Shown: piece after piece, positions 1 through 64,000 of the stretch
How positions within the stretch are numbered: position 1 is the first letter of the stretch
How the letters are laid out: every line of letters starts with the position of its first letter
Assembly (NCBI RefSeq): GCF_004365875.1
Contig: NZ_SODF01000002.1
Location: 1,364,001-1,428,000 of the forward strand
Length of the DNA stretch: 64,000 nucleotides
Reading direction: 5' to 3'
From: Kribbella kalugense
GTDB taxonomy: Bacteria > Actinomycetota > Actinomycetes > Propionibacteriales > Kribbellaceae
The notes under the pieces: model-generated
Told to the model about the DNA's origin: nothing
The model's input: only the letters and a program-made list of their open reading frames with translations
The model's database searches: none
Translations under genes and position numbers: made by a program

Positions 1-501
1 GAACAGCAGACCGATCACAACGGCGAAGCAGGTCAGCAGGGCGGCGGCGAACCGGCCCAGCACCTCGACGAACCAGCCGATCTTCTCGACGTCGCCGCTG
101 CTCACGGCGACGACCTCGCCGGCGGCGATCCGGCGGGTCAGCAGCGAGCCCAGCTCCGCGGCCTTGCGGAACAGCAGCTGCTGCAGGCGCGCCGCAGTAC
201 TGATCCAGTTGGTGACGACGGCGCGGTGGAAGAACGAGTCGGCGCCGGCCTTGGCCGCGCCGAAGACCAGCAGCAGCCCACCGGCCAGCATCAGCTTGGG
301 CCAGGACAGGTCGATCGCCGCCTGAACAGCGAGGCCGACCGCGACCGGAGCGGCGGCGATACCGCCGAAGTAGACCAGACCCCAGAACACTGCGAGGGCT
401 TGGCCGCGCAGCTGCTGGTGCTCCAGCCAGACGATGAGTCGGAGACCGGATCGGGTGTCGGGCACACCCGGATCGGCGAACGGGACAAGGCGCAAAGACA
501 T
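1..501 (-). CDS. ABC exporter, N-terminal membrane domain (gene runs off the window)
   Basis: The first 167 residues of a type I ABC exporter are visible; the rest, presumably including the ATPase domain, lies before base 1. The reading starts at the ATG whose complement is at 499-501 (MSLRLVPFADPGVPDTRSGL). Hydrophobic helices follow at about residues 35-60 and 68-85, then an amphipathic stretch resembling the cytoplasmic loop of exporter membrane domains (LLFRKAAELGSLLTRRIAAG, VVAVSSGDVEKIGWF). That 'R-x-x-x-G-E-V-V-x-x-x-S-x-D' pattern is typical of ABC exporter membrane domains. It is transcribed away from the MarR gene, with a 124-base divergent region between them. The substrate cannot be deduced. 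Confidence 0.8.
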   Translation of the reverse strand, partial: MSLRLVPFADPGVPDTRSGLRLIVWLEHQQLRGQALAVFWGLVYFGGIAAAPVAVGLAVQAAIDLSWPKLMLAGGLLLVFGAAKAGADSFFHRAVVTNWISTAARLQQLLFRKAAELGSLLTRRIAAGEVVAVSSGDVEKIGWFVEVLGRFAAALLTCFAVVIGLLF

Positions 502-613
502 GACGTCTCACAAGAGGCGTAGAAGGGTGGAAAAGGGCACCTGACCAGGCGAATAGATCAAGCCTAGGCGGCCCCGCCGACAGTCCGTCAAACCCTTTTC
601 AGTGCTGTCTTGG

Positions 614-639
614 TATAGTCGTTTCGTGGCGCAACGAAA
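614..639 (+). promoter_or_regulatory. Leaderless promoter and candidate autoregulatory operator of the MarR gene
   Basis: A -10 box TATAGT at 614-619 sits exactly six bases before the GTG start at 626. Over the start codon lies an inverted repeat, TTTCGT (622-627) and ACGAAA (634-639), separated by six bases. Wider matching (620s to 641) is about 18 of 22 positions palindromic. A MarR dimer bound here would block transcription start; this is inference. Confidence 0.45.
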
Positions 640-1123
640 TGAAAGAGCCGACTTCGCGCGAGCGGTCATGGACCTGATCGACCAGGGCCACCGCGGCATC
701 TCGCGACGCCTGGATCTGACCAGGGTCCGAGTGCTCGGCCTGGTCGCGGACCGCGGCCCGATCCGGCCGAACGCGATCGCTGCGGAGCTCCGGCTCACCG
801 CCTCCGCGACGAGCCGTCATCTGACCGCTTTGGAGCAGGCGGGCCAGGTCGCGGTCGAGCCGGATCCCAGTGATGCCCGGACGTTCCTGGTCGAGCTGAC
901 CGACCAGGGGCGCCAGGAGATCGAGGTGACGGTCCAGGCCGGCGTCACGGCGTTCACCAGCGTGATCGACGACTGGTCCGACGAGGACGTGGCCATGGCC
1001 ACCGCACTGATTACCCGCCTCAACGAGGCCTGGGCCCAGCGACCTCCCGCTGCTGCTCCTGAGTCCAGCGCGGGACCACGGTGGCGCCGAGCACGCAAAG
1101 TCGAAGGAGAAGCCAGTGACTGA
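626..1123 (+). CDS. MarR-family transcriptional regulator
   Basis: Winged-helix regulator of 165 residues. The wHTH spans roughly residues 30-95, with the recognition helix near TASATSRHLTALEQAG and a beta-wing ending DPSDARTFLVELTDQG, both characteristic of MarR proteins. The GTG at 626 is preferred to an in-frame GTG at 602 because the -10 box TATAGT is six bases upstream, as in leaderless actinobacterial mRNAs. Its 3' end overlaps the following membrane-protein gene by 8 bases, and a DHA2 exporter follows that. The simplest reading is a repressor of a small efflux cassette. The ligand is unknown. Confidence 0.85.
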   Translation: MAQRNERADFARAVMDLIDQGHRGISRRLDLTRVRVLGLVADRGPIRPNAIAAELRLTASATSRHLTALEQAGQVAVEPDPSDARTFLVELTDQGRQEIEVTVQAGVTAFTSVIDDWSDEDVAMATALITRLNEAWAQRPPAAAPESSAGPRWRRARKVEGEASD

Positions 1124-1610
1124 ACGGCCAGGGACCATCACCTGGGTACGCCGGTTGCTCGTTACCGCCGCCGTACTCGACTTCATCGCACTGATCGCGT
1201 TCGTCGTGGTCTACGCGACCGACCGATCAGCCATCGCGGACTGGGTCAGCAGCTCACCTGCGTTCGCGGGACAGGTCCGCAATGACGGAGTCGACGCGAC
1301 TGTCCGCTACGCGACGGTGTCCGTGTCTGCGGTCCACCTGATCATCACCGTGCTGTTCTTGTGGCTCGCAGTGGCCGTCGGCCGTGGTCGGCAGCGGATC
1401 CGGGCCACTGTGTTGCTGGTGATCACCACCTGCATCGACGGCTTCGTCAGCACGATGCCAGTCGGCGGAGCGGTCCAGCAGGTCGTCATGCTCGCCGCAG
1501 TGGCCGTAAAGATCGCCGCCCTGGTCCTGCTCTGGGCTCCCCGAAGCTCACGAGACTTCTTCACGGCCACATCCCGGGACCAGCGCCACCTGCCCGCTCC
1601 GGCACGCTGA
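1116..1610 (+). CDS. Small four-helix integral membrane protein
   Basis: 164 residues with four clear hydrophobic segments (about 11-32, 73-90, 97-115 and 121-142) and a short charged C-terminal tail. The GTG start has a good ribosome-binding site (GAAGGAGA, 1103-1110) and overlaps the end of the MarR gene by 8 bases, so the two are translationally coupled. No catalytic or family motif was recognised. Position between a MarR regulator and a DHA2 exporter suggests an accessory part of the same efflux or stress response, which is inference only. Confidence 0.65.
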   Translation: MTERPGTITWVRRLLVTAAVLDFIALIAFVVVYATDRSAIADWVSSSPAFAGQVRNDGVDATVRYATVSVSAVHLIITVLFLWLAVAVGRGRQRIRATVLLVITTCIDGFVSTMPVGGAVQQVVMLAAVAVKIAALVLLWAPRSSRDFFTATSRDQRHLPAPAR

Positions 1611-1623
1611 CCGCGAGGTACCG

Positions 1624-1644
1624 TCGACTTGTCGGACAAGTCGA
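1624..1644 (+). promoter_or_regulatory. Perfect 21-bp palindrome upstream of the exporter gene
   Basis: Two 10-base arms, TCGACTTGTC (1624-1633) and GACAAGTCGA (1635-1644), flank a single G. The palindrome ends two bases before the GGGAG ribosome-binding site and 11 bases before the GTG at 1655. It is a natural candidate operator for a dimeric regulator. It differs from the TTTCGT/ACGAAA repeat over the MarR start, so a different regulator may bind. Confidence 0.5.
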
Positions 1645-1654
1645 TGGGAGTTCG

Positions 1655-3064
1655 GTGGAGGCGTTGAGTCGCGGGCGTCGGCTGCTGATCCTCGGCATTT
1701 GCTGCATGAGTCTGTTCATCGTCGGGTTGGACTCGACGATCGTGAACCTGGCGCTTCCGGCGATCCGGTCCGAGTTCGGGGCGTCGGTCGAGAAGCTGCA
1801 GTGGACGATCGACGCGTACACGCTGGTGCTGGCCAGTCTGCTGATGGTGTCCGGGTCGACGGCGGACCGGGTCGGGCGGCGGCGGACGTTCCAGGCCGGC
1901 CTGGTGCTGTTCGGGATCGGGTCGTTGCTGTGCGGATTCGCGACGAGCATCGACCTGCTGATCGCGTTCCGGGTGCTGCAGGCGATCGGTGGCTCGATGC
2001 TGAACCCGGTCGCGATGTCGATCATCACCAACACGTTCACCGATCCGCGCGAACGGGCGCAGGCGATCGGGGTCTGGGGCGGCGTGGTCGGGCTGAGCAT
2101 GGCGGTCGGACCGGTCGTCGGCGGTTCGCTGGTCGACGCGGCCGGCTGGCGGTTCATCTTTTGGATCAACGTCCCGGTGGCGGTGGCCGCAGTACTGCTG
2201 ACTGCTCTCTTCGTACCGGAGTCGCGTTCGGCGGTGCCGCGACGGATCGATCCGGTCGGGCAGATTCTCGTCGTACTGCTGCTCGCCGGCCTGACCTACG
2301 GGATCATCGAGGGTCGATCGGCCGGGTGGGGTTCACCGCTGATCATCGGGTGCTTCGTCGTGTGCGTGGCGGCTCTGGTGACTCTCGTGTACTACGAACG
2401 TCGCCGGGAGGAGCCGTTGCTGGAGCCGCGGTTCTTCCGGAGTGCACCGTTCTCTGGGGCCACCCTGATCGCGGTGTGTGGGTTCTCGGCATTGTCGGGG
2501 TTCCTGTTCCTGAATTCCCTTTATCTGCAGTCGGTCCGCGGGTTTAGTGCACTGCACGCCGGTTTGCTGACGCTGCCGATGGCGGCGATGACTGTGGTGT
2601 TCGCACCGATCTCTGGGTGGCTGGTGGGCCACCGTGGACCGCGGGTACCGCTACTGGTGGCAGGCAGCATGCTGACCGTTGCCGGCCTCCTGCTGTCCCG
2701 TCTGGACCTGTCCACCTCGACCGTGACGCTCTTGGTCAGCTATCTGGTCTTCGGGCTCGGCTTCGGCATGCTGAACGCGCCAATCACCAACGCTGCCGTG
2801 TCTGGGATGCCACGTGCCCAGGCCGGTGTCGCAGCGGCCATTGCCTCGACCAGCCGACAGGTCGGCGCCTCACTCGGCGTTGCGATCGCCGGCACCGTGC
2901 TGACTGCCCGCCTGGTTGGCCCACTCGAGACAGGCTTCGTCGACGCGGCCAAGCTGTGCTGGTTCATCATTGCGGGCTGCGGAGTACTCGTACTGGTGCT
3001 CGGATTCATCACGACGACCCAGTGGGCTCGGCGTACCGCAGACGGCCTGCTCAGGGCTGGATGA
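1655..3064 (+). CDS. MFS drug exporter, DHA2 (EmrB/QacA) type
   Basis: A 469-residue major facilitator protein with about 14 predicted helices, the DHA2 topology. Near the N-terminus LDSTIVNLALPAI (25-37) is the DHA2 signature in helix 1; STADRVGRRRTF (about 68-79) is motif A; GVVGLSMAVGPVVGG (about 143-157) is antiporter motif C. It would export a hydrophobic drug or metabolite against protons. The GTG at 1655 is chosen because GGGAG lies four bases upstream; longer upstream reading would cover the preceding gene. It follows the MarR and membrane-protein genes. The 3' end overlaps the convergent RelA/SpoT gene by 14 bases. Confidence 0.88.
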   Translation: MEALSRGRRLLILGICCMSLFIVGLDSTIVNLALPAIRSEFGASVEKLQWTIDAYTLVLASLLMVSGSTADRVGRRRTFQAGLVLFGIGSLLCGFATSIDLLIAFRVLQAIGGSMLNPVAMSIITNTFTDPRERAQAIGVWGGVVGLSMAVGPVVGGSLVDAAGWRFIFWINVPVAVAAVLLTALFVPESRSAVPRRIDPVGQILVVLLLAGLTYGIIEGRSAGWGSPLIIGCFVVCVAALVTLVYYERRREEPLLEPRFFRSAPFSGATLIAVCGFSALSGFLFLNSLYLQSVRGFSALHAGLLTLPMAAMTVVFAPISGWLVGHRGPRVPLLVAGSMLTVAGLLLSRLDLSTSTVTLLVSYLVFGLGFGMLNAPITNAAVSGMPRAQAGVAAAIASTSRQVGASLGVAIAGTVLTARLVGPLETGFVDAAKLCWFIIAGCGVLVLVLGFITTTQWARRTADGLLRAG

Positions 3065-4067
3065 TGCCAGCCCGGATCAGTGCCTTCAGGCGACCGCGGA
3101 GGATCTTCTGGCGGCGCTCCTCATCCGGGAACAGGTCCAGGTAGCCAGGTCCCTCGGCGGCGAGCAGGTCGTCGTCAAGGCGTCGTACCGTGCCGGCTGG
3201 GGCGCGGTGGTTCATCGCTGCCTGCACTGCGGCGCTGTCGATCTCCTTGAGCAGAGCGGTGAGCTGCTCCTCGGTGGTGACGCCGAGCCGGTGCAGGATG
3301 CCGAGGACCCAGGCGTAGTGAGTTGTCTTGGCATGCGGCGCGTCCGGGTAGCGACGGGTCAGGTACGTCGTCAGCGTGCCGGTGGTGAGGTCCAGCGGCG
3401 CCTTGTCCGACGCGGTCGCCGCCAGCTCGCGGTACAGGCGGTCGATCTCGGTGAACTCGTTGTCGGCCAGCTCCATCAGCGCAGCGGCCAGCAGGAACCG
3501 CCGGTCGAACTCCGGCCTGCGGCCCGGCGGGATGTCCAGCTTGTACCGGATGTCGTGCTCGAACTCGGCCCACGCGTGCTGGACCGCCGTACGCACCTGG
3601 ATCTCCATCACCAGGTTCTTCAGTACGGCGTACTCCGGCAGCTCCCGGCGGTGCGCGTTCAGCCGGACCAGGTAGTGCTTGCTCGCGTACCCGAACACGC
3701 CCTGCGCGCGGGTGTGGGCGCCCATGTCGGTGTGCTCGACGATCTCGAACTCTTCCTCGATCACCTCACAGACCCGGTCCACCGCCTCGACCAGGAACGT
3801 GATCACCCGGGCCGCGACCAGGTCGGTGATCTGCTCGAGCGGATCGTCGTACTTCGGCCTGGTGGGATCGTCGGGGTGCGGCTTCGACGCCTTCGCGAGG
3901 AACGACTCGGGCTCCTTCGCCCGGGCGGTCGCGGTCAGGTAGTTGATGCCTTCTTCTTCACCGATCAGCTCGTTGATGAGCGCCTCGAGCTTCCGCGCAC
4001 CACCGACGTACTGCTGGTGCACCCGCTCGTACAACGTCCCCGCTTGCTGCGCCCACTCCACCTGCAT
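3051..4067 (-). CDS. RelA/SpoT-domain protein (alarmone-synthetase-like)
   Basis: 338 residues. The nucleotidyltransferase fold of (p)ppGpp synthetases is seen around residues 75-180: DPLEQITDLVAARVITF (75-91), GYASKHYLVRL (126-136) and EIQVRTAVQHAWAEFEHDI (155-173), matching the conserved Asp, Tyr and E-x-Q-x-R/W-A-x-x-E positions. There is no HD hydrolase or ACT/TGS domain, so it is not the housekeeping Rel. A helical C-terminal extension (about 190-338) has no recognised family. A -10 box TATCGT (4074-4079, complement) six bases before the ATG implies a leaderless mRNA. It is divergent from an AAA ATPase gene. Cellular alarmone synthetase or toxin-like SAS are both possible. Confidence 0.8.
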   Translation of the reverse strand: MQVEWAQQAGTLYERVHQQYVGGARKLEALINELIGEEEGINYLTATARAKEPESFLAKASKPHPDDPTRPKYDDPLEQITDLVAARVITFLVEAVDRVCEVIEEEFEIVEHTDMGAHTRAQGVFGYASKHYLVRLNAHRRELPEYAVLKNLVMEIQVRTAVQHAWAEFEHDIRYKLDIPPGRRPEFDRRFLLAAALMELADNEFTEIDRLYRELAATASDKAPLDLTTGTLTTYLTRRYPDAPHAKTTHYAWVLGILHRLGVTTEEQLTALLKEIDSAAVQAAMNHRAPAGTVRRLDDDLLAAEGPGYLDLFPDEERRQKILRGRLKALIRAGIIQP

Positions 4068-4216
4068 GCGGGAACGATAGTGCTCTTCGGCTTGCTCGTG
4101 CTGTCTATCGGAATCTAGTCATTTCGCTAGAAAGTCGTAGACACTGCTCGCGACACGCTCTGGTCGTTGATTGGTCAATCTACGGAAAACGCTAGACGGG
4201 CTCATACAGTGACAGC

Positions 4217-5410
4217 ATGGATCCGATCCGGAATCCCTATGCGCCCGGCGCCGGTCAGCGGCCGCCTGAGCTGGCCGGTCGCGACACCGAGGTGCGGCAG
4301 TTCGAGGTGGTACTCGAACGAGTCGCGGCAGGCAGGCCGGAGCGGAGCCTGGTGCTCAGCGGGCTCCGAGGCGTGGGCAAGACGGTGCTGCTCAACACGT
4401 TGCGTTCGCAGGCGATCAAGCGGGCCTGGGGCACGGGGAAGATCGAGGCGCGGCCGGAGCAGAGCATCCGGCTGCCGATCGCGCAGGCGTTGCACACCGC
4501 GATGCGGGAGCTGGGCCATCGGCACCGGGACGACGAGCGCGTCGACCAGTTCAGCGCCGTACTGAAGGCTTTTGCGTTGCGTACCGGAGCTGAGGACCGC
4601 AAGGGGATCCGGTGGCATCCGCCGGTTGACGTGGCTGCTGCGAAGGGGCGGGCCGACTCCGGTGACCTGGAGATGGACCTGATCGAGCTGTTCACCGACG
4701 CGGCCGACCTGGCCGGCGATCTGTCCGTTGGGGTCGGGCTGTTCATCGACGAGATGCAGGACATCAGCGCGGACGACCTGTCCGCGCTGTGCGCCGCTTG
4801 TCACGAGATTTCGCAGCAGAGCGCGCCGCTGGTTGTCGTGGGCGCCGGTCTGCCTCATCTGCCCGCCGTACTGTCAGCGAGCAAGTCGTACTCCGAACGG
4901 CTCTTCCGGTATGTCCGCGTCGACCGTCTGGCTCGTGAAGCGTGCGACCGGGCGCTGATGGTGCCGGCGGAGAGCGAAGGCGTGCAGTACGACGAGGAGG
5001 CGCTGGACGAGCTGTACGCCCAGACCGACGGCTACCCGTACTTCGTCCAGGCATTCGCACACTCGACGTGGGACCACGCGCCTACCTCACCAATCACGAT
5101 CAAGGACGTCGCTGTCGCTGCGCCTGAGGCGTCTGCCGAACTGACCGTCGGGTTCTTCGGATCGCGCTATGAGCGGGCTACTCCGGCGGAACGCGAGTAC
5201 ATGCGTGCGATGGCTGAGTTGGGTATCGGCGTGGACGACGGGTCGGTCCCGACCGCGGAGGTCGCCAGCACCCTCAACCGCAAACCTCAGTCCCTCTCCC
5301 CGGCTCGAGACGGCCTGATCAAGAAAGGCCTCGTCTTCTCCTCCGAACGCGGCACCGTAGCCTTCACCGTCCCCCACTTCGGCAAATTCCTCCGGACCCG
5401 CACAGCCTGA
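4217..5410 (+). CDS. AAA-type ATPase with C-terminal winged-helix-like domain
   Basis: 397 residues. Walker A is GLRGVGKT (49-56); Walker B is VGLFIDEMQD (173-182), with Glu-Met-Gln-Asp rather than a plain DExx ending. The C-terminal part (about 310-390, VPTAEVASTLNRKPQSLSP then GLVFSSERGTVAFTVP) resembles a winged-helix domain, as in ORC/Cdc6-like and archaeal-type ATPases. The -10 box TACAGT at 4205-4210 lies six bases before the ATG (leaderless). It is divergent from the RelA/SpoT-domain gene across 149 bases, so joint control is possible. The substrate or partner is unknown. Confidence 0.8.
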   Translation: MDPIRNPYAPGAGQRPPELAGRDTEVRQFEVVLERVAAGRPERSLVLSGLRGVGKTVLLNTLRSQAIKRAWGTGKIEARPEQSIRLPIAQALHTAMRELGHRHRDDERVDQFSAVLKAFALRTGAEDRKGIRWHPPVDVAAAKGRADSGDLEMDLIELFTDAADLAGDLSVGVGLFIDEMQDISADDLSALCAACHEISQQSAPLVVVGAGLPHLPAVLSASKSYSERLFRYVRVDRLAREACDRALMVPAESEGVQYDEEALDELYAQTDGYPYFVQAFAHSTWDHAPTSPITIKDVAVAAPEASAELTVGFFGSRYERATPAEREYMRAMAELGIGVDDGSVPTAEVASTLNRKPQSLSPARDGLIKKGLVFSSERGTVAFTVPHFGKFLRTRTA

Positions 5411-5729
5411 GAACTGTGGTGGTACGGGGATGTGGTCGTCCCCCGCGTGCTCCGCAGTCGCGATCGACGCCGGCTGCACCGACGGCGGCACCGGCCTCGT
5501 CCAGGACCTCGCCTCGCCCGATCATGCACCTGGAGACAATCGCCGGGGTCTGGGAACAGGCTATTGCTTGTTCCCAGACCCCGGGAGTTGTCGCGGCGAC
5601 CCTCGATGTGCGCGGTAGCTGAGCTGACTGTGCTCGTCGGTGGGGATTGCCGAGCCGCGTTGGAACCGACCGCGGCTTAACGAAACTGGCCTTCCGTGGG
5701 GTGGGTCGGAGTGGATAGGGTCAAGTGTT
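5411..5729. other. Gene-free region with strong hairpins
   Basis: No convincing gene is seen; short open frames have no plausible start and cross the hairpins. It holds the perfect 16-bp hairpin at 5543-5584, a second hairpin AGCCGCG/CGCGGCT (5653-5677), and a -10-like TAGGGT at 5716-5721, eight bases before the DUF3152 start. Confidence 0.5.
5543..5584. terminator. Perfect 16-bp hairpin, probable U-less terminator
   Basis: CCGGGGTCTGGGAACA (5543-5558) pairs without mismatch with TGTTCCCAGACCCCGG (5569-5584) around a 10-base loop. There is no T-run on either side. Such stems lacking a U-tract are often proposed as terminators in actinomycetes. It lies 133 bases after the ATPase stop codon. 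Confidence 0.5.
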
Positions 5730-6572
5730 ATGACCACCCGGCGGAGCGGCCAGCAGTCGGGTGCGCGTGGGCGGCATAGTCGGCGGAAGTCTTATCGCGG
5801 GCAGTGGTTTGCTGTTACGGCGCTGGCTGTCCTCGGCACTGTGGTGGTGGCTCATCCGGATGTGGCGCATCGGCAGTCTTTGGCGGCTGAGGTGGTTGCG
5901 GGGGCCAACGAACCGACGGTCGAGGCGCCTGTTACGGCTGTCGTGACGCCGACGCCGGTTGTGACGCCGACGCAGAAGTTCACTACTCCGTTGCGGCCGG
6001 CACCCACTCTGACGCGGAAGCCGAAGGGTGCGAAGCCGAACGTTCTGGTGTCGACCGGGAAGCTTGCCGTGGTGCCGGGGTTCGACAAGGCGACCGGGGT
6101 GCGGGACAAGCTGACGTACCGGGTGGAGATCGAGCAGGGCGTGTCGGTGAACGGCGCCGCGGTCGCCGCAGCAATTCACAAGACGTTGACGGATCCGCGT
6201 GGTTGGCAGGCGGTTCATCCGGTGAGCTTCGAGCGGACCGACAAGGTCGACGCCGATCTGCGGATCATCCTCGCGACGCCGGCGCTGACCGACAAGCTCT
6301 GTCTGCCGCTCGACACCGGTGGTGAGGTGTCTTGCCGGGTCGAGGACCGGGTAGTACTGAACGCCAAGCGGTGGATGTACGCGATCCCGGCGTACAACGG
6401 GAACGTCGACCTCTACCGCAGCTACCTGGTCAATCATGAGGTCGGGCACGCGCTCGGGCACGGTCACTCGACGTGTACGAAGCCGAAGACCCCCGCACCG
6501 GTGATGATGCAGCAGACCAAGGGCCTGGCCGGCTGCCTGCCCAACGCCTGGCCCACTATCAAAGCGACCTGA
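5730..6572 (+). CDS. DUF3152 protein, membrane-anchored, zinc-protease-like motif
   Basis: 280 residues. An Arg-rich cytoplasmic N-terminus precedes one membrane helix (about 26-42), then a Pro/Thr-rich linker and a globular extracellular domain. The C-terminal motif HEVGHALGHGH (236-246) is of the HExxHxxGxxH metzincin type and is the hallmark of the DUF3152 family. Two Cys pairs (DKLCLP/VSCRV and STCTK/AGCLP) could form disulphides outside the cell. The ATG at 5730 is chosen because TAGGGT is 8 bases upstream and the protein then begins just before the basic/TM segment. Substrate unknown; protease activity is inferred from the motif only. Confidence 0.8.
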   Translation: MTTRRSGQQSGARGRHSRRKSYRGQWFAVTALAVLGTVVVAHPDVAHRQSLAAEVVAGANEPTVEAPVTAVVTPTPVVTPTQKFTTPLRPAPTLTRKPKGAKPNVLVSTGKLAVVPGFDKATGVRDKLTYRVEIEQGVSVNGAAVAAAIHKTLTDPRGWQAVHPVSFERTDKVDADLRIILATPALTDKLCLPLDTGGEVSCRVEDRVVLNAKRWMYAIPAYNGNVDLYRSYLVNHEVGHALGHGHSTCTKPKTPAPVMMQQTKGLAGCLPNAWPTIKAT

Positions 6573-6602
6573 GAGACTGGGTACGACGGGAAGGAGTAAG
6601 CG

Positions 6603-7439
6603 ATGTCGTCACAGGACTTCCCGACGTACGGCCGCGGCGAACCCGAGCAGCAGCCACAGCAGGAACAGCAACAGCGGCCCGGCGCGGACCAGCACTTCGC
6701 CCCACCCACGCCGTACGGCGGTGGCACCTACGTCAACGGTCAGCCCGCTCCGCCGGAGCACCACTACGCGCAGCCGCAGCCGTACGGCACTCCACCGGGC
6801 CAGTACGGCCACCCTGAGGGCCCGCACCACAACCAGCCTCCGATGTATCGTCCCGGCACCCCGTACGGCGGTCCGGTGACGCCCGAGCCGCACGACCTCC
6901 CGGCGTACGGCCGGGAGCAACCAGTGGCTCCGCGCGACCCCCGCGCCGCCAGAGTGGTCGGCCTGGCGACTCTGATCGCCGCGTTCTACGGACTGCTCGT
7001 CATTTCCGTCCAGCGGGTCTCGCTGCGCGACATCTCGCAGGCGCCGGGCTCACCGCTCAACCACCCGCTCCGCACTGATGTGATCGACGCGATCGGCCAG
7101 CTGCTGCTCGTGGTGGTCGGCGCCGGTGCACTGGTGATGTGGATCCGTGACGTGCTCGCCCGCCGCAAGGCAGGCCGCCAGCCCGAGCCGCTGGAGCTGG
7201 GCGGCCTACTACTGGTCGCCGTCTCCGCAGTACCGATCCTGGTCTGGCTGATCATGGTGCTGTCCACCGGCCTCGGCGCGGTCGACGACTCGGTCCACCG
7301 GCTGCCCACGGCGTACGGCTGGGGCGGCGCCGGTCTGCTGATCCTCGCCGTCGGCCTGTTCCTCGGGTACCGCGAGCTGAAGCCCGACGTACCGAATCCG
7401 GTCGTCCAGGGTCCTCCGGCCAAGGCACCCTGGGAGTGA
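6603..7439 (+). CDS. Membrane protein with Pro/Gln/Tyr-rich disordered N-terminus
   Basis: 278 residues. Residues 1-115 are low-complexity and rich in Pro, Gln, Gly, Tyr and His, with repeated PYG motifs (TPYGGG, QPYGTP, TPYGGP). The rest carries about four membrane helices (about 118-137, 155-176, 198-220 and 242-262). A good ribosome-binding site (GAAGGAG) precedes the ATG, 30 bases after the DUF3152 stop. Its stop overlaps the start of the downstream hydrolase (GTGA). Cytoplasmic PYG-rich tails on small membrane proteins are common in actinobacteria, but no function was recognised. Confidence 0.65.
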   Translation: MSSQDFPTYGRGEPEQQPQQEQQQRPGADQHFAPPTPYGGGTYVNGQPAPPEHHYAQPQPYGTPPGQYGHPEGPHHNQPPMYRPGTPYGGPVTPEPHDLPAYGREQPVAPRDPRAARVVGLATLIAAFYGLLVISVQRVSLRDISQAPGSPLNHPLRTDVIDAIGQLLLVVVGAGALVMWIRDVLARRKAGRQPEPLELGGLLLVAVSAVPILVWLIMVLSTGLGAVDDSVHRLPTAYGWGGAGLLILAVGLFLGYRELKPDVPNPVVQGPPAKAPWE

Positions 7440-8098
7440 GCGCACCTGTCGTCCTGGTGCCCGGCCTGGGCCTCGGCCCGGAGTCGTACGCCCGGACGGT
7501 CGAGCACCTCGTCACGCCGTACCACGTCGTCACCCTGCCCGGGTACGGCGAACCTGCCGGCACCCGCGAGGACCTGCACCCACGTGCTCTCGCGGTAGCG
7601 CTGGCCGGCAAGATCCGCGAGCGGTCCGTACTCGTCGGCCACTCGGCCAGCTGCCAGATCGTCGTCGAGACGGCGATCCGGTACGCCGACCTGGTCCACG
7701 CACTCGTCCTGGTCGCACCGGCCGGCGACGCGAGGATGTCGAGCTGGGTGGACCGGGCCGTCCGCTGGCTCGGGTCCGCCGTACCGGACTCACCGAAGCT
7801 GATCCGGGTCGTCACCCCGCAGTACGCGCGTACGACGCTGCCGACCATCGCCCGCGCCGGTGAGGCCTCCCGGCACCACGACCTGGCCGAGGTCATCTCC
7901 CGGGTCAAGGCGCCGGTGCTGATCGTCCGCGGGAAGCATGACCTGATCTCGACGGCGGAGTGGGTCGAACGGCTCGCCGAGCTCAGCCACGGCGAGGCCC
8001 GGACGCTGGACACCGGCGCCCACATGCCGGTCGTCACCAACGGCCCGGAGCTGGCCGCTCTCATAGAACGAGCCGCGGCGCTGCCGGAAACTAGCTGA
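7436..8098 (+). CDS. Alpha/beta hydrolase
   Basis: 220 residues. An oxyanion/first-strand motif VVLVPGLGLGPESY near the N-terminus, nucleophile elbow GHSAS with Ser70, acidic residue Asp169 in VRGKHDL and His196 in GAHMPV give a complete Ser-Asp-His set for the fold. The GTG start overlaps the upstream TGA by four bases (GTGA), so translation is coupled to the preceding membrane-protein gene. Substrate cannot be deduced; it could be an esterase, lactonase or a MenH/BioH-like enzyme. Confidence 0.8.
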   Translation: MSAPVVLVPGLGLGPESYARTVEHLVTPYHVVTLPGYGEPAGTREDLHPRALAVALAGKIRERSVLVGHSASCQIVVETAIRYADLVHALVLVAPAGDARMSSWVDRAVRWLGSAVPDSPKLIRVVTPQYARTTLPTIARAGEASRHHDLAEVISRVKAPVLIVRGKHDLISTAEWVERLAELSHGEARTLDTGAHMPVVTNGPELAALIERAAALPETS

Positions 8099-8120
8099 CG
8101 CGTTAAACTCAGCGACACAT

Positions 8121-8218
8121 ACCTATGCGGGAGCTCGCACCGAAAGATGCGCGGGCTGAGAGGGCGACAGCAGGGTCGCCGACCGCCTGAACCTGACCGG
8201 GTAATGCCGGCGTAGGGA
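8121..8218 (+). promoter_or_regulatory. TPP (THI-box) riboswitch
   Basis: The conserved thiamine pyrophosphate aptamer blocks are present in order: GGCTGAGAGGG (8154-8164), CCTGAACCTGA (8186-8196) and GGGTAATGCCGGCGTAGGGA (8199-8218). The outer stem P1 is CCTATGC (8122-8128) with GCGTAGG (8210-8216). It ends about 10 bases before the ATG of the NCS1 permease, close to the GGGG at 8221-8224, so ligand binding probably limits access to the ribosome-binding site. It marks the downstream gene as part of thiamine supply. Confidence 0.95.
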
Positions 8219-8228
8219 TTGGGGTCTT

Positions 8229-9557
8229 ATGACCAGCACTGCTGTTCGTCCTGCGAAGAACACCGAGGCGCCGCTCGTCCTCACCACCGATGTGCCGCGG
8301 ACGCTCGGCTTCTTCGACCAATTCACGCTCTGGGGCAATTTCGGCATCTCGCTGTTCGGTCCGGTGACCGGTGCGCTGGTGGCGGCGTACACCGGCTCGC
8401 TGTGGCAGGGACTACTCGCGGTGGTCGTCGGCTGTGGCATCGGCGCGCTGGTGCTGGGCGGTGCGGCCGTGTTCGGGTCGCAGACCGGTGCGCCTGCGAT
8501 GGCGAGCCTGCGCGGTCTGTTCGGCCGGCGTGGCTCGATCGCGCCGACCATCCTCAACATCGCGCAGAACGTCGGCTGGGCGACGATGGAGATCATCGTG
8601 ATCTCGCAGGCCGCAGTCGCGGTGACGAGCGAGCGGTGGCGCTGGGTCTTCGTCGTACTGGCCGGGATCATCGCGACCACGATGGCGATCCGTCCCCTCG
8701 GCAGCGTGAAGATCCTGCGGAAGTTCATGGTCTGGTTGGTGCTGATCGCGTCGGTCTACCTGTTCGTACAGGTGCTCAGCAAGCCGGTGCACGGGCTGCC
8801 ACAGGATGGCGTGTTCGGCTTCTGGCCGGCCGTCGACCTCGCCGCCGCGGGTGTCGTGTCGTTCGCCCCACTGGCTGCCGACTACACGCGGCACTCGCGC
8901 ACTAACAAGGCTGCCTTTGCTGGCTCATCACTCGGCTACGGTCTGGCAGCGATCGGGTACTACGCGCTCGGTGTCGTTGCCGTAGCCACATTGCAGACCA
9001 ACAGCGACGACGTGATCACCGCACTGGTCACACTGCCCGCCGGTGCGATCGCACTGCTCGTACTGCTGGTGGACGAGGTCGACGAGGCGTACGCGAACGT
9101 CTACTCGACCACGATGGCCGCCCACAACCTGATCGGCCACATCGACCGCCGGTGGATCTCGGTCGCGATCGGCGTGATCGCCACCGGCATCGCGCTAATG
9201 GTTGACCTGGGCAACTACACGCAGTTCCTGTACTTGATCGGCTCGGTCTTCATCCCCTTGTTTGCAGTGGCTATCGCGGACTTCTTCGTGGTGAGCAAGA
9301 TGAAATGGGACGTCTCGGACACGGCCCGCTTCCGTTGGCAACCAACCGTCGCCTGGCTGATCGGCTTCGTCGCGTACCAACTGGTCAACCCCGGCACCGT
9401 CAAGGGATGGTCCCCGTTCTGGACCAACCTCCAGCAGTGGCTTTTCAACAACCACCCGGTCCCCTCCTGGCTCGGCGCGACGTACACCTCGATCGTCGTT
9501 TCGATGGTGGCCGCGGTTCTGCTCGGACGAGTAAATCGCCGACCGCTGGACAACTGA
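8229..9557 (+). CDS. NCS1-family permease, probable thiamine-precursor (HMP) transporter
   Basis: 442 residues with about 12 membrane helices. N-terminal RTLGFFDQFTLWGNFGISLF and GSQTGAPAMASLRGLFG (about 85-101) are typical of nucleobase:cation symporters of the NCS1 (purine-cytosine permease) family; NIAQNVGWATMEI (about 113-125) corresponds to the conserved substrate-site helix. Family members take up cytosine, allantoin, hydantoins or hydroxymethylpyrimidine. The TPP riboswitch immediately upstream makes hydroxymethylpyrimidine or thiamine the likely substrate, as for CytX-type transporters; this is inference from regulation. No thiamine biosynthesis gene is adjacent. Confidence 0.88.
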   Translation: MTSTAVRPAKNTEAPLVLTTDVPRTLGFFDQFTLWGNFGISLFGPVTGALVAAYTGSLWQGLLAVVVGCGIGALVLGGAAVFGSQTGAPAMASLRGLFGRRGSIAPTILNIAQNVGWATMEIIVISQAAVAVTSERWRWVFVVLAGIIATTMAIRPLGSVKILRKFMVWLVLIASVYLFVQVLSKPVHGLPQDGVFGFWPAVDLAAAGVVSFAPLAADYTRHSRTNKAAFAGSSLGYGLAAIGYYALGVVAVATLQTNSDDVITALVTLPAGAIALLVLLVDEVDEAYANVYSTTMAAHNLIGHIDRRWISVAIGVIATGIALMVDLGNYTQFLYLIGSVFIPLFAVAIADFFVVSKMKWDVSDTARFRWQPTVAWLIGFVAYQLVNPGTVKGWSPFWTNLQQWLFNNHPVPSWLGATYTSIVVSMVAAVLLGRVNRRPLDN

Positions 9558-9583
9558 CCCGGAGTAACCGGAATACTGCAGGC

Positions 9584-10267
9584 ATGCTGAATTCCGCATT
9601 GCGCAGTCGGGCCGAGTACGCGGAGCTTGGGGCCGATGGGTTGGCCGCGCGTACGACGCCCGAGCGGGACGCGCTGATCGTCAAGGCGGTCGAGGAGTTG
9701 CTGGACGGCCGGGAGACGGTGCTCGACCTGTGCTGCGGGTACGGGCGGATCGCGCTACCGCTGCGCAAGGCCGGAAAGGTCGTCCGCGGGCTGGACATCT
9801 CGCCGAACCTGCTCGAGGCCGGCCAGGCGCAGGCGGCTGAGCAGGAGCTCTCGATCGACTGGGCGATCGGCTCGATGACCGACCTGCCGTACAAGTGGGA
9901 CTCGTTCGACGCGGTGATCTGCCTGTGGACGGCGTTCCACGAGTTGTTCTCCGAGGACGAGCAGATCTCCACGATCTGCGAGGTTTCCCGGGTGCTCAAG
10001 CCGGGCGGGATCGCGATCATCGAGGGCCCGGTCTGGGGGCCGGCGACGGCGGCCGAGATCGCGAACGGAATGCGGCAGGGACCGGAGCACCGGATCGTCA
10101 CCACCGAGCATGACGACAACACCAGCAGCGTGCACTTCATCCACGACGAGATCAGCTACGGGCGCCTCTGCGCGGCCGCCGGAATCGACGACTACAAGGT
10201 CTACAAACGCGACTGGGGCGGCCGCCGCAGGCTCATCCTGGAGATCCACGCGCCGGCAAGTTCCTGA
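9584..10267 (+). CDS. SAM-dependent class I methyltransferase
   Basis: 227 residues. Motif I VLDLCCGYGR (46-55) binds S-adenosylmethionine; the acidic residue of motif II is in VRGLDISPNLL (about 68-78); motif III/IV is SFDAVICLWTAFHEL and the post-motif is VLKPGGIAIIEGP. The ATG at 9584 is chosen because AATACT (9572-9577) lies six bases upstream, suggesting a leaderless mRNA. It stands alone, 26 bases after the permease, and is closed by a clear terminator. Acceptor substrate unknown. Confidence 0.82.
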   Translation: MLNSALRSRAEYAELGADGLAARTTPERDALIVKAVEELLDGRETVLDLCCGYGRIALPLRKAGKVVRGLDISPNLLEAGQAQAAEQELSIDWAIGSMTDLPYKWDSFDAVICLWTAFHELFSEDEQISTICEVSRVLKPGGIAIIEGPVWGPATAAEIANGMRQGPEHRIVTTEHDDNTSSVHFIHDEISYGRLCAAAGIDDYKVYKRDWGGRRRLILEIHAPASS

Positions 10268-10276
10268 CACGTCAGG

Positions 10277-10314
10277 AGGAGCAGATCCCCACTCCACATT
10301 GGGGACCTGCTCCT
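10277..10314. terminator. Hairpin terminator between convergent genes
   Basis: AGGAGCAG-A-TCCCCA (10277-10291) pairs with TGGGGA-C-CTGCTCCT (10300-10314), with one internal mismatch. T-rich sequence follows on the + strand. It serves the methyltransferase gene and may act for the convergent ogt gene. Confidence 0.75.
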
Positions 10315-10358
10315 TATGTTTGCCGAGTCTAAAACCATTCCGGACGATTCCGGAAAAT

Positions 10359-10925
10359 TCACCCTTTTGCTTCGAGATTCAGCAAGAAACGCTTTGCCTC
10401 GAGGCCACCGGCGTACCCGGTGAGTGCGCCGTTGGCGCCTACCACGCGGTGGCACGGCAGTACGACGCAGACCGGGTTCGCGCCCAGCGCCGTACCGACC
10501 GCGCGAGCCGCCTTCGGCTTGTCGATGTCACTCGCGACCGTTCCGTACGTCGTCGTCGCGCCGTAGCGGGTGTGGTCCGGTAGGTCGTTCAGCACGAGTC
10601 GCTGGAACGGCGTCGCCAGCGCGAGATCCACCTCCAGGTCGAAGGTGTGACGACTGCCCGCGAGGTACTCGTCGAGTTGCCGTCGGACGTCGTCCAGCGG
10701 CCGGGGCTGCCGGAGTACCCGCGGCGACACGGCTCGAGCGAGACGGGTGGTCATCGTCTCCTCGTCGCCGAACGAGCTGGCGACCACGCGGCCGCCCGCG
10801 ATCGCGAGCAGCAACGTCCCGATCGGGGTGTCGTGCAGGGTGTACGCGACGTCGGCGTCCGGGAAGGTGGGTGGTTTCAGGTCGGGGGTGGTGAGCCGGT
10901 TCAGCCGGCTCTCGAGGTCAGTCAT
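10359..10925 (-). CDS. ogt: Methylated-DNA--protein-cysteine methyltransferase
   Basis: 188 residues. The active-site motif PCHRV (Cys at about 158) and the following GALTGYAGGLEAKRFLL loop are the signature of O6-alkylguanine DNA alkyltransferases; TPFQRLVLNDL and RYGATTTYGTVA are the conserved helix-turn-helix part. The protein transfers an alkyl group from guanine to its own Cys and so repairs mutagenic damage. The second of two consecutive ATGs is chosen because of spacing to GGAG. The gene overlaps the end of the sigma-factor gene by 8 bases, so the two are co-translated. No Ada-type N-terminal regulatory domain is present. Confidence 0.92.
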   Translation of the reverse strand: MTDLESRLNRLTTPDLKPPTFPDADVAYTLHDTPIGTLLLAIAGGRVVASSFGDEETMTTRLARAVSPRVLRQPRPLDDVRRQLDEYLAGSRHTFDLEVDLALATPFQRLVLNDLPDHTRYGATTTYGTVASDIDKPKAARAVGTALGANPVCVVLPCHRVVGANGALTGYAGGLEAKRFLLNLEAKG

Positions 10926-11427
10926 CATCTACTCCGAGTTTGCTGCGCAGGGTCGCGAGCGCGTCGCTGACGAGCCGGCGCGATGCGGCGGGCGTGGTGT
11001 CCAGAGCGGCGGCCACGCCGTGGTGGTCCAGGTCGCCGACGTACTTGAGCGTGACCGCGAAGCGTTGTCGCTCCGGGAGTTGGTTGACCGCTCGCCAGAG
11101 TTCCGGGTCCGGGAAGTCCGTGGCTTCCGGGCCCTCGACCGCGACCGGGGGCGCTTCGTCCAGCGGGCGCTGCGGTTTTCGCGCTCGGTGCACGTCGGTC
11201 GCGCACCGGGCGGTGATGGTGAGGAGCCAACTGCGCAGGTTCTTCGCCGACGTCAGCTTCGGATAGGCGGCGTACGCCTTCTCCCAGGCCCGCTGTGCCG
11301 CGTCGTCGCCGTCCACCGGCCCGGCCATCGCCCGCGCCAGCCGGGCCACGTCCCGCCAGTGCGCGTCGATCAGCGCCTGGAACGGCGGCAGCACGCCAGG
11401 CTTCAGCTGCGCCTTCTCCCGAGTCAT
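10918..11427 (-). CDS. ECF-type RNA polymerase sigma factor
   Basis: 169 residues with sigma region 2 (about 20-75: ALIDAHWRDVARLARAMAG then DDAAQRAWEKAYAAY) and region 4 (about 110-160: LPERQRFAVTLKYVGDLDHH then ALDTTPAASRRLVSDALATL). The loop between them is short and no anti-sigma gene is adjacent. The ATG at 11425-11427 was chosen because translation upstream reads into the divergent promoter region. The stop overlaps the ogt start, so it probably drives or accompanies DNA-alkylation repair. It is divergent from the sulfur operon. Confidence 0.8.
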   Translation of the reverse strand: MTREKAQLKPGVLPPFQALIDAHWRDVARLARAMAGPVDGDDAAQRAWEKAYAAYPKLTSAKNLRSWLLTITARCATDVHRARKPQRPLDEAPPVAVEGPEATDFPDPELWRAVNQLPERQRFAVTLKYVGDLDHHGVAAALDTTPAASRRLVSDALATLRSKLGVDDD

Positions 11428-11486
11428 CACGTTAGTAGAACGCACCCGGTCAGTCCGATGTGAGGGCGGCCGGTCCAGATCACGAG

Positions 11487-11511
11487 ATTGTCTAGTTAGC
11501 CGATAGACAAT
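11487..11511. promoter_or_regulatory. Perfect inverted repeat before the sulfur leader peptide
   Basis: ATTGTCTA (11487-11494) and TAGACAAT (11504-11511) are exact inverse complements separated by nine bases. The site lies 19-43 bases before the leader-peptide ATG and 60-84 bases from the divergent sigma-factor start. The half-site core GTCTA/TAGAC is the same five bases as in the McbR sulfur repressor box of Corynebacterium, but in the opposite order and with other spacing, so the cognate regulator is unknown. Confidence 0.5.
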
Positions 11512-11529
11512 GATGCGAAGATAGCTGAC

Positions 11530-11601
11530 ATGACGACGACACTCCTCACCCGCCGTCGCGTCATCGATCTGCTGCGGACGGCGAGCGCCACCTGTCGGTG
11601 A
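11530..11601 (+). CDS. Short Arg-rich leader peptide ending in Cys-Arg (sulfur attenuator type)
   Basis: A 23-residue frame starts MTTTLLTRRRVIDLLRTA and ends SATCR before TGA. Its pattern (Arg-rich front, 'IDLLR' core, 'CR' end) is that of the putative leader peptides found before cysteine and sulfonate genes in many actinobacteria. Ribosomes would slow at the single Cys codon when cysteine is scarce. A perfect hairpin CCGGCAG/CTGCCGG (11676-11692) lies between it and the first structural gene and could be the attenuating structure. It is too short for most gene finders. Confidence 0.7.
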   Translation: MTTTLLTRRRVIDLLRTASATCR

Positions 11602-11722
11602 CGCCTGTTCTGCCACTTCGCCCTGCATGAGGCCCCGTCGATACCGGCCTCCCCCAGAAATTCAGCACAGCCCGCCCGGCAGTTGCTGCCGGTCGTCCCT
11701 GCCCCGATTCCGAGGGAGAGAC

Positions 11723-12265
11723 ATGTCTTTGCCTGCCCTGAATCGTCCTGCCCTGTCCGTCGTACCCGACCATTCCGAGGAACGGATCGTGGACGCCGAC
11801 GTCTACAAGTCCGTCTTCCGTCGCCACGCCGCCGGTGTCGTGGTGATCACCGCGGACGCCGGCCACGGCCCGGTCGGGTTCACCGCCACCTCGCTGGTCT
11901 CGGTCAGCCTGCTGCCACCGCTGGTTTCGTTCGCGATCGCCACCAGTGCGTCCAGCTGGCCGACCGTGAGTACGACGAACAGCCTGGTGATCAACTTCCT
12001 GTCCGCCGACCAGGACGCGATCGCCGGCCGGTTCGCCACCAGCGGGATCGACCGGTTCGCCGAACCGACCCGCTGGTCCCGGCTGGCATCCGGCGAGCCC
12101 GTACTCGACGACGCCCCGAGCTACCTGCGCGCGCAGGTCGAGCACCGTTTCGCCGTCGGCGACCACTACCTGGTCGTCGCCCGCCTCTCCACCCATACCG
12201 AACGACGTGAACACGAGTCGTTGCTGTACCACGACGGCCACTACGCGAAAGCACACCATGTCTAG
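11723..12265 (+). CDS. Flavin reductase domain protein (FMN reductase partner)
   Basis: 180 residues of the flavin-reductase-like split-barrel fold: VYKSVFRRHAAGVVVITAD (about 23-41), GFTATSLVSVSLLPPLVSFAI and NFLSADQDAIAGRFA are the conserved strands around the flavin site. It would supply reduced FMN to the monooxygenase encoded at the end of the same operon. The ATG at 11723 has the ribosome-binding site GAGGGAG seven bases upstream. The stop overlaps the next gene by 8 bases. It belongs to the DmoB/NtaB/HpaC group rather than the SsuE flavodoxin-like group. Confidence 0.85.
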   Translation: MSLPALNRPALSVVPDHSEERIVDADVYKSVFRRHAAGVVVITADAGHGPVGFTATSLVSVSLLPPLVSFAIATSASSWPTVSTTNSLVINFLSADQDAIAGRFATSGIDRFAEPTRWSRLASGEPVLDDAPSYLRAQVEHRFAVGDHYLVVARLSTHTERREHESLLYHDGHYAKAHHV

Positions 12266-13301
12266 AAAACGTCTCTACGCCGTACTCGCGCTCCTCGCCG
12301 TCGTCACCGGTTGCAGCGGCAACGCAGCCGCCGACGGTGCCGCCAAACTCTCGCTGGACGCGCCGCTGCCGACCACCGTCCCGGCCGGCGCCAAGATCGT
12401 CGTCGGTGACCCGGCCACCGAGGTCGCACTGAAGCTCTCCGGTCAGTACGACAAGGTGTCGAAGTACGTCCAGTTCGCGAACCTGAGTGGCGGTCCGCAG
12501 ACCACCGAGGCGTTCCGGGCGCACGCACTCGACCTCGGCTCGGTCGCGGAGATCCCGTCGATCAACGCGACCTGGACCGGTCTGCACGTGAAGATCGTCG
12601 CCTCCAAGTTCCGGCAGGACCCGATCGGCCACCCGATCTACCAGCTCGGCATCGCCCCCGGCACCTCGGTGAAGACACTCGCTGACCTGCGCGGCAAGAA
12701 GATCGCGTACAGCCCGGGTCAGGCCCAGGGTGCGCTGATCCTGAAGGTGCTGAAGAAGGCCGGCTTGACCAAGGAAGACGTCAAGCTGGTCGAGCTGCCC
12801 AGCACCGGTGACGTCTACGTCCAGGCTTTGGCCGGCAAGCAGGTCGACGTCGCCCCGATCGGCGGCGTACAGATCAAGCGCTACCTGGCCAAGTACGGCA
12901 AGGACGGCGGCGCCACGATCGACCACGGCCTGCGCGACGACGCTGGGCATCTCTACGGGCCGGTCGAGTCGCTCGAGGACCCGGCGAAGGCCGCGGCGAT
13001 CCGCGCGTACGTCGCCGCCTGGGGTATCGCCCAGGTGTGGATCGACAAGCACCCCAAGGAGTGGATCCAGGGGTACTACGTGAAGGACCAGGGCCTCACC
13101 GAGGCGGACGGGCAGTGGCTGGTCGAGAACGCCGGTCACCCGGACATCCCGGCCGACTGGAGTGACGCGATCCAGCGCCAGCAGGAAACCATCGAGCTGC
13201 TCGCCAAGGAGACCGGCAACCCGGTCATCCAGGCGAAGGACCTCTACGACCTGCGGTTCCAGACCGTCGCCGCGGACGCGATCAAGGGAGGCGCCAAATG
13301 A
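12258..13301 (+). CDS. ABC transporter substrate-binding lipoprotein, sulfonate/nitrate type
   Basis: 347 residues. The signal sequence ends in lipobox VVTGC with Cys19 as the lipidation site. The mature protein resembles SsuA/TauA-type binding proteins: TLADLRGKKIAYSPGQAQGAL (the conserved 'DLKGKKIA...' loop) and GKQVDVAPIGG. It would capture an organosulfur compound outside the cell and pass it to the permease encoded next. The ATG overlaps the flavin-reductase stop by 8 bases and its own stop overlaps the permease start (ATGA). Confidence 0.88.
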   Translation: MSRKRLYAVLALLAVVTGCSGNAAADGAAKLSLDAPLPTTVPAGAKIVVGDPATEVALKLSGQYDKVSKYVQFANLSGGPQTTEAFRAHALDLGSVAEIPSINATWTGLHVKIVASKFRQDPIGHPIYQLGIAPGTSVKTLADLRGKKIAYSPGQAQGALILKVLKKAGLTKEDVKLVELPSTGDVYVQALAGKQVDVAPIGGVQIKRYLAKYGKDGGATIDHGLRDDAGHLYGPVESLEDPAKAAAIRAYVAAWGIAQVWIDKHPKEWIQGYYVKDQGLTEADGQWLVENAGHPDIPADWSDAIQRQQETIELLAKETGNPVIQAKDLYDLRFQTVAADAIKGGAK

Positions 13302-14137
13302 GCGCGACAACCCTTCCCGGACTGCGGTCCCGCACGACCGCGGCTCCCGTCGTACGCCGTCGTCGCCTCGGACCGGGGAAACCGATCAAGTTCGGGGCCG
13401 CGATCGGACCCGTGCTGTTGCTGGTGATCTGGAGCGTCGGGTCGGCCGCTGGTTGGATCGACCAACGAAATCTGTCCGCGCCGTGGACCGTGGTGACCAC
13501 GGCCGGCGACCTGATCGCGGACGGCCGGCTCCAGTCGAACCTGTGGACCTCCGCCCAACGAGCGCTGCTCGGGCTCGCACTCGGCATCGTGCTGGGCGTC
13601 GTACTCGCCCTGATCTCGGGGCTGTCCCGGCTCGGCGAGGCGGTCCTCGACGGACCGATCCAGATCAAGCGGGCGATCCCGTCGCTGGCGCTGCTGCCGC
13701 TGCTGATCCTCTGGCTGGGCATCGGTGAGTCGATGAAGGTCGTCACCATCCTGCTCGGGGTGTTCATCCCGATCTACATCCACACCCACAACGGCCTGCG
13801 CACGATCGACAGCCGGTACGTCGAACTTGCGCAAACCGTCGGTCTGTCCCAGTGGGAGTTCATCCGGCGCGTGGTCCTGCCGGGCGCGCTGCCCGGATTC
13901 CTGCTCGGGCTGCGGTTCGCGGTGACCGGCGCCTGGCTGTCGCTGGTCGTCGTCGAGCAGATCAACTCCACCAGCGGTATCGGCTACATGATGGAACTGG
14001 CCCGCACGTACGGACAGACCGACATCATCATCGTCGGCCTGGTCGTCTACGGCGCCCTCGGCCTGCTCTCCGACGCCGTCGTCCGCCTGATCCAGAGGAG
14101 GGCCCTGACATGGCGCCGAACGTTAGCTGCTGCTTAA
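13298..14137 (+). CDS. ABC transporter permease, sulfonate/nitrate type
   Basis: 279 residues with about six membrane helices after a basic N-terminus. The EAA loop that contacts the ATPase is ELAQTVGLSQWEFIRRVVLP (about 176-195) followed by GALPGFLLGLR. It is of the SsuC/TauC (BPD_transp_1) type. Start overlaps the binding-protein stop by four bases. A 109-base structured gap separates it from the ATPase gene, unlike the other junctions of this operon, which all overlap. Confidence 0.88.
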   Translation: MSATTLPGLRSRTTAAPVVRRRRLGPGKPIKFGAAIGPVLLLVIWSVGSAAGWIDQRNLSAPWTVVTTAGDLIADGRLQSNLWTSAQRALLGLALGIVLGVVLALISGLSRLGEAVLDGPIQIKRAIPSLALLPLLILWLGIGESMKVVTILLGVFIPIYIHTHNGLRTIDSRYVELAQTVGLSQWEFIRRVVLPGALPGFLLGLRFAVTGAWLSLVVVEQINSTSGIGYMMELARTYGQTDIIIVGLVVYGALGLLSDAVVRLIQRRALTWRRTLAAA

Positions 14138-14138
14138 T

Positions 14139-14246
14139 GGCCGGGCCTCCGGCGCCGGCGGGGTCATGGGGCTTTGACTCCCGGCCTTCCCTCGTCGCTC
14201 CGGTCGCTTCGCTCCCTCCGCTCCTCAGTCCAGGCCGGGAGGCCCC
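14139..14246 (+). promoter_or_regulatory. Structured spacer that can sequester the ATPase ribosome-binding site
   Basis: CTCCCGGCCT (14178-14187) is the exact inverse complement of AGGCCGGGAG (14232-14241), which contains the ribosome-binding site of the ATPase gene. A competing stem, GGGCCTCC (14143-14150) with GGAGGCCC (14238-14245), uses the same bases. The middle is pyrimidine-rich with repeated 'cgctccg/cgcttcgctcc' blocks. The layout suggests translational control or stoichiometry tuning inside the operon, but it has not been tested. Confidence 0.4.
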
Positions 14247-14954
14247 ATGACCGTCATCACGACTGCAACCGTCCAGGTCCGCGATCTGGTACGCCGGTAC
14301 GACGAACGCGCCGTACTGGATGGACTCGACCTGGATATCGCTCCGGGTGAATTCGTTGCCCTGCTGGGGAAGAGCGGTTCCGGAAAGAGCACGTTGCTGC
14401 GGGCCTTGGCCGGGCTGGACTACGACGTCGAGGGATCCGGTGAGCTCGCCGTACCGCAGAACGTCTCGGTCGTCTTCCAGGACTCCCGGTTGTTGCCGTG
14501 GGCAAGAGTGCTCGACAATGTCGTGCTCGGTCTGAGCGGCGCCGGCGATCGCGGACGGAAGAGCCTCGAGGAAGTTGGGCTCGCGGGCCGCGAGCAGGCC
14601 TGGCCGAACGAGCTGTCCGGCGGTGAGCAGCAGCGCGTCGCGTTGGCGCGGTCGCTGGTCCGGGAGCCGGAGCTGCTGCTCGCGGACGAGCCGTTCGGGG
14701 CGCTGGATGCGCTGACCCGGTTGAAGATGCACGTGTTGCTGCGGAAGCTGTGCGCGACCCACCAGCCCGCCGTACTGCTGGTCACGCACGACGTCGACGA
14801 GGCGATCGTGCTGGCCGATCGGGTGATCGTGCTCGACGAGGGCCGGATCGTCGCGGAAGAAGTGGTCGAGCTGGCCGCCCCGCGGAGTTCGGCCGATCCA
14901 GGATTCGCCGCGATCCGGTCGCGGCTTCTCGACGCTTTAGGAGTCTCGCTGTGA
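14247..14954 (+). CDS. ABC transporter ATP-binding protein, sulfonate/nitrate type
   Basis: 235 residues. Walker A is GKSGSGKS (about 41-48), signature ELSGGEQQRVALARSL (about 120-135), Walker B LLLADEPFGALD and the H-loop VTHDVDEA. It is shorter than many relatives and matches SsuB/TauB size. It would energise uptake through the permease encoded upstream. Its stop overlaps the monooxygenase start (GTGA). Confidence 0.9.
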   Translation: MTVITTATVQVRDLVRRYDERAVLDGLDLDIAPGEFVALLGKSGSGKSTLLRALAGLDYDVEGSGELAVPQNVSVVFQDSRLLPWARVLDNVVLGLSGAGDRGRKSLEEVGLAGREQAWPNELSGGEQQRVALARSLVREPELLLADEPFGALDALTRLKMHVLLRKLCATHQPAVLLVTHDVDEAIVLADRVIVLDEGRIVAEEVVELAAPRSSADPGFAAIRSRLLDALGVSL

Positions 14955-16288
14955 GTCGACAGTTGCATTTGAACGCGTTCCTGATGAGTACCGGGCATCA
15001 CGAGGCGTCGTGGCGGTTGCCGGAAAGCGATCCGTTCGCGAACACGTCGGTGGCGCATTACCAGGGCTTGGCGCAGTTGGCCGAGCGCGGGAAGTTCGAC
15101 TCGATCTTCTTCGCTGATTCGCCCGTTCTGATCGGTACGGTCGGGCGTCGGCCGGCTGGTTCTTTGGAGCCGACCGTGTTGCTGACGGCGATCGCGGCCG
15201 CGACGTCTCGGATCGGGCTGATCGCGACCGCGTCGACGACGTACAACGACCCGTACAACCTGGCGCGACGGTTCGCCAGCGTGGACCACGTGAGCGGTGG
15301 GCGCGCGGGCTGGAACGTGGTGACGACGGCCGGCCCGGACGCGGCTCGCAACTTCAACCTCGCGGACCAGCCGGCGCACGCCGAGCGGTACGACCGGGCG
15401 GCGGAGTTCCTCGAGGTCGCCTACAAGCTGTGGGACTCGTGGCAGGACGACGCCGCGATCGCCGACAAGGCCGAGGGCGTCTGGGCGGTGCAGGAGCGAG
15501 TGCAGCCAATCGACCACGTCGGGCGGCACTTCCAGGTCCGCGGGCCGCTGAACCTGCCGCGGTCGCCGCAGGGGCATCCGCTGATCGTGCAGGCCGGGTC
15601 GTCCGAGGACGGCAAGGGACTGGCGGCGCGGTACGCCGAGGCGGTGTTCACGGCCCAGCAGACGCTGGAGGACGCGCAGGACTTCTACCGGGATCTGAAG
15701 GCGCGCACGGTCGCGCTCGGGCGTGACCCGGAGACGATCAAGATCCTGCCGGGGATCGTTCCGGTGATCGGATCGACGGTGGAGGAGGCTCAGCGGTTGG
15801 AACGGCAGCTGGACGAGCTGATCCGGCCCGAGTACGCGCGGCTGCAGCTGGCGAAGACCCTGCGGGTGGCGCCGGAGGACCTGCCGCTGGACCAGCAGTT
15901 GCCGGCGGACCTGCCCGACGAGGACGAGATCGAGGGCGCGAAGAGCCGCTACACGCTGATCGTCACGCTGGCCCGGCGCGAAAAGCTGACCGTTCGCGAA
16001 CTGATCGGCCGGTTGGGGGGCGGGCGCGGGCACCGGACGTTCACGGGGACCCCGGAGCAGGTCGCGGACGCGATCCAGCACTGGTTCGACGCCGGCGCCG
16101 CCGACGGCTTCAACATCATGCCGCCGGTTCTTCCATCCGGCCTCGCGGTCTTCGTGGACGAGGTAATCCCGATCCTCCAGGCCCGCGGTCTCTTCCGCAC
16201 CGAGTACACCGGCACCACACTCCGTGACCACTACGGCCTACCCCGCCCCACCGGCCGTACGGCGGCGTTGCAGGAGGTAACCGCCTGA
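14951..16288 (+). CDS. FMN-dependent (LLM-class) monooxygenase of the NtaA/SnaA/DmoA type
   Basis: 445 residues of the luciferase-like flavin monooxygenase fold. LHLNAFLMSTGHHEASWR at the start, GKFDSIFFADSP (about 39-50), GRAGWNVVTTAGPDAARNF (about 118-136) and HPLIVQAGSSEDGKGLAARY (about 211-230) are hallmarks of the NtaA/DszA/DmoA branch rather than SsuD. It needs FMNH2 from the flavin reductase encoded first in the operon. With a Cys-type leader peptide and a sulfonate-type importer, the likely job is to release sulfur from an imported organosulfur compound. The substrate (for example dimethyl sulfide, a sulfone or a sulfonate) cannot be fixed from sequence. Confidence 0.88.
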   Translation: MSRQLHLNAFLMSTGHHEASWRLPESDPFANTSVAHYQGLAQLAERGKFDSIFFADSPVLIGTVGRRPAGSLEPTVLLTAIAAATSRIGLIATASTTYNDPYNLARRFASVDHVSGGRAGWNVVTTAGPDAARNFNLADQPAHAERYDRAAEFLEVAYKLWDSWQDDAAIADKAEGVWAVQERVQPIDHVGRHFQVRGPLNLPRSPQGHPLIVQAGSSEDGKGLAARYAEAVFTAQQTLEDAQDFYRDLKARTVALGRDPETIKILPGIVPVIGSTVEEAQRLERQLDELIRPEYARLQLAKTLRVAPEDLPLDQQLPADLPDEDEIEGAKSRYTLIVTLARREKLTVRELIGRLGGGRGHRTFTGTPEQVADAIQHWFDAGAADGFNIMPPVLPSGLAVFVDEVIPILQARGLFRTEYTGTTLRDHYGLPRPTGRTAALQEVTA

Positions 16289-16306
16289 TCTGGGTGCTGG
16301 GTTCCG

Positions 16307-17296
16307 TCAGGTGGCGGGATCCAGCACTCGTACGACCAGCTTTCCGACTGCCTTGCCGTCCTGCATGATGCGGTGGGCTTCGCCGATCTGCTCCATGGTG
16401 AAGACGCGGTCGATTCGGATCGGGAGTTTGCCTGCGGCGACCAAGTCGACGTACCGCTGGAACGCCTCGGCCGGCAGGTCTGAGCTCTCGCCGCCGTATG
16501 CCGTCAGCCGGACGCCGTTCGGGAGATAGTCCATCGGGTAGAAGTCCGGGATCGTCCAGGCATCACTGAGCATTCCGGTGAAACACGCCGTGCCGTGGAT
16601 CGCGACCGCCTTCAGGGTGTCCGGAAGGACATTCGTGCCAACCAGTTCGAGCGCCGCGTTCACCCCGTCCGGAAGAATCTCCCGCACCTTTTGCGCAACG
16701 TTGCCATCATCAACAATCGGGTAGTCGACACCCAGCTCCCGCAGGACATCCAGCCGCTGCGGATTCCGCGTCGTCGAGAACACGGTCAGCCCGCGTTCCT
16801 TCGCCAGTACGGCGGCTGCCACCCCGACGGACGACGTACCTCCGCGGACCAGCAACGACTGACCCGGCTCGATGGCCAGGCCCGTGTAGAGCGAACCGTG
16901 GGCGGTCTGCAGCATCTCCGGCAGCGCGCCCAGCGTCGCCCAGTCGAGGTCGGTCTTGACCGGGATCACCGACGACGCCGGTACGACGGTGTACTCCGCG
17001 TACCCGCCGTCGAACTCGCGCCCCATCCCGCCCATCATCGCGACCACCTGCTGGCCCGGCGCGAACTCACCACCCGGCGCCGCGTCAACGGTCCCGGCCG
17101 CCTCGATCCCGGGGATGACCGGGAACCGCGCGTTCGTCGCCAGCCCGGCCCTGAGGTGGTACTCCGACCGGTTCAGGCCGAACGCCTCCACCTTGATCCG
17201 CACCCACCCGGACCTGGGTTCGGGGACGGCAACCCGTCGTACCCGAAGCTCCTCAGGCGCCACCGGCCCATCCAGAACAACTGCCCGCATGTCCAT
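16307..17296 (-). CDS. Zinc-independent medium-chain dehydrogenase / quinone-oxidoreductase-like
   Basis: 329 residues. GroES-like N-terminal part (VRIKVEAFGLNRSEYHLRAG, then FPVIPGIEAAGTV) and Rossmann part with SLLVRGGTSSVGVAAAVLAKERG (about 142-164) binding NAD(P)H. The catalytic-zinc ligands of alcohol dehydrogenases are absent, so a quinone or enone reductase is expected. Two ATGs two codons apart are possible; the upstream one (17296) is used. Divergent from the glycerophosphodiesterase gene with about 40 bases between starts. Confidence 0.82.
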   Translation of the reverse strand: MDMRAVVLDGPVAPEELRVRRVAVPEPRSGWVRIKVEAFGLNRSEYHLRAGLATNARFPVIPGIEAAGTVDAAPGGEFAPGQQVVAMMGGMGREFDGGYAEYTVVPASSVIPVKTDLDWATLGALPEMLQTAHGSLYTGLAIEPGQSLLVRGGTSSVGVAAAVLAKERGLTVFSTTRNPQRLDVLRELGVDYPIVDDGNVAQKVREILPDGVNAALELVGTNVLPDTLKAVAIHGTACFTGMLSDAWTIPDFYPMDYLPNGVRLTAYGGESSDLPAEAFQRYVDLVAAGKLPIRIDRVFTMEQIGEAHRIMQDGKAVGKLVVRVLDPAT

Positions 17297-17319
17297 GTCG
17301 CCTATCCTGACCCATCGTG

Positions 17320-17336
17320 TGAAAGAGTTTCTTTCA
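17320..17336 (+). promoter_or_regulatory. 17-bp palindrome touching the phosphodiesterase start codon
   Basis: TGAAAGA (17320-17326) and TCTTTCA (17330-17336) are exact inverse complements around GTT; the last A is the first base of the ATG. It could be an operator for a LacI-like or other dimeric regulator of the divergent pair, or a hairpin over the start codon. The AAAGAG inside it may also act as ribosome-binding site. Confidence 0.35.
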
Positions 17337-18160
17337 TGGGGAAACTCCCTCGCGTCGTCGCCCATCGCGGCGCCAGTGACGTCAATCCGGAACACACTCT
17401 CGCGGCGTACCGCCGGGCGATCGAGGTCGGCGCGGACGGACTCGAGTGCGATGTCCGGCTCACCGCCGACGGACATCTCGTCTGCGTCCACGACCGCCGG
17501 ATCGACCGCACCTCGAACGGCCGGGGCGTGCTGTCGACGATGAGTCTCGCGGAGCTCGAGTCGTTCGACTGGGGCTCCTGGAAACGCCCGTGGGCCGATC
17601 TCGACGACGAGGCCGAGCTGCCCGATCTCGACGAGATGAAGGTGCTCACGCTCGACACGCTGCTGGCGACCGTCCGGGACGCCGGACGGCCGGTCGAGCT
17701 GGCGATCGAGACCAAACACCCGACCCGGTACGCCGGTCTGGTCGAACGCCGCCTGATCGAGGCGCTCGACCGCTACGGCTGGGCCCGTCCGAAACTCGGA
17801 ACGGAGTCGCCGATCCGGGTCATGAGCTTCTCCTGGCTGTCGCTACGCCGGATGCGTACGGCGGCGCCCGGCCTGCGGACCGTCCTGCTGATGGACCGGA
17901 TCCCGCTGCGTTTCCGCGACGGTTCCCTGCCGACCGGGGTCTCGTACGCCGGGCCGAGCCTGGAGCTCGTCACCGCACACCCGGAGTACGTCGACCGCGC
18001 CCACAAGCACGGGCACCAGGTGCACGTCTGGACAGTCAATGCCGAGGAAGACATCCGGCGCTGCCGCGAGATCGGCGTCGACGTACTCATCAGCGACCGC
18101 CCCGAACTCGCCGTACGGACCTTGGCGGAACCGCCGGAAGAGGTACGACGTCGGAGCTGA
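17336..18160 (+). CDS. Glycerophosphodiester phosphodiesterase
   Basis: 274 residues of the GDPD TIM-barrel family. Catalytic HRG (10-12), the PEHT variant of the 'PENT' motif (Glu19), ECDV (Glu37 and Asp39, metal ligands) and VHD with His52 are all present; ELAIETKHP and VHVWTVN match later strands. It hydrolyses glycerophosphodiesters to sn-glycerol-3-phosphate and an alcohol. No signal peptide is seen, so it is probably cytoplasmic. The ATG at 17336 is preceded by AAAGAG eight bases upstream. Confidence 0.9.
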   Translation: MGKLPRVVAHRGASDVNPEHTLAAYRRAIEVGADGLECDVRLTADGHLVCVHDRRIDRTSNGRGVLSTMSLAELESFDWGSWKRPWADLDDEAELPDLDEMKVLTLDTLLATVRDAGRPVELAIETKHPTRYAGLVERRLIEALDRYGWARPKLGTESPIRVMSFSWLSLRRMRTAAPGLRTVLLMDRIPLRFRDGSLPTGVSYAGPSLELVTAHPEYVDRAHKHGHQVHVWTVNAEEDIRRCREIGVDVLISDRPELAVRTLAEPPEEVRRRS

Positions 18161-18401
18161 GCTCTTGGTTTGTGACACGCCGAAACGATTGTGTGTGGCC
18201 TGTGTCACGTGGGTATGGATACGTAGTGGCGCGAATGCGGGCGGTTATTGCAACGTTCAATTCCGTCGATTTCGTTACGGTTTCTTCGGGTTTAGGCGGG
18301 ATCCTCGCCGCGCTATGTAACGGAATACCTGCGGGTGTTTTTCCCGCCTGGATCGTGGGCAGATGTCTTGGTGGCTGTACCGATCATTGAGGAGACCCTG
18401 C
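18161..18401. other. Intergenic leader region before the ATPase gene
   Basis: No gene supported. A GTGACAC/GTGTCAC inverted repeat (18172-18178 and about 18203-18209) and a GGGTAT (18211-18216), the -10 form used by SigB/SigF-type sigma factors in actinobacteria, are visible; the matching -35 is weak. A GTGTTTTTCCCGCC stretch follows near 18332-18345. The gene would then have a leader of over 150 bases. Confidence 0.3.
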
Positions 18402-18818
18402 TTGTCCTCTGCGACCCTGCCCGCCGACGTTAGCGTCGTGGACGTCGTACTGCCGCACGAAGTGTCCGCGGTAGCGGATGCCCGCCGCCGTCTGGCCGCC
18501 TATCTCAAGCGTTACCGGATCACCGAAACCGCCCGTGACGACGCACAGCTCGTCCTGTCCGAGCTGCTCTCCAACGCGATCCGGTACGCGCCGCCGCTGC
18601 CTGCCGGTGAGGTCCGCGCGGCCTGGTGGATCGACCGGGCCGGCATTCACGTCGAGGTCACCGACGGTCGCGGCGACACCGAGCCGCAGCGAATCAGCGG
18701 CACCCACCCCGAGTCGATCGGCGGCCGCGGATTGGCGATCGTCGACATGCTCACCACCGGCTGGGGCGTTCGTACCGCCGCCCACCACCGCACCGTCCAC
18801 GCAGTAGTCCCCAGCTAA
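18402..18818 (+). CDS. Anti-sigma-type serine kinase (HATPase_c, RsbW/SpoIIAB-like)
   Basis: 138 residues. The GHKL ATP-binding fold is shown by the N box ELLSNAIRYAP (about 54-64), DxR-type strand VEVTDGRGD and G box GGRGLAIVDML (about 107-117). Such small actinobacterial proteins phosphorylate anti-sigma antagonists or hold sigma factors; target unknown. The TTG at 18402 is chosen because GAGGAG lies seven bases upstream; an ATG at 18363 has no ribosome-binding site and would add an atypical Trp/Arg-rich extension. Confidence 0.8.
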   Translation: MSSATLPADVSVVDVVLPHEVSAVADARRRLAAYLKRYRITETARDDAQLVLSELLSNAIRYAPPLPAGEVRAAWWIDRAGIHVEVTDGRGDTEPQRISGTHPESIGGRGLAIVDMLTTGWGVRTAAHHRTVHAVVPS

Positions 18819-18967
18819 CCCGCTGCCCCACCCCGCCTTCTTCCTTCCCTCCGCTCTACTCCGGAGAGGGTTCGCCTGTCCTCACCCGGCTTCTTCTTTC
18901 CTTCCCTTCTGCTCCCTTCCTGAGTGGGTTCGCTCTGGGGTGGGGTTGGCTGCAAGACTGCGGGGTT

Positions 18968-19936
18968 ATGGGAAAGAAGTCGCGGCAGCGCGCGAAGAAC
19001 ACGACGACCGTCACGCTCGACCCGGCCGACCTGGTGGACGTCGGGCCGCGCGAACCCTGCCCGTGCGGTTCGGGCAAGCGGTTCAAGCAGTGCCACGGCA
19101 AGGACCTGGCCCAGGCCGCGGACGCGTTCGTGGTGCGGCCGTTCGAGGGACTGCCGGCCGAGTGTGACCTGATCGCGTTCCGCGAGATCGTCCCGTCCGG
19201 CACCGTCGAGCTGGAGCTGACCGGCGACAACGCGGGCAAGAAGATCAACCTGGTCACGTTGCTGCCGATGGCGATGCCCGGCCTGGTGCGCGACGACGAG
19301 ACGGTCTGGATCGGCATGCAGACGCACGCGTCGTCCGGCGACCCGAGCCGCGACCTCGGGCACGCGATCACCGCCGCGCTGCACACCGAGCCGGGCAACC
19401 CGATCGAGCTCGGCGACCTGATGAAGGACGGCCCGCGGCTGCAGGATCTGATCGACACCGCGAAGCCGGTCGAGGTCAAGGTGCACGAGGGCTTCGACTA
19501 CTGGGTCGGTGAGAACGTCGAGGACCCGACCGGTGAGGTCGCCGCGGGCCTGGAGCGCGCGAACGCCGCGGCCGCTCCGACGGTACGGCTGGAGTCGGTC
19601 GACGCGGCGTACTGGACGCAGATCGGCGACCGCATCTACCTGCGCTGGGTCATGCCGCACACCGAGGACACACTGCTCGACGCGCTGGCCCGTCTCCACG
19701 CGGCCGGCTCGTCCGCGCTGATCAACGGCAGCCGGCTGATCGGCTCCTTCCGCGCTCTCGGCGTACTCGCACCGGTCTGGGAGCTCCCGTCCGGCACCGA
19801 GGCCGCCGACGTCGAGAAGCCGGCCGCCGACTTCGCCACCGCCCTCGAGAAGGCCCTCGCCACCGAGGCCCCCCTCACCACCGAGGAGCGGGCGGCCCGA
19901 GCCGGCCTCTCCAGCCGCCAACTAACCATCCGCTGA
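18968..19936 (+). CDS. SEC-C metal-binding protein of the DUF5926 type
   Basis: 322 residues. The SEC-C zinc motif PCPCGSGKRFKQCHG lies at about 30-44 (CxC...CH pattern), preceded by a short basic KKSRQRAK stretch. The remaining 270 residues form a family domain seen in actinobacterial DUF5926 proteins. SEC-C motifs bind zinc and often nucleic acid or ribosome-linked partners; no specific role was recognised. The ATG at 18968 is preferred because upstream sequence is pyrimidine-rich and does not look coding. Ends 10 bases before a strong terminator. Confidence 0.8.
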   Translation: MGKKSRQRAKNTTTVTLDPADLVDVGPREPCPCGSGKRFKQCHGKDLAQAADAFVVRPFEGLPAECDLIAFREIVPSGTVELELTGDNAGKKINLVTLLPMAMPGLVRDDETVWIGMQTHASSGDPSRDLGHAITAALHTEPGNPIELGDLMKDGPRLQDLIDTAKPVEVKVHEGFDYWVGENVEDPTGEVAAGLERANAAAAPTVRLESVDAAYWTQIGDRIYLRWVMPHTEDTLLDALARLHAAGSSALINGSRLIGSFRALGVLAPVWELPSGTEAADVEKPAADFATALEKALATEAPLTTEERAARAGLSSRQLTIR

Positions 19937-19946
19937 CAGACGCACG

Positions 19947-19978
19947 AACGCCCGGCTGGAAGGTCTCAGCCGGGCGTT
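19947..19978 (+). terminator. Intrinsic terminator
   Basis: AACGCCCGGCTG (19947-19958) pairs exactly with CAGCCGGGCGTT (19967-19978) around an eight-base loop, followed by TTCGTGT. It directly follows the DUF5926 gene. Confidence 0.85.
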
Positions 19979-20169
19979 TCGTGTACTTAGAGTGGTCTAG
20001 GCCATGATCGTTAAAATCTGCCTAGGAACGTGGACGGCCCAAGTCCTGCTGACGGGGGAGCAACAGGGCCTGGGCCTAGCCATGAAGAGTACTCATGATG
20101 GTGGTCCGCCACAAGCCCCGATCTCACTCCGCGTGTCGTAGGGCTCACATGGCTGGACCGGGGACGAGC

Positions 20170-21384
20170 TCAGAGGGCGGCCGGAGCGCGGAGTACCGGG
20201 CAGGACATGCATCGCGGCCCGCCGCGGCCGGAGCCGAGCTCGGAGCCGGAGATCCGGATGACCTCGATGCCGGACTCCTCGAGCCGCGCGTTGGTCTCCA
20301 CGGTCCGCTCGTACGCGATGCAGACCCGCGGAGCCAGCGCGAGGGTGTTGTTGCCGTCGTCCCACTGCTCCCGCTCGGCCGTCACCGGGTCCAGGCCGGT
20401 GTCGATCCGCCGGAGCGTGTCGATGCCGAGCGCCTTCGCCGCCGCGACCAGGAACGGTTCGGACTCGGCGACGTGCAGCTCTTCGCCGTCGGTCGTGACC
20501 GCGAGCGCCCGCATCTCCTCGGCCATGTTCGGATACATCAGTACGGCGTCGGTGTCGACCATCGTGCACACGGTGTCGAGATGCATCGTGGCGCGCTGCT
20601 GAGCGATCGGTACGGCGAGCACCGTGTGCGCCAGCCCCTTCGCGAACACCCGTCGCGCCAGCCGCTCCACGCCGGCGGGCGTCGTCCGCTCCCCGACCCC
20701 GACGGCGAGTACGCCGGGACCGAGCGCGAGTACGTCGCCGCCCTCGACGTGCTCCAACTGGTGGTCGTACACCTTGTCGGCGCCCGCGAACCGCGGGTGG
20801 AACGTGTAGATCACCTCGGTGAGCTGCGTCTCACGCATCCGGGCCGGCATCGCCAGCGAAGTGACCGCGACCGAATCCCGGATCCAGACGCTCGAGTCGC
20901 GGGTGAAGAGCAGGTTCGGCAGCGGGTCGATCAGGAAGTCCTCGTGGGCGAGCAGCGACGTGACCAGCCCGCCTGCGCGTACTTCGTCGTTGCGTACGCC
21001 GGCCATCAAAGCCTCGGCCAGCCCCGCCGGATCCAGATTGCCCAGCGAGGCGCGTAGGTAGTCGCGCAGGGTGTCGCCCAGTCGCAGGTCCTCGGTCGCG
21101 CCGGCGATCGCCTGGGCCCGGGCTGCGGGATCGGCGAGCGACTCGGTCAGCAGCTCGCCGAGGTACAGCACCTCGACGTCGCGGTCCCGGAGCGCCTGGG
21201 CGAACGCGTCGTGCTCGTCCTGGGCCCGGCCGACCCAGGGGATGCCGTCGAACAGCAGCTTGTCGTTGTTCCGCGGGGTGAGCCGGCGCAGCTCGTTCCC
21301 GGGGCGGTGCAGCATCACGGTTCGGAGCGGACCGACCTCACTGTCGACGCCGTACGCCGTACCGCCCTGCTGCGCCTCGATCAT
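20170..21384 (-). CDS. arcA: Arginine deiminase
   Basis: 404 residues. ADI landmarks: [14 protein letters not shown] (about 155-168), HVEGGDVL (Glu/Asp of the active site), [15 protein letters not shown] containing the catalytic His, [12 protein letters not shown], and the C-terminal GGPRCMSCP with catalytic Cys392. It converts arginine to citrulline and ammonia. No ornithine carbamoyltransferase, carbamate kinase or arginine/ornithine antiporter gene is adjacent, so it stands outside a classical arc operon here. The ATG at 21384 has AAGGGG nearby. A perfect palindrome lies 57-71 bases upstream. Confidence 0.95.
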
Positions 21385-21440
21385 GTCCGCCCCTTCGCTC
21401 CGGTAGTGCCCACCACGCTACGGCAGTCCACTTCTGATCT

Positions 21441-21455
21441 GTCTGATTGTCAGAC
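21441..21455 (-). promoter_or_regulatory. Palindrome upstream of arcA, candidate operator
   Basis: GTCTGA (21441-21446) and TCAGAC (21450-21455) are exact inverse complements around TTG. It lies between the arcA start (21384) and the end of the reductase gene (21466). Position and symmetry suit a regulator-binding site; the regulator is not known. Confidence 0.4.
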
Positions 21456-21465
21456 AATATCCTAC

Positions 21466-22056
21466 TTAAGAGCGGACTCGGTCGTAGAGGAGGCAGAGGG
21501 CGCCGGAATCGGTGGGGGTGGAGTCGGTGAGCTTCCAGGAGGTGGCTGGGAGGCCGTCTTCGAACAGGCGGGCGCCGCCGCCGACCAGTTCCGGGTCGAG
21601 GGTGATGCTCAGGCGGTCGACCTCGTCGGCGGCCAGTAGTGCCTGGATCACGCTCGTGCTGGCCAGGACGATGATGTCGCCGCCCTCCTGGTCACGCAGC
21701 TGCTTGACGACGTCCGCGGGCTCGCCGTCGGCGATCCGGGAGTTCTGCCACGGCGTCTCGGTCAGCGTCGTGGAGAAGACCACCTTGTCGGTCTCGTTCA
21801 GCCAGCGTGAGAACGCCCGGTCCTGCGGCGCCGCGGTCTCGTCGTCGGCCACGGCCGGCCAGAAGCCGCCGAAGCCCTGGTAGTTCTTACGCCCGAGCAG
21901 GGCGGTGGTGGCCGTCTCGGTCACCCGGATCATGTGGTCCCGGGCGCCTTCTGTGATGGCGTGCGGGACGATCCAGCTCATGTCGTACTCGCCACCCGCT
22001 CCGTTCACTCGTCCGTCGAGTGAGAGCGAGATGTTGGCGGTTACGGTGCGGCTCAT
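21466..22056 (-). CDS. Dihydrofolate-reductase-like (RibD C-terminal domain) reductase
   Basis: 196 residues. RTVTANISLSLDGRVNG at the start, TTALLGRKNYQGF in the middle and ELVGGGARLFEDG near the end mark the RibD/DHFR fold that binds NADPH. It is not the essential folA type and lacks the deaminase half of RibD. The ATG at 22056 has GAGG about nine bases upstream. Close relatives are common and mostly uncharacterised; two further members of the superfamily are encoded at 49246 and 50745. Confidence 0.82.
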   Translation of the reverse strand: MSRTVTANISLSLDGRVNGAGGEYDMSWIVPHAITEGARDHMIRVTETATTALLGRKNYQGFGGFWPAVADDETAAPQDRAFSRWLNETDKVVFSTTLTETPWQNSRIADGEPADVVKQLRDQEGGDIIVLASTSVIQALLAADEVDRLSITLDPELVGGGARLFEDGLPATSWKLTDSTPTDSGALCLLYDRVRS

Positions 22057-22249
22057 TTCGGTACCTCGTTCTGTTCGGTGTGGTCTGACACCTGAAATCT
22101 TGCTGCGGTCAGCGCCACGGAACATCTGCCACCTGGCCGATATCCACCAGCCGCCTGGCTGACCTGCTCGTCGTACGAAAGGACGAATATCCACAGCCGA
22201 CCGCCGCTGACGAGGTCGATCGGCTGGAGAGGAACTAGGCTGACCTGCT

Positions 22250-23056
22250 GTGTCCGGTCATGCTGTACCCAACAACGACGTGTCCCCCGAACCCTTCGAG
22301 CGCGCCGTCGCCTGCGTGATCCCGGCGAAGGACGAGGCCGAGCGGATCGCGGCGACCGTCGACGCGGTGCACAAGATCATCGGGGTCGACCTGGTCGTGG
22401 TCGTCGACGACGGCTCCACGGACGGTACGGCGGAAGCCGCCGAGCAGGCCGGTGCCGTCGTGGTCCGCCACGAGCGCAACCGAGGCAAGGCCGCGGCGAT
22501 GGAGACGGGCGCGGCTGCGGTCGCGGATCGAGACGGAGCCCGGGCGCGCCACCTGCTGTTCCTCGATGCTGACCTGACCGACTCCGCGTCCGGCGCGGGG
22601 CCGCTGATCGAGCCGGTGCAGACCGGTCGCGCGGACATGACCATCGGGACCCTGCCGGCGCAGGTGCGGACCGATGGGTCCAAGGCCGGCGGCCACGGGT
22701 TCGTCGTACGACTGGCGCGGGCTGGGATCCAGGAGGCGACCGGCTGGGCTCCGGAGCAGCCGTTGTCCGGGCAGCGCTGCCTGACTCGGGCTGCGTTCGA
22801 CTCCGCCGTACCGCTGGCTGCTGGGTTCGGGGTCGAGACGGCGCTGACGATCGATCTGGGCCGGAAGGGCTTCCGGATTGTCGAGGTGCCGATCGAGGTC
22901 AGGCACCGCGCGACCGGGACTGACCTGCGTGGTCAACTGCATCGCGCGAAGCAGTACCTGCACGTCCGCCGGGCGCTTGCCGGACGCAGCGCGCTCCCCG
23001 CGGACGGTGGTGGACCGTCGTTGCGCAGTCTCTTCCCGCGGAAGTCAGCGCAATGA
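22250..23056 (+). CDS. Family 2 glycosyltransferase
   Basis: 268 residues of the GT-A fold. CVIPAKDEAERI (22-33), DDGSTDGT (53-60) and FLDADLTD (104-111; DxD metal site) are the donor-binding motifs. No C-terminal membrane helices, unlike DPM synthases of some actinobacteria. GTG start at 22250 follows TAGGCT (22236-22241) by eight bases, so a leaderless mRNA is possible. Its stop overlaps the next gene (ATGA), which encodes a GT-C mannosyltransferase, so the pair probably act together in cell-envelope glycan synthesis. Confidence 0.85.
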   Translation: MSGHAVPNNDVSPEPFERAVACVIPAKDEAERIAATVDAVHKIIGVDLVVVVDDGSTDGTAEAAEQAGAVVVRHERNRGKAAAMETGAAAVADRDGARARHLLFLDADLTDSASGAGPLIEPVQTGRADMTIGTLPAQVRTDGSKAGGHGFVVRLARAGIQEATGWAPEQPLSGQRCLTRAAFDSAVPLAAGFGVETALTIDLGRKGFRIVEVPIEVRHRATGTDLRGQLHRAKQYLHVRRALAGRSALPADGGGPSLRSLFPRKSAQ

Positions 23057-24597
23057 GTACTGATCTTCAGCTTGGCCAGAAGTACGGCCGCCGGGCCGTC
23101 GCTCTCTACTTGGCGTGTACGGCGCTGATCGTCGCGGTCGGCCTGCTCGGACCGTCCGTGGTCGTGCTGACCCTGACCGGCCGGCACCCGTGGCTCCCGT
23201 CGTACTGGTTCGATGCCCATGCCAACGACTGGCTCGTGTCGGTGATGATCTACGTCGCGATCGCCCTCGGTGGGTACGGAGTTTTCCTTGCCACCAAGGC
23301 ACTCCGGCACGGCTGGGCGCCGCGCGTCGACAGATTGATTGCCCTCGGCATCGGTACGACGGCGGCCATCACGTTGGTGCCACCAATGGCATCCGGTGAC
23401 GTCCTGATCTACGCGGCGTACGGCCGGATCATGACGCTCGGCGGCGATCCGTACACGGCCTCGCCGGCCGACACGATCCGGCTCGGGTACGACCCGGTCA
23501 TCGCTGCGACCGAGCGCCCGTGGCAGGGCGCGCGCAGCGTGTACGGGCCGATCGCGACCTGGATTCAGTGGCTCTCGTCGCTGATCGGCGGCAACTCGGC
23601 GCAGCTCACGGTGTGGATGCTGCAGCTGTCGGTCGCGATCAGCCTGGTGGTCACCGGGCTGCTGCTGGTCAAGCTGGTCGGCAAGGACCTGCCCGCTCGA
23701 CGCCGGGTGATCATGCTCGGCCTCGCGAACCCGCTGATCCTGTGGTCGGTGCTGGCCGGTGCGCACAACGACGCGATCGCGGTGATGTTCGCGGTGATCG
23801 CGCTGGTGCTGTTCCGGCGGCACGTGTTCCTGGCCGGCATCCTGATCGGGGTGGCCGGCTGCACCAAGCTGTCGATCGGCCTGGTCGGTGTCGCGATGCT
23901 GTGGGCGCTGCGAGCCGATCGGCGGAAGGCCGCGTTCTTCTGCGGCGGCGGTGTGATCGCGATGGGCGGTCTGTACGCGATCGTCGGGCTGCAGGCGTTC
24001 CAGCAGGCGCGGTCGCAGACGTCGTTCATCTCGACCGGCACGCCGCACAAGGTGCTGCTGAGCTTCTTCACCCTGTTCCTGCCGAACGGTCTGGTCCGGA
24101 CCGTTCTCGCGATCCTCGCCTGGGTCGGCCTGATCGTGGTCGCGATCCTGCTGACGCAGGTGTTCCCGAAGTCGCTCGTACCGCAGGTTCACCCCGACGA
24201 CCCGACCCCGGCCGCGATCCGGTACACCGCGATCTACGCGATCGCCTGGGTCCTCACCGCGATGTACTCACTGCCTTGGTACGACGTGATTGCCTGGGTC
24301 GCCCTGGCTGCCGTCGCGGCGTCGAAGGTTGACGGGTGGATGGTCCTCCGTACGACGATGCTCGCCATCGCCTACGTACCCGGCCGGGACCCGAACGCCC
24401 GTCAGGTCGCGGCCAGTCTGTCCGGATCGCTGGAGTTCTTCAGCGCGCGGCTGCGCGACACGATCTGCCCGGCGGTCGAGCTGGCGGTGCTGATCGGGCT
24501 GATCGTGTGGGCGCGGCGCAACGGCGCGCAGTGGTGGCCGTACGACTGGCCTCGCCGGAAGCAGAAGGCCGTGCCGCAGAAGGCCGAAGCTCTCTAG
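23053..24597 (+). CDS. Integral-membrane GT-C glycosyltransferase, MptA/MptB-like
   Basis: 514 residues with about 12-13 membrane helices. Features of polyprenol-phosphate-mannose-dependent alpha-mannosyltransferases are visible: SGDVLIYAAYGRI after the third helix, GGDPYT, YGPIATWIQWLSS and AGAHNDAIAV. The family adds mannose to lipomannan or related glycans on the outside of the membrane. Coupled by ATGA to the GT2 gene upstream. The 3' end overlaps the convergent larC gene by four bases. Actual acceptor unknown. Confidence 0.82.
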   Translation: MSTDLQLGQKYGRRAVALYLACTALIVAVGLLGPSVVVLTLTGRHPWLPSYWFDAHANDWLVSVMIYVAIALGGYGVFLATKALRHGWAPRVDRLIALGIGTTAAITLVPPMASGDVLIYAAYGRIMTLGGDPYTASPADTIRLGYDPVIAATERPWQGARSVYGPIATWIQWLSSLIGGNSAQLTVWMLQLSVAISLVVTGLLLVKLVGKDLPARRRVIMLGLANPLILWSVLAGAHNDAIAVMFAVIALVLFRRHVFLAGILIGVAGCTKLSIGLVGVAMLWALRADRRKAAFFCGGGVIAMGGLYAIVGLQAFQQARSQTSFISTGTPHKVLLSFFTLFLPNGLVRTVLAILAWVGLIVVAILLTQVFPKSLVPQVHPDDPTPAAIRYTAIYAIAWVLTAMYSLPWYDVIAWVALAAVAASKVDGWMVLRTTMLAIAYVPGRDPNARQVAASLSGSLEFFSARLRDTICPAVELAVLIGLIVWARRNGAQWWPYDWPRRKQKAVPQKAEAL

Positions 24598-25883
24598 CCC
24601 CAGAGGTCGTGACCCGCCGCGATCGCCTTGGCCAGAACAGACTTCACCGGCTTCTTGAGGACGGACGCCGCGGCGGCCACGTCGTCGTACTCCGGCTGGA
24701 CGTTGACCACCTGACCGCCGTACCGCGCGATCTTCACGTGGATGCGCTGGCCGTCGACCTCGACGGTGGCGAACTCGCGGTCGGCGGCGTGCTTGCGGAT
24801 GCCGAACTCACGCAGTCCGATCGCAGAGGTCTCGGACAGGATCACGGCCCGGACTGTTTCCGCGTTCGCGCGGCCGACGAGGACCGACAGGGTGTGCGCC
24901 GGTCGGCCCTTCTTCATCAGGATCGGGGTCAGCCACGCGTCGGCGGCGCCGGCCTCCATCAGCCGGGCCAGGACCTGCGGCCAGATCCGCGGGTCGAGGT
25001 CGTCGACGTTGGTCTCGTAGACGAGTTCGGTGGCGGAATCGTCGGTCGTCTCGCCGAGCACGACCCGGACGATGTTCGGCACCTCGACCGGGTCACGGCC
25101 GCCGGCCCCGACCCCGGTCTGCTCGATCCGCATCGGTGGCAGTGGACCGAAGTCGTCCGCCAGGGTCGCTAGCAGGGCCGCTCCGGTTGGTGTGGTCATC
25201 TCGTACGGCGCTTGGCCGCCAGTGACTGGTGCTTGGGCCTCGGAGAGTACGGCGAGGACCGCGGGGCCGGGGACAGGGATCCCGCCGTGTTGACCGCGTA
25301 CCTGACCGCCGCCTCCTAGAACGACGGTGGACACGACGATCCGGTCGATGTCGAGCGAGACGGAGGCAGCGGCTACTCCGACGATGTCGGCGATCGCGTC
25401 GAGTGCGCCGACCTCGTGGAAGTGCACTGCGTCGGGCTCGACACCGTGGGCGGCTGCCTCGGCGCGGGCGAGCCGAGCGAAGGTGTCTAGGGCTCGGGCT
25501 CGGACGGCGGTGTCCAGCTGAGCCTGCTCGAGCAAACGGCGAACCTCAGCCCACGGCCGAGTCGGCGGGTGCTGGTGCCCATGCCCTGCACTGTCGCCGC
25601 TCGCCGCATCTGCATGCCCGTGGCCGTGACCATGCCCGTGACCTGCGGCGTCGTGGCTGGTGTCGGGGATGCTCTCCGGGTGGGGGGTGCCGTCGACCTT
25701 GACGGTGGCTTTGGTGGCGGCGATCTGGTGGCGGGCGGTGAGGGCGACGGTGACCGACAACGATGGGTCGACCGCGGCGACCGCGGTGTTCACGACGTTG
25801 AGGTCGGCGCCGGCGGACAGGAATGCGCCGAGCAGCATGTCACCGGAGGCGCCGGCGGAGCAGTCGATCCAGGCGATGCGCAT
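24594..25883 (-). CDS. larC: Nickel-pincer cofactor biosynthesis protein LarC
   Basis: 429 residues. WIDCSAGASGDMLLGA at the start and TNVDDLDPRIWPQVL in the C-terminal half are LarC signatures; the His-rich loop (82-105, repeated HG) is the usual nickel-handling insert. LarC inserts nickel into the pyridinium bis-thiocarboxylate made by LarB and LarE for lactate racemase-type enzymes. No frameshift between the LarC1 and LarC2 parts is seen; the gene is a single frame. Start overlaps the larB stop by one base (TGATG). No larE or larA gene is present within the window. Confidence 0.92.
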   Translation of the reverse strand: MRIAWIDCSAGASGDMLLGAFLSAGADLNVVNTAVAAVDPSLSVTVALTARHQIAATKATVKVDGTPHPESIPDTSHDAAGHGHGHGHGHADAASGDSAGHGHQHPPTRPWAEVRRLLEQAQLDTAVRARALDTFARLARAEAAAHGVEPDAVHFHEVGALDAIADIVGVAAASVSLDIDRIVVSTVVLGGGGQVRGQHGGIPVPGPAVLAVLSEAQAPVTGGQAPYEMTTPTGAALLATLADDFGPLPPMRIEQTGVGAGGRDPVEVPNIVRVVLGETTDDSATELVYETNVDDLDPRIWPQVLARLMEAGAADAWLTPILMKKGRPAHTLSVLVGRANAETVRAVILSETSAIGLREFGIRKHAADREFATVEVDGQRIHVKIARYGGQVVNVQPEYDDVAAAASVLKKPVKSVLAKAIAAGHDLWG

Positions 25884-26599
25884 CAGGCGTCCTTCCTCTC
25901 GCGAGGAGCGGACCGGCGGGCAACGCGCGCGGCGAACACCCCGGCCCCGAAACCGTTGTCGATGTTCACGACGGACACTCCCGGCGCGCACGAGTTGAGC
26001 ATCCCGAGCAGCGCGGCCAGCCCACCGAACGAAGCGCCGTACCCAACCGACGTCGGCACAGCCACCAGCGGTACGCCGACCAGCCCGCCGACCACACTCG
26101 GCAGCGCACCCTCCATCCCGGCGACCACGATCAGGCAGTCCGCAGCGTCGAGCCGCTCGCGTACGCCGAGCACCCGGTGCAGCCCAGCCACACCCACGTC
26201 CGTGATCACATCCACCTCGGCGCCGAACACCCGTGCAGTCGTCGCCGCCTCAGCAGCCACCGGGGCATCCGACGTACCAGCAGCCACCACGGCGACCGTC
26301 CCGCGCAGTACGCCAGGCTCGCCGAGGACCGCCGTACGGCCAACCGGATCGACCACAGCATCCGGCAGCGCGGCAGTCACCGCCTCCTGCGCCTCGACCG
26401 TGAGCCGGGTCGCCAGTACGGCGCTGCCCGGGTGGGTGGCGTGCAGGGTCTGCAGCAGTTCCACGACCTGAGACGGCGTCTTGCCGGCTCCGTAGACGAC
26501 TTCGGCGTCGCCGGTACGCTCCAGCCGGTCGGTGTCGAGACGCGCGTAGCCGAGGTCGTGAACGCCCGGTTGTGGGCCCTGATCAGGCAAATGTGTCAC
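25883..26599 (-). CDS. larB: LarB, pyridinium-3,5-biscarboxylate synthase (nickel-pincer pathway)
   Basis: 238 residues of the PurE-like fold. VVAAGTSDAPVAAEAATTA (about 104-122) and VVAGMEGALPSVVGGLV, then PTSVGYGASFGGLAALL, match LarB, which carboxylates nicotinic acid adenine dinucleotide. N-terminal YARLDTDRLERTGDAEVVYGAGKT is also typical. The GTG start lies six bases after the -10 box TAGATT (complement at 26606-26611), so the mRNA is probably leaderless. It is co-transcribed with larC. Confidence 0.92.
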   Translation of the reverse strand: MTHLPDQGPQPGVHDLGYARLDTDRLERTGDAEVVYGAGKTPSQVVELLQTLHATHPGSAVLATRLTVEAQEAVTAALPDAVVDPVGRTAVLGEPGVLRGTVAVVAAGTSDAPVAAEAATTARVFGAEVDVITDVGVAGLHRVLGVRERLDAADCLIVVAGMEGALPSVVGGLVGVPLVAVPTSVGYGASFGGLAALLGMLNSCAPGVSVVNIDNGFGAGVFAARVARRSAPRERKDA

Positions 26600-26711
26600 G
26601 CCGCGAATCTACGTTGCCCCGGCCCGTGGTGCCGCATCCGTCCCGGCTCACACACGCTGTGCGATCGCCTGAACACTCAGGCATAACACCGGATGCTTTA
26701 GGCTCTCGTGC

Positions 26712-27191
26712 GTGTCTTCGACGTTAGCCGGTGCCTTCGGGGTCGCCGCCCTGTTCGTGGCGGTGCTCGCCCTGGTGTTCGCGATCCAGGCCCTCCGGGC
26801 CCGGACCGTCACGTCGGACAAACTCACCCCAGCCGCGGCCCCCGAACCGGAGCCGCAGCTCGAGCAGCCGGAACCCAAACCCGGCACGGTGAAGTCCGAA
26901 CTGCGCAAACTGAACAAGGACCTCGCCGCCACTCGCGGCGAACTGAAGGAGACCCTTCAGCACCTGGCGGTCGTCCGGTACGACGCTTTCGGCGATACCG
27001 GCGGCAAGCTGTCGTGGTCGATGGCGATCCTGGACAACCACGGCGACGGCGTCATCCTCACCTCGATCAACAGCCGCGCCGACGCCCGCACCTACGCCAA
27101 AGAAATCAAAACCTTCACCAGCGAGTCCAAACTCTCCCCAGAAGAGGAAGAGGCGCTGGAAACCCTCCGCAAGGAATCCGAACAGCCGTAA
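26712..27191 (+). CDS. DUF4446-family membrane-anchored protein
   Basis: 159 residues: one N-terminal membrane helix (about 7-27), a Pro/Glu-rich linker, a coiled-coil-like KSELRKLNKDLAATRGELKETLQ (about 61-83) and the conserved HLAVVRYDAFGDTGGKLSWSMAILD core of DUF4446. Function unknown; family members are often near serS or chromosome-partition genes. GTG start seven bases after TAGGCT (26699-26704), so leaderless. Divergent from larB. Confidence 0.85.
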   Translation: MSSTLAGAFGVAALFVAVLALVFAIQALRARTVTSDKLTPAAAPEPEPQLEQPEPKPGTVKSELRKLNKDLAATRGELKETLQHLAVVRYDAFGDTGGKLSWSMAILDNHGDGVILTSINSRADARTYAKEIKTFTSESKLSPEEEEALETLRKESEQP

Positions 27192-27194
27192 ACA

Positions 27195-27292
27195 CCCCCG
27201 CGGGTTGGGGTGGGGATCTGCAGGCCATCGCAATGCGGGCCGTCGGGGTGGCTCCCGCGGGGGCTCCCGGCTGCGAGGGCCGTTGTGATGGC
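27195..27292. repeat. Interleaved inverted repeats between convergent genes
   Basis: CCCCCGCGGG (27195-27204) pairs exactly with CCCGCGGGGG (27254-27263). GCCATCGCAA (27224-27233) pairs with TTGTGATGGC (27283-27292) with one G-T wobble. The four arms alternate, each pair 59 bases apart, so both stems would form a pseudoknot. It may simply act as a bidirectional terminator between the DUF4446 and lipid-kinase genes. Confidence 0.4.
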
Positions 27293-27351
27293 GTGGGGAT
27301 CCGGCTGGGGGTGATGTCCGCCGGGTGAAGGCCGCCGGGCACGGAGGCTGG

Positions 27352-28944
27352 TTAGCGGCGTTTGGGGACTCGGGCTGTTAGGGCGCCGGGCTCGATTTCG
27401 CAGGACAGGTATTGGCCGGGGCCGATGGGGTCGCCGTCTAGTTGGCGTTGGACGGCTACGGCGGCGTGGATTTCGACTTTGCGGCCGGTGAAGCGTTCTA
27501 GGTACATGTCGGCGCGGTTTGTCCTCGTCATCAGGCGCCAGAGGACGATCGGCCACTGGGTCACCCGGCGTGGTGCGATGACCACCACGTCCAGCAAGCC
27601 ATCGTCCGGCCGCGCGTCCGGCAGCAGCGGGATGTTCGCCTGCAGCATCCCGACGTTCCCGACCACGACCGTTCGGACCCGGCGGTCGATCGGCTCGGCC
27701 TCGTCGATCGTGAGCTGGACTCGGACCGACGGATGGTTGATGTTCTTCGCCGCGCCCACCAGGTACGCCGTCCAGCCGATCTGCTTCTTCAGGTGCGGCG
27801 GGGCGTCCGAGATGATCGCCGCGTCCAGCCCGAGCCCGGCCATCACCGCGAACCGGTCGGTGTCCAGCCCGTCGCCGTGTACGCGGACCAGGTCGATCCG
27901 TCGATCGCGACCCTCGAGGATCCGCTCCAATGCGTCGTCCAGGTCGAGCGGGATGTGCAGGTTGCGAGCCAGCAGGTTGCCCGTGCCGGCCGGGATCACC
28001 CCGACCGGGATCCCGGTGTGAGCCAGCGCCGAGCACACCACGCGGACCGTCCCGTCCCCGCCGGCGACCAGCACCAGGTCCGACTCGTTCTCGATCGCCT
28101 GCTTGGCCATCGCGTTCCCGGCGTCGTCCTCCCGGGTCTCCAGCCACAGCGGTTCGTCGTACCCACGGACCTCGAGCGCCCGCGTCACCTTCCGCCGGAA
28201 CGCCAGTCCGTCGCCGACCTTGATCGGGTTCACGATCACGGCAGCCCGCGGCGGGGCCGTCGTACCGTCGCTCTCGGACGGGGTACGACGACGTCGCCGG
28301 CGCAGCCCTGGCCGGAGGCCGAACCCGATCGACGTCGCGGTCAGGATCGCCAGCCCGAGCGCCCAGCCGCCGAGCACGTCGGACACGTAGTGGACGTTCA
28401 GCGCGATCCGGTCGGCGGACGCGATCCAGACCACCGCGATCACCGGCAGCAGCACCAGCAGCCGGAACCGCCGCCGCCAGCCGCGCACAGACGGCAGCAC
28501 CACGCCGAGCGCGCCTGCCATCACGAAGGCGGCCGTCGCATGGCCGGACACGTACGACCAGCCGTCCGCATCGACCAGAGCCTGGGCCGGATGTGGTCTC
28601 GTGAAGATGTACTGGACCGCCTCGACCAGGCCGAGCTCCGCGCCGGCGCTCACCAGCAGCCACATCGTCAGCAGCCGAGCCCGGCGGCGCCAGAGGTAGG
28701 CGGCGACGACCACGATCACGGCCCGCGAGGTCCACGGCAGCACCACCGCCCCGATGACCTGCCAGAAGTCGACCACGTTCGGGCGAATAGCGCCGTACGC
28801 CGCCGCTCGGGCCGCCACCGACTGGTCCCAGCGCGCCAGCGGAGGCCAGTGCTCGAACACCAGCAAAGTGATCACGATGAAGGGCAGAGCACCCAGGACG
28901 ACCGTGAGCGCACGGCCGACCGGACTGGGTGGGTGGTGGTTCAT
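27352..28944 (-). CDS. PAP2 phosphatase fused to a diacylglycerol/sphingosine-kinase-type domain
   Basis: 530 residues. N-terminal half: several membrane helices with PAP2 motifs SGHATAAF (133-140) and [17 protein letters not shown] (177-193). C-terminal half: DAGK catalytic domain with [10 protein letters not shown] (233-242), GGDGTV (295-300), [19 protein letters not shown] and AGLGLDAA. The protein thus joins a lipid-phosphate phosphatase with a lipid kinase. Such fusions are known in actinobacteria; the physiological lipid is not known. The ATG at 28944 is chosen because it directly precedes the first membrane segment. Divergent from serS. Confidence 0.87.
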
Positions 28945-29038
28945 TGCCCGCTCGGATCCCCCTCTGTGGTCACGTGACGCCACCCCATCATCCCGAATAC
29001 ACTTCGCCGCTTCTGACACGCCCCGATACCCTCAGGGT

Positions 29039-30313
29039 GTGATTGACGCGAAACTGCTCCGTGAGAACCCTGATGCCGTCCGCGCGGCCCTGACCAAGCG
29101 CGGCGAGAGTACAGACCTGGTCGACCAGATCCTGGTCGCCGACAGTGAGCGTCGATCGTCCATCTCCGCCTTCGAGGCGCTCCGGGCCGAGCAGAAGACG
29201 CTCGGCAAGGCGGTCGCTCAGGCCAAGGGCGACGAGCGGACCGCGCTGCTGGAGCGGACCAAGGCGCTGGCCGCCGAGGTGAAGACCAACGAGGCCGCCG
29301 CGAACGACGCCGGCCGCCGGTACGACGAGCTGGCCGCCAGCCTGCCGAACCTGGTCTCCGACGAGGCCCCGGTCGGCGGCGAGGACGACTTCGTCGTGGT
29401 GGAGGAGGTCGGCAAGCCGCGCGACTTCGCCGCCGAGGGCTTCGAGCCCCGCGACCACCTCGAGCTGGGCGAACTGCTCGGCGCGATCGACATGGAACGC
29501 GGCGCGAAGATCAGCGGCTCGCGGTTCTACTTCCTCAAGGGCGCCGGGATGCTGCTCCAGCTCGGCATGCTGCAGCTGGCCGTCCAGCAGGCGGTCGAGA
29601 ACGGGTTCACCCCGATGATCACGCCGACGCTGGTCAAGCCGGAGGTGATGGACGGCACCGGGTACCTGAACGCGCACGACGACGTCTACCGGCTCGAGGA
29701 CCCCGAGCTGTACCTCACCGGTACGTCGGAGGTCGCCCTGGCCGGCTACCACATGGACGAGATCCTCGACCTGACCGCGGGCCCGATCCGGTACGCCGGC
29801 TGGTCGTCCTGCTACCGCAAGGAAGCCGGGTCGCACGGGAAGGACACCCGCGGGATCATCCGCGTCCACCAGTTCGACAAGGTCGAGATGTTCTCCTACT
29901 GCAGGCTCGAGGACGCTGCCGCCGAGCACCTGCGGCTGCTGGCCTGGGAGAAGGAGATGCTCGACAAGATGGAGCTGAGCTACCGGGTGATCGACACCGC
30001 GACCGGTGACCTCGGCGTCTCGGCGTACCGGAAGTTCGACTGCGAGGCGTGGGTGCCGACGCAGGGCCGGTACCGCGAGCTGACCTCGACGTCGAACTGC
30101 ACGGACTTCCAGGCCCGCCGGCTGAACATCCGGCACCGCGACGCCGACGGCAAGACGCAGCCGGTCGCGACGCTGAACGGCACACTGGCCACCACCCGCT
30201 GGATCGTCGCCATCCTGGAGACCCACCAGCTCAAAGACGGCTCGGTCCGAGTGCCAACCGCCCTCCAGCCGTACGTCGGCGGTCGCGAGGTCCTCGAACC
30301 GGTCAACAAATGA
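29039..30313 (+). CDS. serS: Seryl-tRNA synthetase
   Basis: 424 residues, usual family length. N-terminal coiled-coil tRNA-binding arm (about 30-100), motif 2 ([20 protein letters not shown], then FDKVEMF), [12 protein letters not shown] and motif 3 ([15 protein letters not shown]). It charges tRNA-Ser with serine; a tRNA-Ser gene lies 19 kb downstream. The GTG at 29039 is six bases after TACCCT (29027-29032), so the mRNA is probably leaderless with no T-box. The stop overlaps the HAD phosphatase start (ATGA). Confidence 0.97.
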
Positions 30314-31104
30314 CGGACCGACCGCGGCCGACGGCCGTTGCCCTGGACATCGATGGGACGTTGATCGACCACGACGAGGGCCTGTCGCCCGCGGTCGTCG
30401 ACGCGGTCCGCCGTACTGCCGCGCAGGTGCCGGTGATCCTGGCGACCGGCCGGGCCTGGTCGACCACGAAGCCGGTGGCCGAGCGGCTCGGCCTGCCGGC
30501 CGGCGGGTTCGTTGTCTGTAGCAACGGTGCACGGACGATGCGGTTCCCGGACGGTGAGGTCGTCGACGAGCGGACGTTCGACCCGACGACGGTGATCGCC
30601 TCGGTGCGCAAGTACGCGCCGAACGCGCGGATGGCGGTCGAGGAGTCCGACGGCACCTACCTGGTCACCGCACCGTTCCCGGACGGCGACCTCGGCCGGG
30701 ACGCCAGGATCCGCGTGGTCGGCGACGACGAGCTCGCGCCGCAACCTGTGACCCGGTTGATCATCCGCGACCCGGACCAGTCCGAGAGCGACTTTGTCCA
30801 CCTGGCGGAACGGCTCGGCCTGCACGGCGTCAGCTACTTCGTCGGATGGACCGCCTGGCTCGACATTGCGCCCGAGGGCGTGGACAAGTCAACCGGGCTG
30901 AAGGTCGCGCTCGCACAGTACGACCTCGATCCTTCCGGCCTGCTGGCAATAGGTGACGGACGCAACGATATCGAGATGCTGACCTACGCAGGCCTCGGCA
31001 TCGCGATGGGCGCAGCGCCCGACGAGGTCAAGGCCGCCGCCGACGAGGTCACCAAGTCCGTCCAGGACGACGGTGCCGCGACCATACTCAACCGCTGGTT
31101 CTGA
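30310..31104 (+). CDS. HAD hydrolase, Cof/phosphoglycolate-phosphatase-like (IIB cap)
   Basis: 264 residues. HAD motif I is DIDGT (13-17), motif II TGR in VILATGRAW, motif III Lys in [10 protein letters not shown] and motif [12 protein letters not shown] (about 217-226). The cap inserted between motifs II and III is of the IIB (Cof) type. Likely a broad sugar-phosphate or FMN phosphatase. Coupled by ATGA to serS, an arrangement common in actinobacteria. A second paralogue lies at 32396. Confidence 0.87.
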
Positions 31105-31126
31105 CGCAACGCCTTTCGGGCAGCGC

Positions 31127-31154
31127 CGAAAGGGTTGACGTCGAAAGGGTTGAC
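31127..31154. repeat. Two tandem copies of a 13-base unit
   Basis: CGAAAGGGTTGAC occurs at 31127-31139 and 31142-31154, a 15-base period. The first copy also pairs with CCTTTCGG (31112-31119) as CCGAAAGG (31126-31133). They lie just upstream of the main terminator. Confidence 0.55.
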
Positions 31155-31180
31155 AGGGCAACTTTGCCGTAGGCAACCGA

Positions 31181-31220
31181 AAGGCCCGGAACCCCTGCTT
31201 TCACAGGGCTTCCGGGCCTT
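31181..31220. terminator. Bidirectional hairpin terminator
   Basis: AAGGCCCGGAA-C-CCCTG (31181-31197) pairs with CAGGG-C-TTCCGGGCCTT (31204-31220) with a six-base loop, giving 16 pairs and one internal mismatch. A-rich and T-rich ends suit termination of both the HAD gene and the convergent whiB-like gene. Confidence 0.85.
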
Positions 31221-31263
31221 CGCTGTCAGTGACCGATAGTCCGCTGGCGGGCCGAGTATCGGA

Positions 31264-31905
31264 TCAGGCGACCCGGCTGCTGCCGGTCCGGCGGGGCTGG
31301 CACTGCTGGTCGACCACGGTGTCGAACGCGTCCAGCACGGCGCTGACCTCGGGACGCGGCCGCGGCGTCTTGGCCGCCGGGCTCTGACCGCGGCGCGCAC
31401 GGCGCAGGTGCCGCTTGACCGTCGACAGCGAGCATCCCAGCCGCATGGCCAGCGACTCCAGGCTGTCGTTCGGGTACTGCGTCCGCAGCCGGAGCACCTC
31501 TTCGTGGCTCACCGGACGGCGGGTCCCGCGCGCACCGGCAAGCTGGTCGAAGTCGTCGGCCTGCACCTCGACGTCGAGCAGGTTGCGGATCGAACGCCGT
31601 TGTACCGCAGTGGTTCCGGCGACGAAGCCGCTCACGTCGTGCTCGGCGACGGCGCTGTACAGGCATTCGGTGAACACCGGGCACGAGGCGCACAGCGCCT
31701 TGGCCTCACGGACAAGCTGTTCGTACCGCTCCCGTGTACGACGGGTTGCGGACGCGGGCGGCGGCTCTTCCATCAGGCGGTGCTGAAAAATGTCGGTACG
31801 GGCGATGCAGCCGGTCATTGCCCCCTGCCTGATGGAAGCTGTGTCGACAGCCGCTCGGGAGCTGCTGCCCCCCGGCCCCGCTAGATTGGCGCTGTTGACG
31901 GTCAT
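31264..31905 (-). CDS. WhiB-family iron-sulfur regulator with C-terminal helix-turn-helix
   Basis: 213 residues, about twice the size of a standard Wbl protein. Four Cys (33, 72, 75, 81) in the C-x38-CxxC-x5-C pattern can hold a [4Fe-4S] cluster; the usual G-V-W-G-G turn is replaced by GFVAGTT (93-99). A C-terminal extension carries a helix-turn-helix (about 148-173: SLESLAMRLGCSLSTVKRHL), followed by a basic tail. ATG at 31905 has GGGGAG at good spacing; a TTG three bases earlier is less likely. It lies divergent from a HAD gene across 490 bases, in line with the long leaders of wbl genes. Confidence 0.82.
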   Translation of the reverse strand: MTVNSANLAGPGGSSSRAAVDTASIRQGAMTGCIARTDIFQHRLMEEPPPASATRRTRERYEQLVREAKALCASCPVFTECLYSAVAEHDVSGFVAGTTAVQRRSIRNLLDVEVQADDFDQLAGARGTRRPVSHEEVLRLRTQYPNDSLESLAMRLGCSLSTVKRHLRRARRGQSPAAKTPRPRPEVSAVLDAFDTVVDQQCQPRRTGSSRVA

Positions 31906-32383
31906 CAAGGCTCCCCAAGTATCAAGACCCGAATGAACGAACGATGTATGCCGTTCGTCCGCACAGATCCGCTAGCTGATGGACCCGCGCTTTGTTGCCG
32001 GCCCACCGTGTCGTCCCGGGCGCGGGACGCACCGATCCATAACTGTTGACGCCACTGCCGAGGTTTTGGTTGCAGCCAATTCCACAACAGTTCTTCGACG
32101 TTTGTGTATGTGCTTCCGGAGGTGGGCGGCTTCAGTCGCGCTGATCCAGAACACGCTTAGGACGCGGCCGAACAGCCGCCGGTTCCCCACCAGACCAACG
32201 CATGAAATCACGCGCCAACCGCGTGGCGCAGGGGAACTTGCTGCCTTTGCAGCATCCTGCCGTAACGGTCTGATGACGTTGTCAAAAGCTCAATCAGATA
32301 AGTCAAAAACGGCTGAATCCGCTGTCCAACGGCTTGCGCCCGGGCTACTCGAAGGAGTAATGCGATACCGGCTCGGACGACGA
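31906..32383. other. Long intergenic leader between whiB-like and HAD genes
   Basis: No gene supported. ACGAACG (31937-31943) and CGTTCGT (31952-31958) form an inverted repeat 32-53 bases from the WhiB start. The 32260-32330 part is unusually AT-rich for the window (for example gttgtcaaaagctcaatcag at 32279-32298), which suggests promoter sequence. A GAAGGAG and in-frame ATG at 32360 offer an alternative start for the next gene. Confidence 0.35.
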
Positions 32384-32395
32384 TACGGTGACCTC

Positions 32396-33205
32396 GTGAC
32401 GGCTTCGCAGTACCCCCGCCTGATAGCCACCGATCTGGACGGAACACTAGTACACAGTGATGGAACCGTGTCCGCCCGCACCTTGACAGCGGTGCACGCC
32501 GCGCAGCGCGCCGGCAGTGTTTTCGTGATGGTTACCGCCCGGCCACCTCGCTGGCTGCACGACCTGTCCGACCTGGTCGGTGAGCACGGCGTCGCGATAG
32601 TTGCCAACGGCGCTATTTTGTACGACGTCCTGCACCGTAAGGCGATTCGGACCCGGTTGATCGATCCCGCGGTCGCGCTGGACGTCGCGCAGGCGATTCG
32701 CAAGGCGATCCCGGACGTGCAGTTCGCGATCGAGCGACCGGACCGCTACGGACAGGAACCGGTCTACCTCAATCGCTGGCCTAAACCTGACAACACGTTG
32801 ATCGCGGCGGTCGAGGAGCTACTTTCGGAGCCGGCCGCAAAGCTGCTCGTCCGGCATCCGAGTCTGCACTCGGACGAGCTGCTGGCTCGCGTCACACCGT
32901 TGGTCGGCCAACGAGTCACGGCCAGCCACAGCGGAGGTCATGGATTGGTGGAGATTTCGGCGACCGGGGTCTCGAAGGCCGCGATGCTGGCCGATTTCGC
33001 CGCAGAGCAAGGAATCTCGGCTGCTGAGACGATCGCCTTCGGTGATTCGATCAACGATCTGCCGATGCTCGCCTGGGCCGGTACGTCGTACGGCGTGGCG
33101 AACGCGCATCCCGAAGTACTAGCCGTGGTGGACAAAATTGCCCCGGCAAACGACGAGGACGGCGTCGCCGCCGTCCTCGAGGAGTTGTTCCAGCCTTTGA
33201 AATAA
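32396..33205 (+). CDS. HAD hydrolase, Cof family (IIB cap)
   Basis: 269 residues. Motif I DLDGT in LIATDLDGTLV, motif II TAR in FVMVTARPPRW, Lys in GVSKAAMLADF and motif IV FGDSINDLPML near residue 212 are complete. The cap type is IIB, as in sugar-phosphate and FMN phosphatases. GTG at 32396 is six bases after TACGGT (32384-32389), which favours a leaderless start; an ATG at 32360 with GAAGGAG two bases upstream is the alternative. The 3' end is four bases from the convergent bpa stop. Confidence 0.85.
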   Translation: MTASQYPRLIATDLDGTLVHSDGTVSARTLTAVHAAQRAGSVFVMVTARPPRWLHDLSDLVGEHGVAIVANGAILYDVLHRKAIRTRLIDPAVALDVAQAIRKAIPDVQFAIERPDRYGQEPVYLNRWPKPDNTLIAAVEELLSEPAAKLLVRHPSLHSDELLARVTPLVGQRVTASHSGGHGLVEISATGVSKAAMLADFAAEQGISAAETIAFGDSINDLPMLAWAGTSYGVANAHPEVLAVVDKIAPANDEDGVAAVLEELFQPLK

Positions 33206-33209
33206 GGCG

Positions 33210-33815
33210 TTACAGATACATCCCGGCGCTGCCCGGGCCGTCGGTCGTGCTGGCCTGCGGGGCGCCCGGGAAGCCGGGGTGTTCTTCGCCGGGCAGCTGC
33301 TGGCCGCCGGGTAGTGCGCGACGCATCTGCTCCAGCTGCTGGCGCGCGGCCATCTGCTGTGCGAAAAGGGCCGTCTGGATGCCGTGGAACAAGCCTTCCA
33401 GCCAACCGACCAGCTGCGCCTGCGCGATCCGCAGTTCGGCGTCGGACGGGGTGCTGTCGTCGGTGAAGTCGAGGCTGAGCCGCTCCAGCTCTTCGACCAG
33501 CTCCGGCGCCAGACCGCTCTCCAACTCCTTGACCGACGCCTCGTGGATCGAGCGCAGCCGGGCCCGGGAGGCCTCGTCGAGCGGAGCCGACTTCACCTCT
33601 TCGAGCAGCTGCCGGATCATGTTGGCGACCCGCATCACCTTGGCCGGCTGCTCGACCAGCTCGGTCACCGACCGCGGTTCGTCCGCGTGTTCGTCGTGAT
33701 CGGAGCGCGGCGGCCCCTCGACAGCCATGCCGTCGGGCCCGACGATCAGCACCTTGCCGTCCTCGGTCCTCGCCCCGGCCATCGGAACTCCCTGGCCCTC
33801 GCTGCTCTCGCTCAT
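33210..33815 (-). CDS. bpa: Bacterial proteasome activator Bpa (PafE)
   Basis: 201 residues. The helical core (about 45-165), containing VTELVEQPAKVMRVANMIRQ (50-69), APLDEASRARLRSIHEASV and QLVGWLEGLFHGIQTALFAQ, is that of Bpa/PafE, the ATP-independent ring activator of the actinobacterial 20S proteasome. The protein ends AGMYL; the mycobacterial protein ends in GQYL, the motif that docks into the proteasome, so the key Tyr-Leu end is kept. The ATG is six bases after TAGGAT (complement at 33822-33827), and GGGGAG lies between. Confidence 0.9.
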   Translation of the reverse strand: MSESSEGQGVPMAGARTEDGKVLIVGPDGMAVEGPPRSDHDEHADEPRSVTELVEQPAKVMRVANMIRQLLEEVKSAPLDEASRARLRSIHEASVKELESGLAPELVEELERLSLDFTDDSTPSDAELRIAQAQLVGWLEGLFHGIQTALFAQQMAARQQLEQMRRALPGGQQLPGEEHPGFPGAPQASTTDGPGSAGMYL

Positions 33816-33835
33816 CTCCCCATCCTAGGCGCGCC

Positions 33836-34366
33836 TCATGAAGTGCGGGCGCGGTGCCGTCGGACCGCATCTCGGTTGGCGCAGGCGGGGCTGCAGTAGC
33901 GCTGGCGGCCGGTGCGGGACAGGTCGGCGTACACCTTGCCGCAGCCTTCGGTGGCGCAGCGTCCGAGTCGCGTGATGCCACGGCCGGCCAGGTGCAGCGC
34001 AGTACCGGTGCTGATCAGCGTCGCGACCAGCCGGCCGACCGGAACGTGGTCCGGCCGGTAGTGCACGTGCCATCCGTCGCCGGCGTGGTTGGTGAGCCGC
34101 GGATGCTCGGTGTACTTCGCCAGCATCGCGTTGACCAGATCGACGCGGGTCTGCTCGTCTTCGGCGTCCACAACCCTCAGCCACTCCTCGAGCGCGATGT
34201 GGACCGCATCCACGTCGGCCGCGGTCACCCGGCGCTCGCGCACGAGAGGGCTCTCGACCGCGCTCTGCTCGCACCACTCGATCAGTTCCTCCGGCGTGGT
34301 CGCCGGCCGGTTGACGAGGTTGACGGCCAGCAGAACAGCGTCCGCGCCGTAAGGGTTGAGATGCAT
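33836..34366 (-). CDS. CGNR zinc-finger (ABATE) transcription-factor-like protein
   Basis: 176 residues. The N-terminal ABATE-type domain (AVLLAVNLVNRP, about 10-21) is followed by a C-terminal zinc finger CATEGCGKVYAD ... RYCSPACANRDAVRRHRAR, where CANR is the family's CGNR position. Such proteins are presumed stress-responsive regulators. The -10-like TGTAAT (complement) lies six bases before the ATG. Divergent from a 48-residue small gene. Confidence 0.82.
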   Translation of the reverse strand: MHLNPYGADAVLLAVNLVNRPATTPEELIEWCEQSAVESPLVRERRVTAADVDAVHIALEEWLRVVDAEDEQTRVDLVNAMLAKYTEHPRLTNHAGDGWHVHYRPDHVPVGRLVATLISTGTALHLAGRGITRLGRCATEGCGKVYADLSRTGRQRYCSPACANRDAVRRHRARTS

Positions 34367-34391
34367 AATGCCATTACATCACGATGGATCC

Positions 34392-34538
34392 ATGACAGAT
34401 CACCGTCACCGCTGGACCGCGGTCTCCGCCCACCAGGTCAGCGAGGGGCTGGTCGTGTACCAGCGGTGTGCTTGCGGCCAATGGCGCATCACGAGCACAT
34501 CGCCGTACCCCGAGGTAGAGCTGATCATTCCTGGGTGA
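34392..34538 (+). CDS. Small Cys/His-containing protein, 48 residues
   Basis: MTDHRHRWTAVSAHQVSEGL then VVYQRCACGQWRITS and a short acidic end. The 'HRW...SEGLVVYQRCxCGxWR' pattern looks like a small actinobacterial zinc-ribbon-like protein, and the codon third positions are C/G-rich, which supports a real gene. No clear ribosome-binding site is seen. It starts 26 bases from the divergent CGNR gene and overlaps the convergent TetR gene by 14 bases. Function unknown. Confidence 0.5.
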   Translation: MTDHRHRWTAVSAHQVSEGLVVYQRCACGQWRITSTSPYPEVELIIPG

Positions 34539-35094
34539 GCCGACGGACCAGGCGGGCTGTTGTCGCGTCGACGTCGTACGGGTGTCCGGTGCCGGGGGTC
34601 AGTTGGTCGAGGACGAGGCCGTCGATGGCGAAGTGCAGGAGGCGGATCTCCTCGGCTCCGCCGGGCAGGCCGGCGTTGGAGTTGAAGGCGACATCGGCGT
34701 CGAATCCCTGCCGAAGGGTGCGCGACAGGATCTCGTGCAGGCCGGGACGGCGGGCCGCTTCGAGGCGGAGCTCGAGCAGGGCGAGCGAGAGTTCGGGCCG
34801 GCCGAGCAGCCGCTCGACGATGTAGTGGACGTAGTCGGTCATCAGCTCGAGATCCGGCTTGCGCTCGGCGAGCGGCTCGAGGGTGGCCGGGTCGGGGGCG
34901 AGTCGCTCGAAGATCCGCTCGCCGAGGGCGCCGAGGAGTGCGTCGCGGGTCTTGAAGTAGTTGGACGCGGTCCCGGCCGGGAGTCCGGCTGCCGCGTCGA
35001 CGGCCCGGTGGGTGAGGCCGCGGGCGCCGGATTCCGCGAGTACGGCGAGGCCGGCGTCGGCCAGTTGGGTACGGCGTTCCGGATTCCGGGGCAT
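34525..35094 (-). CDS. TetR-family regulator
   Basis: 189 residues. The HTH at about 22-48 (ESGARGLTHRAVDAAAGLPAG then TASNYFKTRDALL) is standard TetR; the C-terminal two-thirds are the helical ligand and dimer domain. The -10 box TAGCCT (complement at 35101-35106) lies six bases before the ATG. A large inverted repeat at 35115-35154 sits between this gene and the divergent VOC gene, the classical arrangement for a repressor that controls itself and its neighbour. Confidence 0.88.
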   Translation of the reverse strand: MPRNPERRTQLADAGLAVLAESGARGLTHRAVDAAAGLPAGTASNYFKTRDALLGALGERIFERLAPDPATLEPLAERKPDLELMTDYVHYIVERLLGRPELSLALLELRLEAARRPGLHEILSRTLRQGFDADVAFNSNAGLPGGAEEIRLLHFAIDGLVLDQLTPGTGHPYDVDATTARLVRRLTQE

Positions 35095-35114
35095 GTTGAC
35101 AGGCTAGCAGGGTT

Positions 35115-35154
35115 CCACTACAACTGTCGTACACAACAACGACAGCTGTAGTGG
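35115..35154. promoter_or_regulatory. Double TetR operator between divergent genes
   Basis: CCACTACAACTGTCGT (35115-35130) and ACGACAGCTGTAGTGG (35139-35154) are inverse complements at 15 of 16 positions with an eight-base spacer. Each arm has its own palindromic core (ACAaCTGT and ACAGCTGT), so two dimers could bind. It lies between the TetR start (35094) and the VOC start (35167). Confidence 0.7.
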
Positions 35155-35166
35155 TCAGGAGAATCT

Positions 35167-35595
35167 ATGCAACCCGCGGCATTCGGCGCGACCGTGGTCA
35201 CCGACCGACCGGCGGAGGTCGCCACCTTCTACACGCAGTACCTCGACCTGCAGGTCGGGATCGACCTCGGCTGGTTCGTCACGCTCCGCCGGGGTACGGC
35301 GGACTGGGAGCTGGCGATCTGCGAGCGCGGCCATCCGACCGTCCCGGCAGCCGTGTCCGCGCTGACCGAGAGCACGAACGTCTTCGGGTTCATCGTCGAC
35401 GACGTGGACAAGGTCGCCGCCACGCTGGAGGAGGGCGGCGTACAGCTCGAGAGCGAGCCGGTGACGGAGGTCTTCGGGCAGCGCCACTTCTTCGTCCGCG
35501 ACCCAGCCGGCACCTGGATCGACGTCATCCAACTGGTCGAGCCCGACCCGGAGTGGGTAGCGGCGAACCTAGAGAGTCAGGAGGACCTTGCCTAG
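35167..35595 (+). CDS. VOC-superfamily (glyoxalase/bleomycin-resistance-like) protein
   Basis: 142 residues made of two beta-alpha-beta-beta-beta modules: ATVVTDRPAEVATFYTQYLD (N-terminal) and VFGFIVDDVDKVAATLEEGG ... GQRHFFVRDPAGTWIDVIQLV (C-terminal). The RDPAGTW turn is typical of VOC enzymes and antibiotic-binding proteins. A good ribosome-binding site AGGAGA precedes the ATG. Probably regulated by the divergent TetR. The 3' end overlaps the convergent oxidoreductase gene by 27 bases. Ligand unknown. Confidence 0.8.
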   Translation: MQPAAFGATVVTDRPAEVATFYTQYLDLQVGIDLGWFVTLRRGTADWELAICERGHPTVPAAVSALTESTNVFGFIVDDVDKVAATLEEGGVQLESEPVTEVFGQRHFFVRDPAGTWIDVIQLVEPDPEWVAANLESQEDLA

Positions 35596-36546
35596 CTGGG
35601 TGGATTGCTCGAGCGTCTCGTGGGCCTTGGCGACCTCGGCGAGCGGGAAGGTCGAGTGCACGATCGGGCGGACCTTCTTCGCCTCGATCAGCGGCCAGAC
35701 GTGGCCGACGACCTCGGCCAGGATCCGGCCCTTGTCCTGGACCGACCGGAACCGCAGCCCGGTCGCGATCACCGAACCGCGACGGCTCATCAGCCGGCCG
35801 AGGTCGAGTTCGCCCTTCGCGCCACCTTGCATCCCGATCGTCACGAGCCGCCCGTCGTACGCGAGCGACTTCACGTTGTCGGTCAGGTACTTCGCGCCCA
35901 TGATGTCGAGGATCACGTCGGCGCCGGCGCCCTTGGTCGCCTCTTGGACGACCGAGGCCCACTCGGCTTCCTTGTAGTTGATGGCGACGTCCGCACCGAG
36001 CCGGGTGCAGAACTCCATCTTCTCCTTGCTGCCGACCGTGGTCAGCAACCGCGCACCGTGCGCGACGCCGAGCTGGATCGCCATCGTGCCGATCCCGGAT
36101 GAGCCGCCGTGCACCAGCAGGGTCTCGCCGGCCTTCAGATGCGCCGTCATGAACACGTTCGACCAGACGGTCGCGACCACCTCGGGCAACGCCGCGGCGC
36201 TGACCAGGTCGAGGCCGTCGGGGATGGGCATCACCTGCGGCGCGGGTACGACGACCTTCTCGGCGTACCCGCCGCCGGCCAGCAGCGCGCAGCACTCGTC
36301 GCCGACCGACCAGCCCTCGACCTCGGCACCGACCGCGGAGATCCGGCCGGACACCTCGAGACCGATCGTGCCAGGGGCTCCGGGCGGCGGCGGGTAGAAG
36401 CCTTGCCGTTGCATCAGGTCGGCCCGGTTCACCCCCGCGGCGACGACGTCGATGACAACCTCGTCGACGGCCGGTTGCGGGTCCGGGATCTCGCCGATCC
36501 CGAGGACCTCGATTCCGCCGGCACCGTTACACACGACAGCTCGCAT
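35569..36546 (-). CDS. NAD(P)H quinone oxidoreductase, PIG3 type
   Basis: 325 residues. GVNRADLMQRQGFYPPPPGAP and the Rossmann loop TLLVHGGSSGIGTMAIQLG are PIG3-family signatures; no catalytic zinc ligands. It reduces quinones or enones with NADPH. ATG at 36546 is seven bases after TAGGTT (complement at 36554-36559), so the start MRAVVCNG is preferred to a TTG three codons earlier. Confidence 0.88.
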   Translation of the reverse strand: MRAVVCNGAGGIEVLGIGEIPDPQPAVDEVVIDVVAAGVNRADLMQRQGFYPPPPGAPGTIGLEVSGRISAVGAEVEGWSVGDECCALLAGGGYAEKVVVPAPQVMPIPDGLDLVSAAALPEVVATVWSNVFMTAHLKAGETLLVHGGSSGIGTMAIQLGVAHGARLLTTVGSKEKMEFCTRLGADVAINYKEAEWASVVQEATKGAGADVILDIMGAKYLTDNVKSLAYDGRLVTIGMQGGAKGELDLGRLMSRRGSVIATGLRFRSVQDKGRILAEVVGHVWPLIEAKKVRPIVHSTFPLAEVAKAHETLEQSTQLGKVLLTL

Positions 36547-36562
36547 GTTGCCCAACCTACCC

Positions 36563-37426
36563 TCAGCGCTCGACCAGGTTCGCCATGTCCTGAGCGATGC
36601 TGTCGAGGTAAGTGGTCTCGCCTATCGACTGGAACCAGTCCCACAGTTCGAGCGAGTGGTAGAGCCGGTAGAGATCGACCCGGTCTGTCGGCAGGACGCC
36701 GTACCCATCGGTGAGACCGGCGAGCTTCTCGGCGTTGTCGTGGGCGGAGTACTGGATCGTCTTGGCGATGTCGATGAACGGGTCGGCGGCGATCGCGTTC
36801 TCGACGTCGATGAATCCGCTGACGCGCCAGGTGTTCGGATCGACGAGCACGTTGCCTTCGTGGAAATCGTTGTGGCAAAGGACGGCGGCCTTGTTGTCGG
36901 CGAACAGCTGCTTTCGTTCATCGACATGAGCGCTGATCTTCGCGTGCAGTGTCGCATCACCGCCGAGCTGCTCGAACTCGCCCAGCTTCTTGGCGAACTG
37001 CCGCTGCATGTACTGCGAGTTGTCCGGCAGCGGATCGAGGATCTGGTCGGTCAGATAGCCGTACTCCGGTTGGTCGATGCGGTGAATGCGGGCGAGCAAC
37101 TCGCCGAGCTGCGTGTACATCGCCCGCCAGTCGGGCGGGTCGAGCTCGGACAGCGGTACGCCGTCGAGCTTGGTAAGGATCGTGAATGAGTCGCCGGTGT
37201 GCACGACTCGCGGGATCGACCCTTCGAGCTCCTGCTGCAGCAGGCCGTAGACGTGGACTTCCTTGGACTGCTTCCAGACCCACTCCGGTGCGTAGACCTT
37301 CACGATCAGCGGGTCCGCGTTCGTCCGTACTTCGTAGACAGTGCTGAGCTGGCCGCCGGTGCGCTCGACAACTTCGACGACCTCGGTCCCGGGGCAGGCG
37401 TCGGTCACGACTTGGGCGATGTCCAT
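36563..37426 (-). CDS. Aminoglycoside-phosphotransferase-fold kinase (APH family)
   Basis: 287 residues. Catalytic loop LCHNDFHEGNVLVD (Asp in HNDFHxGN) and metal site VSGFIDVENAIAADP (DxE variant of the DFG-like IDxE) are intact; nucleotide-binding Lys is in PLIVKVYAP. Substrate may be a small metabolite; no antibiotic link is implied. ATG at 37426 is seven bases after TAGCGT on the complement, so leaderless. Separated from the quinone oxidoreductase gene by 16 bases. Confidence 0.82.
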   Translation of the reverse strand: MDIAQVVTDACPGTEVVEVVERTGGQLSTVYEVRTNADPLIVKVYAPEWVWKQSKEVHVYGLLQQELEGSIPRVVHTGDSFTILTKLDGVPLSELDPPDWRAMYTQLGELLARIHRIDQPEYGYLTDQILDPLPDNSQYMQRQFAKKLGEFEQLGGDATLHAKISAHVDERKQLFADNKAAVLCHNDFHEGNVLVDPNTWRVSGFIDVENAIAADPFIDIAKTIQYSAHDNAEKLAGLTDGYGVLPTDRVDLYRLYHSLELWDWFQSIGETTYLDSIAQDMANLVER

Positions 37427-37463
37427 GGGCTCGACGCTACGAGTCGTGTCCAGGCATTTTCAG

Positions 37464-37497
37464 CCTGTTAGTCGTCGAGGCCTGTTAGTCGTCCAGG
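37464..37497. repeat. Two tandem 17-base repeats beside the MobA-like gene end
   Basis: CCTGTTAGTCGTCGAGG (37464-37480) and CCTGTTAGTCGTCCAGG (37481-37497) differ at one base; a partial third copy containing CAGTCGTCCAGG follows and includes the stop codon of the MobA-like gene. Looks like small tandem duplication of the gene's 3' end. Confidence 0.6.
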
Positions 37498-37502
37498 CCT
37501 TT

Positions 37503-38042
37503 TCAGTCGTCCAGGTCGGCCCAGGTGTCGACGTCATCGCCGGCCCGGGTCGGTTGGGTCCAGGTGAGGTCGAGGCCGGCGAGCGTACGCCGTACCGACT
37601 TGTCCCGTGGATCGCCGACGCGGCGGATCGCCTCGGCCAGAGCGGTACGCCGGTACGCCGTCGCGAGCTGCTGCTCTCGTCCGGACGTGTCCCGCAGCCC
37701 ATGCCCGTCGTACTCGCCGAGCCCTTCTGTGAGCAACGTGACGTCGTCCTTCGTCAGCCAGGGCAGATCGCAGCTCACCACCACAACCACCGGCGCCTTG
37801 CCGCGTTGGAGGCCGGCCGCCAGCCCGGCCACCGGCCCACCGGAGGGCGGATCCTCCACGGTCCAGTCGACTTCGCGGTACGTCGTCCTGGTCGGCCCGA
37901 CCACGATCGTCGTGGCTGCACCGGCCGTCGCGGCCAGTACTCGATCCAGCAACGTCGCCCCGTCGAGCACCAGCATCGCCTTGTCGACTCCACCGAACCG
38001 AGTGGATCCGCCCCCAGCCAAGACCACCGCGTCAAACTCCAC
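37503..38042 (-). CDS. MobA-like nucleotidyltransferase
   Basis: 179 residues. The signature LAGGGSTRFGGVDKAML (8-24) is that of MobA/MocA-type NTP transferases (LAGGxSxRxGxDK); VVVVVSCDLPWL carries the metal-binding Asp. It may attach GMP to molybdopterin, or belong to a related nucleotidyltransferase group; no other molybdenum-cofactor gene is nearby, while a CobC-like gene is 1 kb away. GTG at 38042 is six bases after TAATCT (complement at 38049-38054). Confidence 0.75.
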   Translation of the reverse strand: MEFDAVVLAGGGSTRFGGVDKAMLVLDGATLLDRVLAATAGAATTIVVGPTRTTYREVDWTVEDPPSGGPVAGLAAGLQRGKAPVVVVVSCDLPWLTKDDVTLLTEGLGEYDGHGLRDTSGREQQLATAYRRTALAEAIRRVGDPRDKSVRRTLAGLDLTWTQPTRAGDDVDTWADLDD

Positions 38043-38051
38043 GCACGCAGA

Positions 38052-38209
38052 TTAGTCCTTGGGGAGCATCGCCTCCCTGGCTTGCTGCATGCGGTCGCGT
38101 TCTTCCGGCGCCAGGGCCCGAACCCGCGCAACGCCACGATCCGGTGCAGCCGCCGTACGTCGGCCGCGTCGTACGCCGACCGTAGGTCCTGACGTCGCGT
38201 GAGGTTCAA
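38052..38209 (-). pseudogene. Small gene apparently split by a frameshift
   Basis: On the complement a TTG start at 38209 reads MNLTRRQDLRSAYDAADVRR then LHRIVAL with coding-like codons. After about 27 codons the sensible reading moves to another frame, VRALAPEERDRMQQAREAML then PKD and a TAA at 38052-38054. The two halves make one plausible helical protein of roughly 52 residues, so a single base has been lost or gained in the G/C-rich stretch near 38120-38135, or the sequence contains an error there. The stop codon overlaps the promoter of the MobA-like gene. Confidence 0.45.
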
Positions 38210-38237
38210 GCTGCGCCTTGTGCGGCACCATGGAGAG

Positions 38238-39020
38238 ATGAGGATCGCCGTGGTGCAGACCGCCAGCAGCTACGACAAGGCTGCCAACCGCGACCTGGTC
38301 ACTCGCCTGGTTGCGGACGCCGCGCAGGGCCGGCCGGACCTCGTCGTCTTGCCGGAGGCGATGATGGCCGACTTCGGTGACTCAGTGGCGGAGGCCGCCG
38401 AGCCGTTGGACGGCGAGTTCGTCTCGACACTGCGGAAGGCTGCGGTCGAGCACGGCGTGGCGGTCGTGGCCGGCATGTTCGAACGCAGCTGTGACCAGCA
38501 TCGCCCGTACAACACGCTGCTCGCCGTCGGCGCGGACGGCGCCCTGCTCGGTGCGTACCGCAAGATCCACCTGTACGACGCCTTTGGCTACAAGGAGTCC
38601 GACCAGCTGACCCCGGGGGACGTGGCGCCTGTGGTGGTGCAGGTCGGCGACCGGTCGCTCGGTCTGATGACCTGCTATGACCTGCGCTTCCCCGAGCTCT
38701 CCCGTGCACTGATCGACGCCGGCGCGGACGTACTCGTCGTACCGGCCGCCTGGGTCCGCGGGCCGCTGAAAGAGCACCACTGGACCACTCTGCTCACGGC
38801 CCGCGCGGTCGAGAACACCTGCTACGTCGCAGCGGCCGCCCAGAACGGCAAGAAGTACTGCGGACTCAGTCAGATCGTGGACCCACAGGGCATCGCCCTG
38901 GCGTCGGTGGGCGAGTCGGACGGACATGCGGTCGCGGAGATCACGGCCGAGCGGCTGGCCGACGTACGCAAACGCAACCCATCTCTCCAGAACCGCCGCT
39001 ACACCGTCTCACCACGCTGA
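38238..39020 (+). CDS. Carbon-nitrogen hydrolase (nitrilase superfamily)
   Basis: 260 residues. The catalytic triad is visible: Glu40 in VVLPEAM, Lys109 in YRKIHLYD and Cys146 in MTCYDLRFPE. The motif set matches Nit1/Nit2-like omega-amidases (deaminated glutathione amidase or alpha-ketoglutaramate amidase). ATG at 38238 overlaps a short purine-rich GGAGAG; a CACCAT box six bases upstream is a poor -10 match. Single gene. Confidence 0.88.
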   Translation: MRIAVVQTASSYDKAANRDLVTRLVADAAQGRPDLVVLPEAMMADFGDSVAEAAEPLDGEFVSTLRKAAVEHGVAVVAGMFERSCDQHRPYNTLLAVGADGALLGAYRKIHLYDAFGYKESDQLTPGDVAPVVVQVGDRSLGLMTCYDLRFPELSRALIDAGADVLVVPAAWVRGPLKEHHWTTLLTARAVENTCYVAAAAQNGKKYCGLSQIVDPQGIALASVGESDGHAVAEITAERLADVRKRNPSLQNRRYTVSPR

Positions 39021-39063
39021 CCAATTGGCCCGAAATCATCCCTGACACGTTAACCTCCTTGGC

Positions 39064-40095
39064 GTGGTCGATGGGTTTGATCTGGAGCATCACGGTGATC
39101 TCGAGGTCGGTGAGGGGCTGGTCGACCTCGCCGTCAACGTGCGTACCGGCACGCCGCCTGCCTGGCTGATCGATGCGATCACGTCGAGCCTGACCGACCT
39201 CGCGGCGTACCCGCGGCAGGAAGCGGCGGTCGCCGCGGTCGCTCAACGGCACCGTGTCGCGCCGGACCGGGTGCTGCTGGCGGCTGGGGCCGCGGAGGCG
39301 TTCGTGCTGATCGCGCGGGCGTTCCGGCCACGGCATCCGGTCGTAGTTCATCCACAATTCACCGAACCCGAAGCAGCGCTGCGGTCGGCCGGTCACCTGG
39401 TCGACCGGGTGATCCTGCGGCCGGAAGACGGGTTTGTGCTGGACCCATCCGCCGTACCCGCCGACGCCGACCTCGTTGTCATCGGCAACCCCACCAACCC
39501 GACCTCGGTGCTGCACCGGGCCGACGACCTGCGCGAACTCGCCCGGCCGGACCGGATCCTGGTCGTCGACGAGGCGTTCATGGACGCCGTACCGGGCGAA
39601 CCCGAGTCGCTCGCCGGCGCGTCCATCCCGGGACTCGTCGTCGTGCGCAGCCTGACCAAAACCTGGGGACTTGCCGGGTTGCGGGTCGGATATGTTCTCG
39701 CCGGCGCGAGTTTGATCGAACAATTGGCCGCCGTACAACCGCACTGGCCGGTGTCCACTCCTGCTCTCGCAGCAGCAATTGCCTGCAGCAACGAGCGTGC
39801 CGTGGCGGAAACGGCACAAGCCGCGCTGGACATCGAGCAGCAGCGTGTCCACTTGATTGACAAACTCGGTACGGTGAATGGACTTTCGACGTACGGCGTC
39901 GCCCGTGCGCCGTTTGTTCTCGTGCATGTTGCGGGAGCTGCCAGGGTGCGGGAATCCCTACGTACACAGGGGTTTGCGGTTCGCCGCGGGGACACGTTCC
40001 CGGGACTGGGACCGGACTGGATGCGGATCGCAGTACGTCCGGAAGACGTCACCGACGGATTCGTCAAGGTGCTGGCCGACCTGCTTCGCCTCTGA
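39064..40095 (+). CDS. PLP-dependent aminotransferase, CobC/HisC-like
   Basis: 343 residues of fold type I. NPTNP (142-146), LVVDEAFMD (167-175) and SLTKTWGLAGLRVGY with PLP-Lys199 are complete. It resembles the actinobacterial CobC-like/histidinol-phosphate aminotransferase group (relatives are assigned to threonine-phosphate decarboxylation for cobalamin). No other cobalamin gene is adjacent, so the role is uncertain. GTG at 39064 is seven bases after TAACCT (39051-39056). Confidence 0.82.
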   Translation: MVDGFDLEHHGDLEVGEGLVDLAVNVRTGTPPAWLIDAITSSLTDLAAYPRQEAAVAAVAQRHRVAPDRVLLAAGAAEAFVLIARAFRPRHPVVVHPQFTEPEAALRSAGHLVDRVILRPEDGFVLDPSAVPADADLVVIGNPTNPTSVLHRADDLRELARPDRILVVDEAFMDAVPGEPESLAGASIPGLVVVRSLTKTWGLAGLRVGYVLAGASLIEQLAAVQPHWPVSTPALAAAIACSNERAVAETAQAALDIEQQRVHLIDKLGTVNGLSTYGVARAPFVLVHVAGAARVRESLRTQGFAVRRGDTFPGLGPDWMRIAVRPEDVTDGFVKVLADLLRL

Positions 40096-40236
40096 TTCTG
40101 TTCCGGCCGGGGAATCGAGTTGGCGCTGTAACGCTCGAGGGGTTTAGCCGGGGTCCACTTTGCGCACAAGATGGCCATGGTGCCCATTTCTGATGTCGTG
40201 GGCATCTTTCTGGCCATTCGCGAAGGGAGCAGCACA

Positions 40237-40929
40237 ATGGGTCTCAACGACGACGACATGAACACCTCATCCGAGGGTGGCGAAGGCCTGGCCGACGGGG
40301 GCGCGAGCTCGGGAGCCACCGATGGTGGTGCCGACGGCGGCGCCGGCGGCGGGTACGAGGGTTCGGGCGGCGGCTCCTCGAGCGGCAATACATCCGGCGG
40401 GTACGGCGACGACGGGTCCTCGGGCGGCGAGGGTACTGCGGATGGCGGCGCGAACCCGGGTGGCTCTGATGGTGGAGCGGATGGCGGCGCGAGTTCCGGT
40501 GGCTCCGATGGCGGTGCCGACGGTGGCGCAGATGGCGGTGCTGGTGGTGGCGCGGGCGGCTACGGCCAGTCGGACGGTGGCGACTCGCAGGGCGGCTCCG
40601 ATGGCGGTGACTCCGGTGGTTCTGGTGGCTACGGCGAAGGCACTGCGGACGGTGGCGCAAACGAGGGTGGATCGGACGGCGGTGCCGATGGCGGCGCCGG
40701 CGGGTACGGCGGAGGCTCGGGCGGCGACTCGTCCGGCGGGTCCTCCTCGGACGGCGGCTCGGGTGGTGAAGGTACTGCGGACGGTGGCGCGAACCCGGGT
40801 GGCTCCGACGGCGGAGCTGACGGCGGTGCGAGCTCCGGTGGCTCCGATGGCGGTGCCGACGGTGGCGCAGATGGTGGCGCTGGTGGCGGCGCGGGCGGCG
40901 ATGCCGGCGGGAACTCCGGAAGCTGGTGA
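40237..40929 (+). CDS. Gly/Asp/Ala/Ser repeat protein, candidate precursor or substrate of the downstream oxygenase
   Basis: 230 residues, more than half Gly, the rest mostly Asp, Ala and Ser, with no Lys, Arg, His, Cys, Val, Ile or Phe. A short acidic leader (MGLNDDDMNTSSE) is followed by four repeats opening with GEG(T/L)ADGGA at residues 15, 64, 133 and 177. A 46-residue block is identical at 63-108 and 176-221. SDGGADGGA recurs, Tyr appears only between repeats and Trp is the last residue. AAGGGAG lies seven bases before the ATG. The stop overlaps the JmjC-type oxygenase start by four bases (GTGA). It has no signal peptide. It could be a ribosomally made peptide precursor or a structural low-complexity protein; no named family was recognised. 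Confidence 0.7.
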   Translation: MGLNDDDMNTSSEGGEGLADGGASSGATDGGADGGAGGGYEGSGGGSSSGNTSGGYGDDGSSGGEGTADGGANPGGSDGGADGGASSGGSDGGADGGADGGAGGGAGGYGQSDGGDSQGGSDGGDSGGSGGYGEGTADGGANEGGSDGGADGGAGGYGGGSGGDSSGGSSSDGGSGGEGTADGGANPGGSDGGADGGASSGGSDGGADGGADGGAGGGAGGDAGGNSGSW

Positions 40930-42224
40930 CCACCGTGCCGGAGTCCGGGCAGCTCCCGCCCAAACACGAGCCAACCTCCCACCAGCCAACCGGTGGCGAC
41001 TTGGTGCGGGACGAGTGCCCGGCACTCCGGCGCTGTGTGGCAGGTGACCTGAACGAGTTCGCCAGCTCCTACTGGGGTTCGCGAGCGTTGCTGTCCCACG
41101 GCCCGGACCTGCCCGCGCCGTACGACGACCTGTTCAGCCTGGAAGCCGTGGACGAACTCCTGTCCCGCCGCGGCCTGCGAACGCCTTTCCTACGAGTCGC
41201 CAGGAACGGCTCGGTCGTAGGCGACAGTCAGTTCACCGGACCGGCCGGCGTTGGCGCGGAGATCGCGGACCAGGTACGGGACGACAAGATCGCTGCCCTG
41301 TTCGCCAGCGGCCACACCGTCGTACTGCAGGCGCTCCACCGGACCTGGCCAGCACTCGTGGACTTCTCCACCCAACTGTCCGCCGACGCGGGTCATCCGG
41401 TACAGATCAACGCGTACATCACCCCGGCCGAGTCACAAGGCTTCTCCGCGCACTACGACGTACACGACGTCTTCGTGCTGCAGGTAGCCGGCGAGAAGCA
41501 CTGGACTGTGCACGAGCCGGTACATGTCGATCCACTGCGAGACCAGCCGTGGACGGACCACGCAAAGGCTGTTGCAGCGGCGGCACGAGACAAGGCGCCA
41601 GTGATCGACGAGGTACTGCGGCCCGGTGACGCGCTGTACGTGCCACGCGGGTTCCTGCACTCTGCCAAGGCTTTGGGCGGAGTCAGCGCGCACCTGACGG
41701 TTGGACTGCACACTCTGACGCGCTACCTACTCGTACAGGAGCTGGCCGGGCTAGCCGCCCACCAGGAGTCGCTGCGTACCGCACTGCCTCTTGGCTTCGA
41801 CCCCGGCGACCCAGAACAACTCGCCGAGATCCTGCCGCAGGTAGTCCAGCTCCTCACCCAGGAGATCCAATCCGCGACCCCGGACGCGCTGGCCGCTCGC
41901 CTCCGCCGCCGTACCTGGTCCGGCAACCGCCCGGCCCCACTCCCACCCCTGGCCCACGCCGCCTCGATCGCGTCCGTCTCCGTAGGCACCTCAGTCCGCC
42001 TCCGCCCCGGCCTCCGCTGCCGAGTCGTCCCCGGCGACCCAGTCGTACTCCAACTGCCGGACCGCACCATCACGTTCCCAGCGATCACCGGGACAGCAGT
42101 CACCGAACTCGCCTCAGGCGCCGACTGCAAGGTAGGCAACCTCCCCGGCCTGGACGACGCCGACCAGCTAGTCCTGGTCCGCCGCCTACTAACCGAAGCA
42201 GTAGTAGTAGCAACCACCCAATAA
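40926..42224 (+). CDS. JmjC/cupin-type 2-oxoglutarate-dependent protein hydroxylase
   Basis: 432 residues. The iron site is complete: HYD with His176 and Asp178, and His245 in GDALYVPRGFLHSAK; GEKHW (189-193) fits the 2-oxoglutarate-binding strand. The domain order (jelly roll, then helical dimer region, then a C-terminal winged-helix-like part) resembles YcfD/ROXA-type ribosomal oxygenases, which hydroxylate Arg or His side chains in proteins. GTG start overlaps the repeat-protein stop, so it is translated with that protein in a fixed ratio. Since that partner lacks Arg and His, a different residue such as Asp, Asn or Tyr would have to be the target if they act together. Confidence 0.85.
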   Translation: MTTVPESGQLPPKHEPTSHQPTGGDLVRDECPALRRCVAGDLNEFASSYWGSRALLSHGPDLPAPYDDLFSLEAVDELLSRRGLRTPFLRVARNGSVVGDSQFTGPAGVGAEIADQVRDDKIAALFASGHTVVLQALHRTWPALVDFSTQLSADAGHPVQINAYITPAESQGFSAHYDVHDVFVLQVAGEKHWTVHEPVHVDPLRDQPWTDHAKAVAAAARDKAPVIDEVLRPGDALYVPRGFLHSAKALGGVSAHLTVGLHTLTRYLLVQELAGLAAHQESLRTALPLGFDPGDPEQLAEILPQVVQLLTQEIQSATPDALAARLRRRTWSGNRPAPLPPLAHAASIASVSVGTSVRLRPGLRCRVVPGDPVVLQLPDRTITFPAITGTAVTELASGADCKVGNLPGLDDADQLVLVRRLLTEAVVVATTQ

Positions 42225-42254
42225 CCCCACCCAACCGCCGGCGGCATGCAGACG

Positions 42255-42296
42255 TGGGGAGGATCTTCTACCCAGAACGGCCCAGAATCCTCCCCA
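42255..42296 (+). terminator. Hairpin terminator after the oxygenase gene
   Basis: TGGGGAGGAT (42255-42264) pairs exactly with ATCCTCCCCA (42287-42296) around a 22-base loop. It closes the two-gene unit 30 bases after the oxygenase stop. Confidence 0.65.
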
Positions 42297-42395
42297 GCCT
42301 CATCCCACCGGTCCGTCCGGCAGGGTGAAGCAGGCGCCGACCGCGTGGTGCGAGGGTGCGGGTAGTTGAAGGCGGCAACCGTATTGTGAGGTGCT

Positions 42396-43388
42396 GTGGA
42401 CCGCGGGGATGGTGGATACCGACCGGAGACCGGCTGTGCAGCTCAGGCCGACCTCCGCGGTGACTCCCTGATCGCCACCGCCCCACCTGCCGAGCGCTGG
42501 CTGCTGATCGAGTCCCACACCCCGTGGCCCCGGCAGGCCCTCACAGCCCTCCACCACAGCTCCTCCGTACCAGGAGGCGAGGAGGCGCTCACGACCCTCG
42601 GCCGTAGTACCCCCGGAGCGGGTGGTGGGGCGCCGCGGGGAGGGGGTGGTGGGGAGTTGGGGGATGTTGTTGGTTGGCTGTGTCGGGAGTTGGGGATTCG
42701 GCCTGTGCTGGTTCGGCGGTATGGGCGGGTGGATCGGGCGCGGAGTCGGCAGTGGGGGCTGGTCGACTGTCGGCCGGGGCGTGAAGAGGTTCGGTGGGGG
42801 CCGTTGCCGACGGACGAGCATCTGTTGGACGTGCTCGCCGGCAAGGATCCTGGGACGGTCAGCAACGAGCCCGTCTATCTCGTCTGTACGCACGGGCGTC
42901 ACGACGCGTGCTGCGCCGTCCGAGGTCGGCCGGTTGCTGCGGCGCTCGCCTTTGCATACCCGGAGCGGACCTGGGAATGCAGTCACATCGGCGGCGACCG
43001 ATTCGCAGCGAACGTTGTCGTCCTACCGCACGGGCTCTTCTACGGGCACGTCCCACCGACCCGCGCTGTCGAGCTCGCGACGCAGTACGACGAAGGTGTC
43101 GTCGTACCCGATCTCCTCCGTGGATCAGGTGCGTTCATCCCGCCTGTCCAAGCGGCGCAGCACTTCGCCCGAGCCGCTGGTCACTCGCCTGCCGTCGACA
43201 ATCTCCTTCCACGGTCTGTCCAGGAACTCTCCAACCACCGTTGGCGAATCCTCCTCGCATCCACCACCGGCCCGATCTCCGTCGAGGTGTCAGCACACCT
43301 CGACACCGTCAACGCCCGGCTGACCTGCGCAGGCTCCTCCCCCACCCAGATCCGCCGCTTCGAACTCCACACCCTGACCACCACCTGA
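42396..43388 (+). CDS. Sucrase/ferredoxin-like family protein
   Basis: 330 residues. VCTHGRHDACCAVRGRPVA (CxHGxxDxCC thioredoxin-like iron-sulfur site) and WECSHIGGDRFAANVVVLPH are the family signature. Residues 70-90 are Gly-rich and possibly disordered. The GTG at 42396 is eight bases after TATTGT (42382-42387). Bases 42600-42800 are G/T-rich with less C at third positions than neighbouring genes. Function of the family is not well defined; thioredoxin-like [2Fe-2S] binding is expected. Confidence 0.8.
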   Translation: MDRGDGGYRPETGCAAQADLRGDSLIATAPPAERWLLIESHTPWPRQALTALHHSSSVPGGEEALTTLGRSTPGAGGGAPRGGGGGELGDVVGWLCRELGIRPVLVRRYGRVDRARSRQWGLVDCRPGREEVRWGPLPTDEHLLDVLAGKDPGTVSNEPVYLVCTHGRHDACCAVRGRPVAAALAFAYPERTWECSHIGGDRFAANVVVLPHGLFYGHVPPTRAVELATQYDEGVVVPDLLRGSGAFIPPVQAAQHFARAAGHSPAVDNLLPRSVQELSNHRWRILLASTTGPISVEVSAHLDTVNARLTCAGSSPTQIRRFELHTLTTT

Positions 43389-43448
43389 TCCGGCAGCACC
43401 ACTCGATCCCCGCCGGTACGACGAATCCGCCCGGCGCCACTCGGTCCG

Positions 43449-44048
43449 TCAGGCTGGGTCTATCGGGCGATCGGTGAAGTGGGCGCCGAAGAAGGCTGAT
43501 TGGCGGGCCATGATTTCGCGTAGGGGTGTGTCGCGGGGAACGCCGTACACCGTGCCGGGGAAGTCCAGTTCGCGTTGGACCTGCCACAGCTCCTCGTGCC
43601 GGTCCGGGGAGAAGAGCTGGGCCGGGTCGCCGGCGGCGATCCATCCGATCGGGAGGATCGTGCCTGCTTCCAGGCGCGAATTCACGTGCAGCACGCTGTT
43701 GATCCGGAGCTCCGCGCCTGCGCCGGCGACGGAACCAGGGAACAACGCGGCGCCCGTGGCGATGAAGACCTCGTCCTCGACCGTGGCGCCGTTCACGTGT
43801 GCATGGGGACCTACCAGGACCGCGTCGCCGATCAGGGCGGGATGGTCGGCCCGGCCGCGCACCAAGGCGTTCTCCATCACCACACTGTTCTCGCCGAGCC
43901 GGACCTCGCCGTTCTCCGCGGTCAGCACCGCACCGTGCAGGACTCTGCTGCCTTCGCCAAGGACGACGGCGCCGCAGAGCACGGCCGATGGAGCGACGTA
44001 AGCGGATTCGGGCACGACCGGTCGCCGGCCGCGGTGTTCGAGCAGCAT
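43449..44048 (-). CDS. Gamma-carbonic-anhydrase-like hexapeptide-repeat protein
   Basis: 199 residues forming a left-handed beta-helix: VAPSAVLCGAVVLGEGSRVL, ALIGDAVLVGPHAHVNGATV and DEVFIATGAALFPGSV are the repeats. Putative zinc ligands include His in GPHAHVNG and VLHVNS. It could be a carbonic anhydrase or a PaaY/CaiE-like thioesterase-linked protein. The ATG at 44048 has AAAGGA nine bases upstream. Confidence 0.78.
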   Translation of the reverse strand: MLLEHRGRRPVVPESAYVAPSAVLCGAVVLGEGSRVLHGAVLTAENGEVRLGENSVVMENALVRGRADHPALIGDAVLVGPHAHVNGATVEDEVFIATGAALFPGSVAGAGAELRINSVLHVNSRLEAGTILPIGWIAAGDPAQLFSPDRHEELWQVQRELDFPGTVYGVPRDTPLREIMARQSAFFGAHFTDRPIDPA

Positions 44049-44568
44049 CTGTCGCTGTCCTTTCGTCGCGTGATCACCTCTCTCAGCTGTACCCAGTCTG
44101 GTCTGCGGACTCTCCACAGCCCGGGTCCTCACAACCCCGGGCGGCGGTGTCCTCCGGGCCGTTCCACGTCGAGGTGGGAGGCTCGGTCCATCGGACAATC
44201 CGGGTGGAGAACCGCGAACTGAGGCAACATTAGAACAGATGTTCGAAGGATTGCAACGCATCCTGACAAGTCAGGCAATGCCAGATCGGAGCGGTCAGAT
44301 CCGCTCGGCGCTGAGCCACGGCGGCCTGATCGAGCGACGTCAGCGTGCAGAGATCCAGGAACTCAAGCTCGCGCTCGCCGGTCGCGAGGTTCGCCGCTCT
44401 GGCCGACACCCGCGGTCGACGCGGCCGAGGCGTTAGCAGCCAAGTACGCGACCGCAAGTCCTGGGGCCGCGCTGCGCCGCAAGGTGTTCCAGATCCGCCC
44501 TCAGTTCGTCGCGTCGCACTGGATTCGGCCGCGCGATGCGCTAAGAGCCGGCCCGTGCTTATTGCGTC
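44049..44568. other. Region without an intact gene, containing gene remnants
   Basis: On the complement, 44230-44457 has a coding-like stretch (ATGERELEFLDLCTLTSLDQ) ending WHCLTCQDALQSFEHLF, but no plausible start. On the + strand, 44409-44556 reads AAEALAAKYATASPGAALRR then KVFQIRP, which recalls the C-terminus of pyridoxamine-phosphate-oxidase-type flavoproteins, with a frame break just upstream. A 40-base copy of the 3' end of the MFS gene lies at 44284-44323. The mix suggests decayed and rearranged sequence. Confidence 0.35.
44284..44323. repeat. Copy A of a 40-bp direct repeat
   Basis: Matches 46306-46345 at 38 of 40 positions, including 29 identical bases from GATCGGAGCGG to CGGCGCT. 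The other copy lies across the stop codon of the MFS gene (46317). The copies are 2022 bases apart and flank the CGNR and SDR genes. Confidence 0.7.
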
Positions 44569-45171
44569 CTACTCGGTGGTCGTGGCGCTCGGCGAGCTCT
44601 TGGCGAGCGTCTCCTTCTTCCGGGCACGGTAGGCGCGCATCGACGCCTGACTGGAGCACTGCGTGCTGCAGTAGCCGGCCGATGTGTTCTTGCTTCGGTC
44701 GAAGAACGCGAAGTGACAAGGCTCGTTCCGGCATGCCTTGATCCGGGCCCACTGACCTGAGAGCGCAAGCTCGGTCGCCGCTGCCAACACGCCCGCGAAC
44801 GCGCCCGCTACTCCGCCGCAGCCTGGACCAAGACGCGCCTCCGCGCCGCTCAACCGCACTGCGACCGGACACTTGTCACCAGCTCGCTCGAGGATCGCCT
44901 CGGCAGACCGGACCGCCGGGTCAGAGGTAGCAGGGTCATTCGAGTGCGAGAGCAGCACGGTCACCAGCGCGTCACGCAACTCTCGAGCCTCGACGACGTC
45001 CGAGTCGGTCACAGTCCGCGCCGGCTCGGCTCCACTCCACGCCACCTCGCCCAGCCAGCCCGTCAATCCTTCCGTGTCGGTGAACCGCTCGACTCGATCG
45101 CCGGCGTCCGCATGAGTGTTCGCGAACGCCAAGACCAGCTCCAGCGCGGACAACGTCGAACCAGTGCTCAC
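44569..45171 (-). CDS. CGNR zinc-finger (ABATE) protein
   Basis: 200 residues. ALELVLAFANT (ABATE start) and the C-terminal finger ACRNEPCHFAFFDRSKN ... GYCSTQCSSQASMRAYRAR. The eponymous CGNR is CSSQ here. GTG start at 45171 has GGGGAG at good spacing. Divergent from the SDR gene. Distinct from the CGNR protein at 33836. Probable regulator of the neighbouring SDR, by position only. Confidence 0.82.
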   Translation of the reverse strand: MSTGSTLSALELVLAFANTHADAGDRVERFTDTEGLTGWLGEVAWSGAEPARTVTDSDVVEARELRDALVTVLLSHSNDPATSDPAVRSAEAILERAGDKCPVAVRLSGAEARLGPGCGGVAGAFAGVLAAATELALSGQWARIKACRNEPCHFAFFDRSKNTSAGYCSTQCSSQASMRAYRARKKETLAKSSPSATTTE

Positions 45172-45272
45172 GTCGCTCCCCTCAGGGTGGTTGTGGTCGC
45201 TCGCGGTTCAACCCTAACAGAAGCTCCAAGAATCGCCTTGGCGTTAGGAGTGAACCTGCTATGGTCACAACC

Positions 45273-46130
45273 ATGACGAATTCAGTCGACACCCAGTCCC
45301 AGTCCACTCGCACCTGGTTCATCACCGGTGCCTCGTCCGGAATCGGCCTCGCACTCGCAGTCCGAGCAGCAGAACGAGGCGACAACGTGATCGCCATCGC
45401 CCGCCGCGCCGAAGGCCTGACGCAGCTGACCGAGAAGTACGGCAACCAGGTCCTCGCCGTCAGCGCCGACGTCGCCAACATCAACCAGCTGCAGAGCGCC
45501 GTCAACGCGGGCGTCGAGCGGTTTGGGCGGATCGACTTCGTTGCCAACAACGCCGGCTATGGCGTCTTCGGCGCCGTCGAGGAAGCGACCGACGCGCAGG
45601 TCCGCGCGATCTTCGACACCAACGTGCACGGAGTGCTCAACGTCTTGAGGGCAACGCTGCCGACGCTGCGCGCACAGAAGTCGGGCCACGTCCTGCAGGG
45701 CTCGTCCTACTTCGGACAGATGGCTCACGCAGGGGTCGGCATGATCGCGGCAACCAAGTTCGCTGTCGAAGGTCTGACCGAGGCCCTGTTCGGAGAGCTG
45801 GACCCGCTGGGCATCAAGGTCACGCTGATCGAGCCGGGCCTCACGGCCACGTCCTTCCTGGCCAACCTGGACCACGTCGAGACCATCGCCGACTACGACC
45901 AGACGGTGCGCGAGGTACTGAAGACAATTGGCGGCCTGCCGCCGACCGCGTTCAACGGCGCCGAGCGCGTCGTTGACGCGATCATCGCCGCCACTGAGGC
46001 GACCACCGCGCCGCACCGCATCGCGACCGGGAGCGCCGCCGTCCAGGACATCCGCACTGCACTGGTCGCCCGAATCGCCGAACTCGACGAATGGACCCCG
46101 GTGAGCAACGCGGTCGACGGCACCAACTGA
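45273..46130 (+). CDS. Short-chain dehydrogenase homologue lacking the catalytic Tyr
   Basis: 285 residues. Cofactor motif TGASSGIG (18-25) and NNAG (92-95) are intact, Ser144/145 are kept, and the Lys of YxxxK is Lys162, but the Tyr position is Ile158 (GVGMIAATK). This is read directly at 45740-45767. Such a protein may bind NAD(P)H but should not do normal SDR chemistry. The ATG at 45273 lies seven bases after TATGGT (45260-45265), with TTGGCG 16 bases further up. Divergent from the CGNR gene. Confidence 0.82.
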   Translation: MTNSVDTQSQSTRTWFITGASSGIGLALAVRAAERGDNVIAIARRAEGLTQLTEKYGNQVLAVSADVANINQLQSAVNAGVERFGRIDFVANNAGYGVFGAVEEATDAQVRAIFDTNVHGVLNVLRATLPTLRAQKSGHVLQGSSYFGQMAHAGVGMIAATKFAVEGLTEALFGELDPLGIKVTLIEPGLTATSFLANLDHVETIADYDQTVREVLKTIGGLPPTAFNGAERVVDAIIAATEATTAPHRIATGSAAVQDIRTALVARIAELDEWTPVSNAVDGTN

Positions 46131-46165
46131 ACGCTCACCCCGACGCGGCCCGAGAGCGCCCGACG

Positions 46166-46189
46166 GCCCCTGGCGTAGTCGCCAGGGGC
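46166..46189. terminator. Bidirectional terminator
   Basis: GCCCCTGGCG (46166-46175) pairs exactly with CGCCAGGGGC (46180-46189) around TAGT, between the convergent SDR and MFS genes. Confidence 0.8.
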
Positions 46190-46305
46190 TGTGCTCGTCC
46201 GAGCAGGAAGGCACTGCTAGGACACCGCAAGGCCCGATGCACGGACGTGCCGTACCGCGTGTCCTCGCACTCTCCTGCCGCGTTGAGCGCGTGCCCGTGA
46301 AGATC

Positions 46306-46345
46306 GATCGGAGCGGTCAGATCCGCTCGGCGCTCAGCCGCGGCG
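46306..46345. repeat. Copy B of the 40-bp direct repeat
   Basis: Carries the last codons and stop of the MFS gene; see 44284-44323. Confidence 0.7.
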
Positions 46346-47534
46346 AGACCCGGGCCAGGACATAGATCGTCAGGCTCGCAACCAGCGCGAGCACCGCGAG
46401 CGCCAGCCACGGCAGGTCGTGATGAACCACGAAGAGCTTGGCGAAGAACACCGGCGCCAGCACGCTCGAGAAGGCGAACGAGTACTGCCAGTACGACAGG
46501 TACTTCCCACGCCCGACCACCGGCGAGACAGCGGCCGACAGCGCGTTGTTGGTCGCCGCATGCAGTACGTCGGCGAACGCGTAGCAGGCCGTGGCCAACA
46601 CCAGCACCGGCACGACCCACCCAGCCGCGATGTGCACCTGCAGTGCCATCAGCACCGCCCACGCTGCATAGACGACACCGGCGACCACCATGACGTTCGT
46701 ACGCCGCAGCCGCTCGGTGTGCCGGACGACGAGCGTCTGACTCGTCGCCAGGACGACTGACGTCGCCGCGATCAGAACGCCGACCAGCCACTTCGGCACC
46801 GTCAGCGCCTCGGTGACGAACACCGGTACGCCGACGCCCAGCATCATCGTGCAGAGCGCCAACAGGGTGTTCGCACCAATGAGCACCAGGAAGGTCTTGT
46901 CCTTACGGAGCAGTGGCGCTGGACCGTTGTCCTGCTCGGTCCGCTCGTGGTGCGAGGGGTGCAGCCGCAGGAGGAGCAGACCGGCGAAGTAGAACGTCGC
47001 TGCGTTGACCGCCATGGCAACGAGGAACGGCGCGTCGCCGCCGATTTGCAGCAGCGCTCCGGCCGCCAGTGCGCCGAGCGCGAGACCGCCGGCCTGCATC
47101 ATCCCGCCCAGCCCGAACCATTTGTCCCGCTCGCCCTCGTCGGCGACGTCCGCGAGCAGACTGAAGATCGCCGACCAGAACACGCGCTGCCCGGTCGTCA
47201 TCACCAGTGCGCACAGGAACAGCACCCCGATCGACCGGCCGAAGAAGAAGCCGGTGAACGCCAGACCCTGGGCGAACTGTGCGGCCACCACGATGTTGCG
47301 CGGCCCGACCCGGTCGACGACCAATCCGACCGCGCCCGGTGCCGCGATGGAGAAGAGGGCCGCGACGGTCAGCGTCAACCCGGCCGTGCCGAGTGGGATA
47401 CCAGCGACCTTGTTGAAGTACAGCAGCAGGAGTGGTCCCGCGCAGCCGCCTCCGAACGAGTCGATCGCCAGGCCGGCCAGCAGCGGTACTCGGCCGCGTA
47501 CGTTCGGGAGACCGAGTGACGTGGCTGCGGGCAT
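46317..47534 (-). CDS. MFS transporter
   Basis: 405 residues with about 12 helices. Motif A-like GLVVDRVGPRNIV (about 74-86) after helix 2 and a charged central loop (LHPSHHERTEQDNGPAPLLRK, split by helices) are seen. It resembles multidrug or metabolite exporters; substrate unknown. Stop codon lies within the 40-bp repeat. ATG at 47534 with a weak upstream region. The next gene on the same strand is another MFS transporter, 73 bases upstream. Confidence 0.8.
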   Translation of the reverse strand: MPAATSLGLPNVRGRVPLLAGLAIDSFGGGCAGPLLLLYFNKVAGIPLGTAGLTLTVAALFSIAAPGAVGLVVDRVGPRNIVVAAQFAQGLAFTGFFFGRSIGVLFLCALVMTTGQRVFWSAIFSLLADVADEGERDKWFGLGGMMQAGGLALGALAAGALLQIGGDAPFLVAMAVNAATFYFAGLLLLRLHPSHHERTEQDNGPAPLLRKDKTFLVLIGANTLLALCTMMLGVGVPVFVTEALTVPKWLVGVLIAATSVVLATSQTLVVRHTERLRRTNVMVVAGVVYAAWAVLMALQVHIAAGWVVPVLVLATACYAFADVLHAATNNALSAAVSPVVGRGKYLSYWQYSFAFSSVLAPVFFAKLFVVHHDLPWLALAVLALVASLTIYVLARVSPRLSAERI

Positions 47535-47607
47535 GACTCAGTGCTCCGATCGGTCGTTTTGCGGCTGGCGAACCCTAGCAAGCGTTTGCCGGCGACTCCA
47601 TTCGATT

Positions 47608-48846
47608 TCAGTCTGCTGCGGGCACCCGTCGTACGGCGACATGCCGGAGCGGACGCCAGGCGACCGCTGTCATCACCACCATCGCCACGAAGGCGATCGC
47701 GAACGGCGCGGCCAGTCCGAACCGTTGCGCCAGTACGCCGCCCAGCGCCGAACCAATCGCAGCACCGCCAACTGAGGCCAGCAGGTACACGCTGTTCACT
47801 CTGCCCATCAGAGCATCCGGTGTGGCGAGCTGACGTGTAGTAGTCGAGACGATGCCCCACACCACGGCGTGGACGCCGAAAACGACCATGGTCGCGCCGG
47901 CGACCCACGGGTTCCGGGTGAGCGCCAGCACGAGATGGACTGTTGTTTCGATGATCAGACCGGCGCGGAGCAGGGTCACCGAGCCGACGCGCGGTTCGAG
48001 GAAGTGGTACGTCGGCATGCCGAGCACGCCGCCGACAGCGCCGACCGAAACGAGCAGACCGAACTGTGTCTCGGTCAGACCGAGCCGCTCGCGGGCGAAG
48101 AGTACCCAGGTCGCGAAGGCGGCGCAGAAGGTGATGTTCATGACCAGGATGGACAGGGCGAGCGTCCGTACGCCGGTGTGGTGCCAGAGCCAGCGGACTC
48201 CTTCGCGGACTTCGTGCCAGATAGCTGCGCGGTCGGACTGGTCGGGCAGTGGCGGACGTACGGCGACGCGAGCGACCAGGGCTGCTGCGGCGGCGAAGGT
48301 GACCGCATCGAAGACCAGTGGGACTCCGGCGCCCACCGCGAACAGCAGTGCGCCCAGCGGCGGTCCGCCGAGCTGCTGGAGGACGGTGCCGCTGGCGAAC
48401 AGCCGGGAGTTGGCTTTGCCGAGATGAGCTTTCGGTACTGCGCTGACCAGCAACGCACCGGATGCGTTATCTGCAAGGGTTTCCGCCGTACCGAGCAGGA
48501 AGAGCGCGAGGTAGATCGCCCAGAGGGGTGAGGCGTCGAGCAGTACAGCGACACCGAGAGCGGCCAGGACGATCGCCCGAAAGGTGTCAGCGGCAACGAT
48601 CATCAGGCGGCGGTCGAGACGGTCGACGAGTACGCCGCTGAACAGCGCGAACAGCAACCAGGGCAGCTGCTGGACAAAGGCGGCGGCGCCTACCGCGGCC
48701 GGTTGAGTGGTGATCGAGGCAACGAGCAACGGACCGGCGGCGAGCATGGCGCCGTCGCCGAGGTTGGAGATAATCGAGGCCGGCCAGATCTTGCGGAAAT
48801 CGGAGCCGAGCTCGGACGGAAACGCAATCGCGCCAAGGGAACGCAT
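47608..48846 (-). CDS. MFS exporter of the EntS/MFS_3 type
   Basis: 412 residues, about 12 helices. LGSDFRKIWPASIISNLGDG at the start, SGVLVDRLDRRLMIVAAD (motif A) and GTVLQQLGGPPLGALLFAVG (motif C-like) match the MFS_3 group that includes the enterobactin exporter. The ATG at 48846 has AGGAG four bases upstream; a TTG at 48873 is less likely. Substrate unknown. Confidence 0.83.
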   Translation of the reverse strand: MRSLGAIAFPSELGSDFRKIWPASIISNLGDGAMLAAGPLLVASITTQPAAVGAAAFVQQLPWLLFALFSGVLVDRLDRRLMIVAADTFRAIVLAALGVAVLLDASPLWAIYLALFLLGTAETLADNASGALLVSAVPKAHLGKANSRLFASGTVLQQLGGPPLGALLFAVGAGVPLVFDAVTFAAAAALVARVAVRPPLPDQSDRAAIWHEVREGVRWLWHHTGVRTLALSILVMNITFCAAFATWVLFARERLGLTETQFGLLVSVGAVGGVLGMPTYHFLEPRVGSVTLLRAGLIIETTVHLVLALTRNPWVAGATMVVFGVHAVVWGIVSTTTRQLATPDALMGRVNSVYLLASVGGAAIGSALGGVLAQRFGLAAPFAIAFVAMVVMTAVAWRPLRHVAVRRVPAAD

Positions 48847-49001
48847 AGGACTCCTGAGGGCCTGACGAATCAACAGAACGCCGGCTGCTCCCCCGGCGGC
48901 GGATCCGCCGTTGGCCAGACCATACCGGCCGCTTCCCGCCCCCGCACTCCGATTCGCCCCACCCCACCTGCGCTATCCTCGACGCTCGGCGGCAACCGCC
49001 T

Positions 49002-49090
49002 GGAGGGTTCGCATAGTGGCCGAGTGCGCTGGTCTTGAAAACCGGTATGGCGGGTGACCGTCATCGTGGGTTCGAATCCCACACCCTCCG
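49002..49090 (+). tRNA. tRNA-Ser (anticodon UGA)
   Basis: Acceptor stem GGAGGGT (49002-49008) pairs with ACCCTCC (49083-49089). The anticodon loop CTTGAAA (49034-49040) gives TGA (49036-49038) between stems CTGGT and ACCGG. A long variable arm (GGTATGGCGGGTGACCGTCATC region) and T arm GTGGGTTCGAATCCCAC follow, as expected of a class II tRNA. CCA is not encoded. A TATCCT box about 27 bases upstream may be the promoter. Confidence 0.96.
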
Positions 49091-49245
49091 CCTTTTGAGT
49101 CCCGCAGCAGGCCTCTGACCAGCTGAAACGTCAGGTCGGAGGCGGTGCTGAGAATTTCTGCCAATGGGCTGTCGGATCCGGAGTGCGGCGTTCGTTGTAG
49201 GAGTGACGGGCAGCCGGAGGAAGGCCGCCGAAGTGGCAGAAAGGT

Positions 49246-49818
49246 ATGGCGCGCATGCGGAAACTGGTCTACGGCATGAACTTGACCCTGGACGGCTACG
49301 TCGCCGCGCCTGGGGACGACATCGGCTGGGGTACGGCTAGCGACGAGCTGTTTCAGTGGTGGCTCGATCAGGAGTTGGCGATCGGGCTGTTCTTGTACGG
49401 GCGCAAGCTGTGGGAGGCGATGAGTTCCCACTGGCCGACCGGCGACCAGCAGCCCGACGCTACGCCGGCACAGATCGAGTTCGCGCGGAACTGGCGGGAC
49501 ACGCCAAAGGTGGTGTTCTCCTCGACGATCGACAAGGTCGACTGGAACACCCGCCTGGTCACCGGCGACGCCGTAGCGGAGATCACCCGACTCAAGGCCG
49601 ACGACGGTGAGCCGATGAGGGTTGGTGGTGCCGCGCTCGCTGGGGCGGCGATGCGGGCCGGGCTGGTCGACGAGTACGAGATCGTCACCCATCCGGTGCT
49701 GGTGGGCGGCGGCAAACCGTTCTTCTCCGCACTGGACAGCTGGGTGAACCTGAACCTGGTGGAGACGCGGACGTTTCCCGGCGGCGTGGCCCTGGCCAGG
49801 TACGAGACGAGGCGTTGA
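49246..49818 (+). CDS. Dihydrofolate-reductase-like (RibD C-terminal domain) protein
   Basis: 190 residues. KLVYGMNLTLDGYVAAPGDD at the start and HPVLVGGGKPFFSAL near the end are the RibD/DHFR-like signature, with FLYGRKLWEAM in the middle. The ATG at 49246 follows AGAAAGG directly; an ATG at 49255 is the alternative. The ribosome-binding region (TGGCAGAAA, 49234-49242) is an exact inverse complement of TTTCTGCCA (49155-49163). Confidence 0.82.
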   Translation: MARMRKLVYGMNLTLDGYVAAPGDDIGWGTASDELFQWWLDQELAIGLFLYGRKLWEAMSSHWPTGDQQPDATPAQIEFARNWRDTPKVVFSSTIDKVDWNTRLVTGDAVAEITRLKADDGEPMRVGGAALAGAAMRAGLVDEYEIVTHPVLVGGGKPFFSALDSWVNLNLVETRTFPGGVALARYETRR

Positions 49819-49896
49819 GCGCGATCCCTTCCCTGCTTGTCTGAGGGAGTGGCAGCCCGCCCCGGGGCTAGGTCGAGAGCTGCGGACGGTCTTGGC

Positions 49897-49924
49897 TTGA
49901 CGCATGCCGATATGGGCATATGAT
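49897..49924 (+). promoter_or_regulatory. Promoter of the ArsR operon with overlapping palindrome
   Basis: TTGACG (49897-49902), a 16-base spacer and TATGAT (49919-49924), six bases before the ATG at 49931: the clearest promoter in the window. ATATG-GG-CATAT (49910-49921) overlaps the -10 and could be the ArsR operator. Confidence 0.75.
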
Positions 49925-49930
49925 TGCGGC

Positions 49931-50275
49931 ATGGCACGAGCTGCGACTACGTCGGATGTGTTCAATGCGATTGCGGAGCCGCAGCGGCGGGACATTTTGG
50001 TGTTGTTGCGGGCGGGGGAGCGGCCGGTGACTGAGTTGGCTCGGGAGTTGGGGATGACTCAGCCGGGGGCGTCCAAACACCTGCGCGTACTGCGCGAGGT
50101 CGGGCTGGTGCGGGACCGGAAGGCGGGCAAGCAGCGTCTGTACGGGCTGGATGCGCGCGGGCTGCGGCCGGTGCACGAGTGGTCCGGCGGGTTCGAGCAG
50201 TTCTGGAATGAGAGCTTCGACCGGTTGGACGCCTACGTGCAGGACCTCAAGCAGGCAAGGCCGGAGGAGAGCTGA
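49931..50275 (+). CDS. ArsR-family regulator
   Basis: 114 residues. The wHTH covers most of the protein: FNAIAEPQRRDILVLLRAGE, then MTQPGASKHLRVLREVGLV (recognition helix) and the wing DRKAGKQRLYGLD. No metal-binding Cys motif, so it belongs to the non-metal ArsR group that sits before SRPBCC genes. Leaderless from the promoter at 49897-49924. Its stop overlaps the next start (TGATG). Confidence 0.9.
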   Translation: MARAATTSDVFNAIAEPQRRDILVLLRAGERPVTELARELGMTQPGASKHLRVLREVGLVRDRKAGKQRLYGLDARGLRPVHEWSGGFEQFWNESFDRLDAYVQDLKQARPEES

Positions 50276-50745
50276 TGGGTACGACGGCGGCCGACCGCGA
50301 GATCGTCATTTCGCGGGTGATCGACGCCCCACAGGAGTTGGTCTTCGAGGCGTTCACCGAGATCCGGCACCTGTCGCAGTGGTGGGGACCGGAAGGGTTC
50401 ACCACCACCACTCGGGCGTTCGAGTTCCGCGCCGGCGGAGTGTGGGACTTCGTGATGCACGGACCGGACGGGACGGACTATCAGGAGTGGATCTCCTGGA
50501 CCGAGATCGCCCCGCCGGAGCGGATCACCATGCTGCACGGCGAATGCCGCGATGACCCGAACGCGTTCGAGTCGGTCCTGACGTTCGAGCCCGCCGGCTC
50601 GGCGACCCGGGTCGAGATGCGCGCGGTGTTCCCCACCAAGGAACTGCGCGACGAGGCAGCCGAGAAGTACCACGCGATCGAGGCCGGCCAGCAGACGCTG
50701 AGCAATTTGGCGGCCTACATCACCCAGATGAAGGAGGGCCGCTGA
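50275..50745 (+). CDS. SRPBCC (AHSA1-type) protein
   Basis: 156 residues. EIVISRVIDAPQELVFEAFT (9-28), WWGPEGFTTTT and FVMHGPDGTDYQEWI are the START-like AHSA1 signature. A hydrophobic-ligand-binding protein encoded with an ArsR regulator, a widespread pair. Coupled to both neighbours by TGATG overlaps. Confidence 0.9.
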   Translation: MGTTAADREIVISRVIDAPQELVFEAFTEIRHLSQWWGPEGFTTTTRAFEFRAGGVWDFVMHGPDGTDYQEWISWTEIAPPERITMLHGECRDDPNAFESVLTFEPAGSATRVEMRAVFPTKELRDEAAEKYHAIEAGQQTLSNLAAYITQMKEGR

Positions 50746-51365
50746 TGGCCGGGAAAGTGTTCTTCGGTGTGTCGATGTCGCTGGACGGGTTCATCGCGCC
50801 GAAGTCCAGCGAGGAGTTGATGGGGAAGCAGTGGATGGAACTACAGGGGTGGGTCTTCCCACTGCGGTTCTTCCGGGAGAACTTGAAGCTCGGCAAGGGC
50901 GGCGAGGAAGGGCGCGACAACGACATCGCCCGGGAGACGTTCGAGCGCACCGGCGTGAGCGTGATGGGCAAGCGGATGTTCGACGCCGGCGAGCGGATGT
51001 GGCCGGAGGAGGCGCCGTTCCACACGCCGGTCTTCGTCGTGACGCACGAGAAGCGTGACCCTTGGGAGCGGCCGGGTGGCACGACGTTCCACTTCATCAA
51101 CGACGGCATCGAGGCCGCGCTCGACCAGGCCCGCATGGCCGCCGGCGACCGCGACGTCCGTATTGCCGGTGGCGGCTCGACGATCCTGGAGTATCTGAAC
51201 GCCGGCCTGATCGACGAGTTCACGATCGCGCTGTCGCCCGTGCTGTTCGGCGCCGGAGTCCGCCTGTTCGAGGGCATCGACGCGAGCCGCGTCGCCCTGG
51301 AGCAGATCAACGCCGAGCATTCGCCGAAGGTGACGCACCTGACCTACGCCGTCCGGCAGCGGTAA
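50745..51365 (+). CDS. Dihydrofolate-reductase-like (RibD C-terminal domain) protein
   Basis: 206 residues. KVFFGVSMSLDGFIAP, GVSVMGKRMFDAGERMW and LSPVLFGAGVRLFEGI mark the fold. Third gene of the ArsR operon, start overlapping the SRPBCC stop (TGATG). It is more like the 49246 product in motif order than like the 21466 product. Substrate unknown. Confidence 0.85.
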   Translation: MAGKVFFGVSMSLDGFIAPKSSEELMGKQWMELQGWVFPLRFFRENLKLGKGGEEGRDNDIARETFERTGVSVMGKRMFDAGERMWPEEAPFHTPVFVVTHEKRDPWERPGGTTFHFINDGIEAALDQARMAAGDRDVRIAGGGSTILEYLNAGLIDEFTIALSPVLFGAGVRLFEGIDASRVALEQINAEHSPKVTHLTYAVRQR

Positions 51366-51405
51366 TTGGATTGCTGATCGGCCGTGGCCGCCGGACGATG
51401 CGGGC

Positions 51406-52398
51406 ATGACCATCGCGCAGCTCGATCCGGCCGACTCTGTGGCGATGGGCCGGTGGTACGACCTGAGGGTCGCGGCCAGCCAGCAAGATCTGCCTGACTT
51501 TCCCGCTCCCAGCCGACAGGAACACGCGGCCCGGTTCGAGTACCCGTGGCCGGCCTTGACTGAAGAGGCGATGCTCGCCTGGGACGGAGACCGGGTCGTC
51601 GGAGCTGCGTCGTACCTGATGCCACAGACGGAGAACCTCAGTACGGCGTACCTCGAGCTGGTCGTGCACCCGCAGTACCGGCGTCGCGGTATCGGGACCG
51701 GGTTGCTGGAGGAGGTCTACGCGGCCGCCCGGCGACACCACCGGAGTCTGGTCGAGATCGAGACGGTTCGGGCGCTGCCCGGCGGCGTTGCGCGTGACGA
51801 GGCCGGCTACCGCTACCTCACCAATCGCGGTTATCAGCCCGGCATGACGAGCATCAGATCCCGATGCCAGATCGCTGGTTCAGAAGGCGACGAGGCGCCC
51901 GACGGGTACTCGCTGGTGCAGTGGCGTGACGCCGTACCCGACGAAATCATCGAGGACGTCGCCGCGCTGCAAACCCGGCTCCTGCTCGACGCGCCCAGCG
52001 GCGATCTGACGGTCGAGCAGGAGGTGTACGACGCTGCTCGGGTACGCGCCCAGGAGGCGACCGAACTGGGCCGCGGTCATCGCGCCTACTCGACCGCGGC
52101 CCGGCACGACGCGACCGGTCAGATCGTCGCCCGTACCAAGGTCGCGTTCGAGGGCAGCGAAGCCACTCACGGGCGGCAGCGGATCACGATCGTCGAGCCG
52201 GCCCACCGAGGCCAGGGTCTCGGTCTGATCGTGAAGTCGGCCAACCATGCGTACGCACGGGCAAACGAGCCGGCGCTGCGGGTCATCGACGCGTGGAACG
52301 CCGAGGACAACACGCATATGCGGGCCGTCAACGCACAGCTCGGCTTCCAGCCGGTGGACAGCTGGTCGGTCTTCCAGCTGCCCACAAATCCGAGCTGA
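51406..52398 (+). CDS. Tandem GNAT acetyltransferase
   Basis: 330 residues with two GNAT domains. The N-terminal one has LVVHPQYRRRGIGTGLLEEV (about 87-106; acetyl-CoA loop R-R-x-G-x-G). The second, around residues 185-325, has EPAHRGQGLGLIVKSANHAY. Substrate unknown. Confidence 0.85.
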   Translation: MTIAQLDPADSVAMGRWYDLRVAASQQDLPDFPAPSRQEHAARFEYPWPALTEEAMLAWDGDRVVGAASYLMPQTENLSTAYLELVVHPQYRRRGIGTGLLEEVYAAARRHHRSLVEIETVRALPGGVARDEAGYRYLTNRGYQPGMTSIRSRCQIAGSEGDEAPDGYSLVQWRDAVPDEIIEDVAALQTRLLLDAPSGDLTVEQEVYDAARVRAQEATELGRGHRAYSTAARHDATGQIVARTKVAFEGSEATHGRQRITIVEPAHRGQGLGLIVKSANHAYARANEPALRVIDAWNAEDNTHMRAVNAQLGFQPVDSWSVFQLPTNPS

Positions 52399-52441
52399 GA
52401 CGCATAGGCAGGTGGCGCGATCACCTGGCAGCATGCGAGTC

Positions 52442-52699
52442 ATGTCTACCGACTACGGACTACCGATCGGCCAGGTCCTGGGCGATGGGTTTCGGGTTCC
52501 CGAGCTGCTGCCGAGCTGGACCGCTCTGGAAGGCATCGTGCTGGTCAAATGCCTGGACGCCGAAGGCCACCCGAGCTGGGCGTTCCGCGAGACCGAAGGG
52601 ATGAACGTCGAGGAAGTGATCGGCGTTCTCACCATTCAACTGGACATGCTGCGCGAACGCGCTGTCGACGCCTTTCGGGGAGACGACGAGGACGACTAG
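52442..52699 (+). CDS. Hypothetical 85-residue protein
   Basis: MSTDYGLPIGQVLGDGFRVP then ELLPSWTALEGIVLVKCLDA and a strongly acidic end (RGDDEDD). Codon use is normal for the window. It has no recognised domain; the strand/helix alternation suggests a small folded protein. ATG has no clear ribosome-binding site. Confidence 0.55.
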   Translation: MSTDYGLPIGQVLGDGFRVPELLPSWTALEGIVLVKCLDAEGHPSWAFRETEGMNVEEVIGVLTIQLDMLRERAVDAFRGDDEDD

Positions 52700-52723
52700 C
52701 GAGCGCGCGGTGTAAGTCAGTTG

Positions 52724-53452
52724 TCAGGTGGCCTCGATCGTGTCGAGGTCCCGGACGGCGAAGCGGTGGTGTTCCCACTCCTCCCCGAGGATCACGTGCA
52801 GGCAGTGGCGGACGGTCTCGGGATGCTCGGGATTGTGCGGGTTCTTCCGCGGTTCGTCGAGCTCGGCCGGGGTAGTGGCGGCGATGAAGTCGCGGACCAT
52901 GGCGACACGGCCGGCGCGGGCCTCGAGCACCTCGGCGTACGACGGGGTTTTCGCAGCGGGGTCGTCCGTGCCGCCGTACTTCAGCCCGATCGGGTGGTAC
53001 GGATCTTCGAGCTCCAGGATCCCGCGGCCGAGCCAGGTGTCCGTGGCGTGGACAAGGTGTCGCTGCGTCTGCGCGAACGACCACTCGCCGCCCACCGACA
53101 CATCGACCGCGCCGGCAGGCATGCCCTCGGCGCGGTCGAGTGTGGCCGCCCAAGTGCGCTCGATCTCAGCCCAGGCCGCCAGCAGACCGGCCGGATCCTC
53201 TGCATTCCGATTCGCGCGGCCTGGGAACCGGCGGTTGAGCTCAGCGTCGACGTACCCCGCCACCTCGATGCCGTTGACCTTCAGGCTGCCGCCGGGCTCA
53301 CCCAGCCAGGGCGAGTCGATATCCCCACCCTGGATGTCGACGCCGTGCATCACGGTCCCGGAAAGATCGCACTCGACGAACCGTGCGCCGTGCAGGTTCG
53401 CCTCGAAGAACTCCGCCGCCTCCAGGTCGTCGGACGGACCGAATTTCGTCAT
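52724..53452 (-). CDS. DinB-like protein with short pentapeptide-like N-terminus
   Basis: 242 residues. N-terminal FFEANLHGARFVECDLSGTV has pentapeptide-like A(N/D)LxG spacing; the rest resembles the DinB four-helix domain: WSFAQTQRHLVHATDTWLGR (about 125-144) and ETVRHCLHVILGEEWEHHRF (about 213-232) hold the likely metal-binding His residues. Such proteins are thiol-dependent (mycothiol or bacillithiol) transferases or hydrolases. The ATG has GGGAG upstream. Confidence 0.78.
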   Translation of the reverse strand: MTKFGPSDDLEAAEFFEANLHGARFVECDLSGTVMHGVDIQGGDIDSPWLGEPGGSLKVNGIEVAGYVDAELNRRFPGRANRNAEDPAGLLAAWAEIERTWAATLDRAEGMPAGAVDVSVGGEWSFAQTQRHLVHATDTWLGRGILELEDPYHPIGLKYGGTDDPAAKTPSYAEVLEARAGRVAMVRDFIAATTPAELDEPRKNPHNPEHPETVRHCLHVILGEEWEHHRFAVRDLDTIEAT

Positions 53453-53577
53453 GCCATCTCCCTCGTTTGTCGATGTGCGGCGAGCCTAGCCGTGACCTCG
53501 GACACAAAAGTCGTGCGCGGGCCGCGCGGCCCGTGATGGGGTCGGGAGAACTGACAGCGCGACGGAGGGAACGGGTC

Positions 53578-54570
53578 ATGGACGTCCTGAGTGCGGCGGA
53601 GCGGGTGGGCTTCTCGGAGCGGGACCGGGTGCGATTCCAGCCGGTCGAGAACGAGCTGCGGGTGCCGGACGAGGCCGAGGCGTTACTGGAGTACTGCGGT
53701 GTGAATGCGGCTGATCGGCAGGAGATGCTGGCCGCGCGCCCGGATCCGGATCGGGATCCGGACTGGTGGGCGATCGCGTCGGCGCTGGCCGGTGAGGTCG
53801 AGCGGGATCTGGGGCTTGCGGTTCCGTCGACAGGGTTCAGAGGCTGGCCCGCCGTGCCACGGGATGCCTCGGCGGTGGGGTTGTTCGCTGGTGCGTGGGC
53901 GCTGCTGGCCAACGTGCCGCGGCTGCTCCAGCTACACGCGGACCGTGGTGTGCCGGAGTCGGTGACCGTTGCGACGATTTCGGCGCTGGGTGGGGTGATG
54001 GCGACGCACCGGCAAGTCTTCGGTCGTGCTGGTGTCGGACTGATGCCGCTGTGGGGTCCGCCGCTGCGGTTCCGTGGCGCCGACTACGAGATTGGTCGGC
54101 ACGATTACACCCGCACTCAGCTCGGCCTGGGCGATGGAGTCTCCGGACACCTGCTCTTGATCCACATCCCACCGACCGGCCCACTCGACGTACAGGCGTC
54201 GGAGGAGTCCGTGGCGACTGCGGTGGAGTCCTTCAAACGCTGGTACCCGGAAGAGCCGATAGCGGCGCTTGCGTGTCACTCGTGGCTGCTGGACCCACAG
54301 CTGGCCGAGTACTTGCGTCCTGACTCGAACATCATCCGTTTCCAGCGGCGCTTCGACCTGCTCCCCCTGCTGACACCGGAGGACCAGTCCGAGGGCGACC
54401 GGGAGCTCATGCGCCTCGGACTGCAGTTGCCGGTGCCTGATGGCGCGCTGACCGAAGAGGACCTTGCCGGCGTGCCTCAGGACTCCACACTGCAGCGTGC
54501 TTTCGTGACCCACCTGCGGAGTGGTCGGCATTGGTACGGGCGCACAGGCATGCTTACAGGATGGAACTGA
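53578..54570 (+). CDS. Acyltransferase-like protein of unknown role
   Basis: 330 residues. GLFAGAWALLANVPRLLQLH and MATHRQVFGRAGVG, then HIPPTGPLDVQASEESV resemble actinobacterial 'acyltransferase domain' proteins that contain a GNAT-like C-terminal part (WYPEEPIAALACHSWLLDPQ). The ATG at 53578 has a strong GGAGGGA eight bases upstream and is preferred to the ATG at 53536. The 3' end overlaps the hydrolase start by 10 bases. Function not established. Confidence 0.65.
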   Translation: MDVLSAAERVGFSERDRVRFQPVENELRVPDEAEALLEYCGVNAADRQEMLAARPDPDRDPDWWAIASALAGEVERDLGLAVPSTGFRGWPAVPRDASAVGLFAGAWALLANVPRLLQLHADRGVPESVTVATISALGGVMATHRQVFGRAGVGLMPLWGPPLRFRGADYEIGRHDYTRTQLGLGDGVSGHLLLIHIPPTGPLDVQASEESVATAVESFKRWYPEEPIAALACHSWLLDPQLAEYLRPDSNIIRFQRRFDLLPLLTPEDQSEGDRELMRLGLQLPVPDGALTEEDLAGVPQDSTLQRAFVTHLRSGRHWYGRTGMLTGWN

Positions 54571-55334
54571 GGATTTCAGTCGGGCAGGACGAGCTGTGGG
54601 CCGAGCACCTGGCCGGGGGTGGCGTACCGATCGTCTTGCTGCACCCGGGGATCGGTGACTCGCGTGTTTGGGACCTAGTACTGCCAGGCCTGAGCGGTCG
54701 GCGGGTGCTGAGGTACGACGTCCGTGGGTTCGGCAGGTCGCCGCAGCCGACCACCGAGTTCTCGCTGCTCAAGGATTTGGAGACGACTCTGGACCAGCTG
54801 GACCTCCAGCGTGTGCTGCTGGTCGGCTGCTCGATGGGTGGCGGTACGGCGCTCAGCTTCACGCTGGCGCATCCGGACCGAGTCCACGGTCTGGTGCTGT
54901 TGTGCCCAGGTGTCCCCGGCTTCCCCCGGCCCGAGGAGGCCGAGCTGGATGCGGAGTACGACGTACTGGCTGCTAAACGGGACATTGAAGGTCTCGTGCA
55001 GCTGGGACTGCGAGACGGGGCAGCAGCCGGGGCCGACGACGCTGCGGTCGCCCAGCTTCGCGCTGCTGTCCCAGGGTGGTTTGGTCAGGAGGAGTACCAG
55101 CAACCGGACCCGCCTGTGTATGACCGGCTCCAGGAGATACAGGTGCCGTCTGTCGTCATGGTCGGCGACAAGGACCGCCCGATCCTCGCAGCCGTGGCCG
55201 GTGCCACCGCGGCCCGCATCCCCGGGTGCGAGTTCATCTGGATGTCCGGCGTCGACCACCTCCCCAGCCTGCGCGACCCAAAGCTGGTGACCGACACCAT
55301 CCTCCGCCTGGCCGGTGACTACGAGGCTGGATAG
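54561..55334 (+). CDS. Alpha/beta hydrolase
   Basis: 257 residues. IVLLHPGIGDSRVWD (oxyanion region), YDVRGFGRS, nucleophile GCSMGG (Ser at about 93), MVGDKDRP (Asp) and GVDHLPSL (His) complete the triad. ATG at 54561 overlaps the preceding stop by 10 bases. Its 3' end overlaps the convergent trpD stop. Substrate unknown. Confidence 0.85.
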   Translation: MELRISVGQDELWAEHLAGGGVPIVLLHPGIGDSRVWDLVLPGLSGRRVLRYDVRGFGRSPQPTTEFSLLKDLETTLDQLDLQRVLLVGCSMGGGTALSFTLAHPDRVHGLVLLCPGVPGFPRPEEAELDAEYDVLAAKRDIEGLVQLGLRDGAAAGADDAAVAQLRAAVPGWFGQEEYQQPDPPVYDRLQEIQVPSVVMVGDKDRPILAAVAGATAARIPGCEFIWMSGVDHLPSLRDPKLVTDTILRLAGDYEAG

Positions 55335-56350
55335 ATCCAGCGATCCAGCAACGCTGCGGCCCGGCCGGTGTCGACTGCCTCTCGGCAACGCTCGAAGCAG
55401 TCTGGTAACTGCTCAAGGCCGGACTCCAGCGACAGAGTCGTTAGTGCAGCAGCGGCGTTCAGCAGTACGACGTCGCGCACCGGGCCGTGCTCTCCGTCGA
55501 CCAGCCTGCGCAGCAACTGGGCATTGAACGCCGCGTCACCACCGCGCAGCTCAGCCAGTGACGACGGTCGCAAACCCAACGAGCGCGGGTCGAACACCAC
55601 CTCCGACGCAGACCCGCCATGGACCATCCACAGCCGCGAGTACCCAGTAGTGGTCAGCTTGTCGAGCCCGTCGTCGCCACGCGCCACCAGTGCCAACTTC
55701 CCCTGCTGGGCAAGCGCGCCGGCGAGTACGGGAAGCATCCGTGGGTTGGCGACGCCGACCAGCTGGTGCTGCGGGTCGGCCGGGTTGAGCAACGGCGCCA
55801 GGACGTTGAACGCGGTCGGGACAGCCAGCTCACGTCGTACGACCGCAACCTCGCGGAGCACCGGGTTGAAGCGTGGAGCGAACAGGTAAGTCAGACCGAC
55901 CTCAGCCGCGACCTGTGCTGCTTCTGTAGCTGACAGGTCGAGCGGTACGCCGAGGTGCTCGACGAGATCACCAGAGCCGGCGGCTGACGAGGACGCTGCC
56001 CGTCCGCCGTGTTTGACGACTGTGACGCCGGCAGCGGCCGCAACCACCGCAGCCATGGTGGAGATGTTCGCCGCACCGGTCCGGTCACCACCCGTGCCGA
56101 CGATGTCCACGAACGGTCCGCGGATCCGCACCGGCGTCGCGTGCGAACGCAGTACCGCGGCCAGACCGTTGAGCTCGTCGGGGGTCTCGCCCTTGGCCCG
56201 CAAGGCGATCAGGAACCCGGAGATCTGGGCCGGCGAGGCTTCACCCAGGACCAGTTGGTCCATTGCCCAGCCCGTGTCCGCCGCCGAGAGGTCGGAGCCG
56301 GCCAGGAGTGCGGAGATCAGGCCGGACCAGGTCCGGAGTGTTGTCGCCAT
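55319..56350 (-). CDS. trpD: Anthranilate phosphoribosyltransferase
   Basis: 343 residues. PRPP loop DIVGTGGDRTGAANIST (about 81-97), KHGGRAASSSAAGSGDLVEHLG (about 112-133; split by the helix) and FAPRFNPVLREVAVVRREL are TrpD signatures. It makes phosphoribosyl anthranilate in tryptophan synthesis. The ATG at 56350 has GAGGA six bases upstream. It is the only trp gene in the window and has its own attenuator, so the pathway is split in this genome. Confidence 0.95.
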   Translation of the reverse strand: MATTLRTWSGLISALLAGSDLSAADTGWAMDQLVLGEASPAQISGFLIALRAKGETPDELNGLAAVLRSHATPVRIRGPFVDIVGTGGDRTGAANISTMAAVVAAAAGVTVVKHGGRAASSSAAGSGDLVEHLGVPLDLSATEAAQVAAEVGLTYLFAPRFNPVLREVAVVRRELAVPTAFNVLAPLLNPADPQHQLVGVANPRMLPVLAGALAQQGKLALVARGDDGLDKLTTTGYSRLWMVHGGSASEVVFDPRSLGLRPSSLAELRGGDAAFNAQLLRRLVDGEHGPVRDVVLLNAAAALTTLSLESGLEQLPDCFERCREAVDTGRAAALLDRWIYPAS

Positions 56351-56397
56351 CGAGAGTCCTCGGGGGGTGCTGGGCCGCCCACGAGGAGACATCACAA

Positions 56398-56459
56398 CGG
56401 CCGCCTCGCAGGAGACGGCCGGGTGGATACGCGCGAAGTCAGGCCGTCAGTCGACGGCC
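56398..56459 (-). promoter_or_regulatory. Trp attenuator of trpD
   Basis: On the complement, strand 1 GGCCGTC (56453-56459) pairs with strand 2 GACGGCC (56442-56448); strand 2 can instead pair with an identical GGCCGTC in strand 3 (within 56412-56421). Strand 3, CGGCCGTCTC (56412-56421), pairs with strand 4, GAGGCGGCCG (56398-56407), to form the terminator stem. The Trp-rich leader peptide ends inside the 1:2 loop. This is the classical four-strand layout. Confidence 0.8.
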
Positions 56460-56485
56460 CACCACATACCTGCGCGCTGGAACAT
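56447..56485 (-). CDS. trpL: Trp leader peptide
   Basis: The complement reads MFQRAGMWWAVD and a TGA stop: 12 residues with two adjacent Trp codons. The -10 box TAGGGT (complement at 56493-56498) lies seven bases before the ATG. Stop codon falls in the loop of the first attenuator stem. When tryptophan is scarce the ribosome would stall at the Trp codons and favour the 2:3 antiterminator. Confidence 0.85.
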   Translation of the reverse strand: MFQRAGMWWAVD

Positions 56486-56487
56486 GC

Positions 56488-57243
56488 CTATGACCCTACC
56501 TGCCACCCCCGGATGTAGTCGACGGTGAAGCTGGGAACCTCAAGTCGCTCGCCGGGGAAGTCGAACACGGCCAGCATCAGCTGCATCGGGTACGTCGGTG
56601 CGCCCTGGCAACTGCGGATCGCGGTGCCGTCCACGGAGAACGTCGCCTCGCCACCGGTCCACTGGACTGCATACGTGTGGAAATCACGCAGGTCGATCGG
56701 GAGACGGACCGCCTCGAAGTCCTGCGGTACGGCGGGGTCGCGGATCGTCTTCAGGCCCATACCGACGGCAGCTGACTCACCGGGGACCAGTGCGTTGCCG
56801 AACACCTCCATGACGCAGATCTCGCCACACCGGTCCGGCTGGTCCTCCAGCCCGACCATCCAGAGCGACACCATCGACTGTGGACCCAGATCGGCCTTGG
56901 CGCGGAGTTCGACGTACCCGCCGCTTGGAGTCCAGCCCCAGAACGGCTCCTGCTCCTCCCGGACGACCAGACCGTCGCGGTACGGCTGCTGCCCTACTGT
57001 GCTGCCGACCGGTCCGGAGAAGTTGCCTGACTGGATGCCGGAGACCCGCAGGTCTGGCTGGTGGTCGCCCTCGCACCAGAGGCCTTGGTCGACCGGGATG
57101 CTGAGTGTCAGGCAGGAGTCGGCCAGGTGGTACGTCGCTGCCGATGCGGCGCGAGAGCTCCACGGTGGCAAGTAGTGCGGTGACCAGACGGACAGGTCCA
57201 GCGACGACGCGTCGAAGTCGTCCTCGAACACCAACTCGCTCAT
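56488..57243 (-). CDS. GH16-like (laminarinase-type) protein without signal peptide
   Basis: 251 residues of the concanavalin-like fold. The catalytic-strand motif of GH16 is E-[ILV]-D-x-x-E; here it is EICVMEVFG with Glu141 and Glu146 kept and Cys143 at the Asp position. WGWTPSGGYVELRAKADLG and FHTYAVQWTGGEATFSVDGT are typical GH16 strands. No signal peptide or membrane helix precedes the domain, unlike secreted beta-glucanases. It may be an intracellular or inactive member. The 3' end lies next to the trp promoter. Divergent from the sigma-factor gene. Confidence 0.75.
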   Translation of the reverse strand: MSELVFEDDFDASSLDLSVWSPHYLPPWSSRAASAATYHLADSCLTLSIPVDQGLWCEGDHQPDLRVSGIQSGNFSGPVGSTVGQQPYRDGLVVREEQEPFWGWTPSGGYVELRAKADLGPQSMVSLWMVGLEDQPDRCGEICVMEVFGNALVPGESAAVGMGLKTIRDPAVPQDFEAVRLPIDLRDFHTYAVQWTGGEATFSVDGTAIRSCQGAPTYPMQLMLAVFDFPGERLEVPSFTVDYIRGWQVGS

Positions 57244-57328
57244 GACCCAATGATGAGTGGACCGGGCAGCCTGTCACATCATGGTGTCCCGATTCGTCAG
57301 GGAAGTGATGGGACAGGAGAACGCAGCG

Positions 57329-58219
57329 GTGGACGACCACGAGCAGCTGGCTCGCCAGTTCGAGCAGAGCCGGGGGCATCTGCGTGCGGTCGCGTACCGG
57401 ATGCTCGGATCGGTGGCTGAGGCAGAGGACGCCGTACAGGAGGCTTGGCTGCGGCTGAGCCGGACCGATGTGAGTGCCGTCGGCAATCTGGCCGGCTGGC
57501 TGACCACGGTGGTCTCGCGGGTGTGTCTGGACCTGCTGCGGAGCCGGAAGTCGCGGCGGGAGGACTCGCTGGACACGTACGTGCCGGATCCGATCATCGG
57601 CCGGGTGGACGGTGACCTGGGGCCGGAAGACGAGGCGCTCCAGGCGGATGCGATCGGGCTGGCGCTGCTCGTCGTACTGGAGACGTTGTCGCCGGCTGAG
57701 CGGTTGGCGTTCGTGCTGCATGACATGTTCGGGGTCGGGTTCGACGAGATCGCGACGATTGTGGATAAGTCGCCTGCCGCGACCCGTCAGTTGGCGAGTC
57801 GGGCGCGGCGGCGGGTCCAGGGTGCTCCGGCGAGTGACGGGGATGTCAGCCGGCAGCGGGCGGTCGTGGAGGCGTTTATGGCGGCGTCCCGTGGCGGCGA
57901 CTTCGAGGCGCTGCTCGAGTTGCTCGACCCGGACGTCCTGCTCCGCGCGGACGCTGGTGCCGCGACCGCGGAGTACGCCGGTCCGGCCGTGTCGAAGCTG
58001 GTCCGCGGTGCTCGGGCCGTGGTCGAGCAGGCGCTTCTCTTCAGCCGGATGGCGCCGTACAACCAGCTGGTGTTGGTCAACGGCGTGCCTGGGGTGATGA
58101 CCGTGGTCAACGACCGTTTGATGGGCGTGATGGCGGTGACCGTTGCCGACGGCAAGATCACTCAGATCGACATCCTGGCCGACGTGGACCGGCTCCAGGT
58201 CATCCCGCTACCAGCCTGA
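57329..58219 (+). CDS. SigJ-type ECF sigma factor with C-terminal SnoaL-like domain
   Basis: 296 residues. Region 2 (about 8-70, RGHLRAVAYRMLGSVAEAED then AVQEAWLRL), region 4 (about 125-170, LSPAERLAFVLHDMFGVGFD then EIATIVDKSPAATRQLASRA) and a C-terminal SnoaL/NTF2 domain (about 185-296) are those of the ECF41/SigJ group, where the extra domain controls activity. The GTG at 57329 is preferred because AGGAGA lies eight bases upstream; an ATG at 57308 is the alternative. A YCII-type protein lies at 63480 but is not adjacent. Confidence 0.87.
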   Translation: MDDHEQLARQFEQSRGHLRAVAYRMLGSVAEAEDAVQEAWLRLSRTDVSAVGNLAGWLTTVVSRVCLDLLRSRKSRREDSLDTYVPDPIIGRVDGDLGPEDEALQADAIGLALLVVLETLSPAERLAFVLHDMFGVGFDEIATIVDKSPAATRQLASRARRRVQGAPASDGDVSRQRAVVEAFMAASRGGDFEALLELLDPDVLLRADAGAATAEYAGPAVSKLVRGARAVVEQALLFSRMAPYNQLVLVNGVPGVMTVVNDRLMGVMAVTVADGKITQIDILADVDRLQVIPLPA

Positions 58220-58937
58220 GTACCCGCTCGGCCTGCGCCTCGGCGGTCCCCGGCGGATTGCGGTCCGCACTCGGCCCACCGGGCCCGATCAGCGTCAACC
58301 AGAACCCGGACCACAGACAGCGCGCTGCTCGGAACCGCTCCGGCTCCACCGCAAACCGCCGTACCAAAGAAGTCCAGTCGGTCTCTCGACCCGCCAGATG
58401 CTCCACCAGGTTGGCGATTTCGACGGTCCGGTCGCCCAGCCCGGCGTCCTCGAAGTCGACGATGCGAACCCGTGTGCCGTCCCACAGGTAGTTGCTGAGG
58501 TTCGGGTCCCCGTGGGCGACCACTGGGTCGAGTACGACGGTCAGGTCGGGCGGCTCGTTGTCGAGCCAGGAATGCGCCGCCTCGGCGATCACCCCGTCGC
58601 CGTCGCAGAGCGCGGTCAGTCCGGCGCGGGTGCGAGAGACGAGCGCAGACAGGTCGATCGGAGCCAGTCCTGTCGGTGGGACTGACCAGAGCGTGTCGAG
58701 AGCGTCACCGAGTGCGGTCTGCATGGATGCGGTGAGCGAGCCGCTCAGTGGCCGGCCGGGTACGACAGTCATCGTCAGCGACGGGTCGGTGGACAACGTG
58801 AGCGGCCGCGGGACCAGGCCGGGGGTTTCCTGGGAGAGCAGGGTGAGTGCGGCCCACTCGCGGGCTGGTTCGTTGCGGGACCAGGACGTGTAGTGCTTGG
58901 TGAGGGTGCGGCCGGTGACGGCGACTTTGTGGGTCAT
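58200..58937 (-). CDS. APH-family phosphotransferase
   Basis: 245 residues. Catalytic loop VAHGDPNLSNYLWD and metal site VRIVDFEDAGLGDRTVEIAN are intact. The N-terminal lobe is short (nucleotide-binding Lys region near HKVAVTG/TKHY). The ATG at 58937 is preferred; reading further upstream would run antisense through the next gene. The 3' end overlaps the sigma-factor gene by 20 bases. Substrate unknown. Confidence 0.82.
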   Translation of the reverse strand: MTHKVAVTGRTLTKHYTSWSRNEPAREWAALTLLSQETPGLVPRPLTLSTDPSLTMTVVPGRPLSGSLTASMQTALGDALDTLWSVPPTGLAPIDLSALVSRTRAGLTALCDGDGVIAEAAHSWLDNEPPDLTVVLDPVVAHGDPNLSNYLWDGTRVRIVDFEDAGLGDRTVEIANLVEHLAGRETDWTSLVRRFAVEPERFRAARCLWSGFWLTLIGPGGPSADRNPPGTAEAQAERVLRLVAG

Positions 58938-59012
58938 TGGAGGAGTGTGTCGATAACTGGGTCTCTCCTTCGACGTATGGGCAGGAGCGGATACGGCGAG
59001 GGAGTGGGTCGG

Positions 59013-60281
59013 ATGTCTACGCAGGTGGTTGCGGCGGTTGCCAGTGAGGTTGTGGCGGGTCTGTTGGGGGCGGGGTTCAACGGTGCGGTCCGGCTGCCCG
59101 GTGAGGTGGAGTACGACGAGCAGCGGCGGTCCGTGATCCCGTCGGTGGACTCGCGCCCGCTGATGGTTGCGGAGGCGTACGGACGCACCGACGTGCAGGC
59201 AGCGGTACGGACGGCCCGCGAGTACGGCGTACCGCTTGCAGTGCAGGCGACCGGCCACGGGACTCGCGTACCGGCGGACGGCGGGATCTTGCTGAAGACG
59301 ACCGCGATGACGTCGTTGCTGATCGACCCGGAGCGGCGGATCGCCAAAGTTGCACCAGGGGTTCGCTGGGGTGCGGTGCTCGACGCGGCTCGGCAGTTTG
59401 GGCTGGCGCCGCTGTCTGGTTCGCATCGAGACGTCGGCGTCACCGGATACACCCTCGGCGGCGGTGTGGGCTGGCTGGCCCGCAAGTACGGGTTTGCGGC
59501 CGACAGTGTGATCCGGGCCGAGGTCGTCACCGCTGACGGACGTGTGGTCACCGCGAGCGCCGAGCAGCACCCTGACCTGTTCTGGGCGATCCGCGGCGGC
59601 ACCGGCAACTTCGGCGTCGTCACGTCGCTGGAGTTCCGCCTGTACCCGGTCCGTCAGGTCCACGCCGGCACCGTGTACTACGGCATCGACCGCGCCGCCG
59701 CGATCCTCCGCCGGTACCGCGACTGGACAACCACCATCCCGAACGAGCTGAGCACGGCGGTCGTCCTGACCCGCGTCCCCGGCACCGAGCAGCCCGCCGT
59801 CGCGATCAAGGTCATGTACGCCGGTCCCGCCGACGTCGCCGAACACCTGCTCAAGCCGCTCTTCGCAACAGCCGGCCAACTTCTGGCCGGTGAACTCCGG
59901 ACCATCGAGTACGCCGATGCCGCGATGGGCGGCACGCCCGCCCGGCACCTCGACTTCCTGGACACGCTGACCGACGAGGTCATCGACATCGTCACCGAAC
60001 TCGAGGACGCCACCGTCGAGATCCGCCACTGGGCCGGCGCGATGGCCCACCCGGGTCCCGGCGCCGGACCGGTCGGCCACCGAGAGGCGTCGTACTCGCT
60101 GATCATCGATCGCGAGGTCGCCGGTCTGCCGAGCTCCGGCCGGACCTTCGTGAACTTCCTCGGCGACCCGGGCCGCGCGGACACGGCGTACGCAGCCAAG
60201 GACCTGCACCGACTCCGCGAGGTCAAGCGCGCCTACGACCCGACGAACTTCTTCCACCTGAACGCGAACATCCGGCCGTAG
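59013..60281 (+). CDS. FAD-binding oxidoreductase, berberine-bridge type (PCMH fold)
   Basis: 422 residues. PLAVQATGHGTRVPADGGIL (His may carry covalent FAD), GVTGYTLGGGVGWLARKYG and WAIRGGTGNFGVVTSLEFRL are PCMH signatures; YDPTNFFHLNANIRP is the BBE C-terminal motif. No Tat or Sec signal, so cytoplasmic. ATG at 59013 has GAGGGAG eight bases upstream. Likely oxidises a sugar or secondary metabolite; substrate unknown. Confidence 0.87.
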   Translation: MSTQVVAAVASEVVAGLLGAGFNGAVRLPGEVEYDEQRRSVIPSVDSRPLMVAEAYGRTDVQAAVRTAREYGVPLAVQATGHGTRVPADGGILLKTTAMTSLLIDPERRIAKVAPGVRWGAVLDAARQFGLAPLSGSHRDVGVTGYTLGGGVGWLARKYGFAADSVIRAEVVTADGRVVTASAEQHPDLFWAIRGGTGNFGVVTSLEFRLYPVRQVHAGTVYYGIDRAAAILRRYRDWTTTIPNELSTAVVLTRVPGTEQPAVAIKVMYAGPADVAEHLLKPLFATAGQLLAGELRTIEYADAAMGGTPARHLDFLDTLTDEVIDIVTELEDATVEIRHWAGAMAHPGPGAGPVGHREASYSLIIDREVAGLPSSGRTFVNFLGDPGRADTAYAAKDLHRLREVKRAYDPTNFFHLNANIRP

Positions 60282-60284
60282 AAA

Positions 60285-60324
60285 AGCGACCCGGTCCCCA
60301 GGAGGGTCAAGGGACCGGATCGCT
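60285..60324. terminator. Hairpin terminator between convergent genes
   Basis: AGCGA-C-CCGGTCCC (60285-60298) pairs with GGGACCGG-A-TCGCT (60311-60324) with one internal mismatch. It lies between the FAD-oxidase and the convergent SH3 protein genes. Confidence 0.8.
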
Positions 60325-60341
60325 CAGGGCGCCTCAGATAT

Positions 60342-61316
60342 TCAGACCGTGCCGACGTTCCCGTAGACAGATACGTGGACGTGGTCCATGTGGTTCGCGG
60401 TCGCGCCGCCGCGGTCCTCCATCGCGCGCCAGCCTTCGCTGCTGCGCTGCACCGTCCAGATGTGCTGCTCCCAGATCAGCTGGCTGACACCGAGCTTCTT
60501 GTAGTTCGCCTTCAGCCAGTCGGCGATCTCCTGGCCCTCCGACGAGCTGTTGATCATGATGTCCACCGCGCGGCCGGACGAGTGCTCCGAACCACTGTCA
60601 CCGGAGCGCAGACCGCCGTACGTCGAGATGTCCGGGAACATCGCGCAGATCGCCCGGTGCACCCGGATCGCGTCCTGGGTCAGACCGCTCTCCATCGCGG
60701 AGCCGGACTTGCAGGCTGCCTGCGAGATCGCGCCGACGACGCTCGCGGCCGGCTTGGTCGCGGACAGGTACTGCGCCTTCACCCAGCGAGCCTTGCCGTC
60801 GCTGACCACCTGGGCCCAGATGCCGTCGACGGTGCCGGTGACCGAGACCTTGGTGCCCTTCGGCAGCACGTCCAGCAGGACGCCGGTCAGCGGGAGCGAC
60901 CAGAGGTTCACATCGGTGGTGGTGTACTTCGTGCCGGTGATCTTCGGCGCCGTGGCCTTCAGGTCCTCGGCGGCGCGAGTCTTGGCCGAGGTCGGCTTCG
61001 GGATCGGCGCCTGCTTCTTCAGGTGCTTCGCCGTCGGCGATGCCTTCGGCTTCGGAGTCGCGCTCGGCGTCGAAGACGTGACGGTGATCGGCGGACGCAG
61101 AGCGTCCCGGCTGATCGTGGCGTCGCGCGACAGCTGCAGGGACGAGCTGGCGATCGACGGGTCGAACTGGACATGCTGGCTGGGGATCGCGGCCGCGGAA
61201 CCGGTCGCCACCAGGGCTACTGCCGCTCCGGGGATCGCAACCTTGATGAGACCTGGCTGGATCACCCTCGCGCGCGCCTGGCGGTGCCGCGCCTGTCTAT
61301 GCCGTCCTTCAGCCAC
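60342..61316 (-). CDS. Exported cell-wall-associated protein with SH3 and ARB-07466-type C-terminal domain
   Basis: 324 residues. A basic N-terminus (EGRHRQARHRQARARVIQ) and a hydrophobic segment (about 21-40, IKVAIPGAAVALVATGSAAA) form a signal/anchor. A Pro/Lys/Thr-rich linker follows, then an SH3-like domain (about 135-185: TTTDVNLWSLPLTGVLLDVL) and a C-terminal domain with SSGRAVDIMI and MDHVHVSVYG, whose His/Asp spacing resembles D-Ala-D-Ala carboxypeptidase-like (hedgehog/VanY fold) proteins. The GTG at 61316 gives the signal-like start; an upstream frame exists but has no plausible start. Confidence 0.77.
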   Translation of the reverse strand: MAEGRHRQARHRQARARVIQPGLIKVAIPGAAVALVATGSAAAIPSQHVQFDPSIASSSLQLSRDATISRDALRPPITVTSSTPSATPKPKASPTAKHLKKQAPIPKPTSAKTRAAEDLKATAPKITGTKYTTTDVNLWSLPLTGVLLDVLPKGTKVSVTGTVDGIWAQVVSDGKARWVKAQYLSATKPAASVVGAISQAACKSGSAMESGLTQDAIRVHRAICAMFPDISTYGGLRSGDSGSEHSSGRAVDIMINSSSEGQEIADWLKANYKKLGVSQLIWEQHIWTVQRSSEGWRAMEDRGGATANHMDHVHVSVYGNVGTV

Positions 61317-61479
61317 TTCTTGAACCCAATCTGCCGAGACCAAAACGTTATCGACCGGAGGAGTCAAGCACACATCGCCGCGCCGGTTCGAATCGGACCC
61401 CGGTCTTAACGCATTACGAACATCCACAGGCTCGCCGCGACCGTGATTTGCCCGGTATCCGGATGTGACCGTTCCGAGA

Positions 61480-62127
61480 TCAAACGCTTGGTGGGCAAAT
61501 CGCCGTCGTGATCACGGTCGCGACGTGCTCGCCGTACCGCTCGGGGGACCAGTCGCGGAGCAGGACGAGGAGCTCGTAGAGCTCGACCGAGATGTACGTC
61601 CACAGGACGTCCGCGACCTCCTCCAGGGTGATTCCGGGCCGCAGCTCGCCGGTCTCGAGCAGGTGGCGGCCGAACATGGTCATCCCGGCCAGCCGCTCGT
61701 CGAGCAGGGTCTGCCAGGTCTCCCGCAAGGTCTCGTCGCTGTGCCGGCCGTCCCGGATCAGGATCTGAACCCGCGCCGACCGCTGTTGCCGCACGACCAC
61801 GCCGGCGACGTACATCCGGATCTTCCGGCGTACGTCGGGTTGGGCCTGGATCGCGAGCGCTTCCGGTCGTTGCGCGATCGGCAACGGCTCGTCGTCGCCG
61901 GCGATGACGAAGTCGAACACCGCCTTGGCCAACGCCGCCTTGGTGCCGAATCCCTTGTAGATGCTCTCCGCCGAGACGCCCGCCCGCCGCGCGACCGCGC
62001 TGATCGTCGTCGCCTGGAACCCGTCGGCCTCGAACAGCTCTTGCGCCGCGACCACGACGTCGCGCCGCCGCTGCTCGGCGCGTTCACGCCGGGTCACGGC
62101 GTTGTATTTCCTCTTGACGTCCGTCAT
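61480..62127 (-). CDS. TetR-family regulator
   Basis: 215 residues. HTH (about 22-55): VVVAAQELFEADGFQATTIS then AVARRAGVSAESIYKGFGTK. The ATG at 62127 has GGGATCTGGA upstream; the ATG at 62139, four codons earlier, has a TGTACT box seven bases upstream and is the alternative. Divergent from the SnoaL-like gene with a short operator-like repeat between them. Confidence 0.87.
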   Translation of the reverse strand: MTDVKRKYNAVTRRERAEQRRRDVVVAAQELFEADGFQATTISAVARRAGVSAESIYKGFGTKAALAKAVFDFVIAGDDEPLPIAQRPEALAIQAQPDVRRKIRMYVAGVVVRQQRSARVQILIRDGRHSDETLRETWQTLLDERLAGMTMFGRHLLETGELRPGITLEEVADVLWTYISVELYELLVLLRDWSPERYGEHVATVITTAICPPSV

Positions 62128-62148
62128 TCCAGATCCCATGCTTTTGAG

Positions 62149-62163
62149 TACAGGCAGACTGTA
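62149..62163. promoter_or_regulatory. Operator-like inverted repeat between TetR and SnoaL-like genes
   Basis: TACAG (62149-62153) and CTGTA (62159-62163) flank five bases, 22-36 bases from the TetR start and 23-37 from the divergent gene start. Weak but well placed. Confidence 0.35.
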
Positions 62164-62185
62164 TCGAATTATGTGGGGGACAACG

Positions 62186-62707
62186 ATGAGCACAACAGCA
62201 GGCGTGTCGGCCGGTGAGGTCGCAGTCCGGAGCATCCTGATCATGGCCGATGGGGAGCGGTCCGACTTCGACGAGCTGATCCACCCGCGCGCGGTGAACC
62301 GGGAGGGCGAGAACGAGCCGCCGGAGTGCCGGGTCGGTGGACCGGCCGGCTTCTACGCCACCGCGCTCTGGATGCGGACGGCGTTCGAGGGTTTGGCCTA
62401 CGACATCCACCATGTCATTGCCGATGGCAACTTAGTGGCGGTGAACTCGACGATGAGCGGGCGGCACGTGGCGCCGTTCGTCGTCTACACGCCGGGCGGT
62501 GACGTGGACACGGCCTTCCCGCCGACCGGCAAGACGTTCGCGGTCACGCAGTCGCACTGGTTCCGGATCGAGGACGGGAAGGTCGCCGAACACTGGGCGA
62601 ACCGCGACGACCTCGGCCAGGCGCAGCAGCTCGGCTGGGTGCCGCCGACGCCGGCGTACCTGTTCCGGATGGCCCGCGCAAAGTCGCGAGCCAAGCGGGC
62701 CGCGTAG
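62186..62707 (+). CDS. SnoaL-like (ester cyclase / NTF2-fold) protein
   Basis: 173 residues. WMRTAFEGLAYDIHHVIADG, FAVTQSHWFRIEDGKVAEHW and ANRDDLGQAQQLGW are typical of the SnoaL 'ester cyclase' group; catalytic roles vary. GGGGGA lies five bases before the ATG. Probably under the divergent TetR regulator. A basic tail (RMARAKSRAKRAA) ends the protein. Confidence 0.8.
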   Translation: MSTTAGVSAGEVAVRSILIMADGERSDFDELIHPRAVNREGENEPPECRVGGPAGFYATALWMRTAFEGLAYDIHHVIADGNLVAVNSTMSGRHVAPFVVYTPGGDVDTAFPPTGKTFAVTQSHWFRIEDGKVAEHWANRDDLGQAQQLGWVPPTPAYLFRMARAKSRAKRAA

Positions 62708-62741
62708 GACCGCCAGGCGGTGCTGCTGGTTGACTGCGCGG

Positions 62742-63509
62742 GTGGACTTTCGGATCGAGCGTGGGGTGGTTGCGCGGCTGGTGATCGATCGGGTCGCGAA
62801 GCGGAACGCGTTGACCTGGGCGATGTGGGAAGCGCTGCCTGGACTGCTCGCCGAGCTGGCGGCTGATGACGAGGTCAAGGTCCTGCTCGTCACGGGCGAG
62901 GGACCGAGCTTCTCCGCCGGTGCGGATATCCGGGAGTTGATCTCCGGCGACGATCCGGCCGATCCGATGGCTGAGTTGCGGGCGTTCAACCTGCGGGCGC
63001 AGGCGGCGTTGCGGGAGTTCCCGAAGCCGACGATCGCGGTCGTGCGCGGGCACTGCATCGGCGGCGGTCTGGAGATCGCGGTCAACTGTGACTTCCGGTT
63101 CGCCGCCCCGGACGCGAGTTTCGGCGTCACGCCGGCACGGATCGGCGTCGTCTACCCGCCGGCCGCGATCAAGGTCCTGCTCGACCTCGTCGGTCCGGCA
63201 ACCGCGAAGTACCTGCTCTTCAGTGGTGAGCTGCTGACCGCGGACCAGGCCGAGCTCAAAGGCCTGGTCGATCGAGTGGCCGACGATCCGATGGCGGCCG
63301 CCGAGGCGTTCGCGGACACGCTGGTATCGCGGTCGCAGCTGACGATCCGTTCCGCCAAAGAGTCAATCAACGCACTGCTGTCCGGCCAGGACCCAGACCC
63401 AGCAGCGGTACGCCGGTATCGCGAGACGATCGCATCCGGTGAGCTCGCGGAAGGGATCGACGCCTTCACGCAGAAGCGTTCACCGGAGTTCCTCTGGCAT
63501 CCCCGCTGA
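62742..63509 (+). CDS. Enoyl-CoA hydratase/isomerase (crotonase) family protein
   Basis: 255 residues. The CoA-binding loop FSAGADIRELI (about 57-67) and oxyanion loop VRGHCIGGGLEIAVNCDFRF (about 101-120; Gly-Gly-Gly) are intact; Glu in GLEIA and a second acidic residue near VTPARIGVVYPP fit the family. GTG start at 62742 without a clear ribosome-binding site. The 3' end overlaps the convergent YCII-type gene by 30 bases. Substrate chain unknown. Confidence 0.85.
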   Translation: MDFRIERGVVARLVIDRVAKRNALTWAMWEALPGLLAELAADDEVKVLLVTGEGPSFSAGADIRELISGDDPADPMAELRAFNLRAQAALREFPKPTIAVVRGHCIGGGLEIAVNCDFRFAAPDASFGVTPARIGVVYPPAAIKVLLDLVGPATAKYLLFSGELLTADQAELKGLVDRVADDPMAAAEAFADTLVSRSQLTIRSAKESINALLSGQDPDPAAVRRYRETIASGELAEGIDAFTQKRSPEFLWHPR

Positions 63510-63842
63510 AATCAGCGTGCCGCGGAGCTCGACCCGGTCACCGACCGCGGCCGACACCTGCGACGCGATCGACTGCGCACGCGCATCGTCGTCGGCGTCG
63601 ATCAGGAAGAACCCGGCCAACTGCTCCTTGGCCTCACCGAACGGTCCGTCGGTGACCACCTGCGCACCGTCACGGATCTGCACGATCCGGCCCTCGGCCG
63701 GCGGCAGCAGGCCCTCCGAGCTGACCAGCTCACCGGACTCGGCAAGCTCCTGCTCGAGCCGCATCAACCGCTCGACGGCCTGCTGGTCCTCGTCGGTCCA
63801 GGTGCGGTCGAGGCTCCGGAAGATCATCACGACGTACTTCAT
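63480..63842 (-). CDS. YCII-related protein
   Basis: 120 residues of the dimeric alpha/beta-barrel (ferredoxin-like) fold. KYVVMIFRSLDRTWTDEDQQ, then GLLPPAEGRIVQIRDGAQVV and DGPFGEAKEQLAGFFLIDAD are the family signature (the DGPF-E-x-KE-x-L-x-GF motif). Often encoded near SigJ-type sigma factors, one of which is at 57329. The -10 box TACGGT (complement at 63849-63854) is six bases before the ATG. Confidence 0.9.
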   Translation of the reverse strand: MKYVVMIFRSLDRTWTDEDQQAVERLMRLEQELAESGELVSSEGLLPPAEGRIVQIRDGAQVVTDGPFGEAKEQLAGFFLIDADDDARAQSIASQVSAAVGDRVELRGTLISAGMPEELR

Positions 63843-63865
63843 GGCTTCACCGTAGCGACGACAAC

Positions 63866-63906
63866 CGACAAGAACCCCGCGGACGTGGTCCGCGGGGTTC
63901 TTGTCG
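63866..63906 (-). terminator. Perfect 19-bp hairpin terminator
   Basis: CGACAAGAACCCCGCGGAC (63866-63884) pairs with GTCCGCGGGGTTCTTGTCG (63888-63906) with only GTG between. On the complement it follows the small membrane-protein gene ending at 63924. It lies just upstream of the YCII promoter. Confidence 0.8.
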
Positions 63907-63923
63907 TCTCGGTCAAGGGTGAA

Positions 63924-64000
63924 TCAGAACCAATGCCGTCTGCCTCCGATGGCACGGCCCGTCGATCCGAGCAGGAAGAGCACCGCTCCAACCACCAGCA
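63924..64000 (-). CDS. Small hydrophobic membrane protein (DUF6131-like), 3' end only
   Basis: The complement of 63924-64000 reads LVVGAVLFLLGSTGRAIGG then RRHWF and TGA. This is the usual end of the small actinobacterial membrane proteins of the DUF6131 type (hydrophobic helix, then GSxGRAxGGRRH and aromatic residues). The start lies beyond base 64000. Function unknown. Confidence 0.7.
   Translation of the reverse strand, partial: LVVGAVLFLLGSTGRAIGGRRHWF

Follow-up and report, generated by a model that had tools for sequence, protein, structure and literature searches.

Bacterial JmjC_2 enzymes are usually regarded as ribosomal oxygenases. The nearest solved relatives of the enzyme described here, NO66 (RIOX1), MINA53 (RIOX2), and YcfD/RoxA, are named as acting on His and Arg residues of ribosomal proteins, and they share with it the PF08007 (JmjC_2) domain, the HxD...H triad, and a fold with a C-terminal winged helix. 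FIH (factor inhibiting HIF) beta-hydroxylates Asn and Asp in folded ankyrin repeat proteins. It has the JmjC fold in common with our oxygenase (Z score, 13.6) at a low identity of 13%, but its substrates are folded, whereas the putative substrate here is a disordered Asp-Gly repeat chain. JmjC enzymes in RiPP settings are already known in kind, because such contexts are described in the accessible portions of PMC12710340 and PMC12257519. The latter covers BpmG and PbsQ, the JmjC/cupin hydroxylases of biphenomycin-type RiPPs, which act on Orn made from Arg. As at our locus, a JmjC-type hydroxylase is found there with a ribosomal precursor peptide encoded nearby; however, the clusters presented in that portion of the text hold several other enzymes, whereas ours consists of two genes with a long repeat array, and the repeat protein of the window has no Arg or Lys. 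The accessible part of PMC12710340 describes PF08007 JmjC proteins with RRE-like ends, whose closest bacterial homologues lie in RiPP-like contexts. Like our oxygenase, these JmjC-RRE fusions carry PF08007 and end in a winged helix, and that part of the paper names neither an Asp-Gly repeat precursor nor a two-gene system. No description of an Asp-Gly repeat precursor with a JmjC_2 enzyme was found in the open-licence full texts searched.

The window, i.e., the whole stretch of Kribbella kalugense DNA that was analyzed (64,000 nucleotides; NZ_SODF01000002.1, positions 1,364,001 to 1,428,000), contains a gene for a Gly/Asp repeat protein followed by a JmjC_2 oxygenase gene (Table 1).

Table 1. 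Features of the repeat protein-oxygenase locus, numbered by position in the window
Feature	Positions	Strand	Remarks
Likely ribosome-binding site, AAGGGAG	40223..40229	+	Precedes ATG 40237; read by eye
Gly/Asp repeat protein, putative substrate	40237..40929	+	230 aa plus stop; ORF list and translation
Exact 47-residue duplication, copy 1	40420..40560	+	Residues 62-108
Exact 47-residue duplication, copy 2	40759..40899	+	Residues 175-221
JmjC_2 (PF08007) Fe(II)/2-oxoglutarate oxygenase	40926..42224	+	432 aa, GTG start; C-terminal winged-helix region
Hairpin-forming region 3' of the oxygenase stop	42225..42325	+	Folding compared with shuffles; without canonical T-run

The repeat protein is composed mainly of Gly (106 residues), Ser (34), Asp (30), and Ala (26), has no Lys, Arg, His, or Cys, and ends in Trp. 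Four GEG(L/T/T/T)ADGGA units start at residues 15, 64, 133, and 177; the N-terminus is the MGLNDDDMNTSS segment, the C-terminus is NSGSW, and many DGGADGGA tracts lie between. The missing residue types, the terminal Trp, and the four repeats had all been read correctly in the first-pass annotation. The exact duplication that it reported is also there but is one residue longer than the 46 residues claimed. The two DNA copies of this duplication differ at 15 nucleotides, all 15 of them at codon position 3, and the eight occurrences of DGGADGGA in the gene are encoded by seven distinct DNA sequences. Selection therefore acts on the protein: the amino acid sequence has been kept, the duplication is not a fresh one at the DNA level, and a young DNA repeat or a noncoding artefact is excluded. 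The single-sequence AlphaFold2 model of the repeat protein is structureless and of low confidence (pLDDT, 42.1), in line with a disordered chain; no family match was obtained in Pfam, NCBIfam, PHROGs, or PADLOC.

An alternative in-frame ATG at position 40171 is possible for the repeat gene, but the repeat proteins of relatives mostly begin M-(G/S)-(L/I/F)-(N/S)-D-D. The four-base overlap previously claimed between the repeat gene stop and the oxygenase start was confirmed (GTGA, with the GTG at 40926). The terminator said to close the unit was recovered in part: the 101 nt after the oxygenase stop fold better than shuffled sequences (z, -2.37; 4 of 200 shuffles were as good), but a terminator scan found no canonical stem plus T-run after the oxygenase. 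A promoter scan at the locus found none.

The oxygenase matches Pfam JmjC_2 with 95.6 bits (curated cutoff, 22). Its HxD...H site is complete, as noted in the first-pass annotation, and the triad H176, D178, and H245, together with K191, is invariant across 53 aligned sequences. Among solved folds, those nearest to the structure model (mean pLDDT, 92.3) are NO66 (Z score, 29.7 over 384 aligned residues), MINA53 (28.5), and YcfD (21.0), ahead of FIH. The match to NO66 is full length (model residues 27 to 432), with the JmjC, dimerization, and C-terminal winged-helix architecture present; these domain names for ROX-type enzymes are as given in the accessible part of PMC6006756. A sequence profile search again placed NO66 first (E, 3e-47). 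Since NO66, MINA53, and YcfD are the best solved folds and NO66 is the top profile match, the model places the oxygenase by fold in the ROX-type JmjC_2 family. The modeled C-terminus runs helix, four strands, helix, helix, strand; compared by description, this is no plain match to the strict RRE order of three strands and then three helices in the accessible part of PMC12710340. This is the only PF08007 gene found in the genome of the window.

Several properties set the oxygenase apart from NO66, MINA53, and YcfD. Its gene is coupled with one for an Asp-Gly repeat protein, which in the window has none of the basic residues Arg, Lys, and His; the oxygenase is patchily distributed among related genomes; and it has R85, R90, R139, and R360, which are present in all 49 alignment rows of the two clades described below (clades A and B). 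In the four other rows, R360 is replaced by V or L, and R90 and R139 are common to three of the four. Such conserved arginines would suit an acidic partner, which proves nothing.

A tree of 146 oxygenases, built by a quick maximum-likelihood method, groups the members of DGGA-type pairs in clade A (SH-aLRT, 100) and those of DGT/DGD-type pairs in clade B (SH-aLRT, 99). Kribbella was thinned to every fifth row in this tree, several outgroup rows were long-branched, and two loci were left out: L051, which yielded no intact ORF, and L056, which was omitted deliberately. A typical clade A repeat unit is EGPADGGAEGTPGVQDGGADGGA, and some clade A precursors (e.g., that of L089) are almost pure (ADGG)n; a typical clade B repeat tract is GGDADGTDGDATDTTDGDAS. 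Each clade has an odd member. In clade A it is L083, a long-branch second copy in genome G074 with an upstream acidic ORF that passes the loose adjacency criterion and has no clear repeat; in clade B it is L130, where the gene is truncated and no repeat ORF is present.

Adjacency was scored at loci taken from across the order, class, and phylum. A repeat ORF had to contain at least five Asp residues followed by G, S, T, A, or H within 40 residues, with no more than three R, K, or C residues, and had to end between -700 and +250 nt of the oxygenase match. Such an Asp-type repeat ORF lies just upstream of the oxygenase at 129 of 130 clade A and B loci (36/37 in Kribbella, 64/64 in other clade A, and 29/29 in clade B), and the sole miss, Kribbella locus L030, does carry repeat units by eye. 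The same test passed 1 of 130 loci on the reverse strand (0/37, 0/64, and 1/29 for the three groups in the same order); the corresponding numbers were 0/36, 1/35, and 1/2 downstream and 0/7, 2/34, and 0/29 further upstream. The pairing of the two genes is not chance. When six such Asp residues in 40 were demanded, 35/37, 62/64, and 29/29 loci still passed along with 3 of the 30 remaining JmjC_2 genes, and with seven in 40, the counts were 21/37, 39/64, and 29/29, with zero in every control and 0/30 for the remaining JmjC_2 genes. The criterion used at first, 5 Asp in 30 residues, passed 130/130 loci, yet 15 of the 30 remaining JmjC_2 genes also passed. Because up to a quarter of the control stretches were accepted by it (for clade A, 18/71 downstream, 12/101 reverse strand, and 8/41 further upstream; for clade B, 7/29 reverse strand and 5/29 upstream), the Asp-(G/S/T/A/H) criterion took its place.

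At class level, the clade A loci examined comprised the best 29 of 54 matches outside the order with an E value of <1e-70. Nine further clade A loci all pass the adjacency test, eight of them with clear repeats and one (L190) without a clear repeat. In other classes of the phylum, an Asp-rich repeat ORF was found upstream in 16 of 17 clade B-like loci, these being the best-scoring ones among 31 genomes with a match, under a slightly looser adjacency rule; the 17th locus (L256) starts at a contig end.

By the five-Asp rule, 5 of the 30 remaining JmjC_2 genes passed, namely, L056 (in the decayed genome G002), L083 (the divergent clade A copy), L102, L218, and L223 (clade C), and 25 had no repeat ORF. 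The first-pass annotation had held that homologous oxygenases regularly lacking a repeat neighbour would speak against a functional link. For the close homologues (clades A and B), a repeat is nearly always present; the distant JmjC_2 genes mostly stand without one.

The two genes also co-occur at the level of whole genomes. DNA encoding the motif EG(P/T)ADGGA was searched for in 293 genomes of the order. At least two copies were found in 61 of the 72 genomes with a clade A oxygenase versus 1 of the 221 without, and at least one copy was found in 65/72 versus 11/221; these counts ignore relatedness, and the associated Fisher and hypergeometric values are descriptive. The group with a clade A oxygenase takes in every such genome but the decayed G002, among them a few in which the gene is cut by a contig end or has an internal stop. 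In the one exception without an oxygenase (G208), the motif lies 43 bases from a contig end. Eleven of the 72 oxygenase genomes have fewer than two motif copies: nine of these loci belong to variant-repeat families (e.g., (ADGG)n or ADHG tracts), and the other two are Kribbella genomes with one copy. In one genus (g6; 84 genomes), eight genomes carry a clade A oxygenase, and the motif is found in these eight and in no others; 38 have a clade B-like oxygenase, and 38 have neither. Among the 38 Kribbella-genus genomes searched, the pair is present in 37 and decayed in 1 (G002).

Two genomes illustrate joint decay. In G002, the oxygenase exists only as fragments, and the upstream ORF retains none of the EGxADGGA units and has acquired Arg; this ORF still begins with MGLNDDEMNTSS and ends in NSGSW, and it is Gly/Asp-rich enough to pass the loose adjacency criterion. 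In G220, a clade B oxygenase lacks its first 125 residues, and the repeat ORF is absent. Few as they are, these two cases are consistent with a substrate that ceases to be maintained after loss of the enzyme.

The coupling of repeat protein and oxygenase proposed in the first-pass annotation is thus borne out by the adjacency (129/130), the genome co-occurrence, and the joint decay: the pair is real, its repeat is under selection at the protein level, and both genes travel together across the phylum. The annotation had offered a second reading, an ordinary ribosomal oxygenase that adjoins an unrelated low-complexity protein by chance. The 25 of 30 remaining JmjC_2 genes without a repeat ORF agree with it, but the adjacency and the genome co-occurrence, along with the different repeat types in the two clades, weigh against it so heavily that we consider it extremely improbable, although a dual function of the oxygenase is possible. 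The pairing instead has, at the genomic level, a feature of RiPPs, a ribosomally encoded precursor adjoining a modifying enzyme, as seen in both adjacency and co-occurrence.

The two clades were found together in none of the 293 genomes of the order that were searched. In the order, 35 non-Kribbella genomes had a clade A match and 52 had a clade B-like match, with no overlap; of the 52 clade B-like genomes, the locus was read in 28, and one locus at a contig edge (G272) was left out. When these 35 genomes and five Kribbella genomes were queried with clade B, all matches fell on clade A genes except for a second paralogue in G031. Because the two clades do not occur together, they appear to be interchangeable versions of one function, a suggestion that is uncorrected for genome relatedness.

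Searches of phage records gave no match, and PADLOC found nothing. Plasmid matches comprised 29 records, all at <60% identity, in which such oxygenases are labeled "cupin domain-containing protein." Among 21 named loci, 20 belong to one clade, and 19 of these are named Kribbella; the other record labels include Streptomyces sp. (one) and Mycobacterium gordonae.

The first-pass annotation had proposed Asp, Asn, or Tyr as the modified residue. Of all residue types, just Asp, Gly, and Ala are shared by the full set of 146 repeat regions; 65 regions contain Asn, 36 contain Tyr, 129 contain Thr, 131 contain Pro, and 60 contain His, counts that are affected by precursor starts picked by rule, some of which are too long. 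In the 37 Kribbella repeat regions, Asn is found in 36 and Tyr in 30. Asn and Tyr are each lacking in many of the repeat regions, so neither is likely to be a general target, and of the three proposals Asp is left. Among the three universal residues, Asp has the kind of side chain on which such enzymes, including FIH and other beta-hydroxylases, usually act, and for this reason its beta-hydroxylation is favored. However, Gly and Ala share this universality, and just 17 of the 146 regions lack Thr and 15 lack Pro, so composition alone is no proof of Asp. Asp is followed by Gly in 84% of cases in Kribbella clade A, 79% in other clade A, and 51% in clade B; in other classes of the phylum, the figure is 26%, and Ala follows more often.

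In both clades, many precursors have a short, acidic LxDD(D/E)(M/I)xT-type segment at the N-terminus. One regular expression for this motif matched 97 of 146 precursors versus about 1.5 after shuffling. In non-Kribbella clade A it is present in 23 of 64 precursors and missing from 41, so a single leader-recognition mode is not general.

From these sequences, we infer that the repeat protein is modified. We think it probable, while leaving real room for doubt, that the locus is a minimal two-gene RiPP-like system in which the JmjC_2 oxygenase hydroxylates Asp residues of the repeat protein many times per chain. The two genes would then be one functional unit, composed of a disordered repeat substrate and a JmjC_2 2-oxoglutarate oxygenase that modifies it. 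The acidic N-terminal segment, where present, might serve as a recognition sequence, perhaps for the C-terminal winged-helix domain of the oxygenase, and the repeat tract would be presented to the JmjC active site. The Asp beta carbon would be hydroxylated in Asp-Gly motifs (clade A) or Asp-Gly/Ala/Ser/Thr motifs (clade B), and the product would be a poly-hydroxyaspartyl peptide. Binding of iron or calcium by such a chain is a plausible guess.

The oxygenase could also act on the repeat protein by other chemistry, such as oxidation of the backbone Gly C-alpha, which is the main possible chemical rival to Asp beta-hydroxylation, or desaturation or oxidative cross-linking. Gly and Ala are likewise found in every repeat region, and RiPP-pathway 2-oxoglutarate enzymes are credited with chemistry other than hydroxylation of Asp (a reference cited in the accessible part of PMC12710340). 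The solved JmjC_2 relatives NO66, MINA53, and YcfD are nevertheless named side-chain hydroxylases, and no partner enzyme is conserved nearby in 40 clustered loci, and we regard this chemistry as unlikely.

In a further alternative, the repeat protein is a regulator, scaffold, or decoy, and the oxygenase modifies another protein, for example, a ribosomal one. Its fold is nearest to those of the ribosomal oxygenases NO66 and YcfD, the gene overlap suits complex formation, and it is the sole JmjC_2 gene in the genome. A ribosomal housekeeping role, however, is at odds with the patchy distribution in genus g6 (8 genomes with clade A, 38 with clade B-like, and 38 with neither, of 84); the repeats differ in number and kind yet keep their Asp, as a substrate would; and oxygenase decay is accompanied by repeat decay. 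We judge this alternative to be quite improbable. An additional ribosomal role of the oxygenase is possible, as the nearest solved enzymes act on ribosomal His or Arg and the genome holds no other JmjC_2 gene.

Returning to the Asp hydroxylation system, the gene neighbourhood bears on the fate of its product. ORFs of at least 90 aa were clustered from 40 loci (31 clade A and 9 clade B; 13 to 15 kb each). Leaving aside the pair and the frames that overlap it, families of such ORFs were shared by at most 7 of the 40 loci, and no conserved protease, exporter, transporter, or second or tailoring enzyme was found beside the pair, which is unusual for RiPPs. For this reason, the product may stay intact and intracellular. 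The examined loci contained no natural fusion of the repeat protein with the oxygenase.

The pairing suggests a so far overlooked class of enzyme-modified repeat peptide, with modification most likely on aspartate. More tentatively, and with doubt outweighing confidence, the pairs could make up an overlooked phylum-wide family of minimal polymers in which JmjC_2 enzymes make 3-hydroxyaspartate in (ADGG)n or (DGTDGD)n chains, with a cytosolic product that is possibly a metal or calcium buffer and with clades A and B interchangeable. If the clade A and B enzymes are peptide-repeat hydroxylases, their current labels overlook the substrate, which is encoded by a short low-complexity ORF directly upstream. 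The locus would then be a simple two-gene system for multisite peptide hydroxylation that should be easily reconstituted. Its product would be a biopolymer rich in hydroxyaspartate, and a role of this polymer in metal handling, stress, or oxygen sensing could be approached directly by deletion. The pair is widespread, and the proposal is directly testable.

A sucrase/ferredoxin-like gene was considered as a third component of the system and dropped, as the ORF clustering of the 40 loci gave no widely shared family. In Kribbella this gene lies downstream of the pair (positions 42396 to 43388 in the window), and stretches resembling it are also found near loci L092 and L112.

The oxygenase tree contained a third JmjC_2 clade (clade C; support 99) belonging to family f20, and in all six of its loci a peptide of 35 to 38 amino acids, for example, MDPIEVEVEDLAEVTSRDITAGGDSDGTDGSSDFI, is encoded upstream of the oxygenase. 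The peptide ORF ends 165 to 265 nt upstream of the oxygenase match, and each peptide contains a single copy of DGTD, a motif of clade B (the oxygenases accompanied by DGT/DGD-type repeats). At four of the six loci (L220, L223, L225, and L226), a long ORF ends upstream of the peptide ORF; judged by a motif, this ORF resembles an S9 peptidase.

Features in the window and loci of clade C
Feature	Window position	Location	Match	Loci
Sucrase/ferredoxin-like protein	42396-43388	Downstream of pair	PF06999	
Clade C loci				L219, L220, L223-L226

Among the precursors of clade A (the oxygenases with DGGA-type repeats), those of loci L092 and L093 often have His in place of Gly after Asp (ADHGADHGAD), and Asp is thus retained while the following residue varies. 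The clade B relative at locus L249 has a hybrid repeat, SADGTDQGVEGGTYGPRDA, which differs from the pure Asp-rich tracts.

A second JmjC_2 paralogue (about 33 to 38% identity) was identified in three genomes of the genus Kribbella (loci L052, L053, and L054), immediately 3' of an ORF that by eye resembles an MFS transporter. The adjacency check of these three loci revealed no repeat protein beside the second paralogue. Clustering of the ORFs indicated that the sucrase/ferredoxin-like family is not widely common to the 40 clade A and B loci; similar stretches were also read near L092 and L112.

Cupin proteins were also seen on two plasmids. In Pseudanabaena galeata (L258; 29% identical), the cupin gene lies three genes away from a LanM-type lanthipeptide synthetase gene. 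In Streptomyces clavuligerus (L259; 30% identical), a 147-nt hypothetical ORF comes before the cupin gene, and genes for an S9 family peptidase and an ABC transporter come after it, making up a RiPP-like cluster.
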